Source: Thiohalorhabdus sp. Cl-TMA (lineage in GTDB: Bacteria > Pseudomonadota > Gammaproteobacteria > Thiohalorhabdales > Thiohalorhabdaceae). Taken from it: DNA of 64,000 bases. A model generated the notes under the pieces. It was given only the letters and a program-made list of their open reading frames with translations. It was not told the DNA's origin and did not search any database. The stretch is from contig NZ_JBGUAW010000006.1 of the NCBI RefSeq assembly GCF_041821045.1, forward strand, positions 62,001 through 126,000. The letters run 5' to 3'. The translations under genes and the position numbers were made by a program. Shown piece by piece: positions 1 through 64,000 of the stretch; position 1 is the first letter of the stretch; every line of letters begins with the position of its first letter.

Positions 1-285
1 GTTGATGTACATGGTGTCGTCCACCACCAACGGACCACCCTCATGGCCCCGCAGGACGCCGGTGGAGAAGGTCCAAGCCGGCTGCAGCTTGTCCGCGTTC
101 TCGGCGTTGATCTGGTTCAGCTCGCTGTACCGCTGACCACCGTAGTCACCACCCCACATCGTCCATTCATTGGGGTTGTCCTGCTCAGCCAAGTCCTTGT
201 TGGCATGGGCACAGCCAGCCACCAAGGCTAACGCTGTCCCTAACACCACGGTTCCGCGCCAATACGTCCGCGCTTTTCCCCTCAT
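1..285 (-). CDS. PQQ-dependent methanol/alcohol dehydrogenase, N-terminal part (truncated by window edge)
   Basis: The first 95 codons of a large periplasmic quinoprotein that oxidises methanol or other short alcohols and passes electrons to a c-type cytochrome. After a signal sequence, the segments [20 protein letters not shown] and [16 protein letters not shown] are the typical start of the PQQ beta-propeller of MDH/XoxF enzymes. The ATG is preceded by a full AAGGAGG seven bases upstream. The signal ends LVAGCAHA, which can be read as a lipobox (cysteine 25) or as an SPI site after AHA. The residues separating lanthanide XoxF from calcium MxaF lie outside the window, so the subtype is open. 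Neighbouring PQQ genes, the SoxYZ-like relay operon and fae support a C1 role. Confidence 0.88.
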
Positions 286-426
286 GGTTAAACCTCCTTG
301 AAAACCCGGGCCCCTGAAGGGCCTCGATTCGTTGGTCAGGGAATCGCCACCAGCCTCCTGGCCACCACACCAGCTAATACGGCCGGGTGCTCATCCCTGG
401 AGAAGGGGTTTCTCCCTCCCCCATCT

Positions 427-442
427 AGCAACCCCTATGCCT
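427..442 (-). promoter_or_regulatory. Sigma-54 (-24/-12) promoter of the dehydrogenase gene
   Basis: Read on the minus strand the element is AGGCATAGGGGTTGCT. GG (440-441) and GC (428-429) are separated by exactly ten bases, matching the sigma-54 consensus TGGCAC-N5-TTGCW. It lies about 140 bases upstream of the start codon and matches four other elements in front of PQQ/C1 genes in this window. Confidence 0.75.
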
Positions 443-1264
443 AATGAAAATTACCCTAATATTTCAGAAGGTTAGGTGCTGCCGGGACCCCCTGCGGGGG
501 TCCGCTGTTCCGGAAGTGTTACAATGTGACGAAGTCAAAGTGCTCCGCACCTACCAAAATTGGTTAACGCCAGGGGCTTATCCCCAACGGAAACACTCCC
601 GACCCCTCCTCGTAGCAGGTTTTTCCCTGACGGTCCACCCCCACCCCAATCCGGTCCCCCCCGAAATATGGAAGGAACCGGCCCCCTCGTTACGCGGGCA
701 AGGAGCCTGGATGGGGCACCACCCCGGATGCGCCGAGCCCACTCTTATTCGCCTTCTTCCGGGTCATGCCCCCACTTTCCGGTTTTGCGCTCGCCTCGTG
801 GAAATACCGGCGATCCTGTCATGACCTCAACTCGGAAATCCGCCGACTCTGTCACGGCCGATACAACTTTTCTGGTGCAGCCGTTTGCTGCTGCAGAAGC
901 TTTCCGGGCATCGCCCCCGGCTCCGCTACTGGTGTAACGGATCGGGGAACCAACCGGACACCCTCCGGTCGAAGTCTTGTAGCCAATACGTCCGTGGAGG
1001 AAAATCCTCGCAGTGCCCGGGATTTATAGGCGAGTCCACCCGATCAGGGTGCGCCTTTTCCGTGACAACGGTTGTTCCGTTTCCGGAGCCTACCGGCCGA
1101 TCCCGTTTCAGACTTCTCGAACGGGCGGAATGCACCGAGGTCGCCGGAGCCCCTCGTCCGGTGCGACGTGAGACCAACCGGGCGGTTTTCCCTCCCGGCG
1201 AATCGGGCAGGTACGGTCACCAACCTGCTTGTCCGGCCGGAGGGCCCGCCACGGGGGTCTCCCT
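443..1264. other. Intergenic region between the dehydrogenase and the first pqqA, no gene seen
   Basis: About 820 bases between two divergent sigma-54-type promoters. Open frames here have no Shine-Dalgarno, no recognisable protein and differ between strands, so I call none. Symmetric sites that could bind an activator are GTTACA-A-TGTGAC (518-530), about 75 bases behind the dehydrogenase promoter, and ACAAC-G-GTTGT (1065-1075), about 190 bases behind the pqqA promoter. Confidence 0.6.
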
Positions 1265-1280
1265 TGGTATGCTGTTTGCT
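1265..1280 (+). promoter_or_regulatory. Sigma-54 (-24/-12) promoter of pqqA copy 1
   Basis: TGGTATGCTGTTTGCT, with GG at 1266-1267 and GC at 1278-1279 and ten bases between. This is a close match to the sigma-54 consensus. The predicted transcript start is near 1291, giving a leader of roughly 80 bases before pqqA. Confidence 0.78.
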
Positions 1281-1370
1281 TCCTAATCAGGAGCAAAAGG
1301 CTCTACTATCGGTCGCTCCCAATGGAGCCAGACCCGAATGAGCCCACCACTACAAGCCCAGGAGGTGATT

Positions 1371-1442
1371 ATGTGGAGCAAGCCGATGTTTCATGACTAC
1401 CGGTTCGGTTTCGAGATCAATCTGTATATCGGGAACCGGTAA
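1371..1442 (+). CDS. pqqA: PQQ precursor peptide PqqA, copy 1
   Basis: A 23-residue peptide ending FEINLYIGNR. PqqA is the ribosomal precursor of PQQ: PqqE cross-links the conserved glutamate and tyrosine (E-x-x-x-Y, here EINLY) while PqqD presents the peptide. The ATG follows AGGAGGTGAT, almost the full complement of the 16S 3' end, so translation should be very strong. It is a stand-alone unit with its own sigma-54-type promoter and terminator, and no pqqB follows. A second copy at 5291 differs at three residues only (MFHDY versus TFQDH in the middle). Confidence 0.93.
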   Translation: MWSKPMFHDYRFGFEINLYIGNR

Positions 1443-1465
1443 GGGAGAGCACCTCCCCTTTTCCT

Positions 1466-1492
1466 ATCGGGGGCTCCGGCCCCCGATTTTTT
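1466..1492 (+). terminator. Rho-independent terminator after pqqA copy 1
   Basis: A perfect 9-bp stem ATCGGGGGC/GCCCCCGAT with a four-base loop is followed by TTTTT. It closes the short pqqA transcript and stops read-through into the convergent dsbA-like gene. Confidence 0.9.
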
Positions 1493-1734
1493 GTCCATGG
1501 ACATTCCCTACGCTTCCCACCGGGCTTGCCCCTGCCCCCTTGCCGATAATCGCTCCGGCGCCTCCATCCCGAATTTGCTCGACCCTTCGCGCCCTATCGT
1601 TCCAGGCATGACACACTGCGCCACCCGGCAAGCGGCGGCTCGGAATGCCGCTCCCGATAGCGAGGAACCTTGGGGCAGTGCAGAAATCCGGAAGGGAAAG
1701 ACGGGCCCGAGCGGGCCTGGCAGGGAGTCCCAGC

Positions 1735-2415
1735 TTATTCTTGCGATCCGCCCTCGCCGTTGGCTTCCTTGCCAAGGCGCCGAACGAGGACTCCGGCCAC
1801 CTCCAGCATGCGCTCCCTGGAGCCGGCGATCCGGGAATTGGTTACGTAACGGCCAGCGATGACCAGGGTGGGGACCGATTGCAGCTGATGCGCGCGCTCG
1901 AGCTTCCGTATCCGACGGACTTCCTCGCGGATCCAGGAAGCGCGGATGCCTTCACGCCATTGCTCTCCGGAAACTCCCGCCTCTTCGAACCGGGCACGGA
2001 CCCACTGCAGCTGATAGGGGGACCGGCCGCCCTCGTGGACCGCCTCGAAAAAGCCGGAATGGAGATCGCCGAGCCGGTCCGTATGACGGGCCATCAGGAA
2101 GGCCGCGGCCATGGGCTGCCAGGTGGGACGGGCCAGGGCCGGTAAACGGACGAGGTGGATTTGATCGCCCATGCGCTCGGCCCAGGCGCTGAGCTCCGGA
2201 TCGAACCGGTAGCAATGGGGGCATCCGTACCAGAACCACTCCGCCACCTCCACGCCCGGCCCGCCTTTGCCCACCGGAGCGGGGTGCTCGAGGACCCGGT
2301 AATCGATTCCCTCGGCCACGTCCGCCGCACCCGCCGCCGGGACGCCCAGCAGCATCGCCACCATCAGCACCGCGGCCTTCGCGGCGGTGCGGAATCCGGA
2401 CCGGTGCGCCGTCAT
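1735..2415 (-). CDS. DsbA-like thiol:disulfide oxidoreductase of the quinoprotein relay operon
   Basis: A 226-residue periplasmic thioredoxin-fold protein with an N-terminal signal peptide ending near VPAAGAA. The active site is WYGCPHC (CPHC, the motif of strongly oxidising DsbA enzymes) and the cis-proline loop is VPTLVIAGRYV. It is the last gene of a four-gene operon, and its ATG overlaps the stop of the SoxYZ-like gene in an ATGA. DsbA proteins oxidise cysteines in exported proteins. In this setting likely targets are the SoxYZ-like carrier or the dehydrogenase (many MDHs have a vicinal disulfide); that target is inference. A general housekeeping DsbA is the alternative. Confidence 0.85.
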   Translation of the reverse strand: MTAHRSGFRTAAKAAVLMVAMLLGVPAAGAADVAEGIDYRVLEHPAPVGKGGPGVEVAEWFWYGCPHCYRFDPELSAWAERMGDQIHLVRLPALARPTWQPMAAAFLMARHTDRLGDLHSGFFEAVHEGGRSPYQLQWVRARFEEAGVSGEQWREGIRASWIREEVRRIRKLERAHQLQSVPTLVIAGRYVTNSRIAGSRERMLEVAGVLVRRLGKEANGEGGSQE

Positions 2416-3260
2416 TGCAGCGCCAGCGTCTTGTGGAACCGATTGTTCTCCGTGTCCTCGGCCACAATCCGCAGATCACCCGGACCGCCGGGCACCAGAT
2501 CGAAGCGGATGCTGGGGTTCTCGCTCAGTCCGAAGGTGGTCTCCGCCCACAGCATGGTCTCCCCGCCGTAGGAGACGCGCACCTTGCGGACATAGTGCGG
2601 CTGGGGGCGCAGATGGGTAATGGGGTCCTTCTGCAGGCCGGTTATATTGGGGTGCCGGATCTGGACCTGCAGGGTCCAGGGCGCTTGCCAGCCCTCGCTG
2701 CGCTCGCGGATCCGCATCCGCATCTGCCCCATGTGGCGCTTGGCCTCCTTCAGATCGCCGGGTACCGGCGCGGAGCAGCCTCCGGTGGCCTTGACGAACT
2801 CTTTGTCCATGAACAGCTCGCCGTCGGCGGTCTCGGCGATCACCCGCACATTGGAATAGGTGGCGACGCGCACCCGGGTGGACAGATTCGCCCGCGCCCT
2901 GGGGCTCTCGAAATGGAGCTTGGCGGTCATGGGCGAAGGGTTCTCGTCGATGATGAGCCACATCTTCTCGATGCGGCGGTCGCTATCCGCAGGGAGCTTC
3001 TCCTGGATGCTCAGGGGAACCATGGCGGGGTCCTGGGCCCGGTAGGGCGCGGTCAGGTCCACCACCGACTCGCCCTCGGTAATCGTGCGGTCCTGGAAGA
3101 GCTCCTTGCGCAGGAAGGACCAGACCTCTTCCTCGTCCTCCCCCTGCCCCGGTGCCTCCTGGGCCAAGGCGGGAGCGGCCAACAGCCCCAGCGCCAGGAC
3201 GGCCACGAGCCCTGAAACGGATTTCTGGAAGCCTCGGAATCTGCTCGGAATCGGGGTCAT
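2412..3260 (-). CDS. Quinoprotein dehydrogenase-associated SoxYZ-like carrier
   Basis: A 282-residue exported protein: signal peptide (about 1-34, ending APALAQ), a SoxY-like N-terminal half ending TGGCSAP, where the cysteine corresponds to the SoxY carrier cysteine, and a SoxZ-like immunoglobulin-type C-terminal half. Such fused SoxYZ proteins occur beside PQQ dehydrogenases rather than with sulfur-oxidation genes. The start chosen is ATG 3260, which overlaps the upstream stop in an ATGA and has GGAG five bases before it; a longer in-frame version would run inside the upstream gene. The carrier presumably relays a sulfur-bound or redox group in the periplasm, but its substrate is unknown. 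Confidence 0.86.
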   Translation of the reverse strand: MTPIPSRFRGFQKSVSGLVAVLALGLLAAPALAQEAPGQGEDEEEVWSFLRKELFQDRTITEGESVVDLTAPYRAQDPAMVPLSIQEKLPADSDRRIEKMWLIIDENPSPMTAKLHFESPRARANLSTRVRVATYSNVRVIAETADGELFMDKEFVKATGGCSAPVPGDLKEAKRHMGQMRMRIRERSEGWQAPWTLQVQIRHPNITGLQKDPITHLRPQPHYVRKVRVSYGGETMLWAETTFGLSENPSIRFDLVPGGPGDLRIVAEDTENNRFHKTLALQ

Positions 3261-4198
3261 TTCCACTCCAGTTCGGCATAGGCCTTGGTGACATTGCGCG
3301 GGTGTACCTGCCGGAACAGGACCCACTGCTCATTGGCTCGGCGCTCCGCGGCGGCCAGGGCTTCCGCCAGGGACTTGCCCTGGTCCAAAGCCGCGCGGGT
3401 GCGGCGGCGCAGGTTTTCCAGATAGCGCGCCAACGGCCGTCCCGCCTCCGGCCAGGCCACCGATGCCGGGCCATGCCCCGGGACCACCCGCTCGACACGG
3501 CGCTCCTTCAAACGGCCAAGGAGATCCAGCCATCCGGTGAGGCTGCCGTCCAGCGTCGGCATGCGCTCCACGAAAAGCAAGTCGCCCAGCCACCAGGTGC
3601 CGGTCCTCTCGTCCAGAACGGTGAGGTCGTTGCTGGTGTGCGCGGTGGGGCGCGCCTCCAGGAGCAGGGAACGGCCACCGAGCCGCAGCCTGCGCCGATC
3701 CGAGACGGTCTCCTCCGGATACACGAACCAATCCTCGGCGACGGCTCGCCCGAGGGCGTCTCCCTGGCTCTGGCGATAGGAGGATTGCCGGGCGGCCAGC
3801 GCGCGGGACAGACGGTGGTGCGCGATGAACACCGGATCATCCTCCAGGAAGGCGGCGTTCCCCAGGACGTGATCCGGATGCATGTGGGTATTGATGACGT
3901 AACAGACGGGCTTCTCGGTTTTCCGGCGGACCGCCTCCCGGAGGCCCCGACCCACCGCCCGGCTCCCGCCGGTGTCGATCACCGCCACGCACCGCTGGCC
4001 GACCACGAAGCCGATATTGGCGATGTCCCCGCCGTTCGCGGGACTGGACTGCTCGTACGCTCCACTGTGGACATAGACACCGGGCGCCACCCGGCGCACC
4101 TCGATCCGGGGCGATTCCGTGTCGGCTCCGGCGGCCCCCAGGGTCAGCAGGGAGACCACCGCGACGAGCAAACGTATCGGAAACCGGCGCAAGCTCAT
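3257..4198 (-). CDS. Quinoprotein relay system zinc metallohydrolase (MBL fold)
   Basis: A 313-residue exported metallo-beta-lactamase-fold protein. It has a signal peptide (about 1-25), the zinc motif NTHMHPDHVLGN (HxHxDH) and a later VPGHG histidine loop. It is related to SoxH-type hydrolases, and the family is found with SoxYZ-like carriers next to PQQ dehydrogenases, where it is thought to act on the carrier-bound group. It overlaps both neighbours by four bases (ATGA), so the operon is translationally coupled. Confidence 0.86.
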   Translation of the reverse strand: MSLRRFPIRLLVAVVSLLTLGAAGADTESPRIEVRRVAPGVYVHSGAYEQSSPANGGDIANIGFVVGQRCVAVIDTGGSRAVGRGLREAVRRKTEKPVCYVINTHMHPDHVLGNAAFLEDDPVFIAHHRLSRALAARQSSYRQSQGDALGRAVAEDWFVYPEETVSDRRRLRLGGRSLLLEARPTAHTSNDLTVLDERTGTWWLGDLLFVERMPTLDGSLTGWLDLLGRLKERRVERVVPGHGPASVAWPEAGRPLARYLENLRRRTRAALDQGKSLAEALAAAERRANEQWVLFRQVHPRNVTKAYAELEWK

Positions 4199-4719
4199 GG
4201 GGCCTCCGTGTCTGGCAGGGGCTTCGCGCCGAAATCGACAATGGCGCGAAGATGGTCGTTGATGCGGTCGGCGATCTCGTTGCGGCGCTCCGCCCCCGGC
4301 GCATGAGGAAGAAGCTGGGTGGAAAGGCGGATGCCGCCCTTCGGCTCCTCGTAAACGGCGATACGGCAGGGGAGATAAGGGAGCAGGCCCGGATCGGCGC
4401 GCAGGGCGGCCCGCCCGAGGTCAAGGTTGCAGATCTGGAGCACGGTGGCCCGCGGGAAATCCTCTTGGCGCTGCCGATCGATGGCGCGGCCGATGGTATT
4501 CCGGCCCACCAGGGCGAAATTGCGCTCGGAAATGGCCAGGCGGAGATCCAGCATCACCCCCCGATAGGTCTTGTCCGGGGCGTAGGCCTGATAGACCTCG
4601 GACCCCGCTGTCACGGGATCCGGCAGGAGGATCATGCAGAACAGCAGCATGAGCGTATGCCAGCGGCCCGGGCCCCCCGCCGTTGCGGCGGGGGGCCCGG
4701 GGGATGGCGGATGCGCCAC
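4195..4719 (-). CDS. DUF302 family exported protein, first gene of the relay operon
   Basis: Up to 174 residues with a hydrophobic leader (MLLFCMILL) and a DUF302-like body (VGRNTIGRAI, LQICNLDLGRA, LPCRIAVYEE). DUF302 proteins may bind small ligands or metals; the role here is unknown. The start is uncertain. GTG 4719 has only a weak GGTGAT before it, and the region coding for residues 6-18 is a perfect 15-bp hairpin (4667-4701), which suggests that ATG 4650 is the true start and the hairpin is leader. The stop overlaps the next gene in an ATGA. Confidence 0.72.
   Translation of the reverse strand: MAHPPSPGPPAATAGGPGRWHTLMLLFCMILLPDPVTAGSEVYQAYAPDKTYRGVMLDLRLAISERNFALVGRNTIGRAIDRQRQEDFPRATVLQICNLDLGRAALRADPGLLPYLPCRIAVYEEPKGGIRLSTQLLPHAPGAERRNEIADRINDHLRAIVDFGAKPLPDTEAP
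4667..4701. repeat. Perfect 15-bp GC hairpin at the 5' end of the relay operon
   Basis: CCCGGGCCCCCCGCC (4667-4681) pairs with 4687-4701 around the loop GTTGC. It has no T-run on either side, so it is not a canonical terminator. It lies between two possible starts of the DUF302 gene and could control translation or mRNA stability of the relay operon. Confidence 0.7.
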
Positions 4720-5006
4720 CTATCACCGGTCGTACCATGGGGCTTCCGTTGGCTCCCGGCCCGTCAGGGCCCGCTGTTACAGCCTGATTTCACCTACCCA
4801 GAGTAGCAATTAGAATGCCCATTCGGGCCACCGTTCCGGGCAGGCCCGAAATCGGGGCCCGCGGAGTCAAACCTACCGGACCCGGGGGCCCACCCTGCAC
4901 CCTCCGGATGCTCCCTTTTCGAAACAGAAGCTGTGCCATCCCCTGGACAGCCTCCCAAGGGGCGCTCGGGACTTACCGCTCTGAAACAGTCCGCAGGCCG
5001 ATGATA

Positions 5007-5039
5007 TTTACGCCCAATTTCAGTATCTTGGGGCGTAAA
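5007..5039. repeat. Inverted repeat upstream of pqqA2 (candidate enhancer)
   Basis: Nine-base arms TTTACGCCC and GGGCGTAAA are separated by 15 bases. The pairing nearly extends inward (AA/TT with one bulged base). The site lies 145 bases upstream of the pqqA2 -24 element, an appropriate distance for activator binding. No protein can be assigned to it. Confidence 0.55.
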
Positions 5040-5083
5040 CAGGGGCTCACGTTGCGCTATCAGCCAGTCCCGGTGAACAATAT

Positions 5084-5098
5084 TAGCCAGACTGGCTA
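5084..5098. repeat. Palindrome TAGCCAG-A-CTGGCTA upstream of pqqA2
   Basis: A perfect 7-1-7 palindrome about 85 bases before the sigma-54 element. An inverted repeat with similar arms (TTAGCCG/CGGCTAA) occurs upstream of the TonB receptor gene at 13774-13794. Confidence 0.5.
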
Positions 5099-5182
5099 CT
5101 TGTAGCCAACTCGATTGGCCATTCCCAGGCAGCGGAATACCTGTCGGAGGCCGGGAGCCCAAAAACGTGTGGAACATATATT

Positions 5183-5198
5183 CGGCATATTATTTGCT
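5183..5198 (+). promoter_or_regulatory. Sigma-54 (-24/-12) promoter of pqqA2-pqqBCDE
   Basis: CGGCATATTATTTGCT, with GG 5184-5185 and GC 5196-5197 ten bases apart. It is the same arrangement as in front of pqqA copy 1, including the following TTC, so both pqqA genes appear to be under the same control. Confidence 0.75.
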
Positions 5199-5290
5199 TC
5201 TTACGAAGTGCAAGGCCCTAGCCTTGACTTCGGTTTCAAGCGAAAGGCCTTCAGTTCCCAAGTAACCCACGGAAGCCCAAGGAGGCAGCT

Positions 5291-5362
5291 ATGTGGAGCA
5301 AGCCGACTTTCCAGGATCACCGGTTCGGTTTTGAGATCAACCTCTATATCGGCAACCGGTAA
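5291..5362 (+). CDS. pqqA: PQQ precursor peptide PqqA, copy 2 (operon copy)
   Basis: A 23-residue peptide with the same ends as copy 1 (MWSKP... and FEINLYIGNR), including the glutamate and tyrosine that PqqE cross-links. An AGGAGG precedes the ATG by six bases. It heads the pqqBCDE operon but is separated from pqqB by a strong hairpin, so most transcripts may end after pqqA. Confidence 0.93.
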   Translation: MWSKPTFQDHRFGFEINLYIGNR

Positions 5363-5381
5363 ACCTCTGCTGCGCTGTTCC

Positions 5382-5409
5382 AGGCGGGGGTGCTCACCCC
5401 CGCCTTTTT
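5382..5409 (+). terminator. Terminator/attenuator between pqqA2 and pqqB
   Basis: A perfect 10-bp stem AGGCGGGGGT/ACCCCCGCCT with loop GCTC runs into TTTTT. Partial read-through here would give many pqqA transcripts and fewer pqqBCDE transcripts, as the pathway needs precursor peptide in excess over enzymes. Confidence 0.88.
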
Positions 5410-5612
5410 GGTTGGTGGGCGGGCTCGGGCAGTAGCGCTCTCGCCGTGGAAGCTGCACAGAGCGCACCCATGGTTCCGGGAGGCTTCCTCCCTCATTCCG
5501 CATCCGGCAGTCATCCCCCGAAACCCTCTAACGGCTGCCCAGCCCCCTTCAGCCATCAGCGCCCCCTCTACCGGTCGGTCCCCCACCGACTTCCTCCAGG
5601 AGCGAGAGGCAC

Positions 5613-6527
5613 TTGTACGTACACATCCTAGGATCCGGCGCGGGCGGCGGCTTCCCGCAGTGGAACTGCAACTGTCACAACTGCCAGGGTGTACGGCAGG
5701 GCACCATTTCCGCCACCCCCCGCAGTCAGTCCTCCATCGCGGTAAGCGCCGACGGTGAGCGCTGGGCATTGATCAACTGCTCCCCGGACGTGCGGGATCA
5801 GCTCAATGCGTTCCCGGACATTCACCCCAAGCAGGGCCCTCGGGGCACGGGAATCGCGGCCGTCCTTCTGGTGGACGCCCAGATCGACCATACCACGGGC
5901 CTGCTGACCCTCCGCGAAGGGGACCCCCTGGAGCTCTACTGCACGGAGCCGGTCTATCAGGACCTCACCACGGCCTTCCCCCTGGTCAATATTCTGGGCC
6001 ACTACGGGGGCGTCCACTGGCACCAGGTCCCCACCGACCCCGCGGAATCCTTCACCATCCCGGGAACCGAGCCGCTGCAATTCACCTCGGTGCCCCTGAG
6101 CAGCGAAGCACCGCCCTTCTCGCCGCACCGCGGCCATCCCCGCTGGGGCGACAATATCGGCCTGCGGATAGAGGATCCCGAGAGCGGCAGGAACCTCTTC
6201 TACGCCCCGGGGCTGGGCAAGATCGAGGACCATGTGGGCCCCTTCATGGAGCAGGCGGATTGCCTGCTGGTGGACGGCACCGCCTGGACCAACGACGAGA
6301 TGGCGCGCGCCGGCGTGGGGTCCAAGCTGGCTACGGATATGGGCCACCTTCCACAATCGGGCCCCGGCGGCATGGTGGAGGTGCTCAACGGTCTGGAGCG
6401 GCCACGCAAGATCCTCATCCATATCAACAATACGAACCCCATACTCGACGCCGATTCGCCCGAGCGCGGCGAACTGAACGCCGCCGGGATCGAGGTGGCG
6501 CATGACGGCATGGATATCCACTTATAG
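5613..6527 (+). CDS. pqqB: PQQ biosynthesis protein PqqB
   Basis: 304 residues, normal family length. PqqB has a metallo-beta-lactamase fold and acts as an iron-dependent hydroxylase on the excised Glu-Tyr intermediate. The N-terminal signature [18 protein letters not shown] carries the cysteines of the structural zinc site, and DHTTGL lies near residue 90. The start is TTG at 5613, just before the conserved [11 protein letters not shown], with GAGAGG upstream. The weak codon fits lower expression than pqqA. Confidence 0.95.
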
Positions 6528-6538
6528 CGAGGCAAGCC

Positions 6539-7291
6539 ATGGCTGAAGACCGCAATCCCCCCTGGAGCCGGGAAGAATTCGAGGAACGGCTCCGGTCCAA
6601 GCAGGTCTACTACCATATCCACCACCCGTTCCATCAGCGCATGCACAGGGGGGAGCTGACGCCCGAGCAGATCCGGGGATGGGTAGCCAACCGCTTCTAC
6701 TACCAGGTGAGCATTCCCATCAAGGACGCCGCCATCATGGCCAACTGCCCGGACCGGGAGGTACGGCGCTCCTGGATCCAGCGGATCGAGGACCACGACG
6801 GGCAGATGGAGGGCGAGGAAGGCGGCATCGAGGCGTGGCTGCGGTTGGGCGAGGCCTGCGGGCTGGACCGGGAGGATCTGTGGTCCCAGCAGTATGTGCT
6901 TCCGGGGGTTCGCTTCGCGGTGGACGCCTATGTGAACTTCGCCCGCTCCGCCCACTGGCGGGACGCGGTCTGCTCCTCCCTGACCGAGCTCTTCGCCCCG
7001 TCCATCCACCAGGCGCGGCTGGACGACTGGCCGAAATACTACGGCTGGATCGACTCGGCGGGGCTGGACTACTTCCGCAACCGCCTCACCCAGGCGCGCC
7101 GCGACGTGGCCTACGGACTGGAGGTCACCCTGAGCTCCTTCCAATCCCGCGAGGAGCAGGAGCGCGCCCTGGAGATCCTCCAGTTCAAGCTGGATGTGCT
7201 GTGGACCATGATGGACTGCATGCATCTGGCCTATGTGATGGACATGCCTCCCTACGCGGCCACCGAACCGGAAGGAAGCACCGATGGGTAG
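6539..7291 (+). CDS. pqqC: Pyrroloquinoline-quinone synthase PqqC
   Basis: 250 residues, full length. The cofactor-free oxidase performs the last step, ring closure and eight-electron oxidation of AHQQ to PQQ. The sequence shows the TENA/PqqC helical fold with [29 protein letters not shown] and the C-terminal [13 protein letters not shown]. It begins 11 bases after pqqB, and its last eight bases overlap pqqD, so coupled translation is likely. Confidence 0.95.
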
Positions 7292-7577
7292 CGACGCCAC
7301 CTTCTCCGCGGACTCCGTTCCCGTGCTCCGCTCCGGTTACCGCCTGCAGTGGGAGCCTGCCCAGGAAGGCTACGTGCTCCTCTATCCCGAGGGCATGGTG
7401 ACCCTGAACCCGAGCGCCGCGGAGATCCTCCAGCGCTGCGACGGTTCGCGCACCGCCGGACAGCTGGTCCAGGAACTTCAGGAAGCCTTCCCGGACAACG
7501 ATGTAGAACCCGACGTATACGAATTCTTGGAGGCGGGTCATGCGCACGGATGGATACAAAACCGAAGCTCTTCCTAG
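7284..7577 (+). CDS. pqqD: PqqA-binding peptide chaperone PqqD
   Basis: 97 residues. PqqD is a RiPP recognition element that binds PqqA and delivers it to the radical-SAM enzyme PqqE. Typical features are the [28 protein letters not shown] core and [11 protein letters not shown]. It overlaps pqqC at its start and pqqE by 38 bases at its end; fused PqqDE proteins are known elsewhere. Confidence 0.94.
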
Positions 7578-8682
7578 CCCGCGCTGGCTGCTGGCCGAGG
7601 TCACCTATCGCTGTCCTCTGCAGTGCGTGTACTGTTCCAACCCGGTGGAAATGGCCAACTACCGGAACGAGCTGGACACCGAGGACTGGTTCCGGATCTT
7701 CCGCGAGGCCCGGGAGCTGGGAGCCGTGCAGCTGGGCTTCTCCGGCGGCGAGCCCCTGCTCCGAAAGGACCTCGAGGACCTGGTGGCCGAATCCTCCCGG
7801 CTCGGCTATTACACCAACCTGATCACCTCCGGGGTCGGCATGAGCGAGGACCGCGTGGCCGCCCTGAAGGAAGCAGGACTGGACCACATCCAGATCAGCT
7901 TCCAGGCGAGCAATGAGGTCCTGAACGACTACCTCGGCGGCAACAAGAGCTTCCAGCACAAGATGGAGATGGCCCACGCCATCAAGCGCCACGGCTATCC
8001 CATGGTGCTCAACGTGGTGCTCCACCGCCACAACCTCGACCAGACCGCCGAGATCCTGGACATGGCCGAGGCCCTGGAGGCCGATTACGTGGAGCTGGCC
8101 AATACCCAGTACTACGGCTGGGCGTGGCTCAACCAGAAGGAGCTCATGCCCTCGCTGCAGCAGGTCCGCGACGCCGAGGCCGTGGCCAATCGCTACAAGG
8201 AGCGCCTCAAGGACCGGATGCAGATCTACTATGTCATCCCCGACTACTTCGAGAAGCGGCCGAAGCCCTGCATGAACGGCTGGGGCAATGTCTTCCTGGG
8301 CGTCGCTCCCGACGGCGCGGCCCTGCCCTGCCACATCGCCCGGCAGCTCCCAGGGCTGGAGTTCCCCAACCTCCACGACGTGAGCGTGCGCGAGGCATGG
8401 TTCGAATCCGAGGCCTTCAACCACTTCCGGGGCTTTGACTGGATGAAGGAGCCTTGCCGGAGCTGTTCCGAGCGCTTCGACGACTTTGGCGGCTGCCGCT
8501 GCCAGGCCTACATGCTGACGGGCGATCCGGCCAACACGGACCCGGTGTGCGAATTCTCCCCCCACCACGACAAGATCGTCGCCGCCGGGGAGGCCGCCAA
8601 GGGCAGTCCGGACGCCACGGAAAGCGAAGCGAAGCCTATGGTCTTCCGGAACATGAAGAATTCCAAAGTATGGTCGGCCTGA
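7540..8682 (+). CDS. pqqE: PqqA peptide cyclase PqqE (radical SAM)
   Basis: 380 residues. This radical SAM/SPASM enzyme forms the C-C bond between glutamate and tyrosine in PqqA. Cysteines 25, 29 and 32 (YRCPLQCVYC) bind the SAM cluster. The C-terminal SPASM cysteines are visible in KPCMNGWGN, ALPCHIA and CRSCSERFDDFGGCRCQAY. The ATG lies inside the end of pqqD. Confidence 0.96.
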   Translation: MRTDGYKTEALPSPRWLLAEVTYRCPLQCVYCSNPVEMANYRNELDTEDWFRIFREARELGAVQLGFSGGEPLLRKDLEDLVAESSRLGYYTNLITSGVGMSEDRVAALKEAGLDHIQISFQASNEVLNDYLGGNKSFQHKMEMAHAIKRHGYPMVLNVVLHRHNLDQTAEILDMAEALEADYVELANTQYYGWAWLNQKELMPSLQQVRDAEAVANRYKERLKDRMQIYYVIPDYFEKRPKPCMNGWGNVFLGVAPDGAALPCHIARQLPGLEFPNLHDVSVREAWFESEAFNHFRGFDWMKEPCRSCSERFDDFGGCRCQAYMLTGDPANTDPVCEFSPHHDKIVAAGEAAKGSPDATESEAKPMVFRNMKNSKVWSA

Positions 8683-8717
8683 ATCAGGGCACCGAGGAGC
8701 ACCCACCGGGGGCCGCC

Positions 8718-9659
8718 ATGAAGGCGGCCCCGACCGGTGAATCGGCCATCCGCATCGAGGGCCTGCGCAAGCGCTACGGCGACGCCGAGGCGGTATCGGG
8801 CCTGGATCTGGTCATCCCCTACGGGCAGTTCGTGGGGCTACTCGGTCCCAACGGCTCCGGCAAGACCACAACCATGCACGCCCTGGCCACCCTGGTCCGG
8901 CCCACCTCCGGGCATGTGGCGGTGGGTGGACGCGACGTCCTGCGGGATCCCGTGGGTGTCCGCAGGAATATCGGGCTGGTCTTTCAGGAATCGGCCCTCG
9001 ACCGCAACCTGACCATCCGCGAGAACCTGGACTTCTCCGCCGCCCTCTACGATCTCGCCCCCGATCAGGCCAACCCGCGCATCGAGGAGCTCCTGACCCT
9101 GTTCGGCCTGGAGGGGAAGCGGGATGTTCAGGTGGGGGCCCTTTCCGGCGGCATGCGGCGCGCCCTGGACATCATTCGCGGCATCCTGCACCGGCCCGGG
9201 ATTCTCCTGCTCGACGAGCCCACCATAGGCCTGGATGTGCTCAACCGCCGTTTCATCTGGCGCTACCTGGACCGGCTGCGCCGGGAGGAAGGGATGACCG
9301 TCCTCCTCACCACCCATTACCTGGAGGAGGCGGAGGACTGTGACCATGTCACCTTCATCCGCGATGGCCGGACCATCGGCGCCGGATCCCCGGAGGAGAT
9401 GCTGGAGCGGTTCGGGGCCTTCGTGATGGAGGTCCGGGGCGGGGATCCCGAAGCCACCGCCGCGATCACGGAGCGGCTCGGCAACCCAATAATCGAGGGC
9501 GACCGGCACCTGTTCCGCCTTATGGATCCCCACCAATCCATCGGCGACCTGGAGGAATGGGCCCGTCCCCACGTGCAGTCCCTCCTGGTACGCCGGCCCG
9601 ACCTGAACGACGTCTACATCTGGCTCAACCAGGACCCCACCGGCGGAGAAGCCCCATGA
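8718..9659 (+). CDS. ABC transporter ATP-binding protein of the PQQ/alcohol-dehydrogenase system
   Basis: About 313 residues. Walker A GPNGSGKTTT, signature LSGGMRR and Walker B ILLLDEPTIGLD are intact. It pairs with the following ABC-2 permease, whose ATG overlaps this stop (ATGA). ABC pairs of this kind regularly follow pqq or PQQ alcohol dehydrogenase genes (PedC-type) and have been suggested to export PQQ or a product; the substrate is unproven. The start is uncertain: ATG 8718 directly precedes the domain, and ATG 8670 would overlap pqqE. Confidence 0.85.
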   Translation: MKAAPTGESAIRIEGLRKRYGDAEAVSGLDLVIPYGQFVGLLGPNGSGKTTTMHALATLVRPTSGHVAVGGRDVLRDPVGVRRNIGLVFQESALDRNLTIRENLDFSAALYDLAPDQANPRIEELLTLFGLEGKRDVQVGALSGGMRRALDIIRGILHRPGILLLDEPTIGLDVLNRRFIWRYLDRLRREEGMTVLLTTHYLEEAEDCDHVTFIRDGRTIGAGSPEEMLERFGAFVMEVRGGDPEATAAITERLGNPIIEGDRHLFRLMDPHQSIGDLEEWARPHVQSLLVRRPDLNDVYIWLNQDPTGGEAP

Positions 9660-10465
9660 ACGCGCGCGCTTTCCGGGCCATCATGCGCAGGGAGATCGTA
9701 CGCATGTTCCGCCAGCGGGGCCGGCTGGCCAGCGCCGTGATCCGGCCGCTCATCTGGCTGGCGGTGATCGGCAGCGGCTTCGAGGCCCTACTGTCGCGGC
9801 TGGGCTCGGGCAGCTACCAGGCCTTCATGGTGCCGGGCCTGACGGGCATGACCCTGCTGTTCGGCGCCATGCTGGCCGCCCTGTCCCTTGTCTACGACAA
9901 GGAATCCGGGGTAATGCGCATGCTGCTGATCGCTCCCTTCGCGCGCAGCTGGATCGTGGTGGCGCGGACCCTCAGCGCGGCGGTCGCCGCGCTCATACAG
10001 GCACTCCTGCTGCTGGCGGTATTCGCGGCCCTGGGCTTCATTCTCTGGCCCCTCTCCTTCGGTTTGCTTGCCCTGGGCCTGCTCCTCACCGCCCTCACCT
10101 GCGCCAGCATCGGCATGCTGATCGCGGTAGGCGCCAAGTCTTTGGACAACTTCGCGGTGGTCATGAACTTCGTGATCTTTCCGCTGTTCTTCCTGTCCGG
10201 AGCCCTCTACCCCATCGCCAATCTGCCGCCGCTACTCCAGCTGGTGGCCCGCATCAATCCCTTCAGCTACGGTGTGGATCTATTGAAGCATGGTCTAACA
10301 CCGGACATGGCCCCACCCTTCGGGCCGGATTTCCCCGTTGCGGTGAATATCGCCGTCACGGGCGGATTCGTGCTGCTTGCCATGGTGGCGGCCGGATTCC
10401 GTTTCTCCCGGGGACCGTTCCTGGAAGCACTTGCGGCCGTCGTAAGCACTTCGAAGCAACGGTAG
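9656..10465 (+). CDS. ABC-2 type permease, PedC-like
   Basis: 269 residues with about six hydrophobic segments and an ABC-2 signature (RINPFSYGVDLLKHGL). It forms the membrane half of the exporter with the ATPase upstream; the four-base overlap implies equal synthesis. Family members beside PQQ alcohol dehydrogenases are named PedC. The cargo is not known. Confidence 0.85.
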   Translation: MNARAFRAIMRREIVRMFRQRGRLASAVIRPLIWLAVIGSGFEALLSRLGSGSYQAFMVPGLTGMTLLFGAMLAALSLVYDKESGVMRMLLIAPFARSWIVVARTLSAAVAALIQALLLLAVFAALGFILWPLSFGLLALGLLLTALTCASIGMLIAVGAKSLDNFAVVMNFVIFPLFFLSGALYPIANLPPLLQLVARINPFSYGVDLLKHGLTPDMAPPFGPDFPVAVNIAVTGGFVLLAMVAAGFRFSRGPFLEALAAVVSTSKQR

Positions 10466-10511
10466 GGAGGATGGCTCCCCTTTCACCTTACCCATTAACG
10501 GAGGAAGCCGC

Positions 10512-11045
10512 ATGGCTTACCGGATACTCGGGATACTGCTTGCCACGTTCCTGCTAGGCGGACCGGCGGTTGCCGACGACGCCCGCAAGTCCGTCCTCGT
10601 TCTGCCTTTCGAGCTGGTGGACACGAGCCTGCAGGGAGACCTGGAAGGCGCTTCCAAGGTCGACATGAAGCGCTTGAAGACCGTCACGGCCTATGTGGAG
10701 CAGCTCTTTACGGAAACCGGTCGGTTCCGGATCAAGGACCGGGGCCCGGTTGAGGGGCTCCTCGAGGAATTCGATCAGACCTATGCCTACACCTTCCGCT
10801 GCAAGCCCTGTGCGCTGGAGGCCGCCCGCAAGGCCGACGCCGATCTGGTGGTCTCCGGCTGGGTACAGAAGGTCAGCAACCTCATCCGCAACCTGACCAT
10901 TCGCGTCCAGGACGGCCAAACGGGCAAGGTCCTGGCCGGCGGCTGGACCAGCCTGCGGGGGAACACGGAGAAGATGCTGGAGCGCTCCGCTTATCGCGTA
11001 TTCGAGAAGCACGTCCGGAGCAATTCCGTCCTCACCAGCCGGTAA
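10512..11045 (+). CDS. DUF3280 (DUF2380-like) exported protein
   Basis: 177 residues with a cleavable signal peptide (MAYRILGILLATFLLGG..AVAD). The body starts KSVLVLPFELVDTSL, typical of a family often encoded with PQQ alcohol dehydrogenases, and carries a CKPC pair near residue 97. The role is unknown. It closes the pqq-ABC transcription unit and is followed by a strong terminator. Confidence 0.75.
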   Translation: MAYRILGILLATFLLGGPAVADDARKSVLVLPFELVDTSLQGDLEGASKVDMKRLKTVTAYVEQLFTETGRFRIKDRGPVEGLLEEFDQTYAYTFRCKPCALEAARKADADLVVSGWVQKVSNLIRNLTIRVQDGQTGKVLAGGWTSLRGNTEKMLERSAYRVFEKHVRSNSVLTSR

Positions 11046-11080
11046 TCACCGCATTGGCCTTTATATCGTTCCAAGATGAA

Positions 11081-11119
11081 AAAGGCGCCCATCCCTCTCG
11101 GGATGGGCGCCTTTCTTTC
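11081..11119. terminator. Bidirectional terminator between DUF3280 gene and TonB receptor
   Basis: A perfect 15-bp stem, AAAGGCGCCCATCCC with its complement around loop TCTC, ends in TTTCTTT on the plus strand and in an A-rich 5' flank (T-run on the minus strand). It serves the two convergent units. Confidence 0.92.
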
Positions 11120-11157
11120 CTGGCTGTGCCACAATTGCAACAGCCGGTGCGAACGGC

Positions 11158-13479
11158 CTAGAAGGTGTATTCCACACCCGCCCAGGCACCACGCGGCGCG
11201 CCGGGCGTATAGAAGCGGGGGTTCTCAAAGTTATCGAACCCTTCCACTTCATCCGGCTCGCCCAGGAGTCCCGCCGTCTCGTACTCCGTGTCGAACACGT
11301 TGTCCACGCGGGCGAATAGCTGCAGGTCCTCCAGCACCTGGTACCGGGCACGCAGGTTCACCACGGTGAAGGCATCGATGGGCTCGAGCTGGTTGGACTC
11401 GTCGCCCCGGATGTACTGCTCGCCGTTGTAGATGCCGTCCACGCCCACGGCCAGGGTCGGGGTGATCCGCCAGTCGGCGCCCGCCTTCACGATATGCTCC
11501 GGATTCAGCGGGATGCGGTCGCCCTCTTCCACCTGGATCTCGTCATTCACCGCATCCGGGTGGTCGGGGCTGTTCACCGCGAAGTCCTCCTGGAAGGTGG
11601 CCTCCAGGTAGGTGTAGTTGAGGAACCAGCTCACCGGACCCGCCCGGCCCGAAGCGGCGGCCTCTAGGCCCTGACGTTGGGTCGTGCCGATGTTGTCGAA
11701 GTAACCACTGTTACGCGCAGGACCCGCACTGATGAAGTAGATGTCATCCTCGGCCTGCGTCCGGAAGGCACCCAGCGACCACTGGAAGGCCTTGGCGCTG
11801 CCCCGGAAGCCCGCTTCCCAGGTTTTCGCCACCACCTGATCCAGCGGCGGATCGGCCTGGAAGCCGTTGGGGAGTCGGCAGGGATCGTCCGGATCCGCGC
11901 AGGTGAGCTCCACGGGGGTGGGCGCCCGGTTGGACTCGGAGTAGCTGACGAAGGTGCTCAGCAGGGGCGAAAACTCGTAGGTCAGCCCGCCGGCCGGGTT
12001 GAACCGGGTATAGGTGTGGTCGCCGTTCAACGCCGTACCGAGCTGGTCGTCCAGCTTGATGTGGCTGTTGTTGTAGCGGCCGGACAGGGTCAGGGAAAGA
12101 CTGTCCGTCACCGAAAGGGTATCGGTGAGGTAGACACCGAGATCTTCGCGGTCCGCCTCCACCGTGGTCAGCGAGTCCAGCACGATCTCGTTGCTGCCCT
12201 CGGTACCCCGGTTGTCGGTCAGACGGCCCAGCTCGGTCTGGGAATGGAAGCGGATGTTCGCCAGGGAGGCCGACGCGCCGACCACGAACTGGTTCTCCAT
12301 ATCCCACAGGGACTGGGTGAACGTGGACTGCAGGGAGCCGCCGTAGGTCCGCTGCCGGGTATCCGAGGTGTTCAGCGTGGCCGATTCCACGTCCTCGGAT
12401 TCCGCGACCTCATTCCCCTCCTGGTTCAGGACCACGTCCCCTTCACCGTCATCCGAACAAAGGCTCCCGGCGTCACCAGGGTCCTCGCATTCCTCATAGT
12501 CGCTATCGTCGCCGTTGAAGGTCTCCGTATCCGTGCGCCGCACGAAGAGGTCCCCATCCAGGGCGATATTGTCGGTGAAGAAGTGGGAGCCCTTGAAGGT
12601 GATCATTTCCATCCGGTTCTCGGTGAGGTCCGGGTGGGTGAACACCGCGTCACGGTCCTGATTCATGAGCTCCACGGGCACCGCGCCGTTGCCGCGCAGC
12701 TCGGTGTCGGCCATGTTGAAGATGATGTCGGCCGTGGAGTCCTCACCGCGCCAGCTGGCCTTGCCGAAGACCGTGTTGGCTTCGGAGTCGGAATGGTCCC
12801 GCCAGCCGTCCTCCTCGAAGCGGTTGCCGGCGATGTAGAAGCCGGTCTCCCCGGTATTACCACCGGCCTCGGCGGTGACCTCGTAGCGGCCGAAGGAGCC
12901 GCCGTAGGCCTTCACCCGCTCTTCCGTATGGGTGAACCCGGACTTGGTCTGCATGGAAATGGCTCCGCCCAGGGTGTTCAGGCCGAACAGCGGGTTGGAG
13001 CCGCTCATAACCTCCATGCTGGCGATGGCCGTCTCCGGGACCAGGTCCCAGTTGACCACGTCCCCGAAGGATTCGTTTATGCGCACCCCGTCCTGATAGA
13101 CGGAAACGCCCTGGGGCAGACCCAGGAGCGGCGAGCCGCGGAAGCCCCGGAAGTTCACGTCGGGCTGCAAGGGGTTGCCGCCCAGGAGGTTGAGATTGAC
13201 GCTGCCGACCCGCCGTTCCATGAGGTGGGTTACATCCAGGGCCTGGGCCTGTTCGATCTCGTCCTCGGAAACGGTCTGGACGTTGGCAGGCACCTTGCTG
13301 ACCGGCAGGCCCGTGCCGTGCTGGGGCGTGATGCCGATCACCTCCACCTGCGGCAGCTCCGGAACGTCGCCTTCGCCGGCGTTCTGGGCTAGAAGCGGCG
13401 GGGAGCAGAGCATTAAAGCCCCCAGGGCTCCTAAAGAGCCCGGGCTAACGCGCGGGATCTTCTTCTCGGCTGTTTTCAT
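11158..13479 (-). CDS. TonB-dependent outer-membrane receptor of the C1 island
   Basis: About 773 residues: signal peptide ending near PPLLAQ, N-terminal plug (VPANVQTVSEDEIEQ, NFRGFRGSPLLGLPQGVSVY, GSNPLFGLNTLGGAI) and a 22-strand-type barrel ending GVEYTF. It imports a scarce ligand across the outer membrane using TonB energy. A strikingly acidic insert (DDSDYEECEDPGD and neighbours) lies in an extracellular loop. Beside a PQQ dehydrogenase, a lanthanide-chelate receptor of the LutH kind is a reasonable guess, but another metal or PQQ itself is possible. Of two adjacent ATGs the second (13479) is better spaced from GGAGG. Confidence 0.86.
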   Translation of the reverse strand: MKTAEKKIPRVSPGSLGALGALMLCSPPLLAQNAGEGDVPELPQVEVIGITPQHGTGLPVSKVPANVQTVSEDEIEQAQALDVTHLMERRVGSVNLNLLGGNPLQPDVNFRGFRGSPLLGLPQGVSVYQDGVRINESFGDVVNWDLVPETAIASMEVMSGSNPLFGLNTLGGAISMQTKSGFTHTEERVKAYGGSFGRYEVTAEAGGNTGETGFYIAGNRFEEDGWRDHSDSEANTVFGKASWRGEDSTADIIFNMADTELRGNGAVPVELMNQDRDAVFTHPDLTENRMEMITFKGSHFFTDNIALDGDLFVRRTDTETFNGDDSDYEECEDPGDAGSLCSDDGEGDVVLNQEGNEVAESEDVESATLNTSDTRQRTYGGSLQSTFTQSLWDMENQFVVGASASLANIRFHSQTELGRLTDNRGTEGSNEIVLDSLTTVEADREDLGVYLTDTLSVTDSLSLTLSGRYNNSHIKLDDQLGTALNGDHTYTRFNPAGGLTYEFSPLLSTFVSYSESNRAPTPVELTCADPDDPCRLPNGFQADPPLDQVVAKTWEAGFRGSAKAFQWSLGAFRTQAEDDIYFISAGPARNSGYFDNIGTTQRQGLEAAASGRAGPVSWFLNYTYLEATFQEDFAVNSPDHPDAVNDEIQVEEGDRIPLNPEHIVKAGADWRITPTLAVGVDGIYNGEQYIRGDESNQLEPIDAFTVVNLRARYQVLEDLQLFARVDNVFDTEYETAGLLGEPDEVEGFDNFENPRFYTPGAPRGAWAGVEYTF

Positions 13480-13562
13480 CATTCCTCCCTATGGGTGTGG
13501 GATGATCCCTTCCGGCCGTTGGCCTGACGAACCTCGGGATCAGGAAAAGTCCTGTCCCCATA

Positions 13563-13578
13563 AGCAAGACCCATACCC
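13563..13578 (-). promoter_or_regulatory. Sigma-54 (-24/-12) promoter of the TonB receptor gene
   Basis: On the minus strand: GGGTATGGGTCTTGCT, with GG 13576-13577 and GC 13564-13565 ten bases apart, about 85 bases before the start codon. It shares GGYATR-N4-TTGC with the dehydrogenase, pqqA and fae promoters. TTCAGA-TC-TCTGAA (13648-13661) lies 75 bases upstream. Confidence 0.7.
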
Positions 13579-13882
13579 AAAAAACCTTGTCTCCGCACCG
13601 AAACGGCCAGCGAATCCGGGAGAAGCGGAGCGGAAATACTTCGGATTTTCAGATCTCTGAAATAATTATATTTTTCGTACTACCCATTTCTGCTTAAGCG
13701 GGAGCGTCGCGCCTCAGACAAAGCAACAGGACAGCCGTCCGGCCGGCTGCTGGCTCCCCGGTTCTGGCAAGAATTAGCCGGATTAGTCGGCTAAAAACAT
13801 CCATATGTTTTTTAAGGCCAAAATCCCCCGGGACAGATCGGCCTAGTGTCCGTACCTGGCAAAGGGGTCTTTGGCTCTTCGA
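13579..13882. other. Control region upstream of the TonB receptor, no gene
   Basis: AT-richer than its surroundings. It holds a 6-2-6 inverted repeat (13648-13661) and a 7-7-7 inverted repeat TTAGCCG/CGGCTAA (13774-13780, 13788-13794). Either may be an enhancer or a repressor site. No coding frame with a ribosome site is seen. Confidence 0.5.
13774..13794. repeat. Inverted repeat TTAGCCG-N7-CGGCTAA
   Basis: Perfect seven-base arms about 200 bases upstream of the TonB receptor's sigma-54 element. The arms resemble the TAGCCAG palindrome in front of pqqA2, so a shared regulator is possible. Confidence 0.45.
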
Positions 13883-14049
13883 CGTCACCAATGGAATTGC
13901 CGTCATAGGGATGAAGGCCGAGCAGCGGGGGGAAGGTCGCAAGGCGACTGGAAGGGAGGCACCCGTAGGGCGGGGCCCCCTGGGGCCTGGAGGCCTTGCC
14001 CCCGCCACTCGGCCGGCCGGCGTAGTGCTTCCAAATTCCATTGGTGACG
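13883..14049. ncRNA. Candidate structured RNA with a 16-bp closing stem
   Basis: CGTCACCAATGGAATT (13883-13898) is perfectly complementary to 14034-14049. Between the arms there is a second nested pair, GGCCGAG (around 13917) with CTCGGCC (around 14009), a small hairpin GTCGC-AAG-GCGAC and a GC hairpin GGCGGGG...CCCCGCC. This nesting resembles a multibranch RNA of about 167 nt, but no known family is recognised and the strand is unclear. A small mobile element with 16-bp terminal inverted repeats is the main alternative. Confidence 0.4.
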
Positions 14050-14384
14050 ACGAGAAGCCCGTTTACTTGGGAGGTCGCGTCCCCGAATCGGATCGGAGAG
14101 GATCCTCAGTCAACCGCGCTGCGTGAGCGGGGTCCCGCCGGCATCGGGAAAGAGGGGACGGGAGGGGCCCCACGGGGGTTTGTCGACAGGTCCTCCCGAG
14201 TGGTGACCCGTCAAGGGATGCCGAAAAGATATCTTCCCGAGCAGGGACACACTCCTCCGAGAGGGAGCCGTCCTGCGGGGCTCCCCGTGGAGAGATCAAG
14301 CCGATTTTCAGAGCGGAAAGTGGGCGGGTGAAGGAGTGGGGGCTTTGCCAACCTCGAGCCCGAACGCGCCCCGGGCGGGGGCGC
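14050..14384. other. Non-coding stretch downstream of the activator gene
   Basis: No supported gene. Next to the activator's stop is a GC hairpin GCGCCCC/GGGGCGC (14366-14384) without a T-run, which could end the transcript only weakly. Confidence 0.4.
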
Positions 14385-16352
14385 TTATCCCGAAGGCCTG
14401 CGAATATCGAGGCGGCGCATCTTCCGGTAGAGGGTATTTCGGCTGCAGCCCAGCTTCTGCGCCGTGACACTGATATTCCACTGATTCTCTTCCAGGATCT
14501 GGAACAGGGCCTCGCCTTCCGCCCGTTTCAGGACCCCGCAGTGATCATCCTCGTTGGTGTATTCAACGTCGCCGCTGGGGGCCGGACTCTCCTCGAGGAA
14601 GCCGGGAGGTAGCTCGTCGATGGTAAGCCGGCTGGATTCCCGGAGGGCCAGCATGCTGCGCAGCACGTTGCGGAGCTGACGGATATTTCCGGGCCATCGA
14701 TGGTTCTTGAGAACCTCCATGACTTCCTCGTCGATCTCCACCGGATCGCCGTCCGGATTCTCCTTGGCCACCAGCCGCTGGATCAGACGCCGCTTGTCGC
14801 ACCGCTCCCGCAGGGAGGGAAGCCGGATCTCCAGACCCTTGAGACGATAATAGAGGTCCTCCCGGAACTGGCCCTGGGCGACCAGCTCCTCCAGGTTCTG
14901 GTGGGTGGCGCTGACCACCTGGATATCCACGGTAATCGGCCGCTCGCTGCCCAGGGGAACCACTTCCCGCTCCTCCAGGACCCGCAAGAGGCGGACCTGA
15001 AGATTCAGGGGCATGTCCCCGATCTCGTCGAGGAACAGGGTGCCCCCATTGGCCTGCGCCACCTTGCCCTGCCGCCCTTCCTTGCTCGCGCCGGTGAACG
15101 CCCCGGGCTTGTAGCCGAAGAGCTCGCTCTCGATCAGGGTTTCGGGGATAGCAGCGCAGCAAACGGTTACGAAAGGCTGATCGGAACGCTTGCCGAACTG
15201 GTGGAAGTATTCCGCCAGCACACCCTTGCCGGTGCCGGTCTCGCCGCCCAGGAGAATGGGGATCCCGCGATCCGCAACCTTCCGGAGCAGGGCCAGGTTC
15301 CGGACCATCTGCGGATCACCGAACTCCGGCGCCGCGAGGTCGCCGTCCTCCTCCACGGGATCCGGGGCCACCGCCTTGCCCGAGGTGGATTTGGGCCGGG
15401 CCGCGCTCTGGCTCTTGAGGAAGCCTTCCGGGGCCTGGACAACGGCGAAGAAGCGCCGGTTGTGCAGGGGCTCGTGAAGCGGAAGAACCTGGAAAAAGCT
15501 GCGGCTGGCCCGATCCACCAAGTCTTCCAGGGAGGTGTTGAAGATCTCGCCGACCTTCTTGCCCACCAGATCGTTACTGCTTTCATACCCGAGCTGGAAC
15601 GTTCCACTGGGATTGGCGGCAACGCACAGTCCCTGCTCGTCGAAAGCGAGGACCCCCTCCCCCAGCGTACTGACGAACTCCGGACGGCTGTGGAAGCGCA
15701 CCAGGAAATGGTTCGGGAAAGAAGTCAGGAAGGCCCGGTTCTCGATCATCTGGGCCCCCATGTGGACAAGGACCCGGGAATGCTGCTGGGCCAGCTTGGA
15801 GCAGCCGGAGATGTCGAGGACCGCCCACAGTTCGCCCTGGGGATTGAAGATGGGCGCGGCGGAGCAGGTTAGCTCGGAGTTGCGGGCGAAGAAGTGCTCG
15901 TCACGGTGAATGACCACGGGCTTCTTTTCGACGAGGCAGGTACCGATTCCGTTGGTGCCCTCGGCGGATTCGGTCCAGATGGCGCCGGGCCGGAGGCCCC
16001 GTTCCTTGACCTCCTGTGTCAGGTTCGGATCACTGACCTGATGGAGGATGACCCCTTCCGGGTCGGTCAGCAGAATCGCGTATCCGGTGGAGGCGACCTG
16101 CTGGTAGAGATTGTTCATCTCTACCTTGCTGATTTCCAGTAGATCCCCAAGCCGACTCTGCCGCTCTTCCAGCTCGGCCGGGGTGATGGTGTCCACGCCC
16201 CGCTGATTCGCGGGGTCCAGGCCGTAGTCATCGAGGCACCGTGCCCAGGATCGCAATATCTCATGACTGACCGGCGACTGCTCTGAGGTATTGGAATGAA
16301 CTACGGAACGGACCAAGTCCTTGTGGGTTCTGCCTTTAACCTCAATGCTCAT
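14385..16352 (-). CDS. AcoR-like sigma-54-dependent activator (GAF-PAS-AAA+-Fis HTH)
   Basis: 655 residues. The layout is: N-terminal helical region, GAF sensor (about 85-205), PAS (about 220-330, ending in FAVVQAPEGF), AAA+ domain (about 355-590) and Fis-type helix-turn-helix at the end (WNISVTAQKLGCSRNTLYRK). The AAA+ domain keeps Walker A GETGTGKG, the sigma-54 contact loop GAFTGA and Walker B LFLDEIGD, so it should open sigma-54 promoters. AcoR-type activators sense small metabolites such as acetoin or alcohols through GAF. It is the only intact sigma-54 activator within the C1 island, where five -24/-12 promoters lie. The start ATG 16352 has GGAGG eight bases upstream; ATG 16379 has none. 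Confidence 0.9.
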   Translation of the reverse strand: MSIEVKGRTHKDLVRSVVHSNTSEQSPVSHEILRSWARCLDDYGLDPANQRGVDTITPAELEERQSRLGDLLEISKVEMNNLYQQVASTGYAILLTDPEGVILHQVSDPNLTQEVKERGLRPGAIWTESAEGTNGIGTCLVEKKPVVIHRDEHFFARNSELTCSAAPIFNPQGELWAVLDISGCSKLAQQHSRVLVHMGAQMIENRAFLTSFPNHFLVRFHSRPEFVSTLGEGVLAFDEQGLCVAANPSGTFQLGYESSNDLVGKKVGEIFNTSLEDLVDRASRSFFQVLPLHEPLHNRRFFAVVQAPEGFLKSQSAARPKSTSGKAVAPDPVEEDGDLAAPEFGDPQMVRNLALLRKVADRGIPILLGGETGTGKGVLAEYFHQFGKRSDQPFVTVCCAAIPETLIESELFGYKPGAFTGASKEGRQGKVAQANGGTLFLDEIGDMPLNLQVRLLRVLEEREVVPLGSERPITVDIQVVSATHQNLEELVAQGQFREDLYYRLKGLEIRLPSLRERCDKRRLIQRLVAKENPDGDPVEIDEEVMEVLKNHRWPGNIRQLRNVLRSMLALRESSRLTIDELPPGFLEESPAPSGDVEYTNEDDHCGVLKRAEGEALFQILEENQWNISVTAQKLGCSRNTLYRKMRRLDIRRPSG

Positions 16353-16526
16353 AGGGGCAACCTCCACCTCGCAATCCATTCCCGTAACCCGGCCGGATTG
16401 GCGACTCCGGGGGAGCCTTATGTCTGCTTATCTCGGGGAAGGGCAAAATAGATATCCTCTCACCCCCTTATCACTCCTCTAAACATTATCTATTAACTAT
16501 TAATAGGTAAAGTGGGGATCCCATTC

Positions 16527-17162
16527 TCAACCCTCCGGGGTTCCCTTATCCGCCCCGGGCCCGGCGATCACCGGCGTCCCGGAAACCACCCTAGAATAGA
16601 GCATTTGGCGAATGGTTCGATGGTCGGCGACGGAGCCAACCCACGTGGTGCAAGGAATTTCGGAAAGCATCTTGGGAAAGGCCTCGTCTACCATCAGCTT
16701 GCGGGCAAGCCATTCGCTAGAGACGGGCCCGGATTCCAGGGCGTGCTTTTTGACGAGGAAGAGACAATCGGCGGGCAGGCGTCGGGCTAGAGAGGCGCTC
16801 AAGCTGTCGCAGGAAACCCCCTTCTGTTCCCGGTGCCTCACCACGTCGGGATCGCGGGCGGGCAGCCAAACTGCCGCACGACCCTGGCCGAGGATGGCAT
16901 GAATCTGCTCGGCTGATTCGGCAGGCGCCAAATCCGGCCGCAGACCCATCATCATGTGGGCGAACTGGTTCATGCCGTGCAGAACCATGGGGAAGGTGGT
17001 CGTTTCCCTGAGGTCCCAGCCTGACTGGCTGATCTGATCCACCAGGGGACCAGCTCCGGGAACGATTACTACCTCACCGGGGCCGAAGCAGGCGATTTGA
17101 TCCAGCCAATCCGGTAATCGCCTGCTATTCCACAAGGAACCATCGAATTTGATAATCCACAT
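16527..17162 (-). CDS. Amino-acid-kinase-family protein next to fae (possible MfnE-like kinase)
   Basis: About 211 residues starting MWIIKFDGSLWNSRRL. KFDGSL is the N-terminal glycine loop and VIVPGAGPLVDQ the second phosphate loop of the aspartate/glutamate/uridylate kinase superfamily, and FLVKKH appears later. Members of this family travel with fae and other H4MPT genes in methylotrophs. The archaeal relative MfnE phosphorylates an aminomethylfuran in methanofuran synthesis, so a role in making the methylofuran cofactor is plausible but inferred. ATG 17162 was chosen over a TTG 12 bases upstream. Confidence 0.65.
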   Translation of the reverse strand: MWIIKFDGSLWNSRRLPDWLDQIACFGPGEVVIVPGAGPLVDQISQSGWDLRETTTFPMVLHGMNQFAHMMMGLRPDLAPAESAEQIHAILGQGRAAVWLPARDPDVVRHREQKGVSCDSLSASLARRLPADCLFLVKKHALESGPVSSEWLARKLMVDEAFPKMLSEIPCTTWVGSVADHRTIRQMLYSRVVSGTPVIAGPGADKGTPEG

Positions 17163-17346
17163 GGTGGCCCCCAAGATCCATCCCCCGGAGCACGGGGAAG
17201 CGCTCTCATCGAGCTATGATCCCTCCCGCTCTCCTGGATTCGGCACTTAGCGAAAGCAGCCGGCCAAAATCGGCCAGCCATTCTGCCGGATCAGGGAGGA
17301 AAGCTTCCCTCGGGCCCATTGAAAGACCCACTACCGGGGAACTGAT

Positions 17347-17357
17347 CTTGTTACAAG
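17347..17357. repeat. Palindrome CTTGT-T-ACAAG between fae and the kinase gene
   Basis: A perfect 5-1-5 palindrome in the gap after fae. It shares the TGT-N-ACA core with sites upstream of the dehydrogenase (517-523), fae (18125-18131) and the pqqA2/relay region (4775-4781). Confidence 0.4.
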
Positions 17358-17372
17358 CGACCTACGCCGTGA

Positions 17373-17885
17373 TTAGGAGTGCGCGGCGAAGGGATGGTCG
17401 CTGCCCTTGCGGGAGGAGAGCACGTCCTGGACCTTGGGCTCGCCGGCCATCGCGTTCTTGATGGACTGCTTGGTGGCCTCGTAGTTCCAGTCCTGGATCT
17501 TGTTGTCGTCCTCGGCCTCCCAGTGGATGAACACACCCACGCTCAGGAACAGGTCGTCGGCCTGGTCCTGGGGAATGGTGCCGTCTTCCACGCAATCCGC
17601 CACGGCCATGGCGACGCCGCGCTGGGCGGGGCCGAACATCTGGGCCGCCTGCTTCTCGCCCTTGATGGTCACCTTGTTGAACATGGCGGTGGCCGGCTTG
17701 ACCATCAGGTTCGGGGCCACGATGGCCAGCAGGCCGTTGTGCCCTTCCTTCTGGTTGGTCAGGGTCTGGCAGAACATGGTCTCGGCGGCGGTGCCGGCCG
17801 GGCCCATGATCAGGTCGATGTGCGCCAGCTCGTTGGTGTCGCCTACCAGGGCTTCACCCACCATCGTCTTTTTAATCTCGGCCAT
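17373..17885 (-). CDS. fae: Formaldehyde-activating enzyme Fae
   Basis: 170 residues. Fae condenses formaldehyde with tetrahydromethanopterin to methylene-H4MPT, the entry to the H4MPT oxidation pathway. The family signature is clear: [20 protein letters not shown] with catalytic His22, [41 protein letters not shown] and the terminal HPFAAHS. ATG 17885 with GAGAGGAG upstream fits the family's N-terminus; longer versions do not. It is preceded by a sigma-54-type promoter. Confidence 0.96.
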
Positions 17886-18035
17886 TCTTGCACTCCTCTC
17901 TGAGGTTGCTGGGTTTCCAGAAACAGATCCTAAGTCCCGTCGGCCCAGCTTCTTTCCAACCCAGTCTTTCAAGGCTTGAAAACCGCTCATGGCTAGCTCC
18001 TAAGATTTGGGCCGTTAGGGTTTACCCCCTACTAA

Positions 18036-18051
18036 CGCAATCCGTATGCCA
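18036..18051 (-). promoter_or_regulatory. Sigma-54 (-24/-12) promoter of fae
   Basis: On the minus strand: TTGGCATACGGATTGCGT, with GG 18049-18050 and GC 18037-18038 ten bases apart, about 150 bases before the fae start. Upstream, TGTAAC (18125-18130) and GTTACA (18149-18154) form an inverted repeat 75-115 bases away, a plausible enhancer. Confidence 0.75.
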
Positions 18052-18124
18052 ACCGCCACCCCATGGGTGAGCCCGCTTTTCCCGGAGCCCGCGTTCCCGA
18101 TCAGGAACACTCCCCCTTTGTCCA

Positions 18125-18154
18125 TGTAACAAAAATAGTACGTTGAAAGTTACA
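18125..18154. repeat. Inverted repeat TGTAAC-N18-GTTACA upstream of fae
   Basis: Two six-base arms whose starts are 24 bases apart. It is centred about 95 bases upstream of the fae sigma-54 element, where an activator dimer would be expected. Confidence 0.45.
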
Positions 18155-18574
18155 GATACCCCCCGAAGAAAATACCTCTTTCGGATATCGCCGGAGGGGT
18201 CCGGCAGGGGCTGGAGGGAGCCGCACGGCCGGCGGCCCGGGTGGAGGGAACGCCACGCTCCGCACGCGGCGAGCGTCGGCGCCGATCGCCCGGAAGGGGC
18301 CGCGAATCCGTTACCCGGCGCTCCGACGCCTGTTCCCGCAATCGGGCCCCGGAGCTGTCCCACCCTGTAAACCGCCCGTCGCGCGTGTGCAATGCGGGAG
18401 AGATCCTACGGCGCAGATGGCGAGAATCCGGGAGCCCAAACGCCGGGCCCGCCCACCGTCGGGCGTTTCGGGATCCGGACAGGCTGTCCACGTGTCCGAA
18501 AGGCGGCTCGGCATGGTGCCCGGCACGCCCCTGTTCCGTCCGCTGCCCGGTGCGGGCGGGATCCTACCCGCGAT
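18155..18574. other. Intergenic stretch, nothing recognised
   Basis: About 420 GC-rich bases between the fae control region and the end of the chemoreceptor gene. I see no ribosome site with a credible frame and no T-tailed hairpin. Confidence 0.4.
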
Positions 18575-20110
18575 TCAGCCCGTCAGGCTCTCCATGGTCT
18601 TCAGCATCCGGTCGCAGGTGTCCTCGAACTGGTTGTAGTGCTGCCAGGCTTCCTGGGAGCGGCCGGAGTTATTGAGCCGGATCACCTGCTTGATCTCGTC
18701 GTGCAGGGCCTTATGGTCGCGGTTGAACTGCTGGATGGTGGCATCGCTGCCATAGTTGGGCATACCCTCGTTGGCCAGCCAGATACCGAGCCTGCACTCG
18801 TGGGTATCCGGCGCTTCCTGCTCCGAAAGGGAATTGCGAGCCTGCAGGAGGTTGCGCAGCCGGGTCTTCCAGGCGTGATGGCTGCTCTTCTCCAGCTCGA
18901 AGTCCACCCAGGTCACGTTCTCGTCGGACTCGCCCTCTTCCAGCATGAACTTGGCCAGTCCGTTCTGCAGGCCGAAGGCCATTTCGTTTAGCTGTTGGGC
19001 GGCATCCTCGATGAAGGTCACCTTGTCGGCCACCACCTCGACATTGCTTTGCACCTCCCCGATATTCTCGGTGGTCTCGCTCATGGTGGCGGAAAGCTCT
19101 TCGGCCGCCGAGGCGATCTGGTTGGCCGACTGGTCGGTGTGCTCGATAGTGGTCAGGACCTGCCCCATCTGGTCCTGCACTTCCTTCATGGCCTGCACGG
19201 ACTCGTTGGAGCGGGTGCGCACCTCTTCCACCACCTCATTGACGCTCTGGGTCGCCTCGGAGGTCTGCTCGGCGAGCTTGCGGACCTCGTCGGCGACCAC
19301 CGCGAAGCCATGACCCGCTTCTCCGGCATTGGCCGCCTCGATGGCCGCATTCAGCGCCAGAAGGTCCGTCTTTTTGGCGATGCTCTGAATCAGCCCCATG
19401 ATCTCGTCGACCCGCTCTCCCGCCGTCTTGAGCTGGTTGATCTGCTGGGAGGCCTTTTCCACCGACTCGATACCGCTCTGCATGGAGGAAGTCGCTTCCG
19501 AGGCGGATTTGGATACCTCGTTGATGTTGTTGGCGACATCCTGTACCACCTGGTTTACCTCCTTGGCCGAGTGGCCGACCTCTTCCACGCGGCTGGAGGA
19601 ATTCTGCGCGCTCTTGCCGATCTCCCAGGCAGAGGCGGAAAGCTGCTCACCGGTATTGATCAGGGTGGCGGTCTGGCTGCGCCAGTCGTGGAAAACGCTC
19701 CGCAAGGAGGCAAGCATGTCCCTGAAGGCCCCGGCCAGCTTCCCCTGCTCGCCGCGGCCGTCCTCCGGGATCTGTACCGTGAGGTCGCCCTCCCCGGCCG
19801 TTTCCACCCTTTCGCGCAGGACGCTCAGATTGTCGCCGCGCCAGCGCCGGACGCCCCAGAGGACGCCGGCCATGAGCCAGCCCAGAACGAGGCCCACGAG
19901 GATGCCCGGCAGCATGCTGGCCATGGCCGGAGCTTGCGGAGCACCCTGCAAGGCGCCGCTCCGGATGGAGAGCACGGTTTCCCCTTCCGTCCCCTGCAGG
20001 AAGGCGTGAATGGACGGGACCCCCCCGGACCCATAGGCTGCGAGAGCCAGAACTATCGCCGCAGGGCCCATTACCTGGGCGCATGGCCGTAAAGAGCAAG
20101 GAATACGCAC
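18575..20110 (-). CDS. Methyl-accepting chemotaxis protein with C-terminal CZB zinc domain
   Basis: 511 residues. It has two hydrophobic segments (about 12-35 and 66-90) around a very short periplasmic loop, a HAMP-like segment ([18 protein letters not shown]) and a long coiled-coil signalling domain with the hairpin tip [28 protein letters not shown] chemoreceptor zinc-binding (CZB) domain ends it ([15 protein letters not shown] and FNRDHKALH supply the His/Cys ligands). It probably senses a cytoplasmic or redox cue such as zinc or hypochlorite rather than a periplasmic ligand. The start is GTG with AGGAGG upstream. Confidence 0.92.
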
Positions 20111-20165
20111 GACGGGATCCCTCCTTCTGTTTAAACGTAAAGGTCCTGTAAAAGGCAGCTTCTAG

Positions 20166-20192
20166 AATACGGCCGGTGCCAGCTCCATTTTA
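20166..20192 (-). promoter_or_regulatory. Sigma-28 (FliA) type promoter of the chemoreceptor gene
   Basis: On the minus strand TAAA is followed after exactly 15 bases by GCCGTATT, close to the flagellar consensus TAAA-N15-GCCGATAA. It lies about 56 bases upstream of the GTG start, as expected for a chemotaxis gene of the flagellar regulon. Confidence 0.6.
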
Positions 20193-20650
20193 TGCCAATA
20201 GGACGAAAATCCGATGCTTCATTTCAATTCAATGGACATGGTAGCCGGGGCACCGGAGCAAACCCCATGCCATACCCGGAGCCACTGTCCATGCGCAAGC
20301 CCGCATCGAGCCCAAGCGGCTGGAAAAACTCCTTATCTGGTGATTCTGCGCCAAATGGACAGGAGTCGCGACACCGGAGCTTCACACGGGATATTAACTC
20401 GGCACACGGCCTGTGCCACAGAGAAAATATAGCGGCGGGGGAATCGAGAACGGTATCATCCGGAGCAGCGGCAAGCCGGCAGTCACCGGGGTTCCGGACA
20501 AGCCTGTATGGACCCGCGTACGGGAACAGCGGGGCGAGGCGTGATAGCAAGCCGGGGAGGCGATACAGCCACTGTGCAATTTGTTTCACAGCGCCCCGGA
20601 CCGGGCGCTGGAAGGAGCGGGCCACCGCTCCGAGGATAGAAGCGGGGGCA
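20193..20650. other. Intergenic stretch, no gene
   Basis: About 460 bases without a supported gene. Just after the regulator's stop, on the minus strand, CAGCGCCC pairs with GGGGCGCTG (about 20590-20612) with no clear T-run; it may be a weak terminator. Confidence 0.4.
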
Positions 20651-22069
20651 CTAGGGTTTGATGTGGTATTTCTCCAGGCGGTACCGCAGGGAGGTGCGGC
20701 TGATGCCGAGCAGACGGGCGGCCTGCGACACGTTTCCCCCGGCGCGCTCCAGGGCTCGCCGCACCAGATTCATTTCAACATCCCGAAGGCGGAGCGTCTC
20801 ACCGGTTTCCGGGATCGCCGCGCTGTCTTCCTCGCCGCCGCCGTCGAGCTCCAGATCCCCCGGACGGAGCACGCCCTCCGTTCCGAGGAGCACGGCCTGA
20901 CGGATCACGTGGCGAAGCTCCCGGATGTTCCCCGGCCACTGGTAGCCCTGGAGGATCTCCAGGGTCTCCGGGTCCATGCGCGGTTCGGGGAGATCGAAAT
21001 CGGCGGCGGTCTCGGCGGCGAAAGCCTGCGCCAGCAAGGGGATGTCCGTCATCCGCTCGCGGAGGGGCGGTAACTGAAGCTGCAGCTCGGAGAGCCGGTA
21101 GTAGAGGTCCGAACGGAAGCGTCCCGCCTCCACTTCCTCGCGGAGATCCCGATTGGTGGCCGCCAACACCCAGCAGCGAATGGGGACCTGCTGGTTGCTC
21201 CCGAGGCGGCGCATGGTTCGGCGCCCGAGCATCGCGAGGAGCTTGGTCTGCGTTTCGAGCGGCAGCTCCCCCACCTCGTCGAGTAGCACCGTACCCGCTC
21301 CGGCGGACTCGATCAGGCCGGCACGCCGCTCCTGGGCATGGGTATAGGCGCCCTTTTCGTGGCCGAACAGCTCCGCCTCCACCAGATCATTGGGCAGGGC
21401 ACCGCAATCCACGGGAACGAAGGGCTGATCGTGGCGGGCACTGCGCTCGTGGAGGGCCTGAGCCGCCACCTCCTTGCCGGTACCGGTTTCACCGTGGATC
21501 AGTATGGTGGGCGGAATGTCCTTGGCGCTGGCCACCACCCGGGCAAGGCGCTCGATCCGCTCCCGGACCCCTTTCATGGCCGGGCTCTGTCCGATCATCC
21601 CGTCATCGGGAACCGGGGAGGAGTCGGCGCTTCTCCCCTTCTTGGAGGGCTTGGGGGGGCCGCCCACCAGGTCCTTCAGGGCGTCCTGGATCTGCTCCAG
21701 GTCCAGGGGCTTGCGCAGGTAATCGGTGGCCTGCAGCTTCATGGCCTCCACCGCATCATCCACCTCGCTGTAGGCGGTCATCACCACCACCGGAACCTGG
21801 GGCGCGTTCCAGCGCTCCCGGATCTCCCGTAGTAGATCCAGACCGGAGCCGTCCGGCAGCCGCATGTCCAGAAGCACGGCGGCGGGGCGCCCCTCCCCGA
21901 GCAGGCTCTTGGCGGTTTCCACCCGATTCGCCTCCCGGCATTCGAAGCCATGCTTGCCGAGATGCTTGCAGATCGCCCGGGCGAAATGGGCTTCATCGTC
22001 CACCACCAGTATGGGGCGCGCCGGTCTCGGACCGCCGCCTTCCGGCTCCAGCTCCTGCGCTACGTTCAT
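20651..22069 (-). CDS. NtrC-family response regulator with altered sigma-54 loop
   Basis: 472 residues: receiver domain (VVDDE, phospho-acceptor in LLDMRLPDG, MTAYSE, RKPLD), AAA+ domain (GETGTGKE, VLLDEVGELP) and Fis-type HTH (GNVSQAARLLGISRTSLRYR). The loop that touches sigma-54, normally GAFTGA, reads GAYTHA. The threonine is kept but the following glycine is histidine, so coupling to sigma-54 may be changed or lost. It is downstream of, and 21 bases from, its histidine kinase gene. ATG 22069 was chosen for its spacing from CAGGT. Confidence 0.9.
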   Translation of the reverse strand: MNVAQELEPEGGGPRPARPILVVDDEAHFARAICKHLGKHGFECREANRVETAKSLLGEGRPAAVLLDMRLPDGSGLDLLREIRERWNAPQVPVVVMTAYSEVDDAVEAMKLQATDYLRKPLDLEQIQDALKDLVGGPPKPSKKGRSADSSPVPDDGMIGQSPAMKGVRERIERLARVVASAKDIPPTILIHGETGTGKEVAAQALHERSARHDQPFVPVDCGALPNDLVEAELFGHEKGAYTHAQERRAGLIESAGAGTVLLDEVGELPLETQTKLLAMLGRRTMRRLGSNQQVPIRCWVLAATNRDLREEVEAGRFRSDLYYRLSELQLQLPPLRERMTDIPLLAQAFAAETAADFDLPEPRMDPETLEILQGYQWPGNIRELRHVIRQAVLLGTEGVLRPGDLELDGGGEEDSAAIPETGETLRLRDVEMNLVRRALERAGGNVSQAARLLGISRTSLRYRLEKYHIKP

Positions 22070-22090
22070 GTGCAATTACCTGCTTGCCAC

Positions 22091-23578
22091 TTATCCGGCT
22101 CGGGGCCCGGTAATAACCGCCCGGGCACCCCCATTCTCGATGTTCTGGAAATGAAGCGCCCATCCGTGGGCCTCGCATACCTTGAAAGCAAACGGAATGC
22201 CGAGACCGGTTCCGGAGGGCTTTGTCGAAGGGCCGGGGCCCGTTTCGGAGGGCTCGGGCAGAAAGGACAGACCCGGTCCCTGGTCCTCGATGCGAATGGC
22301 GAAGCTGCCCCCGGCCCTGGAGGCCTGCACGGATACGGTCCCTCCCCTGGGCGATGCCTCCACCGCATTCACCAAGAGGCCGTACAGCGCCTGCTCCATG
22401 AGTCCCGTGTCCACCTTCACCGTCAGGTTCTCCGGCACGGTATGGGTTTGGAGGGAAACGCCCTGCTCCCGGGCCTTGGATTGACAGACTTCCACGGCGT
22501 GCCCGATCACTTCCGCCAGCGGACGCACCTCCAGATCCGGCTCGGAGGGGTGCAGGTAGGCCACCAGCGAATGCAGCCACTGCTCGAGCCTGTCCACGGT
22601 ATCCAGAATGGCCTGGCGCGATTCCTCCAGATCCCTGGGCTCATCCTCGGGGTCCAAGGTCTGGGCGGTGGCCCGTATGGAGGCCAGCGGGTTGCGGATA
22701 TTGTGCCCGATCACGGGGACCAGTCCCCCCAGGGCCGCTGCCCGCTCCTGCTCCAGGAGGGCCCGCCGGCTCTCCAGGAGCTCCTCCGCCATGATATTGA
22801 AGGCATTGGCCAGATCGGCCATTTCCTCCACGCCGCGGACGGGTATGCGATGCTCGAGCTCCCCCTCGCTGAACTTCCGGGTTCCCTGGCGGATGCTCGC
22901 CACCGGCTGCAGGAACTCCGCTTTCACCCGACTCCGCGACCGGACCACCAGCCCCACCGCCAGCAGCAACGGCAAGGGCGTGCCCCAGGCGATCCACAAA
23001 TTGTAGGAGCGCATCCGCGATTCCAGGGCGGTCTTTTTCTCCTCCAAAACGCGATTGAAGCGCGCCACGGCGGACTCGAAAGCGCCCAGCAGCCGCTCCG
23101 CCCGCTCGGTGTTCATCAGGACCAGCCGGCCCGGCGGACCGATGGCGTAGGGGTTGGAGACCACCTCCCGGAGGTCGCGGTGAATAGCCGCCCAGGCGCT
23201 ATCCAGGGAGCGCACCGCATCAAGCTCGCGTGGCCCCCGCGCCTTGCCGCGGATCTCATCCACCCACTGTTCGATCTGGCGGTTGGCCAGGGCAAGCCGC
23301 TCGGCGGATTCCTCCTCGGGGGAGAACCGGGTGGCCATGACCGCCTGGATCTGCCGGTAGAGCCCGCTCCGAGCCTGGTGAAGCTCGTTGACCAGCGCGT
23401 TCAGCCGCCAGTTCTCGACGGAGAACCCCTGCCACAAGTATAGCCAGGCGCCTCCGAGGCCCGCTGTAACCAGGAGCAGGAATAGCAGGGTCATCTCGTG
23501 GATAAGGAGCCTTCGGCGCAGGGAAACCGCCTTGCCCTCCCTCCTCATCGGCCGGGTCCTGAACAGGGCCCAACGCAT
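22091..23578 (-). CDS. Membrane sensor histidine kinase
   Basis: 495 residues. TM1 (about 28-48), a helical periplasmic sensor of about 135 residues, TM2 (about 187-207), HAMP, a HisKA helix with the phospho-acceptor in LVPVIGHNIRNPLASI, and an HATPase domain (LVNAVEASPRGG, IEDQGPGLS, GTGLGIPFAFKVCEAHG). It phosphorylates the regulator encoded next. The signal is not known. ATG 23578 follows GAGGAG by five bases. Confidence 0.9.
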   Translation of the reverse strand: MRWALFRTRPMRREGKAVSLRRRLLIHEMTLLFLLLVTAGLGGAWLYLWQGFSVENWRLNALVNELHQARSGLYRQIQAVMATRFSPEEESAERLALANRQIEQWVDEIRGKARGPRELDAVRSLDSAWAAIHRDLREVVSNPYAIGPPGRLVLMNTERAERLLGAFESAVARFNRVLEEKKTALESRMRSYNLWIAWGTPLPLLLAVGLVVRSRSRVKAEFLQPVASIRQGTRKFSEGELEHRIPVRGVEEMADLANAFNIMAEELLESRRALLEQERAAALGGLVPVIGHNIRNPLASIRATAQTLDPEDEPRDLEESRQAILDTVDRLEQWLHSLVAYLHPSEPDLEVRPLAEVIGHAVEVCQSKAREQGVSLQTHTVPENLTVKVDTGLMEQALYGLLVNAVEASPRGGTVSVQASRAGGSFAIRIEDQGPGLSFLPEPSETGPGPSTKPSGTGLGIPFAFKVCEAHGWALHFQNIENGGARAVITGPRAG

Positions 23579-23769
23579 TTCCACTCCTCGGCCCGAATGA
23601 TATTCGTTTCTCCACTGATTCCCATTGCATGCCCTATCCGGCCACTGGCTTCAAGCAAGATCCAGGCCACAAGCGAAGAACCTGCCCGCCGTGCGACGCA
23701 CCCACTGTTGGTTTTTCCGCATCCGGCCCGTACCATTTTCCCCTTCAAAGCCCAATGCAGGTAGCCTCC

Positions 23770-25671
23770 ATGTCCGCCAGAACCACGGCCCCCTACGGGA
23801 CCTGGACCTCTCCCGTAACCCCGGATCGAGTCGCAGCCTCCAGCCGAACCCTGTTGGAGGTCTTCAGGGACCGGGGCTCCATATACTGGCTGGAACGGCG
23901 TCCGGAGGAAGGCGGGCGGAATGCCCTTGTCCGTCTCGGCGAGGACGGCACTCCCCGGGACGTGCTACCCGAGCCCTTCGAAGCCCGCAGCCGGGTGCAC
24001 GAATACGGTGGCGCCGCTGCACTGGTACATGATCGATACATCTATTTCGTCAATGGCACGGACCAGCGCATCTACCGCAAGGCCCCGGAGGGAGCCCCCG
24101 AGCCATTGACCCCGGCGGGAAGCCACCGGTTCGCCGACGGCGTGCTGGACCCGGTCCGGGAGCGGAGCATCTGGGTCCTTGAGGACCACGCGCCGGAAGG
24201 CGAGCCCCGGAATGCGCTCGCCGCCGTACCGCTGTCCGGCGGCCACCCGGAGGTGCTCGTATCGGGGCGGGATTTCTTCGCCTTTCCGCGCATCAGCCCG
24301 GACGGCCGCCGCCTGGCCTGGGTCACCTGGGACCATCCCCGAATGCCCTGGAACGGATCCGAGCTCTGGGTGGCCGATCTCCTCCCGGGCGGCTCCGCAG
24401 GCGCGCCCACCCGAGTCGCCGGTGGGCCCGACGAATCCGTATTCCAGCCCGAATGGTCCCCGGAAGGCAACCTGTACTTCGTTTCCGACCGCAGCGGCTG
24501 GTGGAACCTCTACCGGCTCGGCCGGGAGGGCCCGGAACCGCTCACCGACATGCGCGCGGAAATCGGGAAGCCCCTTATCCAGCTCGGCACGCGCACCTAT
24601 GCTATCGATTCCGCCGAGCGCATCGTATTCACCTATGTCGAGGAGGGGCGCTGGCATTTGGCCACCCTGGAGCCGGGATCCCGGGCTCTTCACGAGCTGG
24701 ATACCGGCTACGCGGCCTACACCGCGCTCACGGCCGGCGACGGGGAGGCCCTGGTCATCGCCGCCTCCACCGCCGCCCCTCCGGAGCTGGCCCGGGTGGA
24801 CCTGGAAACCGGCGGCCGAGAGACCCTGGCCCGCTCCCTGTCCGAGCCCCTGGACCCCGCGTATCTTTCCGAGCCGATCCATGTGGCCTTCCCCACGCGG
24901 GACGGGCAGACCGCCTACGGTTTTTTCTACGCGCCCGGGAATGCGGACTACGAAGCACCATCGGGCGACCTGCCGCCACTGCTCGTCAAATGCCACGGGG
25001 GACCCACCAACGCGGCCACCCCCGCCTTCGACTGGGACACCCAATTCTGGACCAGTCGGGGCTTCGCCGTCCTGGACGTGAACTACCGGGGAAGCTCCGG
25101 GTACGGACGCGCCTACCGGGAGCAGCTTCTGGAGAGCTGGGGGGTGCTGGATGTGGACGACTGCGTGGACGGCGCCCGGTGGCTAGCGGACAAGGGGTTG
25201 GCGAACGGCGAGCGCAGGGCCATCCGGGGCCGGAGCGCGGGCGGCTACACGGTGCTCTCCGCCCTGACCTTCCGCGAGGCGTTCCGCGCGGGAGCCAGCT
25301 ATTACGGCATCAGCGACCTGGAGCGTCTGGCGGCGGAGACCCATAAATTCGAATCCCACTACCTGGAACAGCTCATCGGTTCGTATCCGGACGCGCGGCA
25401 CCGCTACCGCGAGCGATCCCCCATCAACGCCCCGGAGCGTCTCGACTGTCCGGTGATCTTCTTCCAGGGCCTCAAGGACAAGGTGGTGCCCCCGAACCAG
25501 GCCGAAACCATGGTGCGGGCCCTTCGGGACAAGGGAATCACCGCGGAGTACCATACCTTCGAAGACGAGGGGCACGGCTTCCACAAGGCCGGGAATATGA
25601 AGGCCTGCCTGTTGGCGGAGCTCGCCTTCTACGCGCGCGTATTCGGGCTGGCGGCGGAAAACCCGGCCTAG
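23770..25671 (+). CDS. S9 family prolyl oligopeptidase-like serine peptidase
   Basis: About 633 residues with no signal peptide. An N-terminal beta-propeller (SPDGRRLAWV, QPEWSPEGNLYFVSDRSG) precedes an alpha/beta-hydrolase domain with nucleophile GRSAGGY, aspartate in GLKDKVVPP and histidine in DEGHGF. It likely cleaves short peptides or acyl-peptides in the cytoplasm. ATG 23770 was preferred over ATG 23755; neither has a strong ribosome site. It is convergent with the next gene, overlapping by four bases. Confidence 0.88.
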   Translation: MSARTTAPYGTWTSPVTPDRVAASSRTLLEVFRDRGSIYWLERRPEEGGRNALVRLGEDGTPRDVLPEPFEARSRVHEYGGAAALVHDRYIYFVNGTDQRIYRKAPEGAPEPLTPAGSHRFADGVLDPVRERSIWVLEDHAPEGEPRNALAAVPLSGGHPEVLVSGRDFFAFPRISPDGRRLAWVTWDHPRMPWNGSELWVADLLPGGSAGAPTRVAGGPDESVFQPEWSPEGNLYFVSDRSGWWNLYRLGREGPEPLTDMRAEIGKPLIQLGTRTYAIDSAERIVFTYVEEGRWHLATLEPGSRALHELDTGYAAYTALTAGDGEALVIAASTAAPPELARVDLETGGRETLARSLSEPLDPAYLSEPIHVAFPTRDGQTAYGFFYAPGNADYEAPSGDLPPLLVKCHGGPTNAATPAFDWDTQFWTSRGFAVLDVNYRGSSGYGRAYREQLLESWGVLDVDDCVDGARWLADKGLANGERRAIRGRSAGGYTVLSALTFREAFRAGASYYGISDLERLAAETHKFESHYLEQLIGSYPDARHRYRERSPINAPERLDCPVIFFQGLKDKVVPPNQAETMVRALRDKGITAEYHTFEDEGHGFHKAGNMKACLLAELAFYARVFGLAAENPA

Positions 25672-25949
25672 CCTTCCGCCTCCCGGCGGCAATCCACCAG
25701 CTCGGCCCCCCACTCCGCCAGCAGCTCCCGACGAATTCCGGAATCGTGCGGCACCGCCAGAAGCCGCTCGCGCTCCACCTGGATTAGGCTCCGCTGCCAG
25801 CCATCGGCATGGAGCGCGCATTCCACGCGGACCTCCCAGATCCCGTCACGCGGCTCCACCTGATACAGGTAGACCGCGATCCCCAGCTCTTCGAGCAGGT
25901 CTTCGGTGACCGCCCGGGCCCGTCCCAGCTCGCCGCCTGAAATGCGCAA
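25668..25949 (-). CDS. Small hypothetical protein (93 aa)
   Basis: An acidic/basic soluble protein with no signal or membrane segment. ELGIAVYLYQVEPRDGIWEVRVECALHADGW suggests alternating beta strands. It starts with TTG six bases after AGGAG. It follows the pentapeptide-repeat gene by 33 bases on the same strand, so the two may be co-transcribed. I do not recognise the family. Confidence 0.5.
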   Translation of the reverse strand: MRISGGELGRARAVTEDLLEELGIAVYLYQVEPRDGIWEVRVECALHADGWQRSLIQVERERLLAVPHDSGIRRELLAEWGAELVDCRREAEG

Positions 25950-25982
25950 TGGAAGCTCCTGTCTATTGCGCCGATACCGGCC

Positions 25983-26819
25983 TCATTCCCCACTTTCCGG
26001 GAAATGCGCACGTTCGCGCTCGCGGGCCTGATCAACGCCGCGTAGGCTGGACCAGTCGCGGGACTCGCGAAAATCCGTGCCGCCCAACCGGGCCTTGGTG
26101 ACGTTGGCGCGGCTGACCACGGCATCCTGGAAGCTGGCTCCCGAAAGGTCTGCCCAGGACAGATCGGCCCCCCGGGCGTTCACCCCGGCCAGATTGGCGA
26201 ACCGCAGATCCGCGTGCCGGAGCTCCGCATTCTCCATGTTGGCTCCGCTAAGGTTCGCATCATAGAAAATCGCGTTCATCATTCCCATGGACTGGTTCTT
26301 CATATCCGCGCCGGCCCGGACACCGGCCAGGTTGGCGTTGGAGAAATCGGCATCCGAGAAATCACCGATGACCCGGGCCTTCCGGAGATCGGCATTGCGG
26401 AAGCTCGCCTCCGGGGCCTGGGCGCTGAACAGGCTGGCCTCGGAGAGATCGGCGCCCGAGAAATCCGCTCCGTACAGCGCGGAAATATCCAGGTTGGCTC
26501 CGGAGAGATCCGCCCCGGAGAGGTTCGCCCCTTCCAGGTTCACGCTCCGCAGATTGGCTCCCCGGAAATCCACGCCGGAGAGATCCAGGCCGGAGAGATC
26601 CGAATCCACGAAAGCCTTCGAGGATCCGGATTCCGCCAGCGCCTCGACCACCGCTTCCCGTGTCCATTTTCCCGCTTCGGCCGCCCCGGATAACCGTACG
26701 GCCTGCGGCCCTATCCCTAAGAAGAGCGCGGCCAGCACCAACAGCCAGCGCGCTCCATTCCGCCACTTCCCTGCAACACCCATGGCCAGATCCTTCGGGC
26801 CCCGCGGGCATTCCGCCAT
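25983..26819 (-). CDS. Exported pentapeptide-repeat protein
   Basis: 278 residues. After a hydrophobic signal (WLLVLAALFLGIG), residues about 70-255 are A(D/N)LXX pentapeptide repeats (GANLRSVNLEGANLSGADLS and on), which fold as a right-handed quadrilateral beta-helix. The repeat run is interrupted once by KNQSMGMMNAIFY. Most pentapeptide proteins with known function are cytoplasmic; this one is probably periplasmic or anchored and its function is unknown. Confidence 0.85.
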   Translation of the reverse strand: MAECPRGPKDLAMGVAGKWRNGARWLLVLAALFLGIGPQAVRLSGAAEAGKWTREAVVEALAESGSSKAFVDSDLSGLDLSGVDFRGANLRSVNLEGANLSGADLSGANLDISALYGADFSGADLSEASLFSAQAPEASFRNADLRKARVIGDFSDADFSNANLAGVRAGADMKNQSMGMMNAIFYDANLSGANMENAELRHADLRFANLAGVNARGADLSWADLSGASFQDAVVSRANVTKARLGGTDFRESRDWSSLRGVDQARERERAHFPESGE

Positions 26820-26980
26820 TCCGGCCGGGAGCTCAACGACCGGAGAAAAGCTTTCGGTGGCAGCCCGCCTGGGACCCCGTGGTTTTCATCGTCCCCATTC
26901 CCCGTCTATACCACAGAACCGGGCCTTTTCCGCATCCCCCGCCCCACCCCGTATGCAATATTAGGCTAGGCAATCAACCA

Positions 26981-27009
26981 TTGATAATCTTAATGTGGCA
27001 ATTTATAGT
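26981..27009 (+). promoter_or_regulatory. Sigma-70 promoter of a candidate small RNA
   Basis: TTGATA (26981-26986), a 17-base spacer and TATAGT (27004-27009) form a near-consensus promoter reading into a region with no gene but two hairpins. The predicted start is near 27016. Confidence 0.7.
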
Positions 27010-27014
27010 GCTGA

Positions 27015-27147
27015 TGGATCGGTCATAGCCCCGCCGGGTTCTTCCTCCTCGATATTGGCGGGGCTGTCTTTTGCACAACGTGCAGTGCATGCCTCCGCTC
27101 CATACCCCGCCGAGCTTTCTCCTCCTTTGCCTCGGCGGGGTTTTTCT
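27015..27147 (+). ncRNA. Candidate small RNA with two anti-Shine-Dalgarno loops (CcsR-like architecture)
   Basis: A good promoter reads into two hairpins. Hairpin 1 pairs AGCCCCGCC (27027-27035) with GGCGGGGCT (27057-27065), and its loop contains CTTCCTCCTC. Hairpin 2 pairs ACCCCGCCGAG (27104-27114) with CTCGGCGGGGT (27131-27141), its loop contains TTCTCCTCCTTTG, and a TTTTTC tail makes it the terminator. Both loops mimic the anti-Shine-Dalgarno and could pair with ribosome sites of target mRNAs. Small RNAs with paired C/U-rich loops of this kind include the CcsR RNAs of Rhodobacter. No coding frame with a ribosome site lies in it. Confidence 0.6.
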
Positions 27148-27239
27148 TCCCCCCCTTCCCCCGGACGATTCCCGCTCACCCTACACTGTTCAGCAGTCCG
27201 TGGGCGCCTTTTCGTGCCGCCCGACGGGGACATGGACAC

Positions 27240-27275
27240 AAAAAAGCCCCTGATGCCCTTGCGGGCATCAGGGGC
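27240..27275 (-). terminator. Terminator of tRNA-Glu
   Basis: On the minus strand a perfect 13-bp stem GCCCCTGATGCCC with its complement, loop GCAA, is followed by TTTTTT. It lies eight bases after the tRNA. Confidence 0.93.
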
Positions 27276-27283
27276 TTCTCGTA

Positions 27284-27359
27284 TGGCGTCCCCAGGGGGA
27301 CTCGAACCCCCGTCTTCGGCGTGAAAGGCCGATGTCCTGGACCGCTAGACGATGGGGAC
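27284..27359 (-). tRNA. tRNA-Glu (anticodon UUC), CCA encoded
   Basis: Minus-strand cloverleaf: acceptor GTCCCCA/TGGGGAC, D-arm with TCTAGCGGTCCAGGA, anticodon loop CTTTCAC (TTC), T-arm GGGGGTTCGAGTCCCCC, discriminator G and encoded CCA. No integrase or duplicated 3' end is nearby. Confidence 0.97.
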
Positions 27360-27483
27360 GCGGCGAAACGAAGGCAGTATTTAACCAAATCCCCCATGCG
27401 GGGTCAATGCCCGGTGCGGGTATCCTGGATGCGCCTTTCGGGCTATCCTTTGGGCCCGTTTTTCCCGTGGAGTGCAGCACCCC

Positions 27484-28368
27484 ATGACCGTTCGGAAAAG
27501 CCTGGCCCGACTGGGCGCCTGGGCGCAATACCCGCTTCCCCATCATGGGCTGTCCCGATTGATGGGGCAAATTACCCGGCGACGCCACCCCTGGATACGC
27601 CGTCCCCTGATCCGCTGGTTCATGAACCGTTACCGGGTGGACCTGAGCGAGGCCGTGGAGCCCGAGCCCAGCGCCTACCCGGACTTCCAAGCCTTTTTCA
27701 CCCGGGCCCTGAAACCGGACGCGCGGCCCATCTGCGAGCATCCGGACGGCATCGCCAGTCCTGCCGACGGCGCGGTCAGCGAAACGGGCGCGCTCCAGGA
27801 TGGTCGAACCGTACACGCCAAGGATACCGCGTTCCGGGCTCGGGAGCTCCTGGGCGGCTCGGACGCACTGGCCGACCCGTTCGCGGACGGCAGCTTTTTC
27901 ACCGTGTATCTGGCGCCCCGTGATTACCACCGGGTCCACATGCCCGTGGACGGACGGCTCCGGGAGATGGTGCACATCCCCGGCCGCGCTTTCAGCGTGA
28001 GCCCCGTAACCACGGCGCATGTGCCCAACCTCTTTGCCCGGAACGAGCGGGTCGTGGCGCTGTTTGATACAGCGGCGGGTCCCATGGCGGTGGTTCTGGT
28101 GGGTGCCATGCTGGTGGCGACCATCGGCACGGTATGGGCCGGGACCATCACGCCGCCCACCCGGCGGCGCATCCGCCACTGGCACTACGCTGAAAACGGG
28201 AAGAGGCCGGTCAGCCTGCGCAAGGGAGAGGAATTGGGCTGGTTCAACCTGGGGTCCACGGTGATCGTCCTGTTCGGACCCGGGAAAGCCCGCTGGTCGG
28301 ACGGCCTGTCCGCCGGACAGCGCGTTCTTACCGGGGATTGCGTGGGCCGGCTGTCGACGACGCCCTGA
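27484..28368 (+). CDS. psd: Phosphatidylserine decarboxylase
   Basis: About 294 residues. It converts phosphatidylserine to phosphatidylethanolamine at the inner membrane. The self-cleavage site LGST (FNLGSTVIVLF) that makes the pyruvoyl group is near the C-terminus, and the catalytic ASPADG and DYHRVHMPVDG motifs are intact. ATG 27484 follows GGAG; a GTG 12 bases earlier has no ribosome site. Confidence 0.95.
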   Translation: MTVRKSLARLGAWAQYPLPHHGLSRLMGQITRRRHPWIRRPLIRWFMNRYRVDLSEAVEPEPSAYPDFQAFFTRALKPDARPICEHPDGIASPADGAVSETGALQDGRTVHAKDTAFRARELLGGSDALADPFADGSFFTVYLAPRDYHRVHMPVDGRLREMVHIPGRAFSVSPVTTAHVPNLFARNERVVALFDTAAGPMAVVLVGAMLVATIGTVWAGTITPPTRRRIRHWHYAENGKRPVSLRKGEELGWFNLGSTVIVLFGPGKARWSDGLSAGQRVLTGDCVGRLSTTP

Positions 28369-28385
28369 TCGGACCCGCGGAAACG

Positions 28386-28799
28386 TTACTGGATGGGATC
28401 CTGGCGGATCTGCTTGAGGAAGGTGAGCACCGCCCGCCGGTTCGCCTTCTGCTGCATGACCTTGAGCTTGGGCATGTCCAGGGGAAAATCATCGGCGATG
28501 GAGCGGGCATAGGAATCCCCGCTCTCCACCAGGGCCTTGGGATCCTTGAGCCACTTCATGAGCCAGCGCTCGGAGGGGACGCGGTCGAGCACCCCGGCGA
28601 GGCCCGGACCGGTGGCCTGCCCCTTTTCCTGAAGGGTATGGCATTGCACGCACACTTTGAAGAATATCTTCTGGCCTTTGGCGACCTCCGCCGTGGATTG
28701 GGCCCGGGCATCCGGGGCACTGGCCGCAGCGAGCACGAAAGCGGCCGGAAGCAGGAACGCGCCCAGGGCCTTCCGGACACGACGGGACCGCTCATGCAT
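28386..28799 (-). CDS. Small periplasmic monohaem cytochrome c
   Basis: 137 residues: signal peptide (cleavage near DARAQ), haem site CVQCH and methionine ligand candidate in LDMPKLK. It is a class I cytochrome c that could carry electrons from periplasmic dehydrogenases; the partner is unknown. ATG 28799 has AGGAG eight bases upstream. It is convergent with psd. Confidence 0.88.
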   Translation of the reverse strand: MHERSRRVRKALGAFLLPAAFVLAAASAPDARAQSTAEVAKGQKIFFKVCVQCHTLQEKGQATGPGLAGVLDRVPSERWLMKWLKDPKALVESGDSYARSIADDFPLDMPKLKVMQQKANRRAVLTFLKQIRQDPIQ

Positions 28800-28928
28800 A
28801 GGTTCGGCTCCTGAGTGAAGGCCAGCCACCAGCAGGCCGCCCCGGTGGCGGCCGCGGCCCCGAGGTTGAAGGGCCATTGCGCGAAAGGCTACCCTATTAA
28901 CTGTAAGATGCGTTCTATCGAGGATCAA

Positions 28929-29453
28929 ATGGCCGACGACGAGCAGAAGCATTCCCAGGACAATGCCCAGCAGTCTCCCAAGGACAAAGGGGAGATCCAT
29001 CAGGGCCCCGACCACAGCTCGCCCTACCCCGTGGAGCGCGGCGCGCCGGCGTTCAATCTCGTGGACACCGCCCAGGAGATCGAGAAGGCCGACCAGATGG
29101 TAAACACCCGCGTCAGCGGGAAGCTAAAAGTTATTGCCGACCAGATCAAGGCGCTGCAGGAGGAGGCCGAAGGCATCCTGAACAGCGCGCAGGAGGACAT
29201 GGAGCTGCACAAGGCCAAGTGCAACTTCAAGCGGCAGCCGGGCAAGGTGTACCACCTGTACGAAAAAGAGGACGGCACCCTCTACTTCTCCATGCTGTCC
29301 GCGGACGACTGGAACGGCAATCCCCCGGATACCTTCCGCGGCTCCTATCGCCTGGAACCGGACTATTCCTGGACGCCCGCGGAGGAAATGGACGAGCCCG
29401 ACGACACCCAGGCCCTGGTCAACAAGCTCCTGGAAAGCCGCGGGCTGGACTGA
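28929..29453 (+). CDS. DUF2452 domain protein
   Basis: 174 residues, soluble and acidic, with a helical middle (LVDTAQEIEKADQMV, IADQIKALQEEAEGI) and a C-terminal beta part (YHLYEKEDGTLYFSMLS). This matches the DUF2452 family, of unknown function. ATG 28929 was chosen for GAGG just upstream; ATG 28908 is an alternative. Confidence 0.75.
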   Translation: MADDEQKHSQDNAQQSPKDKGEIHQGPDHSSPYPVERGAPAFNLVDTAQEIEKADQMVNTRVSGKLKVIADQIKALQEEAEGILNSAQEDMELHKAKCNFKRQPGKVYHLYEKEDGTLYFSMLSADDWNGNPPDTFRGSYRLEPDYSWTPAEEMDEPDDTQALVNKLLESRGLD

Positions 29454-29460
29454 TCCCGGA

Positions 29461-30654
29461 CTAGGCCGCCTCTCGGCGCGGGGCGGCCACCCTCGTCAGG
29501 AACATTACCGCGACTCCAGCCGCCGCCATGCCGCTGGCCACCCAGAACGTGGCGCCGCCTCCGATCTCGTCCCACAGGCCTCCCGAAAGCAGGGAGCCCA
29601 CGCCCCCGCCGAAACCGAAAGCCAGGCTCGAGTACAGGGCGAACCCCGAGGACCGCTGATTGCCGGGAAACAGCTCGTGGGTATGGTGCGCCGCCGCCGC
29701 GTGGAACGTGGCAAAGGTGGCCGCGTGCAGGGTCTGCGCCGCCAGCAGCCAGGCGAGCGCATTGGTGCTGCCGATCAGCGCCCACCGCACCGTCGCCAGC
29801 ACCAGGCTTCCCGCCAGGATGAAGCGCACGCCGAAGCGCCGGACCAGCTGGTCGGTATAGAGGAATACCCCCACTTCCGCCGCCACGCCGAGCCCCCAGA
29901 GCAGCCCGATGGCGAGCCCGGAATACCCGTGGCCGCTCATGTAGATGGAGAAGAATCCGTAATAGGCGCCGTGACTGGCCTGCATCAGGAAGGTGGTGGC
30001 GAAAAACCCCCAGACCCGCCTGCGGCGCAGGGTGTCGAGCAGGGAGCCGGAACCGGAGGCATCGTTTTCCGCGGAGCCCGGCTCGGGGACCAGCAGCGTG
30101 AACAGGAGGATGCCCACCAGCAGGGCGCTCAGGAAATCCAGCAGCCGGACGTATCCCAGGTAATCCAGCAGGGGCCCCAGGGCCACCGCAGTCAGGATGA
30201 AGCCAACCGATCCCCACAGACGCAGGCGCCCGTAGTGCGCACCCCGGCTGCGAACCACGTCCCATACGGCGCCCTCCACCAGCGGCAGCGGACCGGCATG
30301 GAAGAAGGCGAAGACCGCCACCACCGGAAGCATCGCCCAGAAGGTATCCAGCCCGTACAGCGGCAGGAAGGCCAGGATGGTTCCCAGGGCCGTGAACCGG
30401 GCCACGGAAAGTCGGCGTCCGGTCCTGTCCGCCAGCGGTCCCCATACATTGGGCGCGAATATCTTGGTGATCTGGATGGCCCCCACCAGCACGCCGATCT
30501 GGAGGGCGGCCATGCCGAGGGACTGCAGGTAGAGGCTCCAGTAGGGAAGGATGGCCCCCAGGGTCGCGAAGTAGACGAAATAGAACCCGGCGAAGCGAAA
30601 GGCGAGGCCGCGGCCCACGCCGCCGGATCCGTCGGCGCCGTGCTCGGCGTCCAC
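29461..30654 (-). CDS. MFS transporter
   Basis: 397 residues with about 12 membrane segments. It resembles the 3-phenylpropionate/HcaT-type branch (ILPYWSLYLQSLGM, GPLADRTGRRL). The substrate is not predictable. It starts with GTG behind AAGGAG. It is convergent with the DUF2452 gene and upstream of nothing obviously linked. Confidence 0.82.
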   Translation of the reverse strand: MDAEHGADGSGGVGRGLAFRFAGFYFVYFATLGAILPYWSLYLQSLGMAALQIGVLVGAIQITKIFAPNVWGPLADRTGRRLSVARFTALGTILAFLPLYGLDTFWAMLPVVAVFAFFHAGPLPLVEGAVWDVVRSRGAHYGRLRLWGSVGFILTAVALGPLLDYLGYVRLLDFLSALLVGILLFTLLVPEPGSAENDASGSGSLLDTLRRRRVWGFFATTFLMQASHGAYYGFFSIYMSGHGYSGLAIGLLWGLGVAAEVGVFLYTDQLVRRFGVRFILAGSLVLATVRWALIGSTNALAWLLAAQTLHAATFATFHAAAAHHTHELFPGNQRSSGFALYSSLAFGFGGGVGSLLSGGLWDEIGGGATFWVASGMAAAGVAVMFLTRVAAPRREAA

Positions 30655-30791
30655 GGGATACTCCTTCAGGCTCGGGGTTCATGGCCCGCCACGGCGGGCC
30701 CGCGAACGGGATGGGGATCCGGAATGCGGTACGGGGGCGCTGGAGGCAGCCGGAGCTTTTGGCCCGCCCCCGAAGCGCCGATGGGCTCGGG

Positions 30792-31868
30792 CTACTCCTC
30801 CGGACCGCGCTCGCCGTTCTGGGCCCGGTCGATGAGGAAGTGATCCATCAACGTGAGGGCGGTCATGGCCTCCACGATGGGCACCGCCCGGATGCCTACG
30901 CAGGGATCGTGGCGCCCCTTCGTGACCACCTCCACCTCGTTACCGTGGAGGTCGAGGCTCTTACGGGGCACCTGGATGCTGGAGGTGGGCTTGATGGCCA
31001 CCCGCGCAGTGAGGGGCTGGCCGGTGGATATGCCGCCGAGTACCCCCCCGGCGTGGTTGGACAGGAAGCCGGAGGCGTCCATCTCGTCGCCGTGCTCGGA
31101 TCCCCGCTGGCGCACCACGTCGAACCCATCGCCCACGGAAACGCCCTTTACGGCGTTGATGCTCATCAGGGCCTTCGCCCAATCGGCCTCCAGACGATCG
31201 AAGACCGGGTCGCCCAGACCGGCGGGAGCTCCCAGGGCCTCCACGTAGATCTGGGCGCCGATGGAATCCCCCGCTTTCCGTACCCCGTTGAGGGTGTCTT
31301 CCAGCTCCGGAAGTCGTTCGGGATCCGGGCTGAAGAACGGGTTCTCCGCGACTGCGGACCAATCGCGCCGCTCGAGACACACCTCCCCCATGGCCTCCAG
31401 ACAGGCGCGGACCGTAACGCCCAGCCTGTCCGCCAGGAATTTCCGGGCGATGGCGCCCGCCGCCACGCGCATGGCGGTTTCCCGCGCCGAGGCCCGGCCA
31501 CCCCCCCGATAGTCCCGTCGCCCATATTTCTTCCAATAGGTATAATCGGCGTGGCCGGGACGGAACTTGTCCTTGATCTCGGAATAGTCCTTGCTTCTCT
31601 GGTCCGTATTCCGTATCAGTAGGCCGATGGGCGTACCGGTGGTCTCCCCTTCGAAGACCCCGGACAGGATCTCCACCTCGTCCGCCTCCCGGCGCTGGGT
31701 GGTATAACGGGACTGTCCGGGACGCCGCCGGTCCAGGTCGTTCTGGATGTCCGAAGTCTCGAGGGCGAGGCCGGGCGGGCAGCCCTCCACGGTGGCCCCG
31801 AGGGCCGGACCATGGCTTTCCCCGAAAGTGGAGACACGGAACATCATTCCGAAGGTATTTCCTGACAT
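30792..31868 (-). CDS. aroC: Chorismate synthase
   Basis: 358 residues, full length. It performs the last shikimate step, EPSP to chorismate, using reduced FMN. Signatures are [46 protein letters not shown] and [21 protein letters not shown] 31868 with AGGGA upstream matches the family N-terminus; an upstream extension does not. Confidence 0.97.
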
Positions 31869-32006
31869 CGTGGCGTCCCTGATTGCTGTTCCCGGTGATT
31901 TGGCCGGAAAAAACGGCCATGCTACCATACACCCGCTTTTTTAGAATGAGTCTAAATTCCATTCGGAATATTCTGTGCTGCCATCACAACGAGGAGAGAC
32001 CCACCA

Positions 32007-32609
32007 ATGAGTGTGCTGGTTAACAAGCAGGCCCCCGATTTCACCGCACCCACGGTGATGCCGAACAACGAGATCCGGGAAGATTGGAGCTTTCTCAAGG
32101 AAACCGAAGGCAAGTATCGGGTCCTGTTCTTCTACCCGCTCGACTTCACCTTCGTTTGCCCCTCCGAGATCATCGCTTTCGATAATCGGGTTAAAGAGTT
32201 CGAGAAGCGCAATTGCGCCGTCGTGGCCTGCTCCATCGACTCCCATTTCACCCATCTGGCCTGGAAGAACACCTCCGTCAACGACGGCGGCATCGGCCAG
32301 GTGAACTTCCCCATGGTGGCCGACCTGACCAAGAGCATCGCCCGCGATTACGATGTGCTCGTGGACGAGTCCGTGGCCCTGCGCGGCACCTTCCTCATCG
32401 ACCGTGACGGCGTGGTGCAGCATCAGGTTGTGAACAACCTGCCTCTCGGCCGCAACATCGATGAAGCCATCCGCATGCTGGACGCCCTGCAGTTCCACGA
32501 AGAGAACGGCGAGGTCTGCCCGGCCGGCTGGCAGGAAGGCAGCACCGGTATGAAGGATACCCCCGAGGGTGTCGCTTCCTACCTGTCGGAGAACGCCGAG
32601 CAGCTGTAA
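32007..32609 (+). CDS. 2-Cys peroxiredoxin (AhpC/Tsa type)
   Basis: 200 residues. The peroxidatic cysteine lies in DFTFVCPSEI and the resolving cysteine in GEVCPAGW. It reduces hydrogen and alkyl peroxides with thioredoxin or AhpF. GAGGAGAG precedes the ATG, and a clean terminator follows, so it is a single-gene unit divergent from aroC. Confidence 0.95.
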   Translation: MSVLVNKQAPDFTAPTVMPNNEIREDWSFLKETEGKYRVLFFYPLDFTFVCPSEIIAFDNRVKEFEKRNCAVVACSIDSHFTHLAWKNTSVNDGGIGQVNFPMVADLTKSIARDYDVLVDESVALRGTFLIDRDGVVQHQVVNNLPLGRNIDEAIRMLDALQFHEENGEVCPAGWQEGSTGMKDTPEGVASYLSENAEQL

Positions 32610-32629
32610 GAGCGACTTCGTTCTCCCCG

Positions 32630-32660
32630 AAGACCGGGCCGCACGGCCCGGTCTTTTTTT
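32630..32660 (+). terminator. Rho-independent terminator after the peroxiredoxin gene
   Basis: A perfect 11-bp stem AAGACCGGGCC/GGCCCGGTCTT with loop GCAC runs into a T-tract. Confidence 0.94.
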
Positions 32661-32842
32661 GTCCGCTTTTCCAGCGCGCCAGCCCCCTCGGATCCGCTTT
32701 GATCAAGCCCCCACCGATCGAATGGCTCCCGGAGCGGCCCAGGCCTTGAGCCTCCCGCGAAAACCTGTCTGTATGGACTGAGGCCGCGGCGCCGACCGGC
32801 CATCTCCCCAACCACTCGCATTGCCAGCTCGACAGGCAGTAC

Positions 32843-33925
32843 ATGCACGGACAAAAGATCCTTTTCGCGGTTCACGACTGGGGACTCGGACATGCCACCC
32901 GGGTCCTTCCCCTCATACGGGGGCTCCTCGATGCGGGACACTCGGTAATCATCCTGTCCACCGGCCGGGCCCTGGAGCTCCTTCGCGGCGAGCTGGACGA
33001 CCGCTGCAATTTCATCGAGCTGAAGGACATTCCCAAGCCCTTCAGCCGCACCGCCGCCGCATTCTACGTCAAGATGAGCCTCTCCCTTCCCATGATGTTC
33101 CGCACCTTTCAGCGGGAGCGCCGGTTCACGCGGAGCCTTTGCCGGCGGGAGGGCATCGACCGGATCGTTTCCGACAGCCGCATCGGCGTTTGCATTCCGG
33201 AGGTACCGAGCTACTTCCTCTTCCACTCCATGCGCCAGATCATTCCGGGCCGTCCCTACTGGCTGGAGAAGATGGTCGAGGGCAGCCAGATGCGGATGTT
33301 CGCCAACGCGCAGCGGATCCTGGTGCCGGATGAGGCGGAAGACGGTGGTCTATCCGGCGACCTGAGCCACAACCTGTCCTGCGACTGGAAAGGCCGTCTG
33401 GCCTATATCGGCCCGCTTTCCACCATTTCCCCCCAATCGGGGGATCAGGATCTGGATTACTTCATTTCCATTTCCGGGGAGGAGCCCCAGCGCAGCATGC
33501 TGGAGAGGCGGGTCCTGGATCAGGTGGAAGGGCTCCCGGGCCGGGTGGTGGTCACCCTCGGCAAGCCTGAAGCCGAGACTCGCAGCCTCAGCCGGGGAAG
33601 AATCGACGTGTACAACTACCTCGGCCGTCATGACCAGCAGGACATGATGAACCGGGCCCGGGTCGTGGTCTGCCGTTCCGGCTATACCACCCTCATGGAG
33701 CTCGCCCAGCTGGGCAAGAAAGCCCTGTTCATTCCCACCATCGGCCAAAGTGAACAGGAATACCTGGCGCGGTACCACATGGAGCGGGGCCACACCTACA
33801 CCGTCCCCCAGAACCACCTGGACCTTGCCCGGGATGCGGCCCTGGCCGAAACCTACCATGGCCTGCCGCGGATGCCTCCGGCCGCGGAATCAGTCCGCCG
33901 TTTCCTGGAGGTGGTTATTCCCTGA
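32843..33925 (+). CDS. MurG-like glycosyltransferase
   Basis: 360 residues with a GT-B fold. The N-terminal HDWGLGHATRVLPLIRGL is the acceptor-side glycine loop. The C-terminal CRSGYTTLMELAQLGKKALFIPT...QEYLA matches the nucleotide-sugar half of GT28 enzymes. It probably glycosylates a membrane lipid. It lies beside a flippase-like protein, an acyltransferase and the hopanoid genes, so a lipid product is plausible; the substrate is unknown. Its 3' end overlaps the convergent gene by 36 bases. Confidence 0.75.
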   Translation: MHGQKILFAVHDWGLGHATRVLPLIRGLLDAGHSVIILSTGRALELLRGELDDRCNFIELKDIPKPFSRTAAAFYVKMSLSLPMMFRTFQRERRFTRSLCRREGIDRIVSDSRIGVCIPEVPSYFLFHSMRQIIPGRPYWLEKMVEGSQMRMFANAQRILVPDEAEDGGLSGDLSHNLSCDWKGRLAYIGPLSTISPQSGDQDLDYFISISGEEPQRSMLERRVLDQVEGLPGRVVVTLGKPEAETRSLSRGRIDVYNYLGRHDQQDMMNRARVVVCRSGYTTLMELAQLGKKALFIPTIGQSEQEYLARYHMERGHTYTVPQNHLDLARDAALAETYHGLPRMPPAAESVRRFLEVVIP

Positions 33926-34888
33926 TTTCCGCAGCTCTCCACGGAGATACAGGGCGAGGGGCGCGCATAGGAGCCAGACGGAGCCGATCCAGGTGACCCG
34001 GAAGCCCAGAATCACCGCCAGTGCCTCGTCAATACCATACCCGTAAGCCTGGGCCGCCCCAAGCGCCACGGCCTCGATAACCCCCAGCTGGGTGAGGATG
34101 CTGCCCACCAGCAGCGTTACCCAGAGGGCGACAAAATAGATGCTCAGGGACTCGGGCAGCGTCAGTCCCGAGAGACCCGCCGCATGGCCGATGATCAGCA
34201 TCCCCACACCCAGCCCGAGCAGGTAGGCCAGGGTCAATAGGGTGGATACGGCCATCGTCCCCGGACGTCCCAACTGCCGGACACCCTCGATCATCCGCAA
34301 CAGCCCGCCCGCCGCAGCGCCCAGCAGCCTTCCCCGGACCGCGCCCAGCCATTTGCGCACGCTCGCCGAATTGACCACCAGGCCGATAGCCGCGAGGTGC
34401 GCCAGGATCAGCAGCACCATCAACGAGCGCAACCAGTCCCAACCCGGTATACCCAGTATGGCCAGTACCGTCATCACCACCATGGTCTCCAGCAGGATCA
34501 TCACGGTGGTGGCGGCGGAGGAATGGCCGGGGGGAGCGACCCGCAACCGGCTCAGGACGTAATTCTGGGCATAAACGCCCGAGGGAACCGTGACCGCCAG
34601 CTCGCCGATGGCGTAGGCCAGGGTGAAGGGACGCCAGCCCATGGAATAACCGAGGCCACGCAGAAGCGCCCGAAACACCGCTCCTTTCACGGTCAGGTAC
34701 CAAAGCGCCGCCGCGAAGCAGGCGGCCACCGCCGAAAAAGGGATTCCCCGTATGCGACCGAAGACCTCCGGCAGGTTGGAAATACTGAGCAGGAAGAACA
34801 GCAGCGCGGCGGCCAGAAGCACCGGCAGGAAGATATGGGGGCGTAACAGGACCCGGACGCGGCCTACCCACCGATCTTGAGCGCCCAT
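33890..34888 (-). CDS. LPG synthase/flippase-like integral membrane protein (UPF0104)
   Basis: About 332 residues with about eight membrane helices. ELAVTVPSGVYAQNYVL and GVIEAVALGAAQAYG are the hallmarks of the lysylphosphatidylglycerol synthase transmembrane family, without the soluble synthase domain. Such proteins move or modify lipids. ATG 34888 overlaps the end of the acyltransferase gene, so the two are likely one operon. Confidence 0.78.
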   Translation of the reverse strand: MGAQDRWVGRVRVLLRPHIFLPVLLAAALLFFLLSISNLPEVFGRIRGIPFSAVAACFAAALWYLTVKGAVFRALLRGLGYSMGWRPFTLAYAIGELAVTVPSGVYAQNYVLSRLRVAPPGHSSAATTVMILLETMVVMTVLAILGIPGWDWLRSLMVLLILAHLAAIGLVVNSASVRKWLGAVRGRLLGAAAGGLLRMIEGVRQLGRPGTMAVSTLLTLAYLLGLGVGMLIIGHAAGLSGLTLPESLSIYFVALWVTLLVGSILTQLGVIEAVALGAAQAYGYGIDEALAVILGFRVTWIGSVWLLCAPLALYLRGELRKSGNNHLQETAD

Positions 34889-36222
34889 GCTTCCCGTGCC
34901 AGGGACCATTCGGGGCACGCCCAGTAGCGGGCGAAGGTCGCGTGCTCGTTGGCGCTGTAGGGGATCTTGCCGGCGGGCAGCCAGGGATCGGGCGGTCCGA
35001 GCGCGCTTTCACGGACATGCAGGCTGTCGCCCCTGCCGCGCTCCAGCACGCCGTGCTTCACCCCGAAGCGGAGGAAGTCGTGCACCCGGCGGCGCCGGCG
35101 CCCGGGATCCAGAAGCGCCTCATCCACCCGGGCACCCGCCCGCCGATACGCTTCCGCCTCCTCCTCCACGTGCGCTTCCAGCTGGTCGGGTGCCACCTTG
35201 TCCCGCTTGCGGGCGGCGGCCATCACATAGGCGCTTCCGGCCTGGGTAAGGGTCAGCGTGGTCTGCAGCAGAATGGCCCGCATCACGGACTGATTGCGCT
35301 CCCGGCGGTCCCCGCCCCCTCCGTCCCGCCATCCCGGACCCAGGTTCATGAATACCCGGGGGCGTCCAGCGGTCACGTCGTCGTAGGTGATGCCGAGGGG
35401 GACGACCCGGGGCCGGCACCGGCAGCCTTGCAGCAATACATGCAGTCCGTCGCGCACCCGGCAAGGCCCGCCATGCGGGGAGACCGCCCCCTCCGGAACC
35501 ATGTGGACGGTTCCCCCCCGGTCCAGCACCCTGCGGATCTCCTCCAGGTGCCTGCTTATGACGGAGCGCTCCAGGCCCTTCACCGCCCGGAACCGCTCCA
35601 GGGTCAACCGCCGGAGCCCGTTCTGCATCCGCAGCAGCGGCAAGTACCGGTTCCCAAGGGCCTCGTCGATCCGGGCCGGACTGCCCGGAGCCGGCCCCAG
35701 CGACTCGAAGCAGCGAACCCATGGGACGCGCAGCACCCGTTCCAGGGGAAGATTGCCACACGCCTCCCGGACCTCCTCCAAAACCTCCCCCAGGGTACGC
35801 TCGGGAATCCGCCGCATGGGATGCACATTGAGAAGTCGCAGGAGGCGCTGCATGCGCAGGCGACTGAGCGCTTCGCGCGTCCAACCGGGCCAGCCGACCA
35901 AATATTCCCGGAAGAAATCCCTCCGGAAGAGATCCTCGCGGGCCACGAAATGGGGCAGTCCTTCGCCGAAAGGGGCGTTGCGCAGCCCCATCATCAGATC
36001 CCCAACCAGGGGACCATCGGTGTCCCGCCGATGATTGGAAACCACCAGCACCGGGCCGGACGCGTCCCCGTTCGCGAGTCCGGCGGCCTGCACCGTGAAC
36101 CGGGATCGCAGATGCATGCGAACCAAGCGGGCCGTGCATCCTCGCAAGAGCCGATTACGGCCCCACCGTCCGCCGCCCGGCCTATCGCCAGTCCACTTCG
36201 GTTCCTCCCGCTTCCGGACCAA
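34864..36222 (-). CDS. PlsC-like acyltransferase, unusually long
   Basis: 452 residues. SNHRRDTDGP (HX4D) and PEGAVSPHG (PEG) are the catalytic and substrate motifs of glycerolipid acyltransferases. About 190 arginine-rich residues lie between them and a long C-terminal region follows, so it is larger than the usual 240-residue PlsC. It may be a lipid acyltransferase acting on the product of the neighbouring glycosyltransferase (inference). TTG start behind AGGAGGGAG. Confidence 0.72.
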   Translation of the reverse strand: MVRKREEPKWTGDRPGGGRWGRNRLLRGCTARLVRMHLRSRFTVQAAGLANGDASGPVLVVSNHRRDTDGPLVGDLMMGLRNAPFGEGLPHFVAREDLFRRDFFREYLVGWPGWTREALSRLRMQRLLRLLNVHPMRRIPERTLGEVLEEVREACGNLPLERVLRVPWVRCFESLGPAPGSPARIDEALGNRYLPLLRMQNGLRRLTLERFRAVKGLERSVISRHLEEIRRVLDRGGTVHMVPEGAVSPHGGPCRVRDGLHVLLQGCRCRPRVVPLGITYDDVTAGRPRVFMNLGPGWRDGGGGDRRERNQSVMRAILLQTTLTLTQAGSAYVMAAARKRDKVAPDQLEAHVEEEAEAYRRAGARVDEALLDPGRRRRRVHDFLRFGVKHGVLERGRGDSLHVRESALGPPDPWLPAGKIPYSANEHATFARYWACPEWSLAREAWALKIGG

Positions 36223-36764
36223 GCTCCCTCCTCACCCGTGAGCCAGAGATCGGGCGCGACGCCGCCGGGACCCCGCAAGGGGCCGCGGACACCCCCCAGT
36301 TCCATAATTGGCGGAATGCGCCCGCAACCGCAACCGTATACCGCGGACATGGGGCCCATCCCAGGAAACATCCCCGATTATTGGGGTCCTCCCCCAAAGC
36401 ATTGACAAGCTCAGCGCGAAAGCCCGAACAATGAATCTATAACCATCTGCATACTCTGGCTTTCCGGCGCGGATTGCCGGGAATGCCGGCAATGAACGAT
36501 GGAACGGATGCTGCCACGGGGCCGCCTCGCCGGCGGACACGAACCGGTTTCGGTGCTTCTGCGGAAAGCCGGGCCGGACCCGCCATGCCCTGGGAAAGAG
36601 CGGCAGTTTCAGGGGCTTCAGCGGCCAGCGCGGAGGCCCCACGGACGACCGGTTCCGACGAGCTCGTTGCGGGGCGGAGCCGGGGACACGCCCGGAGGCC
36701 ATCTCACCTCCTGTCCGGCCATGCCTAACGTGCAGGTTGTGTTGGGAAAACCAACCGAGAAGGG
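36223..36764. other. Divergent region between acyltransferase and shc, no gene
   Basis: About 540 bases holding the promoters of two divergent units. A TTGACA hexamer is at about 36403, but no well-spaced -10 is obvious. No credible coding frame. Confidence 0.45.
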
Positions 36765-38732
36765 ATGACCTTGGCACGATTGACCGCTTATAAAGATGAA
36801 CAGCTCGGAAGCCCCGAACAGGGAGGCGCAATCCGCCAAGCCTCTGGACAATCCTTGAACCGGGCCATTACGGCGGCGGAGGAAACCCTGATCGGACGGC
36901 AATTCCCCGACGGGCACTGGTGCTTCGAGCTGGAAGGCGATTGCACCATCACCGCCGAATACATTCTGATGCTGCATTTCATGGGGGAGCTCGACGCCGA
37001 GCTGGAAGGGAAAATGGTCCGCTATCTGCGGGCCCGGCAGGACCCCGAGCACGGCGGATGGCCGCTGTATTTCGGCGGCCACTTCGACCTGAGCTGCTCC
37101 GTGAAGGCCTATTTCGCCCTGAAGCTGGCGGGGGCCGATCCGGGGGAGCCGGCCATGGTTGCTGCCCGGGAGGCCATCCTGGCGCACGGCGGGGCGGCGA
37201 AAACCAACGTTTTCACCCGCTTTCTGCTGGCGCAGTACGGCCAGATTCCCTGGCGCGGAGTGCCCATGGTCCCGGCGGAGATCGTGCTCCTTCCCACCTG
37301 GTTCCCCTTCCACCTGAGCAAGGTGTCCTACTGGTCGCGCACGGTGATGGTGCCGCTCTCTATCCTATACACCCTGCGCGCCCGCGCCCGGAATCCGAAG
37401 CGGATCGGTATTCGGGAGCTGTTCACCACGCCCCCGGAACGGGAGCGCGATTACTTTCCGGTCTGGTCCTGGCGGAACCGGGTCTTCCTGACTCTGGAGC
37501 GCACCGGTGCCCTCGCGGAGCCCCTGATCCCGAAACGCGTGCGGGAGCGGGCCGTACACCGGGCCGCTCACTGGTTCATTGAGCGTTTGAACGGCGAGAA
37601 CGGTCTCGGCGGGATCTTCCCGGCCATGGTCTATGCCTATGAGGCCCTGAGTCACCTGGGCTACGACCGTGCCCACCCCTATCGGATCCAGGCCGGTCGC
37701 GCTCTGCGGCACCTGGTTGTGGATCGGGGCGAGGAGGCCTACTGCCAGCCCTGCCTCTCGCCCGTCTGGGATACGGCGCTTGCCTGCCATGCCCTGACCG
37801 AATCGGCCGGTGGACGCCCCCCGGCCGCCGCGGTCCGAGGCATGGACTGGCTCAAGGCTCGCCAGGTGGTGGGGACCGAAGGGGATTGGCGGGCGGACAA
37901 TCCGCGGCTCACTGGCGGCGGCTGGTTCTTCCAGTACGACAATGCCCACTATCCGGACCTGGACGATACGGCCATGGTAGCGGGCCTGCTGAACAGGAGC
38001 GGGGATTCGGACCGCCACGAGGCCCAGGTCGAGCACGCCGTGCAGTGGGTGGTGGGAATGCAGTCGAGCAACGGCGGTTTCGGCGCCTTCAATGCCGACA
38101 ACACCCGGTACTACCTGAATGAGATCCCCTTTGCCGACCACGGGGCGCTGCTCGATCCGCCCACCAGCGACGTCACTGCCCGCTGTCTCGGCCTTCTGGC
38201 CCAGGTGAGCCACCCGGGCTGCGATGACGCCCTGCGCAGGTCCCTGGCATTTCTGAAGGACGCCCAGGAGCCCGAGGGGCCCTGGTTCGGGCGCTGGGGC
38301 ACCAACTATATCTACGGCACTTGGTCCGTGCTGGAGGCCCTCGCCGAGGCCGGCGTGGACATGAATCAGGATTGGATCCAGCGCGCCGTGCGGTGGCTGA
38401 AGACGGTGCAGCGACCCGACGGCGGCTGGGGTGAGGAAAACGACTCCTATTTCCGGCCCGAACGCTCCCGGCACGCCAGGCGCAGCACTTCCTTCCAGAC
38501 CGCCTGGGCCCTGCTAGGGCTGCTGGCCGCCGGACGGGGCCACAGCACCGCGGTGCGGGCAGGGGTGGATTACCTGCTGGCCACCCAGGAGCCCGACGGC
38601 ACTTGGCGGGACCCCTGGTTCACGGCTCCCGGATTTCCGCGGGTGTTCCATCTGAAATACCACGGATACACCCACTATTTCCCCCTGCTGGCCCTGGCCC
38701 GGTACCGCAGCCACACGGGCAGGGGCGCCTGA
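36765..38732 (+). CDS. shc: Squalene-hopene cyclase
   Basis: 655 residues, normal length. It folds squalene to hopene/hopanol at the membrane. The catalytic DXDD is in YPDLDDTAMV, and several QW repeats are visible (QFPDGHWCFELEG, QDPEHGGWPLYFG, QSSNGGFGAFN, QRPDGGWGEEN, QEPDGTWRDPW). The signature HYFPLLALARY closes the protein. Hopanoid genes hpnG, hpnH and hpnA follow on the same strand. Confidence 0.97.
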   Translation: MTLARLTAYKDEQLGSPEQGGAIRQASGQSLNRAITAAEETLIGRQFPDGHWCFELEGDCTITAEYILMLHFMGELDAELEGKMVRYLRARQDPEHGGWPLYFGGHFDLSCSVKAYFALKLAGADPGEPAMVAAREAILAHGGAAKTNVFTRFLLAQYGQIPWRGVPMVPAEIVLLPTWFPFHLSKVSYWSRTVMVPLSILYTLRARARNPKRIGIRELFTTPPERERDYFPVWSWRNRVFLTLERTGALAEPLIPKRVRERAVHRAAHWFIERLNGENGLGGIFPAMVYAYEALSHLGYDRAHPYRIQAGRALRHLVVDRGEEAYCQPCLSPVWDTALACHALTESAGGRPPAAAVRGMDWLKARQVVGTEGDWRADNPRLTGGGWFFQYDNAHYPDLDDTAMVAGLLNRSGDSDRHEAQVEHAVQWVVGMQSSNGGFGAFNADNTRYYLNEIPFADHGALLDPPTSDVTARCLGLLAQVSHPGCDDALRRSLAFLKDAQEPEGPWFGRWGTNYIYGTWSVLEALAEAGVDMNQDWIQRAVRWLKTVQRPDGGWGEENDSYFRPERSRHARRSTSFQTAWALLGLLAAGRGHSTAVRAGVDYLLATQEPDGTWRDPWFTAPGFPRVFHLKYHGYTHYFPLLALARYRSHTGRGA

Positions 38733-39478
38733 TGCCCATTGGCGTGGTGACCGGTCTCCCCTTGGAAGCGGGATGCCTGCCGTCGGGGCTTTCCGGCGGC
38801 GCCGAGCGGACCCTGGTTTGCCGCGGCGGGATCGGCCCGGAGCGGGCGGAGCGGGCGGCACGCCGGCTCCTGGATTGCGGGGCCAACGCCCTCATGAGCT
38901 GGGGAATCGCCGGGGGACTGGACCCTTCCCTGCCCCCGGGCACGCTTCTGGTTCCCAAGCGGCTCGGCAACGGCGTCTGGCTGCCCGTTGGCGGGAGCTG
39001 GCGGGACCGTCTGGTGGAGGCATTGCGGCCCCGCCTCCGTGTCTCCGAAGGCTCCCTGCTCCACAGTGATCACACCATCGCCTCCCCGGCCGCCAAGCGG
39101 GATTTGTACCACGCGCACGGCGCCGGGGCCGTGGACCAGGAAAGCTCGATCGTCGCCGCCGTGGCCCGGCGGGCGGGCGTGCCTTTCGTCGCCCTGCGGG
39201 CGGTGGCTGACCCGGGCATACGGACCCTGCCGCAGGAGGCCATCTCCGCGCTCCATGCGGACGGCACCTTGCGGATGGAGGAGCTGCTGCGGGGCCTGCT
39301 GCGCCGACCGGCGGCGGCGACCGCCCTTCCCGGCCTCGGGATGGACGTCTACCGGGCTCGGAAAAGCCTCCGCGTCGCGGGACAGGCGCTCGGTTCCGGT
39401 TTCCTCGCCGAAGAGCCGGGATGGCAAGGGAGCGAGGCGGTGTCCCCCGCCCTTGCGCGGTTTCGGATAGGCCACTGA
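38732..39478 (+). CDS. hpnG: Hopanoid-associated nucleoside phosphorylase HpnG
   Basis: 248 residues, purine-nucleoside-phosphorylase fold (VVTGLPLEAG, SWGIAGGLDPSLPPG, AVDQESSIVAAVA, ALRAVADPG). HpnG releases adenine from adenosylhopane to give ribosylhopane. The ATG overlaps the shc stop by one base (TGATG), implying coupled translation. Confidence 0.9.
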   Translation: MPIGVVTGLPLEAGCLPSGLSGGAERTLVCRGGIGPERAERAARRLLDCGANALMSWGIAGGLDPSLPPGTLLVPKRLGNGVWLPVGGSWRDRLVEALRPRLRVSEGSLLHSDHTIASPAAKRDLYHAHGAGAVDQESSIVAAVARRAGVPFVALRAVADPGIRTLPQEAISALHADGTLRMEELLRGLLRRPAAATALPGLGMDVYRARKSLRVAGQALGSGFLAEEPGWQGSEAVSPALARFRIGH

Positions 39479-39519
39479 CCGGGAAGGGACCAGTTGCTCT
39501 CAGGCCGCCGGAGGGTGCC

Positions 39520-40467
39520 ATGGAGGTTCTGCTCGCCAACCCCCGAGGATTCTGCGCCGGCGTGGTCCGTGCCGTGGAAATCGTCGAGCAGGCGCTGGAG
39601 CTCTACGGACCGCCCGTGTACGTGCTGCATCAGATCGTACACAACCCAAAGGTGGTGCGGGATCTGGAGCAACGGGGCGTGGTGTTCATGGAGGATCTGG
39701 ACACCATTCCTACGGGGGCGCTGACCATATTCAGCGCCCACGGGGTCGGGCGCCGGGTGGCGCGGGCCGCGCGGGAGCGCGGCCTGGACACCGTCGATGC
39801 CACCTGCCCGCTGGTTTCCAAGGTCCATCTGCAGGCCCGCAAATACAGCCGGGAGGGCCGGGAGCTGATCCTGATCGGTCATCGGCGGCACGTGGAGGTA
39901 CAGGGAACCCTGGGCCAGCTGGAAGGGCCCGCCCGGGTGGTTGCCACCCCGGAGGAGGTGGATGCCCTGGAAGTTGCCGCCCCCGACCGCTTGGCCTACG
40001 TCACCCAGACCACTCTGAGCCTGGACGATACGCGGGAGGTGGTGGCGGCCCTGAAGCGCCGATTCCCCACCATCCGGGGACCGGACCTGTCCGGCATCTG
40101 CTACGCCACCCAGAACCGGCAGAACGCCGTGCGGCAGCTGGCCGGGGAGGTGGACCTGCTGCTGGTGGTGGGCGCTCGCAACAGCTCCAACTGCACCCGG
40201 CTCCGGGAGGTGGGCGAGCGCCACGGCCTGGCGGCTCATCTCGTGGAAAGCCCCGCGGAGGTCCGGCCACCCTGGCTGCGTGGCGCGGAGCGGATCGGGG
40301 TTACCTCGGGTGCCTCCACCCCGGAGGTCCTGGTGGACCGGGTGCTGCACCGTCTGCGGGGGCTGGGTGCTGCCCGGGTGCGCGAGCTGGCGGGAGAGCC
40401 CGAAACCACCTCCTTTCGCATCCCCATCGCCGAGATCCGCGAAGCGCACTCGCCTGCAAGGAAATAA
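39520..40467 (+). CDS. ispH: HMBPP reductase IspH
   Basis: 315 residues. An iron-sulfur enzyme of the last MEP step, making IPP and DMAPP. The three cluster cysteines are in RGFCAGVVRA, DATCPLV and NSSNCTRL; HQIVHN, SAHGVG and TQTTLS carry catalytic residues. ATG 39520 has GGAGGG upstream. Its place inside the hopanoid operon links precursor supply to product. Confidence 0.96.
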   Translation: MEVLLANPRGFCAGVVRAVEIVEQALELYGPPVYVLHQIVHNPKVVRDLEQRGVVFMEDLDTIPTGALTIFSAHGVGRRVARAARERGLDTVDATCPLVSKVHLQARKYSREGRELILIGHRRHVEVQGTLGQLEGPARVVATPEEVDALEVAAPDRLAYVTQTTLSLDDTREVVAALKRRFPTIRGPDLSGICYATQNRQNAVRQLAGEVDLLLVVGARNSSNCTRLREVGERHGLAAHLVESPAEVRPPWLRGAERIGVTSGASTPEVLVDRVLHRLRGLGAARVRELAGEPETTSFRIPIAEIREAHSPARK

Positions 40468-40478
40468 GCGAGGCAATC

Positions 40479-41600
40479 ATGGGTATTCCCCTGCTGCAAC
40501 AATATAGAGTCGGAAAATACATCCTCGGCCAGAAGCTGCGCCGCAACCGACGCTACCCCCTGGTCCTCATGCTGGAGCCCCTGTTCCAGTGCAACCTGGC
40601 CTGCGAGGGCTGCGGAAAGATCGCCCATCCCGACGACATCCTGGCCCAACGCATGAGCGCCGGGGAGTGCCTGGACGCCGTGGACGAGTGCGGCGCGCCG
40701 GTGGTCTCCGTGGCCGGCGGCGAGCCCCTCCTGCACAAGGAGATGCCCGAGATCGTCGACGGCATCATCCGGCGCAGGAAGTTCGTCTACCTGTGCACCA
40801 ACGCGCTGCTGGCCACCAAGCGGATGAAGGACTACACGCCGTCCCCGTACCTCACCTTTTCCATTCACCTGGACGGCGACCGGGAGCGGCACGACGCCTC
40901 GGTGTGCCAGGAAGGGGTGTACGACCGGGCCACGCACGCCATTCGCCAGCTCCGCGAGCAGGGCTTTCGGGTCAACATCAACTGCACCCTGTTCCAGGGC
41001 GAGGACCCGCAGCGGGCCCGCGACTTCTTCGACGAGGCCACGCGGCTGGGTGTGGAGGGCATTACCGTCTCGCCCGCCTTCGACTACGAGGGCGCCAAGC
41101 GCCATGACATCTTCATGGGCATCCGCACCATCAAGGAGCTCTTCCGGGACATCTTCCGCGAAGGCAGGGGCCACAAGTGGCCGCTCAGCCATTCCGGCCT
41201 GTATCTGGATTTCCTGGCCGGCAACCAGAGCTACGAGTGCATGCCCTGGGGCAACCCCACCCGCAACCTATTCGGCTGGCAGCGCCCCTGCTACCTCCAT
41301 GCTGACGGCGGCTACGCCGCCACCTTCCGGGAGCTGATGGACGAGACCGACTGGGAGCAATACGGCGTGGGGCGCCACCCCAAATGCGAGAACTGCATGG
41401 CCCATTGCGGCTTCGAGGCCTCGGCGGTGGAGGATACCGTGCGTCACCCGCTGAAGGCCCTGAAGACCGCCCTACGGGGCCCGCGCACCGAGGGGCCCAT
41501 GGTCCCCGATCCGCCGTCTGCGGAGCCCAGGGAGGCACCCGGAACCGTTGCCACGGTTCCGGTAAGCGCCATCGGCAGGGTCTCCCGTCAGGAATCCTGA
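40479..41600 (+). CDS. hpnH: Adenosyl-hopene transferase HpnH (radical SAM)
   Basis: 373 residues. It adds an adenosyl group to hopene, the first step of C35 hopanoid side chains. The radical SAM cysteines are in CNLACEGCGK; AGGEPLLHKE and a C-terminal CENCMAHCGFE cluster follow. It starts 11 bases after ispH. The last 45 residues are proline/alanine rich and variable. Confidence 0.96.
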   Translation: MGIPLLQQYRVGKYILGQKLRRNRRYPLVLMLEPLFQCNLACEGCGKIAHPDDILAQRMSAGECLDAVDECGAPVVSVAGGEPLLHKEMPEIVDGIIRRRKFVYLCTNALLATKRMKDYTPSPYLTFSIHLDGDRERHDASVCQEGVYDRATHAIRQLREQGFRVNINCTLFQGEDPQRARDFFDEATRLGVEGITVSPAFDYEGAKRHDIFMGIRTIKELFRDIFREGRGHKWPLSHSGLYLDFLAGNQSYECMPWGNPTRNLFGWQRPCYLHADGGYAATFRELMDETDWEQYGVGRHPKCENCMAHCGFEASAVEDTVRHPLKALKTALRGPRTEGPMVPDPPSAEPREAPGTVATVPVSAIGRVSRQES

Positions 41601-41667
41601 TGGCGGGGGCGGACGGTTGGTTTAGAATATTTTCCGGACGGGACGTCAACGGGAAGAGGTCCGCGGC

Positions 41668-42729
41668 ATGACCACGCTGGTTACCGGAGGGACCGGCTTC
41701 ATCGGCTCCGCCCTGGTCCGGGAGCTGCTGGCCGCGGGGCACGAGGTACGGGTGCTGGTCCGGGGGAGCGGCAACCGGACCCCCGAGACCCTTTCCGGCC
41801 TGCCGGTGGAGCTGGTTTACGGGGACCTCACCGACGCCGATTCCCTGACCCGGGCCCTGGAGGGCTGTCGCACCCTGTTCCACGCGGCGGCCGATTACCG
41901 GCTGTGGGTTCCCGATCCGGAACCGATGTACCGGACCAACGTGGAAGGCACGCGCACCCTGATGCGGGCCGCGCTCCGGACCGGAGTCGAGCGGGTCGTC
42001 TACACCAGCAGCGTGGCCACCCTGGACGTGGACACCGACGGCCGGCCGGGGGACGAGCGCCGCTCCGCCCCGGAGGCGGACCAGATCGGCCCTTACAAGC
42101 GCTCCAAATCCCTGGCTGAGGCCGAAGTGCTTCGGATGGTCCGGGCGGAGGGGCTCCCGGCGGTGGTGGTCAATCCCTCCACGCCGGTAGGGCCTCGGGA
42201 CATCCGCCCCACCCCCACGGGGCGCATGATCCTCGATGCCGCCTCCGGGCGCATGCCGGCCTACGTGGAAACCGGCCTCAATCTGGTCCATGTGGAGGAC
42301 GTGGCCGCCGGCCACCTGGCGGCCCTGCGGAACGGCCGCATCGGCGAGCGGTACATCCTGGGCGGGGAGAACCTGACCCTGCGGGAGCTTCTGGCCCGGG
42401 TAGCGGCCCTGGTGGGTGGCCCTCCGCCCCGGGTCCGGCTTCCCCGGCGCCTGGTCCTGCCGGTGGCCCACGCCGCAGAGGCCTGGGCCGGCCTGACCGG
42501 GCGGGAGCCCCTGGCCACGGTGACCGGTGTGAAGCTGGCCGGGAAACGGATGTTCTTCAGCAGTGCCAAGGCCGAGCGCGACCTCGGCTACCGGGCCCGT
42601 CCGGTAGGCGAGGCTCTGCTGGAGGCCCTGCAATGGTTCCGGGCCGAGGGCAGGCTTAACCGCCCCCTGGTGCCCCCGGCTTCGGCCGATCACCCATCGT
42701 ACGAGGAGGCACGGGGCGCGAGTGAGTGA
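41668..42729 (+). CDS. hpnA: Hopanoid-associated sugar epimerase HpnA
   Basis: 353 residues, short-chain dehydrogenase fold. NAD site VTGGTGFIGSALV, YTSSVATL for the catalytic serine region, and HAAADYRLWVPDPEPMYRTN typical of HpnA. It probably modifies the sugar-like head group of extended hopanoids. It overlaps the next gene by eight bases. Confidence 0.93.
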   Translation: MTTLVTGGTGFIGSALVRELLAAGHEVRVLVRGSGNRTPETLSGLPVELVYGDLTDADSLTRALEGCRTLFHAAADYRLWVPDPEPMYRTNVEGTRTLMRAALRTGVERVVYTSSVATLDVDTDGRPGDERRSAPEADQIGPYKRSKSLAEAEVLRMVRAEGLPAVVVNPSTPVGPRDIRPTPTGRMILDAASGRMPAYVETGLNLVHVEDVAAGHLAALRNGRIGERYILGGENLTLRELLARVAALVGGPPPRVRLPRRLVLPVAHAAEAWAGLTGREPLATVTGVKLAGKRMFFSSAKAERDLGYRARPVGEALLEALQWFRAEGRLNRPLVPPASADHPSYEEARGASE

Positions 42730-43522
42730 GGAAACAGAGCCCCTGGAGACTGCGCGGACCCGCCTGGATACCCTGTTGGTGCGCCGCGGTTTCGCGGCCA
42801 GCCGGGCCCGCGCCAGACGGCTGGTGGAGGCCGGCGCCGTGCATGTGGACGGCCGCCAGGCCACCAAGGCCGGCCGCACCGTTCGGGACGGCGCGGAGCT
42901 GATGGTCACCGAGCCGGATATCCCCTACGTGTCTCGCGCCGGACTCAAGCTGGAGGCCGCCCTCGACCGCTTCGAGCTCGATCCGGCAGGAGCGCGGGTC
43001 CTGGATGTAGGGGCCTCCACCGGCGGCTTCACCGACCTCCTCCTGCAGCGCGGCGCCCGGGAGGCGGTTACCGTGGACGTGGGCACCGACCAGCTCCACC
43101 CCCGCCTGCGCAGCGATCCGCGGGTCCGCTGCCTGGAAGGCACCGATATCCGGGAGGCCGATCGGGCGCTCCTGGACGCGCCCTTCTCCTGGCTCGTGGC
43201 CGACCTGAGCTTCCTGTCCCTGGGGGCCGTCCTGCCCGCACTTCGGGGACTAGTGGAGATGGACGCCGTCGTAGCGGTCTTGGTCAAGCCGCAGTTCGAG
43301 GTGGGGCGCGGCAAGGTGAGCCGGGGCGGCGTGGTCCGGGATTCCTCGCTCCGGGAAGGCGCGCTTGAGCGGGTGCGCGGTGAGGCCGCGCGCTCCGGCT
43401 TCCGGTCCGGCGCGGCCTTCGAGGTTCCCCTACCCGGGGAATCCGGAAACCGGGAGTATTTCCTACGCCTCCATCCCGTTGCTGCCCCGGAGGCGAAGAC
43501 GCCCAGGCGGGAAGGAAATTGA
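42722..43522 (+). CDS. tlyA: TlyA-type rRNA 2'-O-methyltransferase
   Basis: 266 residues: an S4 RNA-binding domain (RLDTLLVRRGFAASRARARRL) followed by an FtsJ-type methyltransferase (YVSRAGLKLEAAL, VLDVGASTGGFTDLLLQ, KPQFEVGRGKV). TlyA methylates cytidines in 16S/23S rRNA. It starts with GTG inside the end of hpnA. Confidence 0.93.
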   Translation: MSEETEPLETARTRLDTLLVRRGFAASRARARRLVEAGAVHVDGRQATKAGRTVRDGAELMVTEPDIPYVSRAGLKLEAALDRFELDPAGARVLDVGASTGGFTDLLLQRGAREAVTVDVGTDQLHPRLRSDPRVRCLEGTDIREADRALLDAPFSWLVADLSFLSLGAVLPALRGLVEMDAVVAVLVKPQFEVGRGKVSRGGVVRDSSLREGALERVRGEAARSGFRSGAAFEVPLPGESGNREYFLRLHPVAAPEAKTPRREGN

Positions 43523-43609
43523 CCACCCCCCGGAGCTGGGGTAACTTACTAGCGTTCGTGCCCCCGCCGGCATGTCTCACTTTCCAACCGCAGAGCTCGC
43601 AGCGCGACC

Positions 43610-43897
43610 TTGAGCAATCAATCCGACTCCACCCCGGACAGCGGGGAGCAGACACTGTCCTTCGAGCAGGCCCTCGCCGAGCTCGAGGGCCTGGTGGAAC
43701 GCCTCGAATCCGGCGAGCAGGGCCTGGAACGGGACCTCGCGGATTTCGAACGGGGCATCAACCTCTCCCGCCAGTGCGAGAAACAGCTCCAGGAGGCGGA
43801 GCAGGTGGTCTACAAGCTGGTGGGCGACGGCGAAGAAGGCGAGCACCTCCAGCCCTTCGCGGGTGACGGTGCGCCCGGCGACCAAGACGGCGAGTAA
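43610..43897 (+). CDS. xseB: Exodeoxyribonuclease VII small subunit
   Basis: 95 residues. The helical XseB core LSFEQALAELEGLVERLESG and LERDLADFERGINLSRQCEKQL is plain; the acidic tail is longer than usual. TTG start. It lies just upstream of ispA, the common xseB-ispA-dxs arrangement. The large subunit is not in the window. Confidence 0.94.
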   Translation: MSNQSDSTPDSGEQTLSFEQALAELEGLVERLESGEQGLERDLADFERGINLSRQCEKQLQEAEQVVYKLVGDGEEGEHLQPFAGDGAPGDQDGE

Positions 43898-43903
43898 GGT
43901 CCC

Positions 43904-44794
43904 TTGGAGCCCCGCCTGGAAAGCTTCATCAAGGACCGTCGTAGCCGTGTCGAGCAGACCCTCGAAGTCCTCCTCCCCGAAGCGGATGCCCTGAGCCCCG
44001 CCCCGCTGGGCGCGGCCCTGCGCTATGCCGTGCTCGGCTCGGGCAAGCGCATGCGGCCGATCCTGGTGCTGGCCGGCTGCGAGGCCGTGGGCGGCGACCC
44101 GGACGGGGCCCTCGCCCCTGCTGCGGCGGTGGAATGCATCCACGCCTACTCTCTGGTCCACGACGACCTGCCCGCACTGGACAACGACGACCTCCGCCGC
44201 GGCCAGCCCACCACCCACAAGGCCTACGACGAGGCCACTGCCGTGCTCGTGGGGGACGCCCTGCAGACGCTGGCCTTCCAGGCCATCGCCGACGCCGACA
44301 CCCTTCCGGTCCCCGTGCGTCTGGCCATGACCCGGCGGCTCGCCCATGCGGCGGGACATGCCGGCATGGTGGGGGGCCAAGCCCTCGACCTGGCCCAGGA
44401 AGACCGGGAGATCGGCATGGAGGCCCTGCAGCGCATTCACAGGCTGAAGACCGGTGCCCTCCTGCGGACTTCCGTGGAGCTGGGCGCCCTGGCCGGCACC
44501 GCGGATACGGAATCGGTAGATCGCCTGGGCGCCTACGGGCGGCATATCGGCTTGGCTTTCCAGATCACGGATGATGTCCTGGACGTAGAGGGAGATACGG
44601 AGGCCCTCGGCAAGACGGCGGGCGCCGACGCCGAGCACCACAAGGCCACCTACCCCGCCCTGCTCGGGCTCGAGGAGTCCAAACGCCTGGCCCGCCAGGA
44701 AGTCGACCAGGCCCTGGAATGGCTCACCCCCTTCGGGGAAGCCGCGGAACCCCTGCGGGCCCTGGCCCGCTACATCATCGACCGGGACCATTGA
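43904..44794 (+). CDS. ispA: Farnesyl diphosphate synthase
   Basis: 296 residues. Both aspartate-rich motifs are present, HDDLPALDNDDLRRG and ITDDVLD, with GKRMRP for IPP binding. It makes the C15 diphosphate that feeds squalene and hopanoids. TTG start, six bases after xseB. Confidence 0.95.
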   Translation: MEPRLESFIKDRRSRVEQTLEVLLPEADALSPAPLGAALRYAVLGSGKRMRPILVLAGCEAVGGDPDGALAPAAAVECIHAYSLVHDDLPALDNDDLRRGQPTTHKAYDEATAVLVGDALQTLAFQAIADADTLPVPVRLAMTRRLAHAAGHAGMVGGQALDLAQEDREIGMEALQRIHRLKTGALLRTSVELGALAGTADTESVDRLGAYGRHIGLAFQITDDVLDVEGDTEALGKTAGADAEHHKATYPALLGLEESKRLARQEVDQALEWLTPFGEAAEPLRALARYIIDRDH

Positions 44795-44797
44795 GCC

Positions 44798-46678
44798 ATG
44801 TCGCAACTGCTCGACACCATCAACTATCCCGAGGACCTGCGGAGCCTCGAGGAATCCCAGCTACCCGAGCTCGCCGCCGAGCTCCGCGCCTTCCTCCTGG
44901 AGTCCCTGAGCGAGACGGGCGGCCATCTGGGGGCCAATCTGGGTACCGTTGAGCTGACCCTCGCCCTCCACTACGCCTTCAGCACGCCCCGGGACCGCCT
45001 CGTCTGGGACGTGGGCCATCAGGCCTATGTGCACAAGCTGCTCACCGGCCGGCGTGGCGCCTTCGGCACCATCCGCCAGGCCGGCGGCCTCTCCGGCTTC
45101 CCCAAGCGCAAGGAGAGTCCCTACGACACCTTCGGCGTGGGCCACGCCTCCACCTCCATCTCGGCCGCCCTGGGCATGGCCCAGGCGGCCGCCGAGCAGG
45201 GCGAGGACCGCGCCGTGACGGCGATCATCGGCGACGGCGCCATGACCGCGGGCATGGCTTTCGAGGCGCTGAACCACGCCGGCCATCTGAACGCCAACCT
45301 GCTGGTGATCCTCAACGACAACGAGATGTCCATCTCGCCGAACGTCGGGGCCCTGTCCAAGCGCTTCTCCCGCCTTATCGCCGGACGCTGGTACAACCGC
45401 ATGCGCGACAACGCCGACCGCGCCCTGGCCCGCATTCCGCCCGCCCGGGATTTCGCCAAGCGCGCGGAGGAGCACTTCAAGGGCCTGATCACCCCCGGAA
45501 CCCTGTTCGAGGAGCTGGGCTTCAACTACATCGGTCCCGTGGACGGCCACAATCTGGAAGAGCTTCTCCCGATTCTGACCAATCTGCGCGGCATGGACGG
45601 CCCGCGGCTCCTCCATGTGGTCACCCGCAAGGGCAAGGGCTACGAGCCCGCGGAGAACGAGCCCACCAAGTATCACGGCGTGACCCCCTTCGATCCGGTG
45701 ACCGGCGCGCCGCGCAAATCCGGCGGCGGGGCCCAGGCGTACACCAAGGTCTTCGGCGACGCCCTATGCGAGGTGGCGGCCGCCGACGCCCGGGTCACGG
45801 GCATCACCCCGGCCATGCGGGAGGGCTCCGGCCTCGTGGAGTTCGAGCAGCAGTTCCCGGAGCGCTTCTTCGACGTGGGAATCGCCGAGCAGCACGCCCT
45901 GACCTTCGCCGCCGGACAGGCCTGCGAGGGGCTGCGCCCGGTGGTGGCCATCTATTCCACCTTCCTGCAGCGCGCCTACGACCAGCTGATACACGATATC
46001 GCCATCCAGAACCTGCCCGTGGTCTTCGCCATCGACCGGGCCGGGATCGTCGGGCCGGACGGCCCCACCCACGGGGGCAACTTCGACCTCAGCTTCCTCC
46101 GTCCGATACCCAACATGACGATCATGACCCCGGCCAACGAGCTGGACCTGCGCAACATGCTGGCCACCGGCCTGGCCCTGGACGGCCCGTCGGCCCTGCG
46201 CTATCCCAAGGACAAGGCCGTGGGCCTGGCCATGAGCGGACCGCCCGAGCCGCTCGAAGTGGGGAAGGCCGAGGTGGTCCGGGAAGGTAACGGAGATCAG
46301 GCCCTGCTAGTCTTCGGGCCCTTCATGGGCGCCGCCCTGGAGGCCGCGGAAGCGACGGACGCCACCGTGGTCAACATGCGCTTCGTGAAGCCCCTGGATA
46401 CCGCGCTCCTGGCCGAGCTGGCGGTGTCCCACAGCCACCTCGTCACGGTGGAGGAGAACGCCCTTGCCGGAGGGGCGGGCGAGGCCGTGCAGGCTTTCAT
46501 CGGCACGCTGGACGCCGAGGTGGAAGTGCGCTGCCTGGGCCTGCCGGATGCCTTCGTGCCGCAGGGGGAGCGCGGTGCCCTGCTCACCGAATACGGCCTG
46601 GACGCCCGGGGAATGACCGCCTGCCTCCAGGAGCTCGCCCAACCCCGTCAAGTTGCACGGGAATGCTCCCAAAAGTAA
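44798..46678 (+). CDS. dxs: 1-deoxy-D-xylulose-5-phosphate synthase
   Basis: 626 residues, full length. The first and rate-setting MEP enzyme, thiamine diphosphate dependent: [56 protein letters not shown] and [15 protein letters not shown]. It follows ispA by three bases. Together dxs, ispH, ispA and shc form most of the route from sugar to hopanoid. Confidence 0.97.
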
Positions 46679-46752
46679 GCTAGGGGCCGTTCCTTAGCAG
46701 TGCACTCAATCATTACGCGGGCTCCCCCTTCCGCCAATCAAGGGTTTGGTTC

Positions 46753-47604
46753 ATGACCGTATACGAGCGCTCGGTCACCGAGCAGCATCTCCCCGACTGC
46801 GCCAGCGGGATCCAGGACACGCAGGGTCTTCCGGATCAGCGCCGGCTCCCCATCAACAAGGTGGGCATAAAGGACATCCGTCATCCGGTGCGCGTCAAGG
46901 ACCGCACGCAGGGCGAGCAGCACACCCTGGCCCATTTCAATGCCTATGTGGACCTGCCCCAGCACTTCAAGGGCACCCACATGTCCCGCTTCGTGGAGAT
47001 CCTCAACGAGCACGAACGGGAGATCTCGGTGATGTCTTTCCGGTCCATCCTCGAGGAGATGCGCGCCCGGCTGGAGGCGGAGCAGGCCCACCTCGAGATG
47101 ACCTTCCCCTACTTCATCATGAAGCAGGCCCCGGTATCGGGGGCGGAGAGCCTCATGGACTACGAAGTCACCCTCCGCGGCCACATGAGCCCCGAGGACT
47201 ACGAGATCACCGTGGGTGTCCGGGTGCCCGTCACCAGCCTCTGCCCCTGCAGCAAGTCCATCTCCGAATACGGCGCGCACAACCAGCGCTCCCACGTGGA
47301 CCTGCAGGTTCGGGGACGGGATTTCGTCTGGGTGGAGGACCTGGTGGAGCTGGCGGAGGAGCAGGCGTCCTGCGACCTCTACGGGGTGCTGAAGCGGCCG
47401 GACGAGAAATACGTCACCGAGCACGCCTACGAGAACCCCAAGTTCGTGGAGGACCTAGTCCGCGATATCGCGCGCCAGCTCGAGGACGACGACCAGATCA
47501 TCTGGTACACGGTGGGCGCCGAGAACTTCGAGTCCATCCACAACCACTCCGCCTACGCACAGATCGAGCGCGACAAGCGCGAGCCCCTGCCGGACGGCGG
47601 CTGA
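46753..47604 (+). CDS. folE2: GTP cyclohydrolase FolE2 (type IB)
   Basis: 283 residues. It converts GTP to dihydroneopterin triphosphate, the start of folate and possibly of pterin parts of H4MPT. FolE2 motifs include [10 protein letters not shown] and the metal-site loop [19 protein letters not shown]. FolE2 enzymes are less dependent on zinc than FolE, and often zinc regulated; no Zur site was recognised here. Confidence 0.95.
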
Positions 47605-47701
47605 CCCGCCCTCGTAGTGCCCGGCACCGGCTGCGTGGTACCTTATCCGGGCAGCCGGACGGGCCCAGCCGCCCTTCCCCGCATTCGGATCGCCTAGAGT
47701 C

Positions 47702-47725
47702 GGCATGCCGAGCACTCGGCATGCC
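47702..47725. repeat. 11-bp inverted repeat upstream of proS
   Basis: GGCATGCCGAG-CA-CTCGGCATGCC, perfect arms with a two-base spacer, 35 bases before the proS start. It could be a protein operator or, as RNA, part of a leader hairpin. Confidence 0.65.
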
Positions 47726-47759
47726 CCTGTTCCCGTTGCAACCACCCGGAGCGCGCCGC

Positions 47760-49478
47760 ATGCGCCTTTCTCAGTACCTTCTGCCCACCCTGCGCGAGAC
47801 CCCCGCCGACGCCGAGATCATCAGCCATCAGCTCATGCTGCGCGCCGGCATGATCCGCCGGCTCGCCGCCGGCCTTTACTCGTGGCTGCCGCTCGGGCTG
47901 CGCGTGGTGCAGCGGGTGGAGCAGATCGTGCGCGAGGAGATGAACGCGGCCGGCGCCCAGGAAGTGCTCATGCCGGTGGTACAGCCGGCGGAGCTCTGGG
48001 AGGAATCGGGGCGCTGGGACAATTTCGGCCCCGAGCTGCTGCGCATCAAGGATCGTCACGAGCGTGACTTCGCCCTGGGTCCCACCCATGAGGAGGTGAT
48101 TACGGATCTGATCCGGGGCGAGGTGCGCTCCTACCGCCAGCTCCCGCTCAATCTCTACCAGATCCAGACCAAGTTCCGGGACGAGATCCGGCCGCGCTTC
48201 GGGGTCATGCGGGCCCGGGAGTTCGTCATGAAGGACGGCTACTCCTTCGAGGCCGACGAGGCCAGCCTGGACCGGACCTACGAGGCCATGTTCGAGGCCT
48301 ACCGGCGGATCTTCCTCCGGCTCGGGCTCGATTTCCGGCCCGTACGGGCCCGGACCGGCGCCATCGGCGGCAGCGTCTCCCACGAGTTCCACGTCCTGGC
48401 GGACTCCGGCGAGGACGAGATCGCCTTCTGTACCTCCTGTGGCTATGCGGCCAACGTGGAGCTGGCCGAAGCGGCCGCCCCGGAAACGGAGCGTCCGGCA
48501 CCGGCCGAGGACCTGCGGACGGTGGATACCCCCGGCGCCTACACCATCGCCGCCGTCTCCGCCATGCTGGACGTGCCCGCCGATCGCACGGTGAAGACCC
48601 TGTTCGCCGAGGGACGCCACGGCCCGGTAGCCCTGATCCTGCGCGGCGACCACGAGCTAAACGAGGACAAGGCCGCCGCCCACCCCGCTCTCGGCGGGGA
48701 ATGCCATTTCCTCGACAGCCACCGGATCAGGCAGCTTGCCGGCGCCGAACCGGGCTCGGTGGGCCCGGTGGGCCTCGACGCGGAAAAGGTGGCGGTGCTG
48801 GCCGACCGCGAGGCGGCCGTGCTCGCCGACTTCGTCTGCGGGGCCAACCGGCCCGACCAGCACCTCATGGGCGTCAATTGGGACGTAAACCTGCCCGAGC
48901 CCCAGGCGGCGGACCTGCGCATGGTGGTGAAGGGCGATCCCTGTCCCCAATGCCGGACTCCCATGGACACCACCCGCGGCATCGAGGTGGGCCATATCTT
49001 CAAGCTGGGCGCCAAGTACTCGGAAAGCCTCGGTGCCACCTACCTGGACGCGGACGGCCGCGAGCAGCCCATGCTCATGGGCTGCTACGGTATCGGCATC
49101 TCGCGCATCGTTGCCGCGGCCATCGAGCAGAACCACGACCAAGGGGGCATCCGCTGGCCGCAGGCCATCGCACCCTTCGACATCGCCCTGATCGCCATCA
49201 ACAAGAAGAAGTCCCAGCGTGTCGCGGACGCCGCCGAAGCCCTCTACGGGGAGCTGCGGCAGGCCGGCTACGAGGTGCTCTACGACGACCGCGACGAGCG
49301 CCCCGGTATCCAGTTCAACGACGCCGACCTGATCGGCATCCCCCACCGTCTGGTGGTCGGCGAGAAGGGGCTGGACCGGGGGATGTACGAGTACAAGTCT
49401 CGGGCGGAACAGGACGCGCAGGACGCCCCGGTGGACGGCATACTAGACTTTCTGCGGAGCCGGTCCGCGGACTCCTGA
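47760..49478 (+). CDS. proS: Prolyl-tRNA synthetase (bacterial type, with editing domain)
   Basis: 572 residues. Class II core with the motif 2 region ([17 protein letters not shown]) and motif 3 ([15 protein letters not shown]), and the INS editing domain (about 225-385) that clears Ala-tRNA(Pro). Loads proline on tRNA. ATG 47760 matches the usual [11 protein letters not shown] start; the open frame extends far upstream only as an artefact over folE2. Confidence 0.97.
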
Positions 49479-49579
49479 CGGCCCTCTTTATCCCTGTTTT
49501 CAATGGGGGTAAGCTTTACAAGGAGTACTGGGCGTCCCCCGGCAAGGCCCGGGCGGGACGCTGCTCAAGGGGGACTGTC

Positions 49580-50065
49580 ATGCAACTCCGCCGCATCCTG
49601 GCACCGGTGGACCAATCGGAGCCCGCCCACTACGCCGCCCGCTCCGCCGCGGAACTGGCCATCCGCTTCCAGGCCGAGCTCCACCTGCTGCACGTGGTCA
49701 CGCCGCAGCTCATCTATGCCGAATGGCCCGAGCTGGTCATGCCCCCCGAAGACCTCACCGAGGAAATGCTGGAGCAGTGCCGGCGCTACCTGGACCAGCT
49801 CGAGGAGGAGCTGACGGCGCAGGGAGCTTCCGTGATCGTGCATTGCGAGGAATCCGCCATGCGGCCCTTCGCCGCCATCAACCAGTTCGCCCGGGACCTG
49901 CCGGCCGACATGATCGTCATCGGCTCCCACGGCCGTACAGGGCTTCGCCACGCCTTGATCGGCTCCACCGCCGAGAAGGTGGTACGCAAGGCGGCCAGCC
50001 CGGTGCTGGTGGTGAAAAGCGGGGAGGTTGCCGCGGAGCTGCCCGAGCCACCCGCTGGGGAATAG
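49580..50065 (+). CDS. Universal stress protein (UspA family)
   Basis: 161 residues, one Usp domain (ILAPVDQSEPAHYAARSAAELA) with the ATP-binding IGSHGRTGLRHALIGSTAEKV-type loop near residues 115-137. Small-molecule stress responder. AAGGGGG precedes ATG 49580. Confidence 0.93.
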   Translation: MQLRRILAPVDQSEPAHYAARSAAELAIRFQAELHLLHVVTPQLIYAEWPELVMPPEDLTEEMLEQCRRYLDQLEEELTAQGASVIVHCEESAMRPFAAINQFARDLPADMIVIGSHGRTGLRHALIGSTAEKVVRKAASPVLVVKSGEVAAELPEPPAGE

Positions 50066-50069
50066 CCGC

Positions 50070-50636
50070 TTGTCCAGGTGGCTGCTGGGCCTTGCCATGG
50101 GCCTGCTGATTACGACGGCCCCGCCGGCCACCGCCGGCCCCGTGGATCCGCGCCTTCGTCAGGAGCTCGGCGCCGCCCTCGACCAGCCCCACCCCGCCGA
50201 GGACCGCTTCGCCCGCCAGGTCTGGCGCAAGGATTACATGCGCCGGTTGCGGCCCTTCGTTGACGACTCCGAGCGGCGCCGGCGGCTCACGGGCCTGATC
50301 TTCAGGGAGGCCCGACGGGCCGACATCCCGCCCGGCCTGGTCTTCGCGGTCATTCACGTGGAGAGCGCCTTCAAGCGCTTCGCCCTGTCCTCCGCCGGCG
50401 CCCGAGGACTGATGCAGGTCATGCCCTTCTGGCGCGAGGAGATCGGACGCCCCCGGGACAACCTGTTCCAGCCCCGCACCAACCTGCGCTACGGCTGCAC
50501 CATCCTCCGCCATTACCTGCGCCGCGAGGGCGGGGACATCCTCAAGGCCCTCGCCGCCTATAACGGCAGCAGCGGCCGCACCATCTATCCGGAGAAGATC
50601 TACCGCGCCTATCGGCGGCGGTGGGCGGAGCACTGA
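50070..50636 (+). CDS. Exported lytic transglycosylase (SLT domain)
   Basis: About 188 residues: signal peptide (SRWLLGLAMGLLITTAPPATA) and a compact SLT domain with catalytic glutamate in VIHVESAFKRFA, then SAGARGLMQVMPFW and LAAYNGSSG. It cleaves peptidoglycan glycan strands. The start is probably TTG 50070, five bases after the Usp stop; a start at 50028 is possible. Confidence 0.85.
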   Translation: MSRWLLGLAMGLLITTAPPATAGPVDPRLRQELGAALDQPHPAEDRFARQVWRKDYMRRLRPFVDDSERRRRLTGLIFREARRADIPPGLVFAVIHVESAFKRFALSSAGARGLMQVMPFWREEIGRPRDNLFQPRTNLRYGCTILRHYLRREGGDILKALAAYNGSSGRTIYPEKIYRAYRRRWAEH

Positions 50637-50705
50637 GCACGGGCAATCGGGACCGTAGCCAGGCCGACGGAACCCCGGAGTTCCCTCAAAGCAAGGGAGG
50701 AACCT

Positions 50706-51701
50706 TTGAGCACGACTTGCGAAGGGGCCAGCGGGAAAGCGTCGGGCGCCACGGATGCGGTCCTCGAAAGGCTGGATTCCTTACGGATCCGGCTGCGGAA
50801 CGAGAAGCGCCTGAAGCTGTTCCTTCCCGCCGGGCTCACCTTTTTCGCCGTCTATTGGGGGCTCGGGCAGCAGGGGATTCCCGCATACGCGGGAATCATC
50901 GCCGGGCTGTTCGCGGCCCCGTTCAGCGGACTGATCGCCTACACCCTCCTGCGCAACCGCAAGCAGCGCCGGACCTTCGAGACCGCCTACCATCGCGACG
51001 TCACCCGGCCCCTGCTGGAGGAGCTGCTGCCCCAGGCCCGATTCCTGCCGGAGGAAGGGATCGGGGCGGAAGTGCTCCGCGCCAGCGGCCTGTTCCAATC
51101 CGGATGGAGCCACTACGAGAGTCGGCGCTCCCTGCTGGTGGATAAGGCGGCGGGCCGATTCCGCCTCGCCGAGGTGGCCGCACGATCCCGGGACAATACC
51201 GCCGATGCCGGTACGGGGCGCCGCATCGTCTTTCAGGGCCTGTTCCTGCACGGCAAGCTGAACCGGAGTCTGGGCGCCCGGGTCGTCGCGGTACCCCGGG
51301 AAGGAGCGCCGGCCTTTTCCTCCGCCCTGGCCGCGAACAAGATCCGTCACTGGCGTCCCGATAGGGAGGACGGCGACCTGCGGACCTGGAACGCCGGAGA
51401 CGAGGCCATCGACACCAATTTCCGCATCTTCACGGACCGGCCCGAGGCGGCCGAGGCCTTGGTCCACGGAGTGCTGACGCCGCTCATGGCCCTGACCGGG
51501 CAGAACCTGCCCCTGGGGCACGGACCCGCCTTCGTTTTCCTGGCGCTGCGTCACGACAAGCTCTATCTGGCGAAACCGTCGATCCACGGCTTCATCAAGC
51601 CCGACGACTACGTCTCGGTGACCACCCTGGCGAAACGGGACCGGACCGATCTGGAGTATACCCGGCGCCTGCTCGACAGCATGGACGAGCTCATGGCCTG
51701 A
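50706..51701 (+). CDS. DUF3137 membrane protein
   Basis: 331 residues. Two adjacent hydrophobic segments (about 40-58 and 62-83) are followed by a cytoplasmic DUF3137 domain (FQGLFLHGKLNRSLGARVVAVP; FLALRHDKLYLAKPSIHGF). The function of the family is unknown. TTG start behind AGGGAGGAACC. Confidence 0.75.
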   Translation: MSTTCEGASGKASGATDAVLERLDSLRIRLRNEKRLKLFLPAGLTFFAVYWGLGQQGIPAYAGIIAGLFAAPFSGLIAYTLLRNRKQRRTFETAYHRDVTRPLLEELLPQARFLPEEGIGAEVLRASGLFQSGWSHYESRRSLLVDKAAGRFRLAEVAARSRDNTADAGTGRRIVFQGLFLHGKLNRSLGARVVAVPREGAPAFSSALAANKIRHWRPDREDGDLRTWNAGDEAIDTNFRIFTDRPEAAEALVHGVLTPLMALTGQNLPLGHGPAFVFLALRHDKLYLAKPSIHGFIKPDDYVSVTTLAKRDRTDLEYTRRLLDSMDELMA

Positions 51702-51743
51702 ACGGTCCCTCCGGGGAGTCCGCCCCGTTCCCCCGGATTCCGG

Positions 51744-52010
51744 TTACCGGACCGCGAAGCCGTCGAAATGCTCCTCGGGCACCTCTTCGCGCTCCAGCCG
51801 CTCCACCCGCGCCGCCGGCGGGCCGCCATCCCGGAACCACTGCTCCAGGGCGGTTATGGCCGACTCCTCCCCCGCTGCCATGGCCTCCACCGCCCCGTCC
51901 GGGCGATTGCGCACCCAGCCGCGGACACCCAGCTCCCGGGCCTTCTGTCGGGTGGAATCGCGGAAAAAGACGCCTTGCACCCGGCCGTGAATGATATAGT
52001 GTCGCTGCAT
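51744..52010 (-). CDS. acyP: Acylphosphatase
   Basis: 88 residues, normal length. Catalytic arginine in GRVQGVFFRDS and asparagine in GWVRNRPDGAVEA. Hydrolyses carboxyl-phosphate bonds. ATG 52010 has GGAGGT six bases upstream; a longer reading frame is not supported. Confidence 0.94.
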   Translation of the reverse strand: MQRHYIIHGRVQGVFFRDSTRQKARELGVRGWVRNRPDGAVEAMAAGEESAITALEQWFRDGGPPAARVERLEREEVPEEHFDGFAVR

Positions 52011-52113
52011 AAACGGACCTCCAATCATGGCTCGCCGCGCCGCAGGGCGATTCTGTCCGGCGGCGGGGCGCTTCATTTCTCCACGGTTTTTCGCAGGGTT
52101 ACGAGAGGAGCAC

Positions 52114-52476
52114 ATGTTTTACACCGCCGCGGATGTATTCCCGCAGGAGGACAAGATTGCCCGGCGGCTCGGCGCCATCGCCGACATTCTGTTCCGGCAC
52201 AGCCGCAAGGACTTCAATATCCGGGTCGGTGACCGGGAGCTACGCTACACGGACCGTCCGCAGTTCGTTATCATCTTCGACAGTCCCGGATCCGTGCGAC
52301 GGCTTCTCCTTCGCCACAATGAATACCTCGCGGCGGAGGCCTTTGTGAACCAGCAAATGGACATCGAAGGCGACCTCATCGCCGGCCTGAAGGCCAAGAA
52401 CACGCTCATCGAGCGGGCCCGCACCCTCCGCCTGGGCGAAAAGCTGAAGATCCTTTTCATCCTTCTGCGACTCTGA
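52114..52476 (+). CDS. N-terminal part of a split cyclopropane-fatty-acid synthase
   Basis: 120 residues resembling only the N-terminal domain of CFA synthases (FNIRVGDRELRYTDRPQFVIIF, LAAEAFVNQQMDIEGDL). It ends with a proper stop five bases before the ORF coding for the methyltransferase part. It has its own strong ribosome site (GAGAGGAG). The break falls in the normal linker, so the two chains may work as a complex. Confidence 0.75.
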   Translation: MFYTAADVFPQEDKIARRLGAIADILFRHSRKDFNIRVGDRELRYTDRPQFVIIFDSPGSVRRLLLRHNEYLAAEAFVNQQMDIEGDLIAGLKAKNTLIERARTLRLGEKLKILFILLRL

Positions 52477-52481
52477 GTGCC

Positions 52482-53372
52482 ATGCTTCGTCATACCCGCA
52501 CCAAGGACCGGCGGTCCATCGCCTTCCATTATGACCTTTCCAACGACTTCTATGGGCTCTTCCTCGATCCGCAGATGGCCTATACCTGCGCCTATTACCC
52601 GGACGAGGAGGCGGATCTCGAGCAGGCCCAGCGGGCCAAATTCGACCACATCGCCCGCAAGCTCCGGCTGAAGCCCTACCAGACCCTTCTGGACATCGGC
52701 TGCGGCTGGGGCTCCTTCGTGGTGCACGCCTGCAAGCATTTCGGCGTGACCGCCCACGGCGTCACGCTCAGCCAGCAGCAGGCGGACTACGCTCAGGAAT
52801 GGATCCGCCGCGAAGGACTGGAGGACCAGGCGTTCGTGGAATACCGGGACTACCGGGACCTGGTGGGCACCACCCAGTACGACCGCATTAGCGCCATCGG
52901 CATCGTGGAGCACGTTGGTCACCGCAATCTCGCCCAGTATTTCAACGGCATCCACCGGCTCCTCAAGGAGAACGGCCTGTTCCTCAACCACGGTATCTCG
53001 CGCTGCCGGGAATGGCGGCCCAATCCCGGCAGCGACTGGATCAGCGATCACGTCTTTCCCGAGGGGGAGCCACCCTCTCTGTCCACGGTGATCACCCAGC
53101 TTGAGGACAATGCCTTCGAGGTCCAGGATGTGGAAAACCTGCGCCGGCACTACGCCAAGACCTGCGCGGACTGGGTGGATCGCCTGCGGCGCAACCGCGA
53201 TCAGTGCCTTCAGCACGTTGACGAGCGCAGTTACCGCACCTGGGTACTCTACCTGGCCATGAGCAGCATCTATTTCGAGGAGGGCCAGATCTTCCTCTAC
53301 CAGGTACTGTCCTCCAAGCGCATGCCCCGTTTCGCCTCCGTGCCTCTGACTAGGGAGGACATCTATGAGTAA
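52482..53372 (+). CDS. Cyclopropane-fatty-acid synthase family methyltransferase (C-terminal part)
   Basis: 296 residues. SAM site LLDIGCGWGSF, the HYDLSNDFYGLFLDPQMAYTCAYY entry typical of CFA synthases and the catalytic region GIVEHVGHRNLAQYF are intact. It transfers a methylene or methyl group to unsaturated membrane phospholipids. It lacks the N-terminal domain, which is coded just upstream, and has no clear ribosome site of its own, so reinitiation is likely. It overlaps the FAD oxidoreductase by eight bases. Confidence 0.88.
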   Translation: MLRHTRTKDRRSIAFHYDLSNDFYGLFLDPQMAYTCAYYPDEEADLEQAQRAKFDHIARKLRLKPYQTLLDIGCGWGSFVVHACKHFGVTAHGVTLSQQQADYAQEWIRREGLEDQAFVEYRDYRDLVGTTQYDRISAIGIVEHVGHRNLAQYFNGIHRLLKENGLFLNHGISRCREWRPNPGSDWISDHVFPEGEPPSLSTVITQLEDNAFEVQDVENLRRHYAKTCADWVDRLRRNRDQCLQHVDERSYRTWVLYLAMSSIYFEEGQIFLYQVLSSKRMPRFASVPLTREDIYE

Positions 53373-54519
53373 CAGCCAATTCGATGCCGACGTGCTGGTA
53401 ATCGGCGGAGGGCCGGGGGGGTCCACCGTCGCCTGGGATCTCGCCCGCAACGGGGTGGACGTTCTGGTCGTGGACGGTGCGGAATTCCCCCGGGTCAAGC
53501 TCTGCGCGGGCTGGATCACGCCGCAGATTCTCGACGCGCTGGAGCTGGACCCCGAGCAGTATCCCCACACCATCAGCCCGTTCTCCTCGGCTGTCCTGTG
53601 GGTGGGCGATACGCCATGCCGCACCGATTACCGGCGTCCGGTGAGCTACGGGATCATCCGGGCCCAGTTCGACAATTTCCTGCTGCAGCGGGCATTGGAT
53701 GCGGGGGCGCGCTTCCTCAACGAGAACGTGGGGTCCGTGGAGAGCAATGCGGATGCCTTCGTGGTGACCACCCGCGAAGGAAGCACCTACCGCGCGCCCC
53801 TGGCCATCGGCGCGGGCGGCTCCAAGGACCCCATTCGCCGCAAGCTCACCACCCATGCCGCCGAGGAGCGCATGGTGGTCACCCTGGAAAGCGAGACCCG
53901 TGTCGGCGCGGATCGCATCCGCGAGCACACCCCCTACTACGAGGTCCCGGAGCTTTTCCTGGAGCCGGATTTCAACGGCTACGCCTGGTATTTCACCAAG
54001 GGGGACTACCTGAACATCGGCATCGGCCGGCTCGGCGATCCCCGGATCCGGGATGCCCACCCGCGCTTCATGCAGCAGCTTCGCGACCTGGGCCGGCTTA
54101 CTCCGGAGCTGGAGGCGGACCTGACCAAGTTCCGCGGTCATCCCTACAAGATCTACGATTCCGTGCCCAACCAGGCCCATGGGGAGCGGTTCCTGCTGGT
54201 GGGCGACGCGGCGGGACTGGCCCGGCACTACTCGGGGGAGGGGATCCGTCCGGCGGTGGAAAGCGCCCGCGATGCCGCGGAGGTGGCCCGGACGGCGCTG
54301 GAGCGGGGCCGATTCGCGGGAGCGGATCTGGAAGGATACGCAAGCAAGCTAACCGAGCGCTACGGCCCGCAGAAGGCGCCGCGCTTCGATCCCACCCGCT
54401 GGATTCCCCATTCCTGGCAGAGCCGGATCGTGCAGGGCATATGCCGGAACGACCGGCTGCGGCGGGACTGGGTCTTCGGCAAGGTATTCCTGTTCGACCC
54501 GGAGGCGGCGGCCTCCTAG
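53365..54519 (+). CDS. FAD-dependent oxidoreductase, geranylgeranyl-reductase-like
   Basis: 384 residues. FAD site VIGGGPGGSTVAWDLA, GDAAGLARHYSGEGI near the C-terminal third, and KLCAGWITP in the position of the GGR-family cysteine motif. The start overlaps the CFA-type gene, suggesting a joint lipid-modifying step, for example reduction of a methylenated or isoprenoid chain. The substrate is not known. Confidence 0.8.
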   Translation: MSNSQFDADVLVIGGGPGGSTVAWDLARNGVDVLVVDGAEFPRVKLCAGWITPQILDALELDPEQYPHTISPFSSAVLWVGDTPCRTDYRRPVSYGIIRAQFDNFLLQRALDAGARFLNENVGSVESNADAFVVTTREGSTYRAPLAIGAGGSKDPIRRKLTTHAAEERMVVTLESETRVGADRIREHTPYYEVPELFLEPDFNGYAWYFTKGDYLNIGIGRLGDPRIRDAHPRFMQQLRDLGRLTPELEADLTKFRGHPYKIYDSVPNQAHGERFLLVGDAAGLARHYSGEGIRPAVESARDAAEVARTALERGRFAGADLEGYASKLTERYGPQKAPRFDPTRWIPHSWQSRIVQGICRNDRLRRDWVFGKVFLFDPEAAAS

Positions 54520-54575
54520 GACCCTTCGCGACCCCACCTTACCGGCGGCCTGCGCGACCTCGCAATCCGGATCCG

Positions 54576-55370
54576 CTACGGGAAGAACACCCGCGCCCGC
54601 ATGCCGATTCGCAGTCCCCCCCCGGCATTCGGGACCCGTACCCGAACGGGATAGCGTGCTCCCGCGTCCTTCTTCTCCGAGGGCGCCCGGGCGATGTTGA
54701 TGATCTCCCCCCGGACCCGCTTCTCCGTGTAGGCCGGGAAGGTCACCTCCAGGTGGTCCCCCTCGGCCACCCGGGCCACTTGGCTCTCCGTGATGGGCAC
54801 CACCACATCGAGGGCGTCCAGGGAGCTCGCCACCCGGAACAGCATGGGCGGCCGCAGATTGGCGATCACCGCCTCCCCGACATTGATGTTGCGCTTCAAT
54901 ATGACGCCGTCGAGCGGCGCCCGGATCTCCGTATGCTTCAGATCCACCTGCGCCTGCCGGACTTCCGCCTGCGCCGCTTCCACGGCGGCTTGGTCCCGGG
55001 CCGCGTCCCGCCGGGCGATCTGCAGGTCATGCCGAGCGGAAAGCCCCCGGTTGTAGATCTTCTCCTGGCGCTCCAGCTCTCGGCTGCTCTCCTTGGCAAC
55101 GGCCTTGGCCTTCTTCAGGCGGGCCTCGGCTTTCTGCAGCGCGGCCCGGTAGCGGGCGGGGTCGATACGGGCAAGCAGCTCTCCCTTCTCCACCCGTTCT
55201 CCCGAATCCACCAGCACCTCGGCCATGGGTCCGCTGACCTGGGCACCCAGGGTTACGATGCGGCGAGCCTCGAGCCGGCCCTCCATGGGCGTGCGGTCCG
55301 CTTCCTGCGCGGCCGCGCCCGTCGCGCCCAGCAACAGCAGCACCATCCCCGCAAGTACAACCCGCCTCAT
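54576..55370 (-). CDS. HlyD/RND-type periplasmic adaptor protein
   Basis: 264 residues: signal peptide, lipoyl-like halves (VSGPMAEVLVDSGERVEKGELLARID; TEIRAPLDGVILKRNINVGEAV) around a coiled coil (about 75-150), and a beta-barrel domain. It links an inner-membrane pump to TolC. No pump gene is next to it. Its ATG overlaps the stop of the TolC gene. Confidence 0.85.
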   Translation of the reverse strand: MRRVVLAGMVLLLLGATGAAAQEADRTPMEGRLEARRIVTLGAQVSGPMAEVLVDSGERVEKGELLARIDPARYRAALQKAEARLKKAKAVAKESSRELERQEKIYNRGLSARHDLQIARRDAARDQAAVEAAQAEVRQAQVDLKHTEIRAPLDGVILKRNINVGEAVIANLRPPMLFRVASSLDALDVVVPITESQVARVAEGDHLEVTFPAYTEKRVRGEIINIARAPSEKKDAGARYPVRVRVPNAGGGLRIGMRARVFFP

Positions 55371-56683
55371 CGCGCTTTCTCCGTATTCGGCCCCAGCGGC
55401 TCGCCAACCAGGGCGTCCAGTCGGTCATAGGCCATGGCCAGACCGAATTCGGCCCTGGCCAGCTTCAGTTCCGCCCGGGTCTGCTCGGTCAGGGAATCGC
55501 CCAGATCCGTTTCCAGCTCCAGCACGTATTCGGTCCGCGCCAGATCGGTCTTGAGCTTCCGGTATTGGAGGAGGGCCCGGGCATAGGCCCGCTTCTCCCG
55601 CCAGCTCTGCACATCCAGATGGGCATCGTAGATATTCTCCTCCACCCGGGCGCGGAGCCGCAGCCAGTCCGCCCGTCTCTGCTGCGCCTCGGCGCGGGCC
55701 GCCTCCGCCCGGGCGCCAAGGCGCCCGCCCTCGTACAGCGGCGCCTCCAGCCGGATGGCGGCCTCCACCTCGTTGCGGAAATCAAACTGGCGCGCATAGC
55801 GCTGGGTTACCACCTCGCCCACGAACCGGGGCAGGCGCTGGGCCTCGCGTCGGTCGGCATCCGCACGGGCCGCCTCCAGGCGCTGGCGGGCCGCGATCAG
55901 CCGGGGATTGGTGCGCCAGGCCCGGTCGCGCAGCTCCTGAACCGAGGGAAGCTCCCGGTCCAGGTCCGGATCGGGCCGGACCAGATCCCGGGGAACGGCG
56001 TCCTCGAGCCCCATGGCGTGGGCCAGCCGTACCCGCGCCAGCCGGGCGTCGTACTGGGCCGATCGGTAGTTGCTCCGGAACCGGCGGAAGCGGCTCTCCA
56101 GCCGGGCCAGCTCCACGGGCGAGATATCCCCGAGCTCCCGCCGGCCCTTGCCATAATCCCAGCGGACGAAGGCCACCGCCATGGCTTCGTTCCAGACCTG
56201 TACCTGGCGGTCGGCCAGGAGGACATCATAGAACTGCCGCCGGATGGCCAGGATCCGGCTCTGCCGCGCATCGAACAGGGCAACCTCGGAGGCTTCACGC
56301 CGAGCCCGCGCGGCACGGCCAGCGGCCGCCCGGGCACCGAAATCGTACAGCCGCTGCTCAAGCACGACCCGGGCCTCGCTATCGTCGGTGAACTTTCCCT
56401 CATCCCGCCCCCCGATCTGCCGGCCCTGCCGGTAGATGCCCTCCGCGTAGAGCCGGGGACGGTACCCGGCGGTGGCCGAGCGCAAGCGCGCCTCGCGCTC
56501 CCGAACCCGGCCCTGGGCGGCCAGAAGGTCCGGATGGTGCTGAAGGCCCAACCGGACGGCCTGGCGTATTTCCAGGGGCCCATCAGGAAGGGCCGAGCGG
56601 CCGTCCGCGCGCACCGGGTCGGCGAGGAGAAGTAGCAGGCCGAGCGCCGGGAGAACGCCCCGTAGGGGGTTGCCTCGCTTCAT
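55367..56683 (-). CDS. TolC-family outer-membrane efflux protein
   Basis: 438 residues: signal peptide (ALGLLLLLADPVRA), then two repeats of long helical and barrel segments (QAVRLGLQHHPDLLAAQGRVREREA...; RAWRTNPRLIAARQRLEAARADA...). It forms the exit duct for the adaptor encoded next. ATG 56683 was chosen because it begins the signal peptide. Confidence 0.86.
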   Translation of the reverse strand: MKRGNPLRGVLPALGLLLLLADPVRADGRSALPDGPLEIRQAVRLGLQHHPDLLAAQGRVREREARLRSATAGYRPRLYAEGIYRQGRQIGGRDEGKFTDDSEARVVLEQRLYDFGARAAAGRAARARREASEVALFDARQSRILAIRRQFYDVLLADRQVQVWNEAMAVAFVRWDYGKGRRELGDISPVELARLESRFRRFRSNYRSAQYDARLARVRLAHAMGLEDAVPRDLVRPDPDLDRELPSVQELRDRAWRTNPRLIAARQRLEAARADADRREAQRLPRFVGEVVTQRYARQFDFRNEVEAAIRLEAPLYEGGRLGARAEAARAEAQQRRADWLRLRARVEENIYDAHLDVQSWREKRAYARALLQYRKLKTDLARTEYVLELETDLGDSLTEQTRAELKLARAEFGLAMAYDRLDALVGEPLGPNTEKAR

Positions 56684-56747
56684 GGGCACGTAACCGCCGT
56701 TCGGATGAGTGGTACTGGAAGCGGGGGCTCTGCGCATGAGGCGGGGC

Positions 56748-57263
56748 TCAGGGACTGTCTGCCGAAGGGAGGTGCTCCTCCCGGAACCGTTCCATCTGCC
56801 CCCGCTTGAGAACACCGGAATGCCGGCCGACGATCCGGCCGTCGGGAGAGATCAGAAAGGTGGTGGGAAGGCCCCGGAAATCGCCGAACCGCTGCGCCGT
56901 CTTCCGACTGGCGTAGGCCACCGGGTAGGTGATGTTCATCATATCGGCCATATTCGCGACATTCCCCCGGGACCGGTAGTCCACGGCCAAGCCGACCACC
57001 ACCGTGTCCGCGTGGGCGTCGTGAAAGGCCTGCAGGTCGGGCATTTCCTGGCGGCAGGGCGGGCACCAGGGCGCCCAGAAGTTCACCAGGACCAGCTTCC
57101 CGCGGTACTCCGCGAGGCGGAGCTTTCCGCCCTCCAGGGTCTCAAGGGCGGTTTCGGGGGTCTTCTCCCCGGGTCCCGCCCAGGCCCCGTAACCGGCAAA
57201 CCCGACGATCAGGACCGCCAGCAGCAGGAGCGTGCCGACCCCGCCGGCACGGTTACTTGTCAT
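56748..57263 (-). CDS. TlpA/ResA-like membrane-anchored thioredoxin
   Basis: 171 residues: N-terminal membrane anchor (GTLLLLAVLIVGFAGYGAWA), active site FWAPWCPPCRQEMP and cis-proline loop GLPTTFLI. Periplasmic thiol reductase, often needed to keep apocytochrome haem-site cysteines reduced. It overlaps the small cytochrome gene upstream by 11 bases, which supports that role. Confidence 0.9.
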   Translation of the reverse strand: MTSNRAGGVGTLLLLAVLIVGFAGYGAWAGPGEKTPETALETLEGGKLRLAEYRGKLVLVNFWAPWCPPCRQEMPDLQAFHDAHADTVVVGLAVDYRSRGNVANMADMMNITYPVAYASRKTAQRFGDFRGLPTTFLISPDGRIVGRHSGVLKRGQMERFREEHLPSADSP

Positions 57264-57537
57264 AGTGGTAGTAGGCTTCGTTCAGGTAGGTGGCCAGATC
57301 CTCGATCTCCTGAATGGAGAGGTTCTGCGCCATGGCCTGGGTGCATTGACGCTGGATCCACGCCACCACTTCCGCCTGGTTGGTGGCCCGGACGTCTTCA
57401 CGCTTGTGGACGCTGGCCGTGTGGCACTGTCCCGCGCAGTACTGTTTGTAAAGCTTCTTGCCATTCTGCGCATCGCCGTCCAGGGCGGCCTGCGCGGGAG
57501 CCGCCAGGAACAGCAACGCCGGGAGCCATTTCCACAT
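57253..57537 (-). CDS. Small c-type cytochrome-like protein with a CX3CH motif
   Basis: 94 residues with signal peptide (LLFLAAPAQA). The haem region reads KQYCAGQCHTAS, giving CAGQCH with three residues between the cysteines instead of two. The remainder looks like a class I cytochrome (DGDAQNGKKLYKQYC at the N-terminus, IEDLATYLNEAYYHYD at the end). A usual methionine ligand could be in CTQAMAQ. Either a rare CX3CH haem protein or one that no longer binds haem covalently. Confidence 0.75.
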   Translation of the reverse strand: MWKWLPALLFLAAPAQAALDGDAQNGKKLYKQYCAGQCHTASVHKREDVRATNQAEVVAWIQRQCTQAMAQNLSIQEIEDLATYLNEAYYHYDK

Positions 57538-57597
57538 GGCGGCCTCACCTCCGGAGCTTGCCCGGCTAACCGGGATTGTCGGTACTATTTACAATAA

Positions 57598-57615
57598 CTA
57601 GAACGGTCATTCTAG
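57598..57615. repeat. Inverted repeat CTAGAA-N6-TTCTAG between divergent genes
   Basis: Perfect six-base arms in the 178-base gap between the cytochrome gene and aspA. It may be an operator controlling one or both. Confidence 0.45.
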
Positions 57616-57715
57616 TCCGCCCCCCGCAGCCCGACAACCGTTCCTCCTTTGCGCCCATCCGCCTCCTGCCTAAAATACCCCTTTTCCACGCCCATCGCCC
57701 CGAAGGGAGGACGGC

Positions 57716-59113
57716 TTGAGCACACCCACCCGGACCGAAAAAGATAGCCTCGGGACCTTCCAGGTACCCGCCGATGCCCTGTACGGCGTCCAGACCGCGC
57801 GTGCCCTGGCCAATTTCCCCATATCGGGCCGGAGGCCCGACCCCGACTTCGTTGCGGCCACGGTCCGCGTGAAACGGGCCGCGGCGGCGGCCAATCACGC
57901 CTGCGGCAGCCTGGATGACCGGCGGGCCGACGCCATCCGGGAGGCCTGCGACCAGGTCCTCGGCGGGGCGTACACCGACCAGTTCGTGGTGGACCGTTTC
58001 CAGGCCGGCGCGGGCACCAGCCACAACATGAACGCCAACGAGGTGCTCGCCAATCTGGCCAACCTGGGCCTGGGCGGGGAGTGCGGAGTCTACGATCCGG
58101 TGCACCCCAATGACCACGTCAACCAGTCCCAGAGCACCAACGACACAATCCCCACGGCCATCCGACTGGCCGCCCTGGCGAAGCTGCCGCGACTGGCGGA
58201 GGCCGTCCGTGAGATGGCCGGGGCCCTGGAGGCGTTCGCCGACCGGGAGCGGGAAACCATCAAGAGCGGGCGCACGCATCTCCAGGATGCGGTGCCCACC
58301 ACCCTGGGCCGTGAGCTCGCCGCCTATGCATGGACTCTGCGCGAGCAGGTGGAGCGGCTGGAAGAGGCCGCCAAGTCCCTGCATCGGATCGGCCTGGGGG
58401 GCACGGCCGCCGGCACGGGCCTCAACGCGCCGCCAGGGTACCGGGAGCGGGCCGCCGAGGAGCTGTCCCGACTCATGGGGAGACCCATTACCCCCCACCC
58501 GGACATGGCCGCGGCCATGCAGTCCATGGCCGACCTGGCCCAGTTCTCCGGACAGATCGCCGCGCTGGCGGGCGAGCTGACCCGGATCAGCAACGACATC
58601 CGGCTCCTCTCCAGCGGCCCGCGCACCGGGCTGGCGGAGGTGCAGCTTCCCGCCGTTCAGCCCGGCTCCTCCATCATGCCGGGCAAGGTGAACCCGGTGA
58701 TGTTCGAGATGCTGAACCAGACCCTGTACCAGGTTCTGGGCCAGGACCACGCCATCCAGGCCATGAACCGGGCCGGACAGATGGAGCTGAACGTCATGAT
58801 GCCGGCCCTGGGCTCCGCCCTGTTCGACGCCATGGAGTGGCTGACCGCCTCGGTTTCCGCCGCCACGGAGCGCGGTGTGCGGGGAATGACGGCCAACCGG
58901 GAGCGGAACCGGGAATACGCGCTGGCCAGCGTGGGCTTGGCCACCCTGCTCAACCGGGCCATCGGATACGAAAAGGCCGCCGAGGTCGCCAAGGAGTCCG
59001 AGCGCACCGGCATACCGGTGGGTGAGCTGGTTGCCGAGCACGGACTCCTATCCCGGGAACAGTTCGAGCGCATGGTGGAAGAGGCCGCGAAAAACGGCCG
59101 GGTGGATTTCTGA
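57716..59113 (+). CDS. aspA: Aspartate ammonia-lyase (fumarase/aspartase family)
   Basis: 465 residues. The family signature GSSIMPGKVNPV, the TSHNMNANEVLAN and NQSQSTNDTIPTA loops and SGRTHLQDAVPT are intact. The start TGTFQVPADALYGVQTARALANF-type region (about residues 12-35) and GTAAGTGLNA are more like aspartase than fumarase, but a fumarase activity cannot be excluded. TTG start with GAAGGGAGG upstream. Confidence 0.88.
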   Translation: MSTPTRTEKDSLGTFQVPADALYGVQTARALANFPISGRRPDPDFVAATVRVKRAAAAANHACGSLDDRRADAIREACDQVLGGAYTDQFVVDRFQAGAGTSHNMNANEVLANLANLGLGGECGVYDPVHPNDHVNQSQSTNDTIPTAIRLAALAKLPRLAEAVREMAGALEAFADRERETIKSGRTHLQDAVPTTLGRELAAYAWTLREQVERLEEAAKSLHRIGLGGTAAGTGLNAPPGYRERAAEELSRLMGRPITPHPDMAAAMQSMADLAQFSGQIAALAGELTRISNDIRLLSSGPRTGLAEVQLPAVQPGSSIMPGKVNPVMFEMLNQTLYQVLGQDHAIQAMNRAGQMELNVMMPALGSALFDAMEWLTASVSAATERGVRGMTANRERNREYALASVGLATLLNRAIGYEKAAEVAKESERTGIPVGELVAEHGLLSREQFERMVEEAAKNGRVDF

Positions 59114-59415
59114 GCCGGCCCAACCCGGGAGCGGCCGTACACCACCGAACTGCATTCCTACCCCACGTCGGGGCGGCGTGAGCGCCCGCCGCTCCGCCCC
59201 GCGTCCCCACCCCGGGGGGCAACGTTTTTGCAGGCCCTTCCCTTCCCCAGCGTCCTCCCCGCCAAGGGCTTACCGCGGACTTGACCGGGGACAAACCGGT
59301 TTATTTACCGGATCACCCCCCGGACATACGCTGGATATTCAGTGTCGATTCTTTTTTTCAATTCCGCGGGTCACCCTTCCGGACCCGACCCATTACTCCA
59401 TAAAGGCAGTCCGGC
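59114..59415. other. Control region of opgD, no gene
   Basis: About 300 bases. TTGACC at 59281-59286 may be a -35 element, and CCGGT-N6-ACCGG (about 59296-59311) is a short inverted repeat. No coding frame is supported. Confidence 0.4.
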
Positions 59416-60984
59416 ATGGACCGACGTCAATTCTTTGCCCGCAGCGTTCTCCTATCCTCCCTGGGCCTGCTCGGCATCCCGATCCGCAAGCCCCATGCCC
59501 AGGACAAGGAGCCGGGCGGCGCAGCAGACAGGAAGTCCTTCGACTTCGAGCAGGTCAAACGGCAGGCGCGAGACCTCGCCAATCGCCCCTTCCAGCCTCG
59601 CCCGCAGGATCTGCCACAGGAGCTCTCCGACCTGGGCTACGAAGGGTACACCTCCATCCGCTACCGCCCCGAAGAGGCGCTCTGGCACGACTCCGACCTG
59701 GCCTTCCGAGCACAATTCTTCCACCTGGGCCACTACTACAAGCATCCGGTGGACATCTACGAAGTGGAGAAGGGCGAAGTCCAGCCTATCCGCTTCTACC
59801 CGGAAATGTTCAATTACGACAATGCCACCTTCAAGCACCGGAACCTCGGGGATATCGGGCTCGCCGGCTTCCGGCTCCATTACTTCCTGAATTTCGCCCC
59901 GGACATGGTCTCCTTCCTCGGGGCCAGCTACTTCCGCGCCGTGGGCGAAAACCAGCAGTACGGGCTATCCGCGCGGGGGCTGGCCATCGACACGGGCCTA
60001 CCCAAGGGCGAGGAATTCCCCTTTTTCCGCGCTTTCTGGCTGGAGAAGCCGGAGCCGGGACAGACCCACATGAACGTTTACGCCCTGCTGGACAGCAAGA
60101 GCATCGCGGGGGCTTTCCGCTTCCAGATCATGCCCGGGGCCACCACCATCATGAACGTGGAATCGGTGCTGTATCCCCGGAACGCCATCGAGCTCCTGGG
60201 TGTGGCCCCGGCCACGAGCATGTATCTGCACGGCGAGAACGACGACCCCGAAAACCCGGATTTCCGGCCGGAGGTGCACGACTCGGACGGGCTATCCATG
60301 TGGCGGGGGAACTGGGAATGGGTCTGGCGACCCCTGGTCAACCCCAAGGAGCTGGCGCTCAACAGCTTCATGGACAAGAGCCCGCGGGGCTACGGACTGC
60401 TCCAGCGCGACCGGAAGTTCGGGCATTATCAGGATGACGGGGTATATTACAACCAGCGGCCGAACCTCTGGGTGGAGCCCATGAACGACTGGGGGGAGGG
60501 CCATATCCACTTGGTGGAGATCCCCATCCAGGAGGAGATCCACGACAACATCGTGGCCTTCTGGAACCCCAAGGAGCCCGTGAAGCCCGGCAAGGAAATG
60601 GAATTCTCCTATCGCCTGCTTTGGGGGCCGGAAGCGCCGGTGAAGCGCATGGGGACGGGCCACGTCACCGCCACCCGGCTCGGGCAAGGCGGCATTCCGG
60701 GGGACCGTCCCTCCGGGAAGGTACAGAAGTTCGTCATCGATTTCCGGGGGGGCGACCTGCCCCTGCTCACTAATGATGCGCCCGTGGAGCCGGTGGTTTC
60801 CACCACCCGGGGCAAGGTGATCAAGCCCGCGGTCTGGCCGGTGGATGAGATCAATGCCTGGCGGGTGAAATTCGATCTGGAGTGGGACGGCAATCAATCC
60901 ATCGATCTGCGCTGCTTTCTGCGCCTCGGCAAGAACGCCCTTACCGAGACCTGGCTCTATCAGTGGAATCCCCGGCAGGTCTAG
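59416..60984 (+). CDS. opgD: Periplasmic glucan biosynthesis protein OpgD/OpgG
   Basis: 522 residues. Shapes or modifies osmoregulated periplasmic glucans. The N-terminus DRRQFFARSVLLSS is a twin-arginine (Tat) signal, as in OpgD rather than OpgG. Family blocks FYPEMFNYDNATFKHRN, LNFAPDMVSFLGASYFRAVG and HIHLVEIPI are clear. It is convergent with opgH, not in the usual opgGH operon. Confidence 0.9.
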   Translation: MDRRQFFARSVLLSSLGLLGIPIRKPHAQDKEPGGAADRKSFDFEQVKRQARDLANRPFQPRPQDLPQELSDLGYEGYTSIRYRPEEALWHDSDLAFRAQFFHLGHYYKHPVDIYEVEKGEVQPIRFYPEMFNYDNATFKHRNLGDIGLAGFRLHYFLNFAPDMVSFLGASYFRAVGENQQYGLSARGLAIDTGLPKGEEFPFFRAFWLEKPEPGQTHMNVYALLDSKSIAGAFRFQIMPGATTIMNVESVLYPRNAIELLGVAPATSMYLHGENDDPENPDFRPEVHDSDGLSMWRGNWEWVWRPLVNPKELALNSFMDKSPRGYGLLQRDRKFGHYQDDGVYYNQRPNLWVEPMNDWGEGHIHLVEIPIQEEIHDNIVAFWNPKEPVKPGKEMEFSYRLLWGPEAPVKRMGTGHVTATRLGQGGIPGDRPSGKVQKFVIDFRGGDLPLLTNDAPVEPVVSTTRGKVIKPAVWPVDEINAWRVKFDLEWDGNQSIDLRCFLRLGKNALTETWLYQWNPRQV

Positions 60985-61012
60985 CCACCGGATAGCGCCG
61001 AACCCGGTAGTT

Positions 61013-61042
61013 GGGGCCCCACAATGGGGCCCTGTTTATTTT
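61013..61042 (+). terminator. Terminator after opgD
   Basis: An 8-bp stem GGGCCCCA/TGGGGCCC with loop CAA is followed by TGTTTATTTT. Reasonable rho-independent terminator. Confidence 0.75.
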
Positions 61043-61071
61043 CTGCACCGCTCCTGACGGCACTCCCCTGT

Positions 61072-63147
61072 TCAGTCCTGCACCGCCGGTGACAACGCTC
61101 CGGCCCCGGTTTCCGTCTCCCAGGCAATGGCGTGCAGGCGGAGCATGGTGTCGCCGTCGCCAAGGAGAACCCGCATCTCGGCGGGAGCGAGGTCCTCCAG
61201 GCCCCGCTCCTGGACCCGGGTAAGCATGGAGTCGAGGTAATACTGCTGGCTCAGCAGCTTGGCCCGGGAGCCCGTGAGGGAAACGTGCAGTGCATTGACG
61301 AAGGGGTCCATCACCGCCTGGCGCGTGTAGCTTTCCCCGGAGCCCGGCGTCCCGGGAACGGGTGTGGGATGGCGGGTCAGCTCGTCCAGCCGCCGCAGGA
61401 CTTCCGGCGGGGCGCTTTCGGCGGGGATGACGAACAGGCCCAACCGGGCGGCCGCCCGCCCCAGGGATACCAGCCCGGAGAACAGAGTGATGGGCACCAC
61501 GAGCAGGGGACCGATCAGTACCGGTATCAGCCAGAGGAAAAACTCGGAGAGGTTAAAGTAGGCCCAAGCCCCCACCACCAGGGCAATGGGCGTCTGCCAG
61601 CCGACCGCGGTCACTAGCGGACCCACGTTGGCCGCCGCGCCGGGCCCCCGCTTCTGCGGCGTCCAGCCCACGGCTCGGCCCAGCAGATTGGCCACCACGA
61701 AACGGGTCTGGAACAGCATGAGGATGGGGGCCAGAAGCGCGGAGAACAGGCTTTCCAGGACCATGCTCAGGCCCGCGGCGGGACCGCCGCCGAATCTCGC
61801 CCGCATCCGACTGTCCCGGAACAACAGCAGGTAGCCGAACAGCTTGGGCAGATATAAAAAGCCCAGGGTAATCACCAGCAGCGTGGCCGCCTCCATGAAA
61901 AAAGTCGGGGGCCATACCGGGAACAGGCTGTTGTCCAGAAAATAGACCGGATCGGTATGCTTGCGTCGCAGTGCCTCCATACCGGAGAGCACGAGGAAGA
62001 TCAGCCACAGGGGGGAGCTCAGATAGGTCAGGACCCCCATGCCCAGATGAACCCGGTTGGGCAGGCGAAAGCCCTGGGCCAGGAGCAGGCGCGCATGCTG
62101 CAGGTTGCCCTGGCACCACCGCCGGTCCCGTTTCAGGTGCTCCACCAGACTCGGCGGCGTTTCCTCGAAGCTTCCACCCAGCCAGGGGGCCATCCAGACC
62201 TGCCAGCCCGCCCGGCGCAGCAGGGCGGCCTCGACGAAATCGTGGCTCAGGATCTCGCCGCCCAGAGGCGGCTTTCCGGGCAGCTCGGGCAGCCCGCAAT
62301 GCTTCACGAACGGCGCCACCCGGATGATGGCGTTGTGCCCCCAGTAATTGCCCTCCCCCAATTGCCAGAAGCTCAGGCCATGGGCGAACAAGGGTCCGTA
62401 GGCCGCGCCGGCGAATTGCTGGATGCGGGCGAACAGGGTTTCCTGATGAACCGGTGCCGGCGGCACCTGGATCAGCGCCGTGCCCGGATTGGCGTCCATC
62501 AGCTCGGCCATCTCCACCAGCGTATCGCCGGCCATCACGCTGTCCGCGTCCAGCACCACCATGTAGTCGTAATTCAGGCCCCAGGTCTGGCAGAACTCCG
62601 CTATATTGCCGCTTTTCCTGCCCCAGTTGTTCTGACGCCTGTGGTAGAAGATCTGCCCATAGCCGTCCACCGCCTCGCACAGGGCGTTCCAGGCCAGCTC
62701 CTCGGCAATCCAGGTTTCCGGGTCCTTGGAGTCGCTGAGGATGTAAACATCGAAACGGTGGGCCTGCCCGGTTTGCCGCAAGGACTCGTAGGTAGCGCGC
62801 AGACCGGCGAGCACCTGGTGCGGATCCTCTTCGAAGATGGGCATGGCCAAGGCGATGCGGGACTCCGCTTCCCGCTCCCCTTCCGGGGACTTCCTGGAAG
62901 CGGACAGCCAGCAGGGGTCCCGGCCGCGCACGAGCACCCACAATCCCGCCATTGCGGTCCAGAAGGCGGTTGCGATCCAGGCGAACAGGATGGGGAAGAG
63001 TATCAGGAGCCCCATTTCGAAGGGGTGGAGCCCCTGAACCTGGAGAATGGCTGCCAGTACCCAGGTTCCGGCTGCGGTGGTGGTTACGATGAGCAGAAGG
63101 AGGAGCCAACGCCTAAGGCGTTGTAGACAGGCAGTCCCAGTTTGCAT
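61072..63147 (-). CDS. opgH: Glucans biosynthesis glucosyltransferase OpgH, N-terminally short
   Basis: 691 residues. Inner-membrane GT2 enzyme that builds and extrudes the glucan backbone from UDP-glucose. VVLDADSVMAGD, HDFVEAALLRRAGW and RDRRWCQGNLQH are the GT2 metal-binding and product motifs; about eight membrane helices are visible. Compared with the Escherichia coli protein (847 residues) it lacks most of the N-terminal cytoplasmic region and begins directly before the first membrane helix. AGGACACAC precedes the ATG. Confidence 0.93.
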   Translation of the reverse strand: MQTGTACLQRLRRWLLLLLIVTTTAAGTWVLAAILQVQGLHPFEMGLLILFPILFAWIATAFWTAMAGLWVLVRGRDPCWLSASRKSPEGEREAESRIALAMPIFEEDPHQVLAGLRATYESLRQTGQAHRFDVYILSDSKDPETWIAEELAWNALCEAVDGYGQIFYHRRQNNWGRKSGNIAEFCQTWGLNYDYMVVLDADSVMAGDTLVEMAELMDANPGTALIQVPPAPVHQETLFARIQQFAGAAYGPLFAHGLSFWQLGEGNYWGHNAIIRVAPFVKHCGLPELPGKPPLGGEILSHDFVEAALLRRAGWQVWMAPWLGGSFEETPPSLVEHLKRDRRWCQGNLQHARLLLAQGFRLPNRVHLGMGVLTYLSSPLWLIFLVLSGMEALRRKHTDPVYFLDNSLFPVWPPTFFMEAATLLVITLGFLYLPKLFGYLLLFRDSRMRARFGGGPAAGLSMVLESLFSALLAPILMLFQTRFVVANLLGRAVGWTPQKRGPGAAANVGPLVTAVGWQTPIALVVGAWAYFNLSEFFLWLIPVLIGPLLVVPITLFSGLVSLGRAAARLGLFVIPAESAPPEVLRRLDELTRHPTPVPGTPGSGESYTRQAVMDPFVNALHVSLTGSRAKLLSQQYYLDSMLTRVQERGLEDLAPAEMRVLLGDGDTMLRLHAIAWETETGAGALSPAVQD

Positions 63148-63154
63148 GTGTGTC

Positions 63155-63643
63155 CTACCAGAGCGCCATGATGATAAAGGCCAAGCTGCCCATGGTTACC
63201 CAGGACCAGGATGTGGCGGGCCGCGGGATGAAGATCCCGATCCGGCGCAGGGAAGGAAACGCACTCAGATCCTGCGGATGCATCTTTACCGGTACCGGGG
63301 TCGGCCCCTCCCATGTAAAGGAATTTCGGAAGGCCGGCCGCATTCGCCGTCCTCCGCGCAGGAGGCGCGGCTGACAGCCGTCGAGCCCCCTACCGCCGCC
63401 CGTCTCGGACAGGCCGGCCTCGTCGGCCAGGGCCTCGTCTATAAGGGGCTGGATGCTACGGAACGGGACCTCCCCCGCCATGTCCCCACTGTAGGGCGTT
63501 CGGGCCTCCATCTGGGAGCGGACCCGTCGGCACAGGGCGATCTGGCGTTTCGGATCGGTCACTCCGCAGGCACGCAAATACTCGCAGACCCGGCGGGTAA
63601 CCGCGTCGCTCGCAATCACAACCTCAGCAGGGTCACAGGACAT
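63155..63643 (-). CDS. Hypothetical protein upstream of opgH
   Basis: About 162 residues from ATG 63643 (GGGGGT upstream). The soluble N-terminal half has ITERated helices around RRVCEYLRACGVTDPKRQ; the C-terminus has a hydrophobic end (TMGSLAFIIMALW) that may be a short membrane anchor. It ends eight bases before opgH, so the two are co-transcribed. I do not recognise the family; it could supply what the short OpgH lacks. Confidence 0.5.
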   Translation of the reverse strand: MSCDPAEVVIASDAVTRRVCEYLRACGVTDPKRQIALCRRVRSQMEARTPYSGDMAGEVPFRSIQPLIDEALADEAGLSETGGGRGLDGCQPRLLRGGRRMRPAFRNSFTWEGPTPVPVKMHPQDLSAFPSLRRIGIFIPRPATSWSWVTMGSLAFIIMALW

Positions 63644-63854
63644 CCTCGAACACCCCCTGGATGATTCCGCACTGCTCCTTCCGAGCCATATCCGGCACGG
63701 CCGCAGGAGCTCGATTCGATCCCTTTCTAGAAAGATGGCCATGCATGGGGGCAGGCATAAATGGGGAGAATCCACTAGTGCCCTGCGAAGAGCCTGTAAT
63801 CGACGGCGCCGTAAAATCGAGAAATGCCAGAGAGATAGCGGGCTCCCGGGGACA

Positions 63855-64000
63855 TCAGGCGGGCACGCGCTGCTGGAGGCTGAGCCCCAGACGGTGCGCT
63901 GTCGGCTCCGTCCACTGTCTGATGGTCTCCAGCTCCTCGGGGCTGAAGCTCGGCTCGTAATAGGTGGGGAAGCGCACCCGCCGTCGCGCCAAGTCGAGCA
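63855..64000 (-). CDS. C-terminal end of an unidentified protein (truncated by window edge)
   Basis: An open frame of 47 codons enters from the right edge and ends at a TGA at 63855-63857. It reads ...RRVRFPTYYEPSFSPEELE...QWTEPTAHRLGLSLQQRVPA. Composition is protein-like, but the fragment is too short to name. Confidence 0.4.
   Translation of the reverse strand, partial: LDLARRRVRFPTYYEPSFSPEELETIRQWTEPTAHRLGLSLQQRVPA

What the first reader, a model, noticed from the sequence alone, without database searches (positions are those of the whole stretch)
26981..27147. Candidate small RNA with twin anti-Shine-Dalgarno loops
A near-consensus promoter (TTGATA-17-TATAGT) reads into two hairpins whose loops contain CTTCCTCCTC and TTCTCCTCCTTTG, the second being a terminator. 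This is the design of CcsR-type RNAs of Rhodobacter, which have been linked to stress and C1 metabolism. Finding one in a gammaproteobacterial C1 genome is intriguing.
Basis: partly seen in the sequence, partly recalled or inferred. Interest (0 to 1): 0.65.

Follow-up and report, generated by a model that had tools for sequence, protein, structure and literature searches.

The report
Small RNA with twin anti-ribosome-site loops
A methylotroph-type gammaproteobacterium that seems to lack the usual RNA helper protein Hfq carries a convincing gene for a ~130-base regulatory RNA whose two hairpin loops could cover the ribosome-start sites of messenger RNAs; the design is already known from other bacteria, but this RNA itself is new and may target a formaldehyde-handling gene.

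Summary
A promoter (TTGATA-17-TATAGT, the only site of 10/12 or better in the window) reads into a ~131-nt intergenic unit (about 27016-27146) with two GC-rich hairpins. Their loops carry CCUCCUC and CUCCUCC, and the second hairpin ends in a U-tract. Twin hairpins of this kind arose in 0 of 3000 shuffles. It is most likely a free-standing small RNA that blocks ribosome-binding sites by loop pairing.

It is not a CcsR RNA: no DUF1127 gene, single copy, sigma-70-like promoter, incomplete CCUCCUCCC. Rfam gives no accepted match. No homologue was found in 368 other gammaproteobacterial genomes, two of them same-genus; G001 lacks it at the syntenic site. The design is already known in gammaproteobacteria (Xanthomonas sX13).

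Two additions. Hfq was not found in any of the three genomes of the genus, so Hfq co-precipitation is the wrong test. Loop 1 is an 11-nt perfect antisense to the Shine-Dalgarno region of one of four fae genes (chance about 1-3%), so the C1 link is plausible but unproven. Loop 2 matches soxX over 12 nt, found post hoc.

All of this is sequence inference; no transcript has been seen.

The parts
26981..27009 (+). Promoter: -35 TTGATA (26981-26986), 17-nt spacer, -10 TATAGT (27004-27009)
   Evidence: 10 of 12 consensus positions; the only such site on either strand of the window; AT-rich patch
27016..27146 (+). Predicted small RNA, about 131 nt (start inferred 7 nt after the -10 box, end inferred in the U-tract)
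   Evidence: Promoter to terminator distance; fold z -4.7; no transcript data
27025..27067 (+). Hairpin 1, 13-bp outer stem; followed by CTTTTG, possibly a weak early terminator
   Evidence: Predicted fold and hairpin scan
27042..27056 (+). Loop 1 with CCUCCUC; CUCCUCGAUAUU (27045-27056) is antisense to the fae-2 ribosome site
   Evidence: Unpaired in the predicted fold; 11-nt Watson-Crick match plus one G-U
27072..27089 (+). Small central hairpin (UGCAC...GUGCA)
   Evidence: Predicted fold
27104..27146 (+). Hairpin 2 with U-tract: intrinsic terminator whose loop is also the second pairing site
   Evidence: 11-bp stem, TTTTCTT tail
27119..27130 (+). Loop 2 CUCCUCCUUUGC, anti-Shine-Dalgarno; 12-nt match to the soxX ribosome site
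   Evidence: Unpaired in the predicted fold; match found post hoc

Best explanation
A free-standing, sigma-70-transcribed small RNA of about 131 nt. Its two very stable hairpins hold pyrimidine-rich anti-Shine-Dalgarno loops (CCUCCUC and CUCCUCC) open, and these pair in trans with purine-rich ribosome-binding sites and block translation. Because no Hfq was found, the pairing is expected to be Hfq-independent, as in sX13, possibly helped by a ProQ-type protein. Bases next to the anti-Shine-Dalgarno core would give target choice; the best a-priori candidate is the fae gene inside the H4MPT formaldehyde-oxidation cluster (loop 1). Shown by computation: promoter-like site, hairpins, terminator, loops open in the predicted fold, 11-nt complementarity. 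Inferred: that it is transcribed, that it represses, and which mRNAs it hits.
For: Unique promoter in an AT-rich patch; terminator with U-tract on the same strand and no upstream gene on that strand; fold z -4.7; twin anti-SD hairpins in 0 of 3000 shuffles, and the only such pair with a U-tract in 1.62 Mb of the genome; loops unpaired. Both loops bind ribosome sites more strongly than coding interiors (means -12.9 and -14.7 against -10.6 and -12.0 kcal/mol), as any anti-SD would. Loop 1 pairs with the fae-2 ribosome site over 11 nt, net about -11 kcal/mol after opening costs, the longest match of loop 1 among 492 curated start sites.
Against: No homologue anywhere searched, so neither covariation nor conservation supports it. 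The number of long matches to start sites is not above a null with shuffled loop flanks (loop 1, runs of 11 or more: 1 observed, 0.31 expected, 33 of 150 nulls reach it), so target specificity is weakly supported. No expression data.
Confidence: 0.62

Rival explanations
1. A real transcript, but a non-specific ribosome-site decoy: the loops mimic the 16S rRNA tail and lower translation of many strong-Shine-Dalgarno mRNAs without dedicated targets; the fae and sox matches are chance.
For: Loop 2 contains CCUCCUU like the 16S tail; the number of long matches equals the shuffled-flank null; affinity for start sites follows the anti-SD core.
Against: The longest loop-1 match is at a gene named beforehand as a candidate (chance about 1-3%).
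Confidence: 0.18
2. The minus strand is the functional one: two hairpins with GGAGGA loops that would sequester a CsrA/RsmA protein, fed by read-through from tRNA-Glu.
For: The complement of each loop contains GGA in a hairpin loop, the CsrA-binding design (sequence; design from own knowledge).
Against: No promoter-like site (best 7 of 12) and no U-tract on the minus strand; tRNA-Glu has its own strong terminator in between.
Confidence: 0.06
3. Not a regulator: a chance promoter with tandem terminators that insulate tRNA-Glu and the pentapeptide gene, or a recently acquired, decaying fragment.
For: No conservation, absent from the syntenic place in G001.
Against: The coincidence of a unique promoter, twin anti-SD loops and a terminator; no plus-strand gene to terminate.
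Confidence: 0.14

Closest known systems
sX13 of Xanthomonas (RF02232; PMC3771888)
   Same: Gammaproteobacterial, strongly structured, acts through C-rich hairpin loops on G-rich regions near translation starts, Hfq-independent
   Different: Three stem-loops with CCCC/CCCCC motifs and an unstructured 5' region; here two large hairpins with CCUCCUC/CUCCUCC. Rfam score 12.8 against 50 needed
ar14 / NfeR1 (RF02344; PMC10746234, PMC3927594) and the cuckoo RNAs
   Same: Adjacent hairpins each showing an anti-Shine-Dalgarno motif in the loop, last hairpin a terminator, own sigma-70 promoter
   Different: Alphaproteobacterial, three hairpins with ultraconserved CCUCCUCCC; the motif here is partial. 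24.8 against 58.8 bits
CcsR1-4 of Rhodobacter sphaeroides (PMC10253847)
   Same: Anti-SD loop RNAs tied to C1 metabolism and stress
   Different: Four copies processed from a DUF1127 (ccaF1) transcript under an RpoH promoter; here single copy, no DUF1127 gene, sigma-70-type promoter
RepG of Helicobacter pylori (PMC8295292)
   Same: A C/U-rich terminator loop is itself the mRNA-pairing site, like loop 2
   Different: Targets a homopolymeric G repeat in a leader; only the terminator loop is the described pairing site
NmsRA/NmsRB of Neisseria meningitidis (PMC5362039)
   Same: Two anti-SD stretches that repress metabolic enzymes at the ribosome site
   Different: Tandem sibling RNAs; one anti-SD lies in a single-stranded linker, not a loop

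Membership tests
CcsR RNAs | Co-transcribed with a DUF1127 (CcaF1) gene | tested here: not met
   PF06568 finds nothing in the genome (control E. coli rings); neighbours are a pentapeptide-repeat gene and tRNA-Glu
CcsR RNAs | Cluster of four homologous copies | tested here: not met
   One copy in the genome by DNA and covariance search
CcsR RNAs | RpoHI/RpoHII promoter | tested here: inconclusive
   Sequence resembles a sigma-70 promoter, 10/12; no RpoH model was scored and sigma use was not measured
CcsR / cuckoo RNAs | CCUCCUCCC motif in each loop | tested here: not met
   Loops contain CCUCCUCG and UCUCCUCCU; only 7 contiguous bases of the 9-base motif each
CcsR / cuckoo RNAs | Adjacent hairpins each with an anti-SD loop | tested here: met
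   Two such hairpins
ar14 / NfeR1 (RF02344) | Score at or above the Rfam gathering threshold of 58.8 bits | tested here: not met
   24.8 bits; a control region gives an unrelated family at a similar E-value
sX13 (RF02232) | Score at or above the Rfam gathering threshold of 50 bits | tested here: not met
   12.8 bits
sX13-like mode of action | Hfq-independent pairing through loops | not testable with these tools
   Consistent with no Hfq gene found in the genus, but needs an experiment

The most novel reading that the evidence does not exclude
In a genus that has lost Hfq, one small RNA with two loops of different reach arbitrates between energy sources without that chaperone: loop 1 shuts the H4MPT formaldehyde gene fae-2 and loop 2 the thiosulfate-oxidation operon soxXYZA.
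Probability: 0.1. Interest if true: 0.6.

Novelty: new member of a known kind. Interest (0 to 1): 0.36.

Why it matters
Anti-Shine-Dalgarno loop RNAs turn up in distantly related bacteria with little sequence in common beyond the loop motif, which may point to repeated invention. A case in a gammaproteobacterial genus apparently without Hfq would be a clean place to test how such RNAs choose targets when the usual chaperone is absent. If the fae link holds, it would be a small-RNA control point on formaldehyde oxidation.

Tried and rejected
Rfam at gathering threshold (only tRNA-Glu) and at loose threshold (ar14 24.8 bits, judged background after the G001 control). Blastn in 56 and 369 class genomes (overlapping samples, own genome included), plasmids, phages, and an exact pattern in viral contigs: no homologue. 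Covariance model R1, built from this one sequence, in 20 relatives: only non-significant hits, and the three read showed no such RNA; with filters off on the syntenic and nearby same-genus loci only noise. An 11-base shared stretch (GGATCGGTCAT) in the G001 intergenic region could be a remnant but is not significant. Linkage to the pentapeptide gene was rejected: its relative in G002 has no such RNA beside it. Short ORFs in the RNA: none convincing. The genus could not be named.

Full report
Observation. The promoter TTGATA-17-TATAGT is the only 10-of-12 match on either strand of the 64-kb window and sits in a stretch that is among the 0.07% most AT-rich. Downstream lie two GC-rich hairpins, 27025-27067 and 27104-27141, the second followed by TTTTCTT. 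The predicted fold is much more stable than shuffles (z -4.7), and the loop bases are open. Two CTCCTC-loop hairpins never arose in 3000 shuffles of the intergenic region. In 1.62 Mb of the same genome the only other close pair looks coding and has no U-tract. The two hairpins resemble each other more than shuffles do (1 of 1000), which suggests duplication of one module.

Context. Upstream is a pentapeptide-repeat gene on the minus strand, followed in the same direction by a small unknown gene; downstream is tRNA-Glu on the minus strand with its own terminator, then psd on the plus strand. No plus-strand gene precedes the hairpins, so they are not terminators of another gene, and tRNA-Glu separates them from psd. 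In the same-genus genome G001 the small gene, tRNA-Glu and psd are kept (78-87% DNA identity in the flanks), but the 1.3 kb with the pentapeptide gene and the RNA is replaced by about 245 bases.

Relatives. The RNA is single-copy. No homologue was found by DNA similarity in 369 class genomes including its own, in plasmids or phages, or by a covariance model built from this one sequence in 20 genomes. Rfam has no accepted match. With loose settings the best match is ar14, an alphaproteobacterial anti-Shine-Dalgarno RNA, full length and on the right strand, at 24.8 bits against 58.8 needed; but a control intergenic region gives an unrelated family at a similar E-value, so this is resemblance of design, not evidence of descent.

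Chaperones. No Hfq gene was found in this genome or in the two others of the genus (one of them only 82% complete), while 14 of the other 17 relatives have one. HflX, usually encoded beside hfq in gammaproteobacteria (own knowledge), is also not found, though all 14 control genomes ring. Two ProQ-domain matches are present. Any pairing is therefore likely Hfq-independent, as shown for sX13 (PMC3771888).

Targets. The genome has four fae genes. Loop 1 is perfectly complementary over 11 nt, plus a G-U pair, to the Shine-Dalgarno region of one of them, G000:C6:184377-184850, which lies near mch in what looks like an H4MPT formaldehyde-oxidation cluster. This is the longest loop-1 match among 492 curated start sites from 43% of the genome; four other matches as long or longer in the uncurated list look like miscalled starts inside coding sequence. 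Net energy is about -11 kcal/mol after opening both partners. Shuffling the loop flanks while keeping the core gives such a match with either of two fae sites in 47 of 5000 trials for loop 1 and 11 of 5000 for loop 2. Overall the number of long matches is not above this null. Loop 2 has a 12-nt match at soxX, first gene of soxXYZA, net about -13.8 kcal/mol, and an 11-nt match at an aldehyde dehydrogenase; these were found after the fact, and soxX lies outside the curated set.

Interpretation. Best reading: a free-standing small RNA that represses translation by loop pairing at ribosome sites. The opposite strand would read as GGA-loop hairpins, the CsrA-binding design, but it has no promoter-like site or U-tract. 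CcsR membership fails on DUF1127, copy number and exact motif (PMC10253847). The surprise of finding such a design in a gammaproteobacterium is reduced by sX13. No transcript has been observed, and function is inferred.

Noticed in passing
whole genome G000 and same-genus G001, G002: No Hfq gene found (PF17209) in any of three genomes of the genus, although most gammaproteobacterial relatives searched have it; HflX (PF13167) is also not found in the window's genome.
   Followed up: partly
G000:C1:390897-391181 and G000:C9:110579-110728: Two ProQ-domain matches in this genome but none in the two same-genus genomes; possible stand-in RNA chaperones.
   Followed up: no
window 26973-26985: Perfect 5-bp dyad ATCAA-CCA-TTGAT overlapping the -35 box, a possible operator for the small RNA promoter.
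   Followed up: no
window 25949-27271 against L112 1027-1272: Pentapeptide-repeat gene plus small RNA form a 1.3-kb segment beside tRNA-Glu that is absent from the syntenic place in G001.
   Followed up: partly
G000:C6:184377-184850, G000:C6:79388-79861 (window 17388-17861), G000:C2:434727-435200, G000:C11:62596-63084; sox genes near G000:C2:227160-230000: Four fae genes with different ribosome-site sequences, plus a soxXYZA operon: a genome with both formaldehyde (H4MPT-type) and thiosulfate oxidation genes.
   Followed up: partly
window 11071-11134 (-) and 32580-32659 (+): Sub-threshold Rfam matches (ctRNA_p42d/STnc320 and SorX), probably background from terminator-like hairpins.
   Followed up: no
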